Shown one piece after another: positions 1 to 20,669 of a stretch of 20,669 nt of DNA. The DNA is from a virus. Every line of letters begins with the position of its first letter. The stretch's first letter is position 1. The stretch spans positions 1 to 20,669 of IMG/VR virus record IMGVR_UViG_3300014839_001402; one strand, written 5' to 3'. Both the position numbers and the translations under genes were made by a program. Below the pieces are notes generated by a model. The model was not told the DNA's origin, did no database searches, and saw only the letters and a list, made by a program, of their open reading frames with translations.

Positions 1-231
1 CTACCCATCCCAACATCCTCCCAATTGGTCCAGTTCATCGCCCAAGCCGGGGGCCGTGTGGGCGTGCCACAATTCACGCAGGACGGACTCCGGGATGTAA
101 ATGTGGCCGGGACTGGCGGGATCCGGCCTGGCTGCCGCTTGCAGCGCCTCTTTATAGCCTGGCAAACGGCGGCTGGCGTTCCGCTCGATGTCGTCAATGC
201 TCAATCGTATTAGCACCTCGCCGCCTTTCAT
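1..231 (-). CDS. Small uncharacterised protein, 76 aa
   Basis: Complete small gene whose TAG stop is the first three bases of the window. I chose the ATG at 229-231 because it directly follows the GATTA(A/G) hexamer array; an upstream in-frame start at 273 would translate the array as an Arg/Ile/Lys run. The product starts MKGGEVLIRLSID and is mixed charged, with no membrane segment and a C-terminal GGCWDG. It lies 32 bp downstream of the 442-aa gene in the same transcription direction and is probably co-transcribed with the tail genes. I do not recognise the family; by position it could be a small tail or baseplate accessory protein, which is inference only. Confidence 0.6.
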   Translation of the reverse strand: MKGGEVLIRLSIDDIERNASRRLPGYKEALQAAARPDPASPGHIYIPESVLRELWHAHTAPGLGDELDQLGGCWDG

Positions 232-254
232 AATCTTAATCTTAATCCTAATCC
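232..254 (-). repeat. GATTA(A/G) hexamer array directly before an ATG
   Basis: On the minus strand the units read GATTAG, GATTAA, GATTAA and end directly at the ATG of the 76-aa gene. A purine run (AGAAGAAGG) precedes the array and may act as the ribosome binding site. Related arrays lie at 11499-11526 and 13537-13568. Confidence 0.7.
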
Positions 255-263
255 TTCTTCTTT

Positions 264-1592
264 TCACGCACAAGTGCAGCCAGGAATCAGAAAGGTATAC
301 ACCTGCGTGTCCCCCGCGCCGCCGTCGAAGGCGGGGGGATCAATCTCCACCGGCGCATAGCCGTCCACGGTGCCGGCGCTGCAATCAATTACCGGCGTGG
401 ATCGCTGGCAATAGAGCGTCTTCAGGCAATAATTCCCGCACACGTCAATTAGCGCCTTGCTATAATTCCACGTCACACCGCCCCCGGTCAGCCGCGCCGA
501 GCCGTAGCCGCCGGCCGCCGTCGCGTATGGGCTGCCAGGCTCGCCGCTGACGCAGCCGGTCGGTTCGCTCGCGGTGTTGGCCAGGCTGGTGACCGCCACA
601 GCCTTGCTGCCATCGCCATTGTAACTGACCGTGGCTTGCTGGCCCCAATTCAGCGCGTCAAAGTTGCTCCCGCCGAGCAGGGCCAAGGCTTCGCTTTGCG
701 CGTCCGCCGCCGCGTATTCCCCGGAAACGTCAATGCTCTGCGTGATCGTGCTCGCGGCCGATCCGGTGTTGTAGCCATTCGGCCATGCCTGCCAGACAAA
801 TTCCAGCGAAGTCGCGGTGAAATTCCAGCTCACCAGCGCCGCAAACTGACTGAACGGATAACAGCCCGGATTGACGGACCAAACGCCGCCGCGCGCGTGG
901 CCCCCGCTGTCAATATACCAACTCGGCGGGACGTGCGGAAAAAGGAGCGCATTTTGCGAGCTGCTGGGGGAACTTCCCGGCGGCGTGTAAGTCGCGCCGC
1001 TGAAATGGCTGGCAAAGCTCCAATTGTAAGCAAAGTCGCCGTCGGCCACATTCTGGTAGGTCGCATTTGTCGGCCAATAAGGGTTCAGGCCGCAGGGAAA
1101 ATTGGCGAAAACGCTTTCCACAAGCAGGCTCAGATACGCCACCCCGGCAGCCCTCGCGCCGTTGCTCCACAAATCCCGCGAGCCTGGGGAGAATGGCCAG
1201 ACCGTCGGGCCGGCCGTATTGTTCCCGCCGCTGAAATCCCATGGCCCAAAATAAACGGGGCCGGCCCAACCCAGCGCAGCATTCGCCGACGAATAGATGG
1301 CCGGATCATGGTTGAATCCGCTCACCGCCGCCGTGCAAATATAGACGTAATAAACCTGCGGATAACTCCCGTCCGGCGGCGGAGCGCTGAGCACCAGGTC
1401 GCCCACGGCAAAATCGCGCGCGCCCCCGGAATCCTGCCAGGCATCCGGGCCGCCGACAAACCCGCTGGCCCGCCCGGCCATCCAGGCGCCCTTGAACGTT
1501 GGCGTGCCCACGAACCCCGCGTAGCCGCGCCAGCTTTGCGATCCGCTGATCATTTTGCTTGACGGACACGGCGCTGGAAAACGATTGCTCAT
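264..1592 (-). CDS. Uncharacterised phage tail or virion protein, 442 aa
   Basis: The product is rich in Gly, Ser, Ala, Trp and Tyr with few charged stretches, the composition of a beta-rich virion surface protein. Cysteines cluster near the C-terminus (CGNYC, LYCQ, IDCS and a terminal PGCTCA), which is unusual for a cytoplasmically assembled phage protein and may mean metal binding or late disulfides. There is no recognisable enzymatic motif, signal peptide or membrane segment. The ATG at 1592 gives the longest frame; an ATG at 1553 (starting MISGSQSW) is an alternative, and neither has a strong Shine-Dalgarno. It follows the hub-like gene after 48 bp, so it probably belongs to the tail tip. 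The function is unknown; that it is a real gene is fairly safe from its length and its place in the series. Confidence 0.7.
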   Translation of the reverse strand: MSNRFPAPCPSSKMISGSQSWRGYAGFVGTPTFKGAWMAGRASGFVGGPDAWQDSGGARDFAVGDLVLSAPPPDGSYPQVYYVYICTAAVSGFNHDPAIYSSANAALGWAGPVYFGPWDFSGGNNTAGPTVWPFSPGSRDLWSNGARAAGVAYLSLLVESVFANFPCGLNPYWPTNATYQNVADGDFAYNWSFASHFSGATYTPPGSSPSSSQNALLFPHVPPSWYIDSGGHARGGVWSVNPGCYPFSQFAALVSWNFTATSLEFVWQAWPNGYNTGSAASTITQSIDVSGEYAAADAQSEALALLGGSNFDALNWGQQATVSYNGDGSKAVAVTSLANTASEPTGCVSGEPGSPYATAAGGYGSARLTGGGVTWNYSKALIDVCGNYCLKTLYCQRSTPVIDCSAGTVDGYAPVEIDPPAFDGGAGDTQVYTFLIPGCTCA

Positions 1593-1640
1593 ATTTGCAA
1601 ATGACAGATTTTCAATTGCCGATTCTCAATTTCCCGGTGC
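1593..1640 (-). repeat. AT-rich junction spacer with imperfect AATTG units
   Basis: The 48 bp between the hub-like gene and the 442-aa gene consist of imperfect units such as GAAATTGAGAA, GCAATTGAAAA and TTTGCAAAT. The composition is unlike the GC-rich flanking genes and related to the spacers near 4000-4050, 10260-10300 and 19556-19592. Confidence 0.55.
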
Positions 1641-3980
1641 TCAATGGAAAACATCCGAACATAAAAAAACTCTCTTCGTCGTGCTGTCCCCCCCCTCGCA
1701 CGTATTCATCACCACGAAATGGACGCTGCTCCCGGTCAGCGCCGCCAGCTCCGCCATTGATATTTTGATATATTGGCTGGTCGTTCCTCCCGCCCCTTTG
1801 CTGATGTTGACTGCCGGGCCGGCATCCAGGCCGGAAAAGGAGCCGCTGGGCGCCTGGTTATATCCGTGGATCGTCACTCCCGGTGGAACCGCGTAGCCGG
1901 GATTGGCCTGGAGATCGCTCATGTTGCTGGGGAACACCTGGAAACTCGGGATTTTCGGCGCGGCGCTCGGGCTTTGTTTGGGCATCGTGCCGCCCATTTC
2001 CGTGCTGCCGGCTTGCGGGGACCGGTTCATCACATCCCCGCCGATCAGGCCGATCCAGCGCGGGCCGCGGTTGACCCGCAGCCGCTCCACCAAATCGGCC
2101 GCGCCGAGGTGTTTGGCCGGGCCGAAATGGAGCGTCGTTTTGCCGGTGTCCTCATACGTGATGCTCTGGATGCAGGCGTTCATCGTCCCCCACTCCGCCA
2201 GGCCGGAACTCAGGTTCAGGACGTTGCCGATCGGGCAAACGTCGCTCATCTCCTGCTCTTGCACCGTGAAGCTGCCCTGGTATTGCGGGATTTTTTCGAT
2301 GTTGTAAATGTAAAGCGGCAGCCCGTAAGGCACCGGTTCGCCCGGCGTCGTGTTCGGCCGGGAATGATACGTCCCGCTCGCCAGGTTGGTCAGTTTCAAC
2401 TTGACGGTCTTTTCGTGGCAGGCCGATTTTGCGAAACCGACCAGGCTGCCCCCGCTTGGGGCCGCCGGCTGTTCCGTGTAGGCAAAATGCGCCGTGACCG
2501 TGGCTTCGATGCTCTGGCCCTCCATCCAGGGCGCGATCTGCCCGTCAATTATAATGTTCGGATACGCGCTCGGATCAATGATCGTCCCGCTGGGGTCTTT
2601 CACCGTCACCGCCGGATTGCCGCCATTGTAAAACCCCAGACCGCTCGTCGCCGCCAGTTCCGGAAAGCAGCTCAGCCAGAACGCCAGCGCCGCGCCCCCG
2701 CCGCCAGGATCCCCCATGTTATGCGCCACCGTCGCAATCGTCGCTTTGCTGTCGCTCGCGCTGAAACCCTCGAAATCAAACGTTCCCACCTGCGCCCCAA
2801 ATCGCCGGGCCGCCAGCGGAAGCTGCGTTTGCGCGTCGCTGGAAATGGCCCCCAGCCCCAGGTTGGTCAGCTCGCCGTATTGGCCGATCCCTTCGGACGG
2901 CGATCCGTCCACGGTCGCAGCAATATCGTTGACAACAATGGTATATTGACTCCCTTCCACCGAGCCGGTGATGCGATATTTGAAGTGAACCGCCGGCGGA
3001 ATCAGATCGTCCCGCCGCTGAATTTTGATCGCCGCAGTCTGGCCCACAAAAGGCAAAGTCACCGCCGGCAATTGGTCCCGCGTGCTGATTTTCAACATCG
3101 GGGGAGTTTGCGTGTAATCGAACCATACGACCGGGCTTCCTATCGCCCCGATCCACCGGAACTGCCGCCTCATGCACTCCGCGCACGTCAAATCATTCAC
3201 CGCGTCCAGCGGCGCCCGCAGCATGATCCCCGTCGTGTTCAGGCTCGTGTCCCCCACCGCCCCGATATAGCCGGGAACAAAATCTGGGATTTTGCAATTG
3301 GCGCTCGGCGTGGTCAGCAGGTAGTAGTTGCCATTGCTGTCGGCCGTCAGGGGGTCGAACTGGAATTGTCCGCCGGCCGGCCAGCCCAGGCCGTTGACGC
3401 TTTGCTCGTAGGCACTCTGCGCGATGGTGTAAGCGGCGATTTGCTTCAGTTGCTGGGCAATCGTCAGATAATTGGCCGCCGTCAGCCCGGAAATCACCGT
3501 GTCGCCGGGGCCGGAAATCTGATTGACGCTCTGGCCCAGCACCACCTGGCTGCGGTAATCGGCAATCTGTTTGACTCCATTCCACAGCAGCCAGAGCTGC
3601 TGGAACACCAGCCGCTCGAAGAAAAAATCCCACGGCCCCGCGAATTTACACTCCATGCACTCCATCTGCGCCGAGCCGGTCCGGATCGTCTGCGCGCGAT
3701 AGCCCACAAACCACGTCGTGCCGCCCGTCCAGGCCGTGCAGCCGGAAATGGGCAGCGTCGCATTCGTCCCTGAAGTCCCTAAAGTCCCTGCCGGCGCGCG
3801 CCCGATCCGCAACGTAATCATCGCCCCAAATGGAAAAATCTCCGCCGCGTCCGTGGCCGCCAACATATTGCACCCAAACGAATCGCTCGCCTGGTTGAAC
3901 ACCTCGCGCCGCCAGGTGCTGATTCCCCAGTCCGCCAGCGTTTTCTCCACGCCCAGATATTGGAGGGTGACGTAGGTCAT
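1641..3980 (-). CDS. Tail hub / baseplate-like protein, 779 aa
   Basis: Probably a tail-tip or hub protein of the gp27 / late-control-D type, inferred from layout and general resemblance. The N-terminus (TLADWGISTWRREVFNQ, residues 15-31, followed by FGAMITLRIG at 51-60) has the look of the first hub barrel, which in these proteins describes deviation from a tail axis. Residues 115-130 (GPWDFFFERLVFQQLW) form an aromatic segment, and WFDYTQTPPMLKIS at 286-299 is a recognisable block of such tail proteins. Paired cysteines (MECMEC at 106-111, CAEC at 266-269) are notable. The ATG at 3980 overlaps the stop of an upstream 42-codon frame by ATGA. A 9-bp tandem repeat (3770-3793) is translated as TLGTSGT, and a G8 tract lies near the 3' end (1688-1695). 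It could also be a different large tail protein. Confidence 0.6.
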   Translation of the reverse strand: MTYVTLQYLGVEKTLADWGISTWRREVFNQASDSFGCNMLAATDAAEIFPFGAMITLRIGRAPAGTLGTSGTNATLPISGCTAWTGGTTWFVGYRAQTIRTGSAQMECMECKFAGPWDFFFERLVFQQLWLLWNGVKQIADYRSQVVLGQSVNQISGPGDTVISGLTAANYLTIAQQLKQIAAYTIAQSAYEQSVNGLGWPAGGQFQFDPLTADSNGNYYLLTTPSANCKIPDFVPGYIGAVGDTSLNTTGIMLRAPLDAVNDLTCAECMRRQFRWIGAIGSPVVWFDYTQTPPMLKISTRDQLPAVTLPFVGQTAAIKIQRRDDLIPPAVHFKYRITGSVEGSQYTIVVNDIAATVDGSPSEGIGQYGELTNLGLGAISSDAQTQLPLAARRFGAQVGTFDFEGFSASDSKATIATVAHNMGDPGGGGAALAFWLSCFPELAATSGLGFYNGGNPAVTVKDPSGTIIDPSAYPNIIIDGQIAPWMEGQSIEATVTAHFAYTEQPAAPSGGSLVGFAKSACHEKTVKLKLTNLASGTYHSRPNTTPGEPVPYGLPLYIYNIEKIPQYQGSFTVQEQEMSDVCPIGNVLNLSSGLAEWGTMNACIQSITYEDTGKTTLHFGPAKHLGAADLVERLRVNRGPRWIGLIGGDVMNRSPQAGSTEMGGTMPKQSPSAAPKIPSFQVFPSNMSDLQANPGYAVPPGVTIHGYNQAPSGSFSGLDAGPAVNISKGAGGTTSQYIKISMAELAALTGSSVHFVVMNTCEGGDSTTKRVFLCSDVFH
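3770..3793 (-). repeat. Translated 9-bp tandem repeat in the hub-like gene
   Basis: On the minus strand GGGACTTTA, GGGACTTCA, GGGAC follow one another. Nine bases are three codons, so the expansion is in frame and adds residues around 65-72. It is the same style of short unit that fills the gene junctions. Confidence 0.5.
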
Positions 3981-4105
3981 GCCGGTTTTGAAAAATAACC
4001 AATCACAAATTTACAATTTACAATTGACAATTTGTCATTGGCAATTGGCCGCTCCCGATCCATCGGGACCGCTTCAGGCTGGGATTGGAGGGTCGTGTAG
4101 ATCAT
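3977..4105 (-). CDS. Possible small bridging ORF, 42 aa, coupled to the hub-like gene
   Basis: An open frame with an ATG at 4103-4105 starts MIYTTLQSQPE and ends in a TGA that overlaps the ATG of the hub-like gene (ATGA at 3977-3980). Its first eight codons match the start of the hub-like gene (MTYVTLQYLG): 18 of 23 bases agree between 4083-4105 and 3958-3980. AGGATGCC precedes its ATG at usable spacing. The rest is repeat DNA: a palindrome at 4053-4068, then AATTG/AAATTG units. I read it as the original start of the hub-like gene, displaced when a repeat cassette inserted next to a duplicated copy of the start. The peptide itself may have no role beyond delivering ribosomes. Confidence 0.35.
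   Translation of the reverse strand: MIYTTLQSQPEAVPMDRERPIANDKLSIVNCKFVIGYFSKPA
3995..4068. repeat. Repeat cassette: AATTG-type units and a 16-bp palindrome
   Basis: Positions 3995-4048 are made of AAATTTACAATTTACAATTG-type units. Positions 4053-4068 are the perfect palindrome TCCCGATCCATCGGGA. The cassette separates the original-looking start at 4105 from the used start of the hub-like gene at 3980. Confidence 0.6.
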
Positions 4106-4128
4106 GGCATCCTGTCAAAAAAAACTCC

Positions 4129-4857
4129 TCATGGGTTATTCCCCCGCCCGATCATCAGCCATCTTTCAAATTGGCTCAGGCGCAACTCCATCTTCTCCTC
4201 CAGCGCCGTCATCCGCGCCTCCTCCTGCCGCTCCCATTCCCTCGGCTGCCCCTGGGCTTCCCATTCCTCCAGCATTTGCCGCACGATGCTCTCGATGTCC
4301 CTTCCCGCCGCGGGGCCATTCCAGACCCCCGGCTCCGCCGGTGAGGCTTCCGCCGGTGAGCCTTCCGGACCTTCCTCCGCCGTTGCTTCTCCTTCCTCTG
4401 GCTGGCTCGTCACCTCCGGGCTTTGGCCTTCCCTGGACTCGTCGCTTGGCCCGGAACTTCCATTTTCCGCGGTCTGGTTCGCGCCGTCGGTGCGCATCCC
4501 TCTAGTGTGCTCACCCGCGCTATCCTCCGCCTGCCCTCCATCGCCTTGGCCAGGCAGGCCCTGCCCTTCATCGCCTTGGCCAAGGCGGCCCGCCTCCGCC
4601 TCAATCTCCTTCCGGTCTGGGGCCGGGGCCGTGTCGCCCTCAGCCACGCTTGTCTCCACGGGGCCGGCATGCTTATGGCCAAACCGCTCCAGGGCGCTCC
4701 TGGCCCGGGCCAATCGTTTCTCCAAGTGCCGGTATTCCTGCCCCAGGACCTTGGCTCTGCCGATGGCCCTTTCCAGTTCGTCGGCGCCTTCCCGCGCGCC
4801 GGCCAGTTCCAGCGGCGTGTTGACACTGATCTCAATTTCCGCGCGTTCTACTGACAT
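4129..4857 (-). CDS. Charged coiled-coil protein of unknown function, 242 aa
   Basis: The product has three parts. An N-terminal helical region has heptad-like charged residues (REGADELERAIGRAKVLGQEYRHLEKRLARARSALERF, shown here only to mark roughly residues 22-60). A low-complexity Gly/Glu/Ser/Pro-rich linker covers about 65-175 and includes duplicated GQGDEGQGLPGQGDGG and PAEASPAEP blocks. A C-terminal helix contains MLEEWEAQ and RQEEARMTALEEKMELRLSQFERW. There are no membrane segments. The ATG at 4857 is preferred; a TTG four codons upstream (4869) is possible, and neither has a clear Shine-Dalgarno. The fibre gene precedes it and the hub-like gene follows. It could be a fibre chaperone or a short scaffold; at 242 aa without hydrophobic stretches it is not a convincing tape measure. 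Confidence 0.65.
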   Translation of the reverse strand: MSVERAEIEISVNTPLELAGAREGADELERAIGRAKVLGQEYRHLEKRLARARSALERFGHKHAGPVETSVAEGDTAPAPDRKEIEAEAGRLGQGDEGQGLPGQGDGGQAEDSAGEHTRGMRTDGANQTAENGSSGPSDESREGQSPEVTSQPEEGEATAEEGPEGSPAEASPAEPGVWNGPAAGRDIESIVRQMLEEWEAQGQPREWERQEEARMTALEEKMELRLSQFERWLMIGRGNNP

Positions 4858-4972
4858 GGGTTTGGTCAATCGCTGGCCACGTTTTCCGGGGTGAAAATTG
4901 GGAATGCTGAAATTCTGATTTTCTCAATTCTTCCCCCAACCTTCTCCATTCATCTTTCAGGTTCCCGATCAC
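4832..4972 (-). CDS. Possible small ORF coupled to the tail-fibre gene, 46 aa
   Basis: A GTG at 4970-4972 overlaps the fibre stop codon (GTGA), the same coupling used by the packaging genes. The frame stays open for 46 codons to a TGA at 4832-4834, overlapping the start of the next gene in another frame. The first 20 residues (starting with GTG then IGNLKDEWRRLGEELRKSE) look like a genuine amphipathic helix. The remainder is read through AATTCTG/CCCAATTTTC junction repeat and looks arbitrary. It may be a true small gene truncated by repeat insertion. It has no recognisable family. Confidence 0.35.
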   Translation of the reverse strand: MIGNLKDEWRRLGEELRKSEFQHSQFSPRKTWPAIDQTHVSRTRGN

Positions 4973-7107
4973 TTCGCCTGGTGCCATTGCCACTTGAAGG
5001 CCCAGTTAATCGTATTGGAGGCGGCAGCCGCTCCTGGGGTGACGATGGAATAGATGATGCCACCAGCCGCGGTATTACCAACTGCAATAGAAGCACCACT
5101 TGCGGAGGTTTTAACTGTTCCGCCAGTCATAAAAAAGCCAGTTGGGACGGTGCTTCCGCTGGTGGTGTTCGTATATCCCTCCTGAATCCCAGAAGCCACA
5201 TAATACCAATTCGTCGTCACGCCACTATAAGCAGCCACGTCTAAACTGTGCCAGACAACTCCATTTTGACCATTCAGGAAGGTGTTGGTTCCAATGTTGA
5301 ATGTCGCCGTCGAGTTTGTCGTGCTGACAAATTGCCATTGGGTGTATTCATTGGTGACTCCCGTCGGCCCAATCACCGCATCCCTGATCTGATTGTTTAT
5401 CAGCGGACAAATCAGGGTGTTGGAAAGTGTCAAGGAGCCGCCGATGGATAAGGCGCCGTTGAAATTGCGATTATTGGCATCGTAGTTCGTCAGCGCATAA
5501 GCCGGCAGGCCCGCCGTCACGCCCGTCAACCCGGAGCCGTCGCCGCTGAAGGCCGTGGCGCTCACCGTTCCGGCAAAAGCGTTGGTCAGCACGGCCGAAC
5601 TCAGCCGCGCCAGCGGGACGGTGCCGTTGCCAAGGTTGTTGGCATTCAGCCCGGTCAAGCTCCCGCCGCTCCCGGAAAAGGTGGTGGCTGTCACTGTTCC
5701 CGCCGAAAAACTCCCCGACCCATCGCGGCTGACAACCGTGTTCCCGATGTTCCCGCTCGTCGCGGGCAATTGCGCCAGCCCCACCGTCCCGCTCGCCAGC
5801 GCGGATGCGTTGAGGTTGGTCAGGCCCGCCCCGTTGCCGGAAAGATACGCAAACCACGTCCCATCCGTCGTGTTGGTGCTGGCCCAGACCACGTTGCCGT
5901 TCAGGTCCAGCAGCTCCGTCGTGTTCGTGGAATACTGCTCGTCCCAATAGTTGACCCCGCCGAAATTGGCTTGAAAATCACTATGATGGACAGGAGGATA
6001 AGTGACCCCGCCGTTCATTACGATCATGGGGAAGCTGGTGTTGGAAACCACCAATGGACTCAAGAATGAACCGCTCACATTGCCGGCGCTCAAGCTCGTC
6101 AGCCCCGCCCCGTTGCCCGCATAAGTGTTGCTGGAAAGAGCAAAGCCCGTGATGGTGGCAGGGCCATAGACTTGGATCACCCCGCCGCCCGTCCCGCTTC
6201 CATCCAGCGTCAGATACCCGTCGGGAGTCCAGCGCAACGGCCAAAATTGGTCCGTCGCATCATACAGCCCCAACATGCTGTTCCTGGCCCCAAGCGGCAT
6301 CGTCACCATGTTCGCATTATCTCCATAATATAGGATGTCGCCCTGATAATCTTGCAGAGCCACCGCGCTCTCCGATTTCCCATGCGTGTCCCAGAAGATA
6401 TTCATGGTCCCGAATCCCCAATTGGACAAACCGCCATACGGCAGATTAGTGAACATTCCTATGCTCAAAGAGGAACCAGGAGCCATCGAAAGGGAAGGCA
6501 AACTCCCCACCCACTTCACCAGCCCGTTGCTCAGGACCGACCAGGAAAAAGCCGACCCCGGATTCGTCACCAGCACCCCGCTCGCGTTCGTATTGACGAT
6601 GCTCACAACCCCGCTCGGCAAACTCCCTCCCCCCAGCGCCGCGGCGTTGAGGTTGGTCAACCCGGACCCGTTTCCGGCAAAGTTCGTTCCTGTGATCGTG
6701 CCGTAGCTGTGCAGGTTGTTGACCCACGTGATGTCCCCGTTGTCATCCAGGACCAGGCCCCCGATGGCAAGCCCCGCCGCCGAAGCCACCAGGCTGATGG
6801 GCTGCGCTCCAAAAGCCGGTTCCGCAAACGTCAGGGTGGAGAGGCTGCTGGCCGAGGCTATCGTGATGTTGCTCGAGGACAAGAAATTTGTCCCCTGTGC
6901 ATTCGTAATGCTCACAGAATTGGTGACCATGAGGTTGTTGACGCCGGTCAGACTGTAGCCGGCCCCATTCTCCGTCGCCGTCCAGGGCGTTTGCGAGCCG
7001 CCCCCCCCGCCGCCGCCCGCAACCGATTGGCTGAGCAGATTGGAGTTGGCCGCGAAAAAATTCGTCGGCTCCTTCAGCACCCCGTTCGTATCCGTCAGCA
7101 CCGTCAC
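4969..7107 (-). CDS. Modular tail-fibre protein, 712 aa
   Basis: Likely the receptor-binding fibre. It is Gly/Ser/Thr/Asn-rich and beta-prone, with a repeated module G-[NDS]-G-x-[GS]-L-T-x-L-[NS] near residues 145-154 (GNGSGLTNLN), 331-340, 424-433, 479-488 and 521-530. Each copy is often followed by A-x-x-L/x-G-T-V-x-L-A-x-L, as in repetitive trimeric fibres. The frame uses GTG at 7107; no in-frame ATG precedes it. An ATG at 7213 with a signal-peptide-like leader lies upstream but one base out of frame, separated by a 7-bp repeat array. A Gly7 stretch (residues 31-37) is encoded partly by a G8 tract. Residues 565-712 are non-repetitive and are the probable receptor-binding or trimerisation end. 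The fibre identity is inferred from composition and module pattern. Confidence 0.7.
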   Translation of the reverse strand: MTVLTDTNGVLKEPTNFFAANSNLLSQSVAGGGGGGGSQTPWTATENGAGYSLTGVNNLMVTNSVSITNAQGTNFLSSSNITIASASSLSTLTFAEPAFGAQPISLVASAAGLAIGGLVLDDNGDITWVNNLHSYGTITGTNFAGNGSGLTNLNAAALGGGSLPSGVVSIVNTNASGVLVTNPGSAFSWSVLSNGLVKWVGSLPSLSMAPGSSLSIGMFTNLPYGGLSNWGFGTMNIFWDTHGKSESAVALQDYQGDILYYGDNANMVTMPLGARNSMLGLYDATDQFWPLRWTPDGYLTLDGSGTGGGVIQVYGPATITGFALSSNTYAGNGAGLTSLSAGNVSGSFLSPLVVSNTSFPMIVMNGGVTYPPVHHSDFQANFGGVNYWDEQYSTNTTELLDLNGNVVWASTNTTDGTWFAYLSGNGAGLTNLNASALASGTVGLAQLPATSGNIGNTVVSRDGSGSFSAGTVTATTFSGSGGSLTGLNANNLGNGTVPLARLSSAVLTNAFAGTVSATAFSGDGSGLTGVTAGLPAYALTNYDANNRNFNGALSIGGSLTLSNTLICPLINNQIRDAVIGPTGVTNEYTQWQFVSTTNSTATFNIGTNTFLNGQNGVVWHSLDVAAYSGVTTNWYYVASGIQEGYTNTTSGSTVPTGFFMTGGTVKTSASGASIAVGNTAAGGIIYSIVTPGAAAASNTINWAFKWQWHQAK
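7001..7008 (-). repeat. G8 homopolymer tract in the fibre gene
   Basis: Eight consecutive C on the plus strand (G8 on the coding strand) lie within the codons for Gly31-37 of the fibre. Tracts of this length are prone to polymerase slippage. Loss of one base would bring the upstream ATG-started frame (7213) into the fibre frame downstream of the tract. Confidence 0.7.
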
Positions 7108-7109
7108 AT

Positions 7110-7127
7110 GGCTTTGCGCGCAAAGCC
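7110..7127. repeat. Perfect 18-bp palindrome at the fibre start
   Basis: GGCTTTGCGCGCAAAGCC is self-complementary and ends two bases upstream of the GTG start codon of the fibre gene. In RNA it would form a nine-pair stem only by closing a very tight loop, so a protein-binding or repeat-derived origin is as likely as a hairpin that masks the start. Confidence 0.6.
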
Positions 7128-7130
7128 AAA

Positions 7131-7165
<35 letters not shown>

Positions 7166-7214
7166 TAAGACCGGAGCGAATTTCCGCCTTCTGCTTTTGT
7201 TTTTTGACTTCATA

Positions 7215-7247
7215 ATTTCTGCTTTCTGCTTTCCAAATTTCTGCTTT
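7215..7247 (-). repeat. Stop-codon-associated GCAGAAATTTGG element, copy 1
   Basis: On the minus strand the element begins inside the TAA stop of the 212-aa gene and reads AAAGCAGAAATTTGGAAAGC and onward, ending just before ATG 7213. All 33 bases are identical to 10325-10357, and 27 are shared with 9523-9549. Confidence 0.8.
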
Positions 7248-7884
7248 AGCTTCCCGTATCGCCTAAAAACAGCGTCGGCACGCCGTTCACGCCCTCTATC
7301 CCCACTGTGTAAAAAAGCCCGTCCGTCACGTTCCGCAGTTGCAACTGCGCGTTCCCGCTCCCATCCGTCCAGAACCGCACATTGCCCTGTGGCAGCGCCG
7401 CCCCGCCCGAAATCGGCCCATCCTTCACCGTGATCGGCCCGTCCAGCAATGTGATCGTTTTCGGCGTCGCGTCCGCCGTCAACAATGTGATCCGCAGCCA
7501 GTAATTCTGCGACGCCATCCCGTTCAAGCTGATCGAAGTCGCGCTCCCCGAAAAAACAAACGCCGCGTGATAAAACGGCGTGGTGTCCGCCGTCCACTCC
7601 GCCGCCGTCAAGGCCAGATTCATCGCCGCCGCCAGGACCGTGCAACTCATCATCGGCGCGTTGCTATCGTTTTCCTTCGCAAAAACCTGGCAGGTCACCG
7701 ACGTGATGTTGCTCAGCGTCGGCGCCAGCAGCGTCCCCCCCATCCCGATCCCGATGTCCATCTCCACGTCATCCCCCCGGAAGAACAACGGCGGCTGGCC
7801 CGTGTTCAGATCCACCGGCGTCCCCCCGCGCTGCGCGAGGTCGCAAAACAACCGAATCGCCAAAACTGAAATTGGATTACTCAT
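7246..7884 (-). CDS. Tail-associated protein of unknown function, 212 aa
   Basis: The start MSNPISVLAIRLFCDLAQ is followed by a beta-rich body of Thr/Ala/Leu strands and a C-terminal segment with the repeating form of a small beta fold (GNVRFWTDGSGNAQLQLRNVT, about residues 168-188). There are no membrane segments or enzymatic motifs. The ATG at 7884 follows GAGTT at short spacing, a weak ribosome binding site. It is placed between the 136-aa gene and the fibre gene in the same direction, so a fibre-attachment or tail-tip role is plausible. A C7 tract at 7735-7741 lies within the coding region. I do not recognise the family. Confidence 0.65.
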   Translation of the reverse strand: MSNPISVLAIRLFCDLAQRGGTPVDLNTGQPPLFFRGDDVEMDIGIGMGGTLLAPTLSNITSVTCQVFAKENDSNAPMMSCTVLAAAMNLALTAAEWTADTTPFYHAAFVFSGSATSISLNGMASQNYWLRITLLTADATPKTITLLDGPITVKDGPISGGAALPQGNVRFWTDGSGNAQLQLRNVTDGLFYTVGIEGVNGVPTLFLGDTGS

Positions 7885-7924
7885 AACTCAAAATTGGGAA
7901 ACCAGAAATTTGGAAAACAGAAAT

Positions 7925-7959
7925 TGATTTCTACTTTCTGCTTTCTGCTTTCTGCCTTT
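7925..7959 (-). repeat. GCAGAAA element, degenerate copy after a stop codon
   Basis: Minus-strand AGGCAGAAAGCAGAAAGCAG followed by AAAGTAGAAATC lies just after the TGA of the 136-aa gene. It is followed by a near-inverse segment (TTCTGTTTTCCAAATTTCTG on the same strand), so the transcript could pair with itself before the next start. Confidence 0.6.
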
Positions 7960-7963
7960 GTCT

Positions 7964-8374
7964 TCACTGCCACCCTCCATTTCCCGCCACCGTGTATTGA
8001 AACTTGCAGCTCACCCCCACGTGCTCCACGCACTCAATCTCCACCACCACCGCGTTGGGCAGGCTGCGCGCGGTCTGGCCCGTGCCGCTCAAGTGGTACA
8101 GGGCCAGCGTCCCCGCCACCGGCACCTGGTCCGCGTGCGACGCCATGAAATTCAGCACCGCTTCCACCGTCGCAAACACCCGCTCCACCACAAACGACAG
8201 CCGGTTCTCCAGGTTGTAGCGCGGCAACGTCGATTTATAGGCCGCCCGGAAAAGCGGGCTGCTCTGCACGATCCGCGTTTGCCTGGGCCGGAACCCGTCC
8301 TGCATCGTCGCCCCCGCCGCATCATCCGCCAGCACGAACGCCGTCCCCCCGCTTGGTGTCAAAATGATTTTCAC
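7964..8374 (-). CDS. Small tail protein of unknown function, 136 aa
   Basis: The product starts with a GTG-initiated KIILTPSGGTAFVLADD and ends YTVAGNGGWQ. A central helix-prone block (RLSFVVERVFATVEAVLNFMASHADQVP, about residues 58-85) sits between beta-prone ends. The GTG at 8374 overlaps by GTGA the stop of a 26-codon frame made of repeat DNA (8371-8451). It lies directly downstream of the tail-tube-like gene, the usual place for a tail assembly chaperone or minor tail protein, but no family signature is recognised. Confidence 0.6.
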   Translation of the reverse strand: MKIILTPSGGTAFVLADDAAGATMQDGFRPRQTRIVQSSPLFRAAYKSTLPRYNLENRLSFVVERVFATVEAVLNFMASHADQVPVAGTLALYHLSGTGQTARSLPNAVVVEIECVEHVGVSCKFQYTVAGNGGWQ

Positions 8375-8451
8375 AAAACAAAAGCTGAAATTGGGAAAGC
8401 CCTCCGGGCTGGAAGCCCCTCAGGGCTGGAAGCTGAAATTGGGAAATTCAT
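8371..8451 (-). CDS. Possible 26-codon bridging ORF built from repeats
   Basis: An ATG at 8449-8451 opens a frame of 26 codons (starting MNFPISASSPEG) whose TGA overlaps the GTG start of the 136-aa gene (GTGA). The frame runs through AATTTCCCAATTTCAGC, two CTTCCAGCCC-type units and again TTTCCCAATTTCAGC, giving FPISA twice. It is probably not a functional protein, but it could deliver ribosomes to the next start. Confidence 0.25.
   Translation of the reverse strand: MNFPISASSPEGLPARRAFPISAFVL
8399..8432. repeat. Two tandem 17-bp units with a GC-rich hairpin
   Basis: Plus-strand CCCTCCGGGCTGGAAG and CCCCTCAGGGCTGGAAG follow one another. Each contains a self-complementary core (CCTCCGGG / CCCTCAGGG), a REP-like layout. 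They are bracketed by AGCTGAAATTGGGAAA-type units on both sides. Confidence 0.6.
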
Positions 8452-8453
8452 GT

Positions 8454-8483
8454 CAGTTTTCTACTTTCTCAATTTCTGCTTTT
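8454..8483 (-). repeat. GCAGAAA element, degenerate copy after a stop codon
   Basis: Minus-strand AAAAGCAGAAATTGAGAAAG begins within the TAA stop of the tail-tube-like gene and continues with TAGAAAACTGA. It is the degenerate fourth member of the stop-codon element set. Confidence 0.6.
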
Positions 8484-9402
8484 AAGCGAGCACCAGCGCC
8501 GCCGTCCCGCTCCCCCCGCTCACATTGATCGTCGAGACAAATCCGATCTCCCCGTTCCGCAGCGGCCGGCCGCCGAACACAAATCCCGCCGTTTTCAGCG
8601 CCGCGTTCTTCACCGTCACGCTCACGCTGCTCGCCCCGGTGATCACCAGGTCCGCCGACTGGCTGCTCAGCCGCGCCCCGTGCTTCGCGCTGCTCCCCTG
8701 CGCCAGCAGCGCCCCGTCTATGTTCGCCATCGTCGGCTCCGCCGGCATGCACCGCGCCATCGCCCGGTAGGACACGATCTTCATGTCCACCGTCCTCCCC
8801 TGGATCTTCACCGGCGCCACCTTCAACTCATGCGTCACCCGCCACCCGTCCTGCGCTTGAAAATTGCTGAAGCCGCTGAACCCTCCCCACGCCGCGCTGT
8901 AGGCCTGCCGCGGTATCTTCGACGCCGTGATCGCCGGCGGGCTGAAACCCTGGCCCGTCTGGATGCTGTAGTAGGAATTGTTCGCGCTGGGGTCCAACCC
9001 GTTTCCCACCACCCCGGAGAATTCCATCGGCCCCAGCGCCGGGCTGTCCACGCTCAGGATCAGGTCCGGCATCCGCGTCACCGCTCCCGCCCGCACCGTG
9101 ATCAAGTCCCCGTTATTCGACAGCCAGGCAAACGGCGTGTCCACGTTCCCGAAAATCCGCTGCCCGATCGTCGGCTGCAAATACGGCCACAGCACCGTCA
9201 GATTGTCGTAAGTCAGCGGCGTTCCCGTCCCTTTGACGATCAAGTCCGTATAGACCTCGTCCATCTCCCCGTACAGCGCGCCGCTGATCACGCTGTTGAC
9301 CGGCGCGATTTCCAGCCGCGAATCCTCCCCCAGCGGGATATTCGCCCCGTTAAAGTTCACGTAGGCCGGCCCTCCGGCCAGCAGCGATCTCGAGATGCTC
9401 AT
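8482..9402 (-). CDS. Tail-tube-like major tail protein, 306 aa
   Basis: Predicted to form the tail tube. The start SISRSLLAGGPAYVNFNGANIPLGEDSRLEI is followed by a beta-rich body (YGEMDEVYTDLIVKGTGTP, then LWPYLQPTIGQRIFG). The C-terminal part (GRTVDMKIVSYRAMARCMPAEP and onward) ends in Val/Ala/Gly-rich strands. This layout is like tube proteins seen in verrucomicrobial prophages as I remember them; no search was done. The size and position (two genes after the head-tail connector and directly after the terminator-like gene) agree with a tube role. The ATG at 9402 is preceded by GAAAG at a workable distance. No sheath gene accompanies it, which favours a non-contractile tail. Confidence 0.6.
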   Translation of the reverse strand: MSISRSLLAGGPAYVNFNGANIPLGEDSRLEIAPVNSVISGALYGEMDEVYTDLIVKGTGTPLTYDNLTVLWPYLQPTIGQRIFGNVDTPFAWLSNNGDLITVRAGAVTRMPDLILSVDSPALGPMEFSGVVGNGLDPSANNSYYSIQTGQGFSPPAITASKIPRQAYSAAWGGFSGFSNFQAQDGWRVTHELKVAPVKIQGRTVDMKIVSYRAMARCMPAEPTMANIDGALLAQGSSAKHGARLSSQSADLVITGASSVSVTVKNAALKTAGFVFGGRPLRNGEIGFVSTINVSGGSGTAALVLA

Positions 9403-9432
9403 AATTCTTTCAGGTTTGTTCTTTCAATCTTC

Positions 9433-9516
9433 CTATTCCTCCGTCCGCCGGGTATTCCCCCGGCCCGCCATCAGCCCGGCCAGTCTCCGGTGCGAAAATA
9501 ATTTCGCGTTCCTCAT
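9433..9516 (-). CDS. Possible 27-codon ORF in the junction before the tube gene
   Basis: An ATG at 9514-9516 lies immediately after the stop-codon element and opens a GC-rich frame starting MRNAKLFSHRRLAGLMAGRG, ending at TAG 31 bp before the tube-gene start. Unlike the other junction frames it is not repetitive. It may be a remnant of a small gene. A GCCGGG/CCCGGC hairpin (9447-9464) lies within it. Confidence 0.2.
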   Translation of the reverse strand: MRNAKLFSHRRLAGLMAGRGNTRRTEE

Positions 9517-9522
9517 ATTTCA

Positions 9523-9549
9523 GCTTTCTGCTTTCCAAATTTCTGCTTT
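9523..9549 (-). repeat. Stop-codon-associated GCAGAAATTTGG element, copy 2
   Basis: These 27 bp are identical to 7221-7247 and 10331-10357. On the minus strand the element begins two bases after the TGA stop of the 235-aa gene and is followed by GCTGAAATATGA. Confidence 0.75.
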
Positions 9550-9550
9550 T

Positions 9551-10258
9551 TCAGCTTATCGTCGCCTCCCCCGCGTTGCTCCCGTAACAGCCCGCCAGAT
9601 ACCCCGCCCAGCGCACCACCGTCCCGCAGCTTACCGCGAACGGCCCCCCATAGACCCGCGCCGCCGCGTTGCCAGGCCCGGGAAAACTCCCGTCCGTCGT
9701 GTAATAAATCCTCGCCCCGCTCTCCGTCGTCGTCAGCGTCACCGTCTGGGCCGGCGCCGAAATCCCCGGCGTCGCGCACTTGCCCGCCGGCGCTTCGCTC
9801 ATCCGGCCCCGCAACTGCACCCGGTAGCCCAGGCAGCCCGGATGCTCCTTCTCCAGCCCCGCGATCGGCTCGATCGCCTTCTCGTCCTGGTACAGAAGAA
9901 TTTTCCCTTCGATTGCAAACTGGTGCAGCGTCGCCCGCACCGTCCGCGCCACCTCCTCCGCCGTCAGCCCCGTCCCCCCCGCGTTGCCATTGATCTCCGG
10001 GATTTCCACCACGTCTATCCCCGCCACCACTTCCCCCTGCGGCGCCGCGATGTTCGGCTGGATGCCCTGGATCGCCGGCATCCGCACCAGGATCCCGCAA
10101 CCCTTCCGTCCATTCTTCGCCGTCAAGTGCGGCAGCCGCGCCTCGATCTCCCGGCTGATCACGTGCCGCCGCAGCCCCGCCACCGCGTTATATTGGAACG
10201 CCGCCTCCGAATTGAGCTTGTCCACCAGGTCCTGTTGCAGTTGTAAAAGTAAATCCAT
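9551..10258 (-). CDS. Tail-terminator-like protein with a chitobiase-type C-terminal domain, 235 aa
   Basis: Residues about 1-155 look like a tail terminator or completion protein: an N-terminal helix (LLLQLQQDLVDKLN), a TAKNGRKGCGILVRMP segment, then VVEIPEIN followed by Gly-rich GNAGGTGLTAEEVARTVRATLHQF. Those features recur in the small joining protein between head-tail connector and tail tube. Residues about 165-235 look like a chitobiase/hexosaminidase C-terminal type domain (TVTLTTTESGARIYYTTDGS, then a Gly-rich VYGGPF and VRWAGYLAGCYGS), an immunoglobulin-like module known from secreted carbohydrate-active enzymes. The ATG at 10258 is the first in frame and lacks a strong Shine-Dalgarno. 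Position between connector and tube supports the N-terminal assignment. The fused C-terminal module suggests display on the virion neck. Confidence 0.6.
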   Translation of the reverse strand: MDLLLQLQQDLVDKLNSEAAFQYNAVAGLRRHVISREIEARLPHLTAKNGRKGCGILVRMPAIQGIQPNIAAPQGEVVAGIDVVEIPEINGNAGGTGLTAEEVARTVRATLHQFAIEGKILLYQDEKAIEPIAGLEKEHPGCLGYRVQLRGRMSEAPAGKCATPGISAPAQTVTLTTTESGARIYYTTDGSFPGPGNAAARVYGGPFAVSCGTVVRWAGYLAGCYGSNAGEATIS

Positions 10259-10324
10259 ATCGGGAAAAATTGGGAAAGTGGAAATTAGGAAATTGGGAAA
10301 TCTCTGCTTTCTCTTTTGCGTTTC

Positions 10325-10357
10325 ATTTCTGCTTTCTGCTTTCCAAATTTCTGCTTT
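10325..10357 (-). repeat. Stop-codon-associated GCAGAAATTTGG element, copy 3
   Basis: Identical over 33 bp to 7215-7247. On the minus strand it begins three bases after the TAA stop of the connector gene and is followed by ATGAAACGC. A second block of AATTGGGAAA-type units (10261-10300) fills the rest of this junction. Confidence 0.8.
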
Positions 10358-10360
10358 TGT

Positions 10361-10975
10361 TTAGGTGATCTGCATCCTCTTGTATCCGTTCAGCAGCTCC
10401 CGCGCCGCCGGCGCCAGCGCCAGTTGTCCCACCGCCCCGCTCGTTTCCGGCCGCTCCGTGATTCCCGCCCCCAATTTCTCCCAGCGTTTCCACACATTCT
10501 GGCATTGCAGATACCACGCCAGCTTCACCTCCGCCGGCAGCGCCGTCGCCGTTCCCGGCATCACCCCGCTTCCATCCTCCGTCTCATCGAACCAATACCC
10601 CCCTGTGTAAGTGATCCGCAGCCGCGACCAGTAATACCCCTGCACCGCGATGAACATCACATACCCCTGCGCCAGTTGCTGCGCCTGGATCAGTTCCGGC
10701 AGCACCACCCACCCGTCCTCCACGCTGTCCTGTTTCTCGCACCGGCTGATGGACTCCACCGGATACCGGCTCAAATACCAATGCCGCCGGTCCCCGGGAA
10801 ACACGTCCTGCTCATTCTCCACCCGCTGCAACTGCCGGTTGCAATGCCGGTCAAATTGTCCCGCCACACCCAGTCCAATGCCCGTGATCACCCCGTCGTA
10901 ATTCGTGTCCCCGCGCAGCGATGCCGCCAGCAGTTGGCCCTTCAACTCCGTCAAGTTTCCTAGTCCTAGGTTCAT
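10361..10975 (-). CDS. Head-tail connector (HK97 gp6-like), 204 aa
   Basis: Predicted connector ring protein that joins the portal vertex to the tail. The first half is helical, with LTELKGQLLAASLRGDTNYDGVI and FDRHCNRQLQRVENEQDVFPGD, resembling the gp6-like connector fold with an early conserved helix pair. The middle has WYLSRYPVESISRCEK and LRITYTGGYWFDE, the beta-strand and Tyr/Thr/Gly-Gly-Tyr block common in these connectors. The C-terminal helical part (LPAEVKLAWYLQCQNVWKRWEKLG) is also typical. The ATG at 10975 is preceded by CTGGA. The gene follows the capsid and the exported-looking protein and precedes the terminator-like gene, the expected order for a siphovirus head-tail region. 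Confidence 0.7.
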   Translation of the reverse strand: MNLGLGNLTELKGQLLAASLRGDTNYDGVITGIGLGVAGQFDRHCNRQLQRVENEQDVFPGDRRHWYLSRYPVESISRCEKQDSVEDGWVVLPELIQAQQLAQGYVMFIAVQGYYWSRLRITYTGGYWFDETEDGSGVMPGTATALPAEVKLAWYLQCQNVWKRWEKLGAGITERPETSGAVGQLALAPAARELLNGYKRMQIT

Positions 10976-10991
10976 TCCAGTTCCGGGTTTG

Positions 10992-11025
10992 GGGCGGCGG
11001 TCCAGGGGTCCCCGGACCGCCGCCC
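10992..11025. other. Strong 12-bp GC hairpin between two virion genes
   Basis: GGGCGGCGGTCC (10992-11003) pairs perfectly with GGACCGCCGCCC (11014-11025) around a 10-base loop. It lies between the stop of the exported-looking gene and the start of the connector gene. On the plus strand a T5 run follows after CGCGGG (11031-11035), so it could end antisense transcription. On the minus strand no T run follows, so it is more likely an RNA stem that attenuates or stabilises the operon transcript. Confidence 0.6.
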
Positions 11026-11033
11026 GCGGGTTT

Positions 11034-11498
11034 TTATCCGTTCCGCTTGGGTTTCACCCACGCCTGCACGTTAATGTTCGTCGCCGCGTTCGTGGCGCTG
11101 TTCCCGATGGAGAACAACTCCAGGTAGCCCAGCGAACCCACCGTCACGTTGGTCACCAGTGTCACCGTGTTCGTCCCGTTGCTTGGCACCGTGAACACCA
11201 GCCCGCCGGGCGGCGTGCTGCTGAAGCTCAGCCCGTCCGCGCTCCCGGCGAAACTGAACACCACGTTGCTCGCGAACGTCGTGTTCCCCGTCAGGTTGTA
11301 TTGCAGCACCAGCGTCACGTCCCCGTACTTCGTCAGCCCGATCGCGTCGCTCGCCGTCCCGTTCGTGCTTTGCGCCGCCACTGCGTTGGTCAGCGCGTTT
11401 CCTCCCTGCGTGATCGGCGCCTGATGATATTCCTGCGCCGTGGCCGCCCCCGCCCCCGCCCCCAGCGCCAGCATGATTGTCAATAATATGTTTTTCAT
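11034..11498 (-). CDS. Exported-looking beta-rich protein between capsid and connector, 154 aa
   Basis: The ATG at 11496-11498 is chosen because it follows the hexamer array and opens a clear signal peptide: MKNILLTIMLALGAGAGAATA, with probable cleavage before QEYHQ. The mature part is about 133 residues, Thr/Asn/Val/Gly-rich, with many short strands (DVTLVLQYNLTGN, GTNTVTLVTNVTVGS) and a terminal WVKPKRNG. No cysteine and no enzymatic motif is visible. The position directly after the major capsid gene is where a decoration or fibre-like head protein normally lies, but those are not secreted. A longer frame from 11663 reads back over the capsid gene and is not supported. It could be a host-type exported protein captured by the phage, or a decoration protein that acquired a leader. 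Confidence 0.6.
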   Translation of the reverse strand: MKNILLTIMLALGAGAGAATAQEYHQAPITQGGNALTNAVAAQSTNGTASDAIGLTKYGDVTLVLQYNLTGNTTFASNVVFSFAGSADGLSFSSTPPGGLVFTVPSNGTNTVTLVTNVTVGSLGYLELFSIGNSATNAATNINVQAWVKPKRNG

Positions 11499-11526
11499 AA
11501 TCTTGATCCTGATCTTGATCTTAATC
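11499..11526 (-). repeat. GAT(T/C)AAG-type hexamer array before the exported-looking gene
   Basis: Minus-strand GATTAA, GATCAA, GATCAG, GATCAA, GATT runs up to the ATG at 11498, matching the layout at 232-254. The array may supply a weak Shine-Dalgarno (AGGATCAAG). Confidence 0.7.
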
Positions 11527-11541
11527 GTTTCGCTTCGGCTC

Positions 11542-12804
11542 TTACCGCTGCGCCGTTTGCAGAATCGCAAATGCGTTCGTTTGCCGGCACCCCGTCGCCG
11601 CCCGCCCGTAAGCGCGGAACGACCGTTCCAGCGTGTTCCACCGGTAGTGGTCGCTCGATTCAAAGACGAAGTCGTCCCGAACCCCCACCACCTGTCCGTT
11701 GCGATCCCCGAAGGCCGCGATCGCTTTCCCCGGCGCGTCCACGTTCGGCGCCGCCATCACCGGCACCACCGGATAGCCCAGGATCGTGCCGATCGCCCCA
11801 TAGCTCGGCGCTTCCAGCGCCCCCAGGAAGATCGGGCGCCCGTTGTTGTCCTTGATCCCCATCATCCGCACTAGCATCTGCGGATGGATCCACCACCGCG
11901 GCTTGCGCTTCAGCACCGCCGGCGCCACCGTCGTCAGCACCCGCGTCACGTCGTCGAAGTCCAGCGCCGCCACGCTCGTGTTCCCCGTCGCCGCCATCGC
12001 GTTGTTCCCCGTGTTGAACACCCCGGTGAACCCCCCGTTGTTCCCGTCCGCCACCCCGCTGCCCACGAACGCCGCCGTGTCAAGACGAAGGTTCCACGCC
12101 TCCTGGAAGTCCTCCATCACCATCGCGGTCACGTCAAACTCCGCGTCCTCGATCAATTGCCGGCTCACGTTCAGCAGCACCGCGTTCGGCAGCACCGTCA
12201 GCGTCATGGTCGAGCCGGCTTCGTTCACGTCGTCCGCGATCGCCGCCGCCTCCGTCGTCAGCCATTGCGCCGCCGCCCGCGCCGTCTTCACCGGGAAGTT
12301 CGTCACCTTCGTCCCCAGCCGCCTCACTCCCAGCGTGCTCCAATCCCCGTACTGTGCCAGCGTGTCGTAGATTTCCTTGAACAACTGCGCGATGATCAGC
12401 GTCGCCCCCTCCCCGGCATCCTCCCCGATCGCCCGCGCGATCGGCTCGCACACCGCCCTCATGTCCCCGTTCCGGTCCACCGCCGTCCGCACCGCCAGAT
12501 TCAGCCGCGCCCGCTTCTCCGGGTCGTTGATGATCCGCTGGATCGGGTCTATCCCCGCCGCGATCGCCTCGCTCCGAAGCTGCATCTGCAGCCTCTGCAT
12601 CGCCGTCAGCACTTTGGCCCGGTCGTTGGCCGTGTTCTTCAGCCGCGTGATCTCCTCCATCGTTTGCTTGGTTTCCCGCCCAAGTTGATCGTAGTTTTTC
12701 AGCAGCGTCTCCTGGTTGCGTTCCACCGCCTGGTATTTCTCCTCCACCGCGTTCACGCTCCGTAGGACCGTCTCCTCGAATTGCTCCTCTGTTAAGTTTC
12801 TCAT
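11542..12804 (-). CDS. Major capsid protein, HK97 fold, 420 aa
   Basis: Builds the icosahedral head. Residues about 1-80 form a charged coiled coil (EEQFEETVLRSVNAVEEKYQ and ETLLKNYDQLGRETKQTMEE), the scaffold-like delta domain that an S78-type protease normally removes. The remainder has the features of HK97 capsid proteins: RLGTKVTNFPVKTARAAAQW, a helix with ISRQ-like NVSRQLIEDAEFDVTAMVMEDF, the loop FVGSGVADGNNGGFTGVFN, and near the end the A-domain block GTILGYPVVPVMAAP followed by FGDRNGQVVGVRDDF. The ATG at 12804 overlaps the upstream polyprotein stop (ATGA) and has a good Shine-Dalgarno (AAGGAAAG). The order protease then capsid is canonical. This is one of the most secure calls. Confidence 0.88.
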   Translation of the reverse strand: MRNLTEEQFEETVLRSVNAVEEKYQAVERNQETLLKNYDQLGRETKQTMEEITRLKNTANDRAKVLTAMQRLQMQLRSEAIAAGIDPIQRIINDPEKRARLNLAVRTAVDRNGDMRAVCEPIARAIGEDAGEGATLIIAQLFKEIYDTLAQYGDWSTLGVRRLGTKVTNFPVKTARAAAQWLTTEAAAIADDVNEAGSTMTLTVLPNAVLLNVSRQLIEDAEFDVTAMVMEDFQEAWNLRLDTAAFVGSGVADGNNGGFTGVFNTGNNAMAATGNTSVAALDFDDVTRVLTTVAPAVLKRKPRWWIHPQMLVRMMGIKDNNGRPIFLGALEAPSYGAIGTILGYPVVPVMAAPNVDAPGKAIAAFGDRNGQVVGVRDDFVFESSDHYRWNTLERSFRAYGRAATGCRQTNAFAILQTAQR

Positions 12805-15695
12805 GCTTTCTTTCCTTCTTGTTTGATTGCCTCATGCAGTTTCTCCAGGAATCTTCCCCGCGCCTGCTCCCGGGCCTGCGCGGCTTGAGCAGGGGTGTCG
12901 GCCGCGCCGGCGTTCTCGCGTTCTGAGAATTCCTTGGAAAGTGTTCTTAAATCCGCCTCATCTATCGCCCCGGCCTGGTAGGCCTTGGCCAAAGCGTTCG
13001 GGTTCGCACCCACCACGCAGCACGACAGCTCCACCTGTTCCTGCTCCGTGTAAATCGTCCGCACCGCCGCGTCCCCCGGCAGGCCCAGCTCCTTCAACTG
13101 CTCCGTCCACGCCTCCCCCGAATTCGGCGTCAAATACTTCACCGGATAAAATCCCACGCTCACCGCCTTCAGATACCCCGCCTCCGTCATCTTCCACCCG
13201 ATCTGCGCCAGCTTGTTTTCCGGCACGTCTATCGCCCATTGCACCCGCTCGATCAGCCGCGAGCCTTCCACCCGGAAATCAATCACCTTCCCCAGGCACT
13301 TCTCGATGCTCGAATAGTCGTGCGAGTCCACCAACGGCGAGTTCTTCGCAAAATTCGTGAACCGCCACCCTCCCGCCCGGATGATCTCGTGGTAACTGTC
13401 AATACTTTCATCCGACGCGATATAATCCACAATCCCCTGCCGCGCGTCCACGATCCTCACCTCCGGGTGCAGCAGCCGGATCAGCGGCGCGCCGCTCCTC
13501 CTATAAATCCCATCCATCCCCTTCTTCTCCTCTTCTCCTAATCCTAATCCTAATCCTAATCTTAATCCCTTCCCATCCCCCGCCGCGCACGCCACCGCCA
13601 CGCACTGGCAATTCGCCACATTCCCCGCCGACCCCTCTTCCGCGCACGGATGCCGCAGCCGCTCCCCTCCCACCAAAAACAGCCCCGCCACCGGCGCCAC
13701 CTGCCCGTTGGCTTCCAGGTGCGACGCCCGCGCCTGTTCGTGTCCGCTGCCAAGCCAGCGCTTGCCCGTCACCCCGGCTTGTTCCATCGCCGCGTCCCGC
13801 GCCAGGCCGAAAGCCGCCCCCGTTTCCTCCAGTGCCGCCGCCGGGACCAGCCGCTTTGAAATCTCATTGAACCGCGCCCGCGCCGCGTCCGCCGCCCCGC
13901 CTTCCGGCGCGTTCCCCACCGCCTCCGTGATCTCGCGGTGAATCCTCTCCGCCCTCTCCGCCCATTTCCCTTCCCGCCACTTCACAAACCGCTCCGCCCG
14001 CTCCCGCGGCATCACGAACCCTTCCGTCCGTCCGATCTCCTCGAAAAGCTGCTGTCCCCCCGTCTGCAAGCCCGCCTCCGTCACCGGCCGCAGCGCCGCC
14101 CTCAGCCCCGCCGCAAACCCATCCAAGTCAAATACATTCTGCTCCTTCCGTTCCATCCGCCGCAGCGTCTCCGTCCTGGCCTTCATCAACTCCCGGTTGA
14201 ACCGCGATTCAAACCCCTTGATCATCTCCCGTCTCCGCCCCATCAACTCCCGCCATTGCGCCAGCTCCGCCGCCGGCCGCCCCTCCGCCCCCGCGCCGCC
14301 GCTCCGTGAGTCGCCGCCCCCTTGCCCCAGTTCCCCCTCATAGTTCCCATGCTTCCCATAATTCCCATCCGTCCCCTTCTCCGCCCTCCTCAACCCGCCC
14401 CTCCCCTCCAGCGCCTTCCTCATCAGCGCCACCGCGTCATCCATCGGCTCCGCCAGATCCGGATTCTTCTCCGGCAAAACCAGCCCGCTGATCGGCGCCA
14501 GGTTGAACGGCAAATACCCCTTCTCCCAATCCGGGCACGCCGGCAATTCCAGGTCCAGGTGATCGTTCAGCACCTTCAACGGCACCCCCATTTGAAAATA
14601 CTTCTGCGCCGTGTCCGCCCGTTCCCTCCGCACCGCCTGGATCACCGGATGCTCGTCCCAGTTCAGCGACGCCGTCAGGTTCCCTCCGCTTTGCCGCCGC
14701 AGCACCCGCCCGATGGACTGGCAGATCTTCTCCCCCAGCGGAATGCACGTCTCCGCGATCAGCATGAACCAGTCCGACGCCGACCCGATCGAATAACTCG
14801 CCTTCACGTCCGCCATCGAAGCCGGCACTCCCATCGCCAGAAAAATCTCGTGCCGGTTCTGCAGCCGCGTCGCCACAAAGTCCGCGTCCGGCACCCGGAT
14901 CTTCGGGTCCTCTATCGTCACGTCCGCGTCCAAAAAAACCGGCTTGAACACCCCGCGCTGAGCCAGCTCCCGCTTCTCCCGGATCTGGTCCACCAACTGC
15001 TGCCTCTGCGTGTCCGTCGGCACCCCGTTCTTGGCGATCACATACACCCCCTGGTCCCCGTTGTTCCGCATCAGGTTCAGGTTGAACTTCCCCGCCAGAT
15101 AATCCGCCTCCGCCGCGTCCCGGCACGGCTTCAACTCCGACAGCCCCCGCCAATCGCTGTAAGGATTCCACAGCTTCGTTTGGATCACCTGTTCCGGCAG
15201 CAGCAACGCGTGCCGCCCCGCCTCGTCCACATATTCCCATCCTTCCAACAACCCATTCTTCACCACGTGCCGCATCCGGTCCGGCCGCGCCACGATCAAC
15301 GGCGGATGCCCTCCCGCCGCTTTCGCATTGAAAAACGGCATCAGCCAACTGTCATCCATGATCCAAAAAGCCTCCCCTTCCAGCTTCAGCCAGCTCACCG
15401 TTGCCTCGATAAAATCCGTCCGCGTCAAACCCAGCCCCGGCGCCTCCCAAAACCCCTCCAGCTCCGCCGGATGCATCCGCCGCCCCTCCTGCGCGAACTT
15501 CAATTCCACCGCCGCTATCGGCCCCGCCACCTTCTTGATCGCCCGCATCACCCAGGTGGATTGTTCGTACGCCCGGGACATCTTTTCACCCCCGGTCGCG
15601 TCGTATGGCATGATCTTATTGAACGGAAAGGGCGCGCCGCTCTTGAAAATCAAGGCCGCGGCGGCGTGGAGGCGGGAGAAAAAGGTGGGATTCAT
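12801..15695 (-). CDS. Portal - MuF minor head - prohead protease fusion, 964 aa
   Basis: Three head-assembly activities sit in one frame. Residues about 25-420 are an HK97-type portal (SWLKLEGEAFW, LKPCRDAAEADYLAGKFN, FLAMGVPASMADVKASYSIGS). Residues about 480-705 carry a MuF-type minor head domain ending in KRWLGSGHEQARASHLEANG and NVANCQC, the family's usual C-terminal block. Residues 727-964 are an S78 prohead protease with His792 in DSHDYSS, Ser846 in KAVSVGFYPVKY and the later VELSCCVVGANPNA strand. Separate genes are usual. The junction (residues 709-726, KGLRLGLGLGLGEEEKKG) is a translated hexamer array. The start is the ATG at 15695, with AGGAG eight bases upstream; a TTG at 15746 is less likely. 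An internal ATG (Met727, 13515-13517) follows a GGAG/AAGGGG region and could give free protease. Residues 442-453 are another translated repeat. Confidence 0.88.
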   Translation of the reverse strand: MNPTFFSRLHAAAALIFKSGAPFPFNKIMPYDATGGEKMSRAYEQSTWVMRAIKKVAGPIAAVELKFAQEGRRMHPAELEGFWEAPGLGLTRTDFIEATVSWLKLEGEAFWIMDDSWLMPFFNAKAAGGHPPLIVARPDRMRHVVKNGLLEGWEYVDEAGRHALLLPEQVIQTKLWNPYSDWRGLSELKPCRDAAEADYLAGKFNLNLMRNNGDQGVYVIAKNGVPTDTQRQQLVDQIREKRELAQRGVFKPVFLDADVTIEDPKIRVPDADFVATRLQNRHEIFLAMGVPASMADVKASYSIGSASDWFMLIAETCIPLGEKICQSIGRVLRRQSGGNLTASLNWDEHPVIQAVRRERADTAQKYFQMGVPLKVLNDHLDLELPACPDWEKGYLPFNLAPISGLVLPEKNPDLAEPMDDAVALMRKALEGRGGLRRAEKGTDGNYGKHGNYEGELGQGGGDSRSGGAGAEGRPAAELAQWRELMGRRREMIKGFESRFNRELMKARTETLRRMERKEQNVFDLDGFAAGLRAALRPVTEAGLQTGGQQLFEEIGRTEGFVMPRERAERFVKWREGKWAERAERIHREITEAVGNAPEGGAADAARARFNEISKRLVPAAALEETGAAFGLARDAAMEQAGVTGKRWLGSGHEQARASHLEANGQVAPVAGLFLVGGERLRHPCAEEGSAGNVANCQCVAVACAAGDGKGLRLGLGLGLGEEEKKGMDGIYRRSGAPLIRLLHPEVRIVDARQGIVDYIASDESIDSYHEIIRAGGWRFTNFAKNSPLVDSHDYSSIEKCLGKVIDFRVEGSRLIERVQWAIDVPENKLAQIGWKMTEAGYLKAVSVGFYPVKYLTPNSGEAWTEQLKELGLPGDAAVRTIYTEQEQVELSCCVVGANPNALAKAYQAGAIDEADLRTLSKEFSERENAGAADTPAQAAQAREQARGRFLEKLHEAIKQEGKKA
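13537..13568 (-). repeat. Translated GGATTA hexamer array fusing MuF domain and protease
   Basis: On the minus strand the sequence reads GGATTAAGATTA and then four GGATTA units. Read in frame it encodes Leu-Arg-Leu-Gly-Leu-Gly-Leu-Gly-Leu-Gly. It is followed by GAAGAGGAGAAGAAGGGG and Met727. Hexamers keep the frame, and two of three frames have no stop, which explains how a spacer could become a linker. Confidence 0.8.
14337..14372 (-). repeat. Translated GGGAA(T/C)TATGGGAA-type repeat in the portal tail
   Basis: Residues 442-453 of the polyprotein (TDGNYGKHGNYE) are encoded by GGGAATTATGGGAAGCATGG and GAACTATG on the minus strand, the family that makes the array at 15766-15830. It sits in the linker between portal and MuF domains. 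Confidence 0.65.
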
Positions 15696-15715
15696 CGAAA
15701 GTCTCCTGGTTGGCT

Positions 15716-15757
15716 CCAAAAATTCGTCTTCATATCCTATGCCCAAAAATCGTGTTT
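15716..15757 (-). repeat. Duplicated 42-bp terminase 3'-end segment, copy 2
   Basis: By eye 35 of 42 bases match 15883-15924 without gaps. Both copies encode Asn-Thr-(Val/Ile)-Phe, end in TGA, and continue with GAATTTTTGG. The pair brackets the tandem array and the 56-aa frame. Confidence 0.65.
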
Positions 15758-15900
15758 ACGCTCGTCCCATAGTTCCCATAACTCCCATAGTTCCCATAAC
15801 TCCCATAGTTCCCATAACTCCCATAATTCCGATGCTTCCCATTGGTCTTACAGGTCACATCCCCCGCCTCGCGTTTCGTCGCCCAAAAATTCGTTTTCAT
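15730..15900 (-). CDS. Possible 56-aa Tyr-Gly repeat peptide coupled to the large terminase
   Basis: The ATG at 15898-15900 overlaps the terminase stop (ATGA). The frame encodes MKTNFWATKREAGDVTCKTN, then about 20 residues of alternating NYGSYG, and ends VNTIFGHRI. The last residues mirror the terminase C-terminus (GNTVFAQII), because the 3' end of the terminase gene has been duplicated here. The stop is 34 bp upstream of the portal start. It is either a true small protein or, more likely, a coupling frame left by a repeat cassette that inserted in this junction. The Tyr/Gly/Asn composition would be disordered or adhesive if translated. Confidence 0.4.
   Translation of the reverse strand: MKTNFWATKREAGDVTCKTNGKHRNYGSYGNYGSYGNYGSYGNYGTSVNTIFGHRI
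15766..15830 (-). repeat. 9-bp/18-bp TATGGGAGT - TATGGGAAC tandem array
   Basis: Plus-strand CCCATAGTT and CCCATAACT alternate in 9-bp steps, giving an 18-bp higher-order unit repeated about three and a half times. In the 56-aa frame it reads Asn-Tyr-Gly-Ser-Tyr-Gly. A shorter relative lies in the portal coding region at 14337-14372. Confidence 0.85.
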
Positions 15901-15924
15901 ATAATCTGCGCAAAAACTGTGTTT
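15883..15924 (-). repeat. Duplicated 42-bp segment, copy 1 (terminase 3' end)
   Basis: This covers the last codons and stop of the large terminase. It is the presumed original of the copy at 15716-15757. Confidence 0.65.
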
Positions 15925-17324
15925 CCCCTTCCCCGCTGGCTTGCATGTACCCACAACGCCAGCGCCCAAAAACGATCCGCGTGCCCATCCTTGCTTCTTT
16001 CCCCATCAAATCTAAGGTTCCCCGCCGCCGTCGCCGTCTTGCGAATGCACCGCAAATCCGATCGGATGAACTTGTCGTTTGGCAGCCGGATGCTTCCCGC
16101 CTCCAGTCCGGCCTTCACCGGATAGGCCAGTTCCTCCTTCACCTGGCTCGTGAAATTGATTCCCTCCACCCGATACTTCCCAAATTTCTGGATCGCCCGC
16201 TCCGCGAACTGGCGCCCGATCCCCGACTGGTCAATGCAGCACCGCTGTAGGTTCGGCAGCGCCAGGATTTCGTACAACACCTTCTCCTGCGTTTCGAACG
16301 TCGCGTTTTCCAAACAGATCACCCGCCGCGTATATCGGACCTCGCCCAACTTCTCCCCCACCCAAATGACCGTCAGATCGTGCGTGCGCCCGACATCCAC
16401 CCCGGCGTAGAGGTCCTTGCATTGGGAAAGTTCGCCTTCCCAATGTTCATCGGGGCCATACTCGCAGCGTGCAATCACGTCATAGCTCAGGAACGCCACG
16501 TTATCGTCCCCCGGCTGGCACATAAACTCCTGCTGCCAGCTCTCCTCATCCGCGCATTCCTTGCGCAGGCTTTGCAGAAAATCATCATTCGACCATTTCA
16601 GCCGGTCATCTCCCGGGTCCGCCTCCCGCCACTTCGCTTTTAATTTCTCAAGCAGTCCTTCTTCGACTGCTTGAACAATGGTCACACTATGCAGGCTGAA
16701 CCCTTTCGGATTTCCCTTCTCCTTGATTTCCTGCACCAGCTCATGGAAGAAATTCCCCGTCCCGCGATGCGTCGAAATGATGTCCATCCCGCCTCCCCAT
16801 AAAGTCCCCGGCTGTCCTATCGCGTAAAGCAGCCGGTTCTCCGCGTTCAGCGCGAACTCATCAAACACCCGCCGCCCGCGCTTCCCCGCCTGCGCGTTGG
16901 GATTGGAACTCAAGCTATAGATGGCCCGTCCGTTCTTAAACGGCAGCACCTGCGCCGTGATTTTTTCCGTCGTATCAATGTATCGCTCGCGGATCTTCGC
17001 GGCCTTGGAATGGAGAAGGCGCGCCCAATGGGCGCAATCGGCTCCAAAAAGCTGCGCCTGCAATTCGTCCCGGCTGCTCACCCAGGCGTCGTACTTGTTT
17101 CCTCTCCGGCTGGTTTTTTGCACCAGATCGTACGCGGTGGTCAGGCTGATGCCGATCTGCCGCGATTTCTCCATCAGCCGTTTGCGCGACGCATCCAGAA
17201 TCCACCGCTTTTGGTAGGGGAGAAAGAACCTGTCTGCCGCAAAGGTACACGGAGAACGCAAAGCAGAATCGGCTGATTCCACTTTCGTGTTCTTTGCGTT
17301 CTTTTGCGGCAATATCTTTCTCAC
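15897..17324 (-). CDS. Large terminase (Mu gp28-like), 475 aa
   Basis: The DNA-packaging motor and nuclease. The ATPase domain shows the Walker A-like KSRQIGIS (53-60), hydrophobic-DE Walker B VFDEFA (153-158) and the coupling-type ISTHRGTGNFF (183-193). The RNase H-like nuclease domain has AGVDVGRTHD (Asp310), CCIDQSG (Asp365) and HADRFWALAL (Asp450), the three acidic positions expected. KSRQIGIS resembles the gp28 family. The GTG at 17324 overlaps the small-terminase stop (GTGA), so that start is favoured; the homologous part begins only near FFLPYQKRW (33-41). Residues 4-30 are encoded by an imperfect palindromic repeat and look like an acquired extension. At the 3' end the stop overlaps the ATG of a small frame. 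Confidence 0.88.
   Translation of the reverse strand: MRKILPQKNAKNTKVESADSALRSPCTFAADRFFLPYQKRWILDASRKRLMEKSRQIGISLTTAYDLVQKTSRRGNKYDAWVSSRDELQAQLFGADCAHWARLLHSKAAKIRERYIDTTEKITAQVLPFKNGRAIYSLSSNPNAQAGKRGRRVFDEFALNAENRLLYAIGQPGTLWGGGMDIISTHRGTGNFFHELVQEIKEKGNPKGFSLHSVTIVQAVEEGLLEKLKAKWREADPGDDRLKWSNDDFLQSLRKECADEESWQQEFMCQPGDDNVAFLSYDVIARCEYGPDEHWEGELSQCKDLYAGVDVGRTHDLTVIWVGEKLGEVRYTRRVICLENATFETQEKVLYEILALPNLQRCCIDQSGIGRQFAERAIQKFGKYRVEGINFTSQVKEELAYPVKAGLEAGSIRLPNDKFIRSDLRCIRKTATAAGNLRFDGERSKDGHADRFWALALWVHASQRGRGNTVFAQII
17235..17311. repeat. MITE-like imperfect palindrome encoding the terminase N-terminus
   Basis: The left arm TGCCGCAAA...AGAACGCAAAG (17235-17263, with a GGTACACGG interruption) is the inverse of the right arm CTTTGCGTTCTTTTGCGGCA (17292-17311). 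The 77-bp element lies wholly within the first 30 codons of the large terminase and keeps them open. Confidence 0.65.
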
Positions 17325-17890
17325 AACAGTTTCAATTCCTCCGCGATGCGGTCCTGGGTTTCTTTGGTAACCGAGTCATCCTGGCTCCCCTCCTTCAGCG
17401 CGGCTTTGCTCTTCCTTTTCCGCTCCGCCATCTCGTCTTTGTGTTTCCGCTTCTCCAATTCTAATTTCTTCCGCTTCAGCTCCAATTCCGCTTGGTCCAA
17501 GTCCTGTTCCCGGACTTTGAACACCAGGCTGAAGATGGCTTTGACCTCTTCGGGGTCCACTCCCGGCGCAATGCACAGCTCGAACGCTTTTTGCTTGATC
17601 GCCTCTATCGTCGCCTCGTCCCAACGCCCGGGATGCTTCTTGGCTTCCTGGGCGATTTCCTCCGCCGTCCGCACCGCCTGCCAGCGACGCCGGATCAATT
17701 CGGGCGAACAAACTTTCTTCCAGAACTCGGAGAACGCCGAAAGCGCCACAACCACGCCGAATTCCTTGATGCACAGTTCGCGCGCCACGTGCTCGGCCTT
17801 TCCCGACAGAAGCCATTGCGCCAACTGCGCTTGTTGCTCCTTTGGCAGGTTCAGCAGGACACTGTCTGATCGTGGCTTGCGTATGCTCAT
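17321..17890 (-). CDS. Small terminase subunit (Mu gp27 / DUF3486-like), 189 aa
   Basis: Recognises phage DNA and loads the motor. The N-terminal half starts RKPRSDSVLLNLPKEQQAQLAQWLLSG, matching the DUF3486 pattern of an arginine-rich start, then Leu-Pro and a helix with Ala-X-Trp/Leu-Leu, followed by a predicted helix-turn-helix (about 28-60). The C-terminal third (about 115-175) is a highly charged coiled coil (DLDQAELELKRKKLELEKRK). The ATG at 17890 overlaps the upstream stop (ATGA), and its own TGA overlaps the large-terminase GTG, so three genes are translationally coupled. Length is normal for the family. The order gp26-like, gp27-like, gp28-like is that of Mu. Confidence 0.75.
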   Translation of the reverse strand: MSIRKPRSDSVLLNLPKEQQAQLAQWLLSGKAEHVARELCIKEFGVVVALSAFSEFWKKVCSPELIRRRWQAVRTAEEIAQEAKKHPGRWDEATIEAIKQKAFELCIAPGVDPEEVKAIFSLVFKVREQDLDQAELELKRKKLELEKRKHKDEMAERKRKSKAALKEGSQDDSVTKETQDRIAEELKLL

Positions 17891-18141
17891 TGCAACAGTT
17901 CGGCTTCCCCGACTTCGGTCAGCTTGGTTTTCACCCCTTCATCCTCCGTCCGGTGCCGCACCACTTGTCCGGCCCTTTCCATCCGCCCAATCACGTGCTC
18001 GAATTCCGACTGCGTGGGAGTCGGGCGCACGATCACCTGGAGGTCTGCCGCCAGGCGCGATTCCGGGTAGAGCAGGGGCCGGGCTTGGCCCAGCAGCAGC
18101 GCCACGTTGGCGCGAAGAAGTTGAAAGCGGGTCGGGTTCAT
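17887..18141 (-). CDS. Winged-helix-like small protein (Mu gp26-like), 84 aa
   Basis: Short protein with LLRANVALLLGQARPLLYPESRLAADLQ followed by TQSEFEHVIGRMERAGQVV and ending VKTKLTEVGEAELLQ. That pattern (leucine-rich helix, Glu-Ser-Leu-hydrophobic helix, a recognition-like helix ending in an arginine/Gly-Val turn, then a Thr-Leu-Thr wing and C-terminal helix) resembles the Mu gp26 (VpaChn25_0724) type. It is coupled to neighbours on both sides by ATGA overlaps. Probable role is in packaging or its regulation, by position. The family assignment rests on pattern and order, without a search. Confidence 0.6.
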   Translation of the reverse strand: MNPTRFQLLRANVALLLGQARPLLYPESRLAADLQVIVRPTPTQSEFEHVIGRMERAGQVVRHRTEDEGVKTKLTEVGEAELLQ

Positions 18142-18488
18142 GGTCGGCGCGTTAAGTTGTCCAATTTCAGATTCAGCAATGATGTTTGGCTGGAAATGTT
18201 TTCGACCGACGATTTCAGTCCCCCGATCGTTTCGCTCAGCCTGATAAATGCATCCTTGGATTCAATCCGGTCGGCCTCCATTTTCTCCCACACCGCCTTA
18301 TTGTCCCTTTCCAGGTCCTCCACCCGCCGCGTGACTTCCGCCGAGTGCGCCCCGAGAACTTCATTTGCCGGATGCGGCGATTTGCCTCTCATTCGATCCA
18401 GGAATTTCCCCCCTTCGTTGCAGATCATCAGCCCGAAGGCCAGGCACCCAAACCACGCCGCAATTTGAACTGGAGCTTCGTCAAACAT
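18138..18488 (-). CDS. Single-TM coiled-coil protein (Mu gp25 / DUF2730-like or spanin-like), 116 aa
   Basis: I chose the ATG at 18488, which lies just after the lipase stop; a longer frame reads back through the 15-bp array as Pro-Tyr-Arg-Val repeats and is unlikely. Residues about 6-27 (PVQIAAWFGCLAFGLMICNE) form one membrane segment. Residues about 50-112 form a heptad-rich coiled coil (TRRVEDLERDNKAVWEKMEA and onward). This is the layout of Mu gp25/DUF2730, which precedes gp26 and gp27 in Mu, and the downstream order here matches. It is also the layout of an inner-membrane spanin, and a small lipoprotein lies two genes upstream. The Mu-order reading is preferred. Confidence 0.6.
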   Translation of the reverse strand: MFDEAPVQIAAWFGCLAFGLMICNEGGKFLDRMRGKSPHPANEVLGAHSAEVTRRVEDLERDNKAVWEKMEADRIESKDAFIRLSETIGGLKSSVENISSQTSLLNLKLDNLTRRP

Positions 18489-18490
18489 AA

Positions 18491-19309
18491 TCAAAAAATG
18501 GTAGGGCGAGACTCGGTAGGGCGAGACTCGGTAGGGCGAGACTCGGTAGGGCAAGACTCGGTAGGGCAAGACTCGGTAGGGCAAGACTCGGCAGGGCGAG
18601 ACTCTGTCGAGCCGTGACTCGATTTCGCAATGCCTTTCTCGGTAGCGCGATACTCCTTGTCCGCCATAGCTTCAGCGTCGGCGGATGTCGAGCCGTGACT
18701 CGATTCCACTTTCCACTGTTCACCGCCCACTAGCTTCACATAACTCTCCACGTGATGATCCGCCAACAGCGCCACCCGCCCTCTCTGCCATTCCCGCCAC
18801 AAGCCCAGCGCGTCGCTTGCCATCTTCCGATACCACGGCATCTCCACGTGCATCCGGCCGGCCGCGTCGTAAAAAATTTCCGTTCCCGCGTGACGGAACA
18901 TGCGCAGCAGCCACGGCACCCGCGCCACGATGTCCGCCGAATGCACCACCCGGAACGACCTCCCCTTCAGCCTCCCGTCAAACCACTGCATCCAAGCCCC
19001 GTTCCCCACTCGTGGCTGTCCAAACGAGTACATCCACCCGGTAGGGCGAGACTCGGTAGGGCGAGACTCTGTCGAGCCGTGACTTAATCCCTCCCACCAC
19101 GCCATCGCCAGCATCGCCAGCGCCCCGCCCAGCGAATGCCCCGTAAAGTAAATCCGCTCCCTCCCTTCCATCCTCTCCACAATCCGCAAAATCCTTGCCC
19201 ACACCCCCTCCAGCGCCCTCTGGAAGCCCTCGTGGACTTTCACCCCCGACAGATCAGCATTCCCCATTCTGCATTCCGCACTCTGCATTCCGCACTCTGC
19301 AATTTGCAT
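18491..19309 (-). CDS. Class 3 lipase, C-terminal catalytic part of a split gene, 272 aa
   Basis: This half holds the complete catalytic triad: Ser59 in GHSLGGA, Asp126 in SADIVARVP and His185/186 in ADHHVESY, as in the lipase class 3 family. The frame opens at an ATG within the CGGAATGCAGAGTG-type array, with GGA before it, and could be reached by re-initiation or frameshift from the upstream half (19240-19554). Repeats are also translated inside it: HGSTESRPTESRPT (77-90) interrupts the region between the nucleophile elbow and the YSFGQPRVG strand, and the last 40-odd residues are Ser-Cys/Arg-Pro-Thr-Glu units. The 15-mer unit preserves frame. Phage lipases are rare and this may act in host lysis or be a passenger. 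Confidence 0.7.
   Translation of the reverse strand: MQIAECGMQSAECRMGNADLSGVKVHEGFQRALEGVWARILRIVERMEGRERIYFTGHSLGGALAMLAMAWWEGLSHGSTESRPTESRPTGWMYSFGQPRVGNGAWMQWFDGRLKGRSFRVVHSADIVARVPWLLRMFRHAGTEIFYDAAGRMHVEMPWYRKMASDALGLWREWQRGRVALLADHHVESYVKLVGGEQWKVESSHGSTSADAEAMADKEYRATEKGIAKSSHGSTESRPAESCPTESCPTESCPTESRPTESRPTESRPTIF
18500..18604. repeat. Seven-unit 15-bp array (GGTAGGGCGAGACTC)
   Basis: Seven consecutive 15-bp units fill 18500-18604; units 4-6 carry GCAAG for GCGAG and the last has GGCAGG. The array is followed by TGTCGAGCCGTGACTCGATT. In the lipase frame it encodes Ser-Arg/Cys-Pro-Thr/Ala-Glu. One-unit and two-unit relatives lie at 20404-20418 and 19040-19069. Confidence 0.88.
19040..19084. 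repeat. Two-unit copy of the 15-bp repeat inside the lipase gene
   Basis: Two GGTAGGGCGAGACTC units (19040-19069) are followed by TGTCGAGCCGTGACT. The same composite (15-mer units plus a TCGAG...CTCGA hairpin) occurs with seven units at 18500 and one unit at 20404. It is inserted in frame. Confidence 0.8.
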
Positions 19310-19554
19310 TCCAAGTCCGTCAGCCAGTTCCTCAAATCCGTCGTCCCGCGAAAGCTAACCACCGCAAACTCATCCGCCGCTGCTACAAACACCAGCGTAT
19401 CCATTGTCCCGTCGCGGATGACTTCGCACCCCGTGCATCCCTGTCTCGCCGCCCATCCGGCAATCGCGGCCTCATTCCCGTAAGCCGCCGCCGCCCCTCC
19501 TAGCAGCGCCGCCGCTATCTCCCGGTCATAAATTCCTTGGACAGGACTTTTCAC
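19240..19554 (-). CDS. Class 3 lipase, N-terminal part of a split gene, 104 aa
   Basis: A GTG at 19554 starts KSPVQGIYDREIAAALLGG; the frame continues to VFVAAADEFAVVSFRGTTDLRNWLTDLE (about 54-81), the FRGT and NWLTDL block that in class 3 lipases immediately precedes the Lys-Val-His-X-Gly-Phe block. Here the latter (KVHEGF) is in the other frame, after 19257. The remaining residues to a TGA at 19240 are read from the repeat array. A frame change within the array therefore splits the gene. The region upstream of the GTG is AATTGGGAATTG repeats (19556-19592). Without a frameshift the half is unlikely to be active. Confidence 0.6.
   Translation of the reverse strand: MKSPVQGIYDREIAAALLGGAAAAYGNEAAIAGWAARQGCTGCEVIRDGTMDTLVFVAAADEFAVVSFRGTTDLRNWLTDLECKLQSAECRVRNAEWGMLICRG
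19257..19318. repeat. CGGAATGCAGAGTG-type array splitting the lipase
   Basis: Minus-strand units of the type GCAGAGTGCGGAAT, GCAGAGTGCGGAAT and GCAGAATGGGGAAT are repeated at about 12-14 bp spacing. The two lipase frames overlap across it, and it lies exactly between the NWLTDLE and KVHEGF blocks of the fold. Confidence 0.75.
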
Positions 19555-19555
19555 A

Positions 19556-19592
19556 ATTCACAATTTTCAATTTTCAATTCCCAATTCCCAAT
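19556..19592 (-). repeat. AATTGGG / AATTGAAA tandem units before the lipase
   Basis: Minus-strand GAATTGGGAATTGGGAATTG is followed by AAAATTGAAAATTGTGAATT up to the GTG start. It fills the whole 38-bp junction after the lipoprotein stop. Confidence 0.7.
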
Positions 19593-19964
19593 TCACTTCC
19601 CCACACCGGCCGCCGCCCCCACAATATTCCCCACCGCCGTCCCGCCCGACGTGATAATCCCCGCCGCGTTGCTGCTGATGGTGGATTGCAGATTGCCCAC
19701 CGTAAACAACGACGCCCCGCCCAGCGCCGACTGATTGGTATGATAACTGGCGATCTGCGTCGCCACCGGATCGGCCAGGAGCGCCGTGCCTCCGCCGTGA
19801 TGATTCTCCGACCATAGCTCATGCCGTGTTACCTTTCCCGCCTCCGAGTAAGTCCACACCTCATGAACCAGGCATTCCTTCTTATGCGAAGTGGCGCAGG
19901 CCGCTAACATCATTCCCGCCGCCGCTCCTGCTACCACTAACTTCAACACTAATTCAACTTTCAT
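19593..19964 (-). CDS. Small lipoprotein, 123 aa
   Basis: The ATG at 19962-19964 follows AGGAACC, a good Shine-Dalgarno; a longer in-frame start at 20024 is not supported. The N-terminus has Lys, then a hydrophobic core LVVAGAAAGMMLAAC, with a lipobox-like LAAC (Cys about residue 22), so a lipid-anchored export product is predicted. The mature part has a hydrophilic first half (HKKECLVHEVWTYSEAGKV) and a Gly/Ala-rich C-terminal half (SSNAAGIITSGGTAVGNIVGAAAGVGK). It leads the visible phage operon and precedes the split lipase. With the one-TM coiled-coil protein it could form a spanin-like pair, but neither the length nor the order settles this. The family is not recognised. Confidence 0.65.
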   Translation of the reverse strand: MKVELVLKLVVAGAAAGMMLAACATSHKKECLVHEVWTYSEAGKVTRHELWSENHHGGGTALLADPVATQIASYHTNQSALGGASLFTVGNLQSTISSNAAGIITSGGTAVGNIVGAAAGVGK

Positions 19965-20001
19965 GGTTCCTATTAAATCACACCCCGAAAAAAAACGCTT
20001 T

Positions 20002-20012
20002 CCCACCGTGGG
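20002..20012. promoter_or_regulatory. Operator-like palindrome upstream of the lipoprotein gene
   Basis: CCCACCGTGGG is a perfect 5+1+5 palindrome 38 bp before the lipoprotein ATG, in the gene-free region where the promoter of the leftward operon must lie if transcription starts here. No convincing -35/-10 pair was found near it. The regulatory role is a guess from position. Confidence 0.3.
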
Positions 20013-20057
20013 TACGATTTTCACATCAAAAAACGACCCCCCAAACCGCCATCAACA

Positions 20058-20077
20058 CCCTGAAAAAAAGGCCTGAA
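20058..20077. repeat. 20-bp direct repeat, copy 1
   Basis: CCCTGAAAAAAAGGCCTGAA is repeated exactly at 20231-20250, 173 bp apart. The resemblance extends to the left (AACCGCCATCAACA and ACCCCCATGAACC). The copies could be a binding site pair in the operon's upstream region or repeat debris. Confidence 0.65.
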
Positions 20078-20230
20078 GTCGCGGTCGGAGTTCGAAAAAT
20101 GAAAATGCAAAAAGAAAAATAGTTTGGTCAAAACCTCGTTTTACCTGCCAAACGACCCTTTTTTTAGGTCATTTTTTCCGAATTTTCCCTGTCAATACGG
20201 AGAATCTTAAACCCCTCACCCCCATGAACC

Positions 20231-20250
20231 CCCTGAAAAAAAGGCCTGAA
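20231..20250. repeat. 20-bp direct repeat, copy 2
   Basis: An exact second copy of 20058-20077. On the minus strand it reads AGGCCT followed by seven T. Confidence 0.65.
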
Positions 20251-20285
20251 CCCCCATTCCGCCCTTCCCGCCAAAAAAGCCAAAA

Positions 20286-20304
20286 AAACGGGGTGCTTAG
20301 CCCC
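20286..20304 (-). terminator. Weak terminator-like hairpin downstream of the transposase fragment
   Basis: On the minus strand GGGG-CTAAGCA-CCCC is followed by GTTTTTTT. The stem is only four pairs, so it is weak, but the T run is clear and it would end leftward transcription from the transposase before the phage operon. Confidence 0.3.
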
Positions 20305-20403
20305 AAATTTCCCCTCTCCCCCCTCAAAACCGCCCTAATCGGGCTAATCGGGGCTATTTTGGAATGCTATCCTGAAAAGTTTCCCTCCTTTAACAAAATC
20401 CGT

Positions 20404-20432
20404 GGTAGGGCGAGACTCCGTCGAGCCGTAGA
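20404..20432. repeat. One-unit copy of the 15-bp composite repeat
   Basis: GGTAGGGCGAGACTC is followed by CGTCGAGCCGTAGA. It is the intergenic single-unit form of the composite found with seven and two units in the lipase gene. Confidence 0.65.
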
Positions 20433-20573
20433 TTCCCCTTCCCCATCACCCCGCCCCGTCAAATGTGTAGCGTTGCGCCTGTGGCGCAATCTCATTTCCC
20501 CTTCCCCCCATCGCCACGCGCGGTAGAACAACCTGTAGCGGCGGTCTGCGACCTTGTCATTACCCACATCTTT

Positions 20574-20669
20574 TTAGTCATGGGTTAGTATTGCTAATCC
20601 TTCGCACATCCACATCAGCCGCTGCCAGCCGCGCCAGATGGTCTGCCAGCCGGGCATCCCATCCTGCTT
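20574..20669 (-). mobile_element. C-terminal end of an IS4-type transposase (partial)
   Basis: The frame enters at the right window edge and encodes 31 residues before TAA (20574-20576): it starts KQDGMPGWQTIWRGWQRL and ends AILTHD. PGWQTIWRGWQRL matches my recollection of the conserved C-terminus of IS4-family transposases, whose last helices carry GW-hydrophobic-hydrophobic-WRGW-X-X-L. The DDE residues would lie beyond the window. It is transcribed in the same direction as the phage operon. It may mark an insertion at the prophage edge or simply a host IS neighbour. The call rests on one short motif. Confidence 0.55.

Follow-up and report, generated by a model that had tools for sequence, protein, structure and literature searches.

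Viral heads mature with few portal subunits (about 12) and many capsid cleavages, the capsid protein being present in hundreds of copies. A virus record of 20,669 bases, analysed over its whole length and called the window below, carries an open reading frame in which a portal, a MuF protein and a prohead protease appear to follow one another without a stop. This locus raises the question of whether the three are indeed one protein, how they came to be joined, whether the short tandem repeats inside the frame did the joining, and what a protease attached to a portal would do. The answer that we consider probable is that, in one lineage, the prohead protease became translationally fused to an already existing, ancestral portal-MuF protein, that selection has kept this fusion, that repeats have overwritten its variable joint, and that the protease is tethered to the portal vertex.

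Three head functions in one reading frame

The head and tail genes of the window lie on its minus strand, in the order terminase (15897–17324), fused ORF (12801–15695), capsid (11542–12804), and then connector and tail-type genes; all positions given for these genes and their parts refer to this strand. The fused ORF runs uninterrupted from its ATG over 964 codons, and its TGA overlaps the ATG of the capsid gene. As the preliminary description proposed, profile matches to all three proteins fall within this single frame: firstly, residues 49–371 (14583–15551) match the portal profile PF04860 (E=5.8e-30) with 105 bits against a curated cut-off of 39.1, identifying an HK97-type portal, while the TIGR01537 score lies under the equivalog cut-off of that model; secondly, a MuF domain downstream of the portal (residues 489–708, 13572–14231) matches phrog_2468 (E=8.9e-21) and is complete, our own HMM covering it from 1 to 230 of 230 positions (3e-103); thirdly, a protease domain occupies residues about 743–946 and is placed on the DNA at 12918–13481. 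A further profile, phrog_2662, covers portal and MuF together (residues 36–700, E=6.9e-40). An array scan located the two repeat-bearing linkers that had been described: a degenerate 9-mer array between portal and MuF (14339–14375, encoding GNYGKHGNYE) and 5.5 copies of a GGATTA hexamer, encoding (Leu-Gly)4, between MuF and protease (13536–13568). An AlphaFold model of the full-length protein, with a pTM of 0.45 and low confidence at both linkers, is used as a hint only.

Sequence and modelled fold together identify the C-terminal domain as a predicted prohead protease of S78-like type. Over residues about 749–940 it matches PHROG families (phrog_617, phrog_4523 and phrog_80; E 1e-10 to 2e-5) of head-maturation proteases and of major-head proteins that bear a protease. 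The Peptidase_S78 profile PF04586 gave no match in the window and a single weak one among 56 family members (E=0.002); His792 (13320–13322) and Ser846 (13158–13160), corresponding to the His/Ser catalytic residues of S78 enzymes, are invariant in 73 of 73 relatives. A 232-residue model built from 56 relatives (pLDDT 86) matched viral prohead proteases in BFVD (best E=1.4e-10), consistent with a predicted prohead protease/assemblin fold. Against PDB structures its best matches were all herpesvirus maturation proteases, at weak significance (E 0.03), and the protease profile found no match among PDB sequences.

MuF proteins frequently bear C-terminal effector domains, peptidases among them (PMC5576092), and on that precedent the domain could be a peptidase delivered into the host rather than a maturation enzyme. 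This is very improbable, since the domain is orthologous to a separate gene that sits between MuF and capsid in unfused relatives, its predicted fold is prohead protease-like, and no further protease gene was seen from portal to capsid within the window. On the strength of this orthology with a head protease that relatives encode separately, the protein was not assigned to the MuF polymorphic toxins.

The neighbouring HK97-type major capsid protein (PF05065, E=3.3e-28 over residues 148–416) has an intact extension of about 147 residues N-terminal to the Pfam domain. By analogy with the HK97-type scaffold extension, which needs a protease, this extension is the presumed protease substrate.

Single origin of the protease fusion

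Scans for relatives yielded about 75 viral contigs and two contigs from Verrucomicrobiota metagenome-assembled genomes (MAGs), in which fusion was scored with our own domain HMMs on stop-to-stop ORFs. Of about 70 related contigs, almost all have portal and MuF in one frame. As far as these sequences go, the portal-MuF fusion is the ancestral state; the joint is also found in relatives that have no repeats, and the earlier suggestion that it, too, was a repeat-linked fusion was not borne out. The exceptions are L037 and L039, which have insertions at the same site between portal and MuF; that of L037 (5487–7755) consists of two ORFs, one of them encoding a large repetitive protein, and undoes the portal-MuF fusion.

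The protease, by comparison, is fused in 7 contigs (the window, L002, L003, L004, L005, L082 and L108) and separate in 65. Two of the seven, L082 and L108, begin inside MuF, so that only their MuF-protease joint is visible; L084, a clade member whose contig is cut, was left out of the count, and all 7 of the 7 testable members are thus fused. Among unfused relatives, the MuF/protease junction is an ATGA overlap in L006 and a single same-frame stop in L011, L014 and L015. The fused clade is monophyletic in the protease tree (eight clade rows, 100/100 support), and the five members with a portal form one group in the portal tree (100/99). Judged from these trees, fusion of the protease arose once and is confined to one clade. 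Protease dN/dS is 0.08–0.22, indicating that purifying selection has maintained the fusion, which is conserved in no fewer than 7 contigs.

MuF itself has changed within the clade. Its C-terminal third, retained in the window and in 65/65 unfused relatives, is lost in L003, L004, L005 and L082, which suggests a drift of the fused product towards a portal-protease form. Separately, some copies are not intact as assembled: L002 has an in-frame TAG (1015–1017) in a portal that is otherwise intact, in place of a codon that specifies Gln in relatives, and this TAG may be a nonsense mutation, an assembly error or a site of stop readthrough; and the otherwise fused copy of L108 has a frameshift inside the protease (about 630–690), attributable to sequencing error or decay.

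In-frame linkers and the supply of protease

The seven MuF-protease linkers are 81–624 nt long; every one is a multiple of 3 and free of in-frame stops, and each has stops in the other two frames taken together. Their contents, read with the caveat that metagenome assemblies can miscount tandem copies, all differ. The window has GGATTA hexamers and L003 degenerate 9-mers; L004 combines AATGCAG heptads with a duplication of 153 bases; L005 has seven CACTTTGGCGGG 12-mers; L082 combines AAATGCA and GCAATCC heptads with a 15-mer element; L108 has three GAAAAGT heptads; and L002 has one dispersed copy of the 15-mer element with no tandem array. The proteases of L003 and L004 are almost identical (pN 0.036) and their linkers entirely different, which argues that arrays turn over faster than the fusion does. 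Because arrays can mislead short-read assembly, the single frame might be ascribed to a false joining of two genes at repeats; with the same fusion in 7 contigs, 7 different in-frame linkers and a protease under purifying selection, we find this extremely improbable.

A free protease might also be made from the fused gene. The preliminary description pointed to internal initiation at Met727 (13515–13517), which immediately follows the GGATTA array and has AGGAG within GGAG-rich purines upstream. For the window the proposal is plausible, and free protease may also be made there in this way to judge from the leader; L002 has a similar possible start site at its joint. The proposal does not extend to the clade: the joints of L005 and L082 contain neither an ATG nor another start codon with a convincing ribosome-binding site, so internal initiation cannot be the clade-wide route to protease.

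The same leader invites the stronger reading that the genes are functionally still separate, with protease coming mainly from Met727 and the array acting as a purine-rich leader as it would before other genes of this virus. Similar hexamers do directly precede the start codons of two other genes, both on the minus strand: a GATTAA-type array, an intergenic sister of the linker array, lies in the 5' leader of the gene that follows capsid (11500–11526), and a GGATTA/GATTAA array leads into the last gene of the window (230–263). We nevertheless consider this reading quite unlikely, both for the missing start sites in L005 and L082 and because in-frame, stop-free linkers in 7/7 members are unexpected if the upstream frame need not continue.

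Instead, we favour translation of one tethered chain. The stop and start between MuF and protease would have been lost once, in one clade, and the three-part chain would since have been retained under purifying selection, its joint serving as a permissive unstructured spacer that was repeatedly overwritten in frame by short tandem repeats of this virus group's spacers. The chain is most likely translated in full and incorporated by way of the portal ring. A portal dodecamer would in this way bring as many as 12 flexibly tethered protease domains into the prohead; there they would cleave the capsid protein in its N-terminal scaffold extension and probably also cut their own linkers, self-cleavage being expected of such enzymes. 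If protease is supplied only in portal-attached form, proteolysis would be coupled to the one vertex at which assembly begins, and the system would allow a test of whether about 12 tethered proteases are enough.

Pairwise portal-MuF, MuF-protease and protease-capsid fusions have been published already; we found no portal-MuF-protease triple in the open-access literature searched, and tblastn of the whole fused protein against cultured phages returned only weak portal or protease matches and no triple fusion. BFVD matches to the full-length model include portals of 880–1200 residues, among which the one inspected was that of halovirus HSTV-1, and an earlier triple fusion may exist among these database entries. 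Its gene 3 resembles the fused ORF in having an N-terminal portal and a C-terminal MuF in one chain, and differs in that the HSTV-1 protease is a separate gene whereas here it is the third fused part. In the parts of the two actinophage reports drawn on here, Arthrobacter cluster AK and Microbacterium clusters EA3/EA5/EA8 and EB likewise have portal and MuF in a single chain (PMC5513430; PMC7302621), but cluster EA is described there as having no protease gene (PMC7302621), while the virus studied here has a fused one. Microbacterium cluster EG joins MuF and a capsid maturation protease in one gene; the relevant part of that report describes the gene as MuF plus protease only, and joint repeat arrays were not seen in it (PMC7302621). 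Small actinophages also have protease-capsid or protease-scaffold-capsid fusions, according to the same parts of these reports (PMC5513430, PMC7302621), and so resemble the window in joining a prohead protease to another head protein; their partner is the capsid, with hundreds of copies, rather than the portal, with about 12.

Tandem repeats in spacers and linkers

The window holds 29 arrays of period 6–21 covering 954 bases; dinucleotide-shuffled versions hold 1.1 arrays covering 32 bases, so the linker arrays are not due to chance. Arrays cover 29% of intergenic bases versus 3% of coding bases, a window-wide distribution that the preliminary description had missed. The 9-mer of the portal-MuF linker belongs to the same family as an array of GGGAACTAT/GGGAGTTAT units that fills the spacer upstream of the fused ORF (15765–15842, minus strand). 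With the same 9-mers and hexamers present in intergenic spacers, the linker looks like the virus's own spacer sequence read in frame. Rfam searches of the window, L037 and L039 gave no match.

The preliminary description held that a connection of repeat expansion with gene fusion could be seen directly at this locus. Comparison with the relatives speaks against this: the fusion arose once, the junction array differs from member to member, L002 is in the strict sense a fused relative that lacks a tandem array at the junction, a case that the preliminary description had named as refuting its reading, and L038 and L042, which are repeat-rich, have arrays within the MuF/protease spacer and are unfused. 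For these last two reasons a class of repeat-created fusions, with an array at the junction in all fused members and only there, was rejected. The GGATTA hexamers of L002 sit instead in its portal-MuF linker and inside MuF. Moreover, the terminase large subunits of L003 and L004 contain repeat-rich sequence inserted in frame between the ATPase and nuclease domains, at one and the same site in both; the window and L006 lack these insertions, which indicates that arrays enter existing linkers. Together, these observations suggest that arrays occupy spacers and linkers in general, and that the junction repeats, different in every relative, are later occupants rather than a visible cause.

An expansion might all the same have created the fusion, if a spacer array removed the stop or shifted the frame, joined the genes and was later replaced by turnover. 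Most spacers of the window are filled by arrays, L038 and L042 have theirs in exactly the spacer concerned and could represent an intermediate, and many unfused relatives have at the junction an ATGA overlap or a single stop that a short insertion could fuse. Array density is also higher in the fused clade (17–73 bases per kb versus a median of 5.3 in the others), although the clade consists of related sequences and the difference is therefore not independent evidence. With only one fusion event there is no repeated association to point to; the linkers are non-homologous between members, L002 again being without a tandem array, and arrays also lie inside domains that needed no fusion. Because the original linker at the fusion is not preserved, we hold a repeat origin to be possible, if unlikely: repeats may have helped the fusion once, and L038 is a plausible intermediate. 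A further reading, which we regard as tentative and rather improbable, makes the repeats an in-frame linker generator that colonised the junctions, fused the protease to portal-MuF and then eroded the MuF core in L003, L004, L005 and L082, giving effectively a portal-protease chain.

Our preferred reading is of a fusion, retained by selection, whose joint the repeats overwrote. The clade offers stages for the study of spacer repeats in gene fusion, namely overlapping genes, a repeat-filled spacer, fused genes and a lost MuF core. The arrays resemble the heptameric intergenic short sequence repeats of Xanthomonas and Nostoc, in which short, G-rich repeats of differing sequence and length stand at conserved positions between genes (PMC4692102). 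They differ from these in that unit length and sequence vary widely and that arrays also lie in frame inside viral coding linkers.

A 15-base repeat, GGTAGGGCGAGACTC, occurs in L002, L082, L084, L116 and the window (18500–18604 and 19039–19069) and, among 116 loci, only in members of the fused clade; a 24-base extension of it matched one contig in the whole viral collection. The occurrence of two distant relatives in Verrucomicrobiota MAG contigs suggests a Verrucomicrobiota host. Other host clues were tried and rejected: a 22-mer of the 15-base element was found in 0 of 289 Verrucomicrobiota genomes and a heptad 20-mer in 2 of 96, which gave no host assignment from repeats, and protease relatives were found in 2 of 388 genomes. 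The capsid DNA had no match among cultured phages.

Repeats also mark a class 3 lipase gene (PF01764; 18491–19554, minus strand), which appears to be broken into two overlapping frames where an array of 7-base repeats lies (19257–19311). This gene has either decayed or is a candidate for phase variation driven by repeats, and its C-terminal half contains 15-base arrays encoding TESRP repeats.
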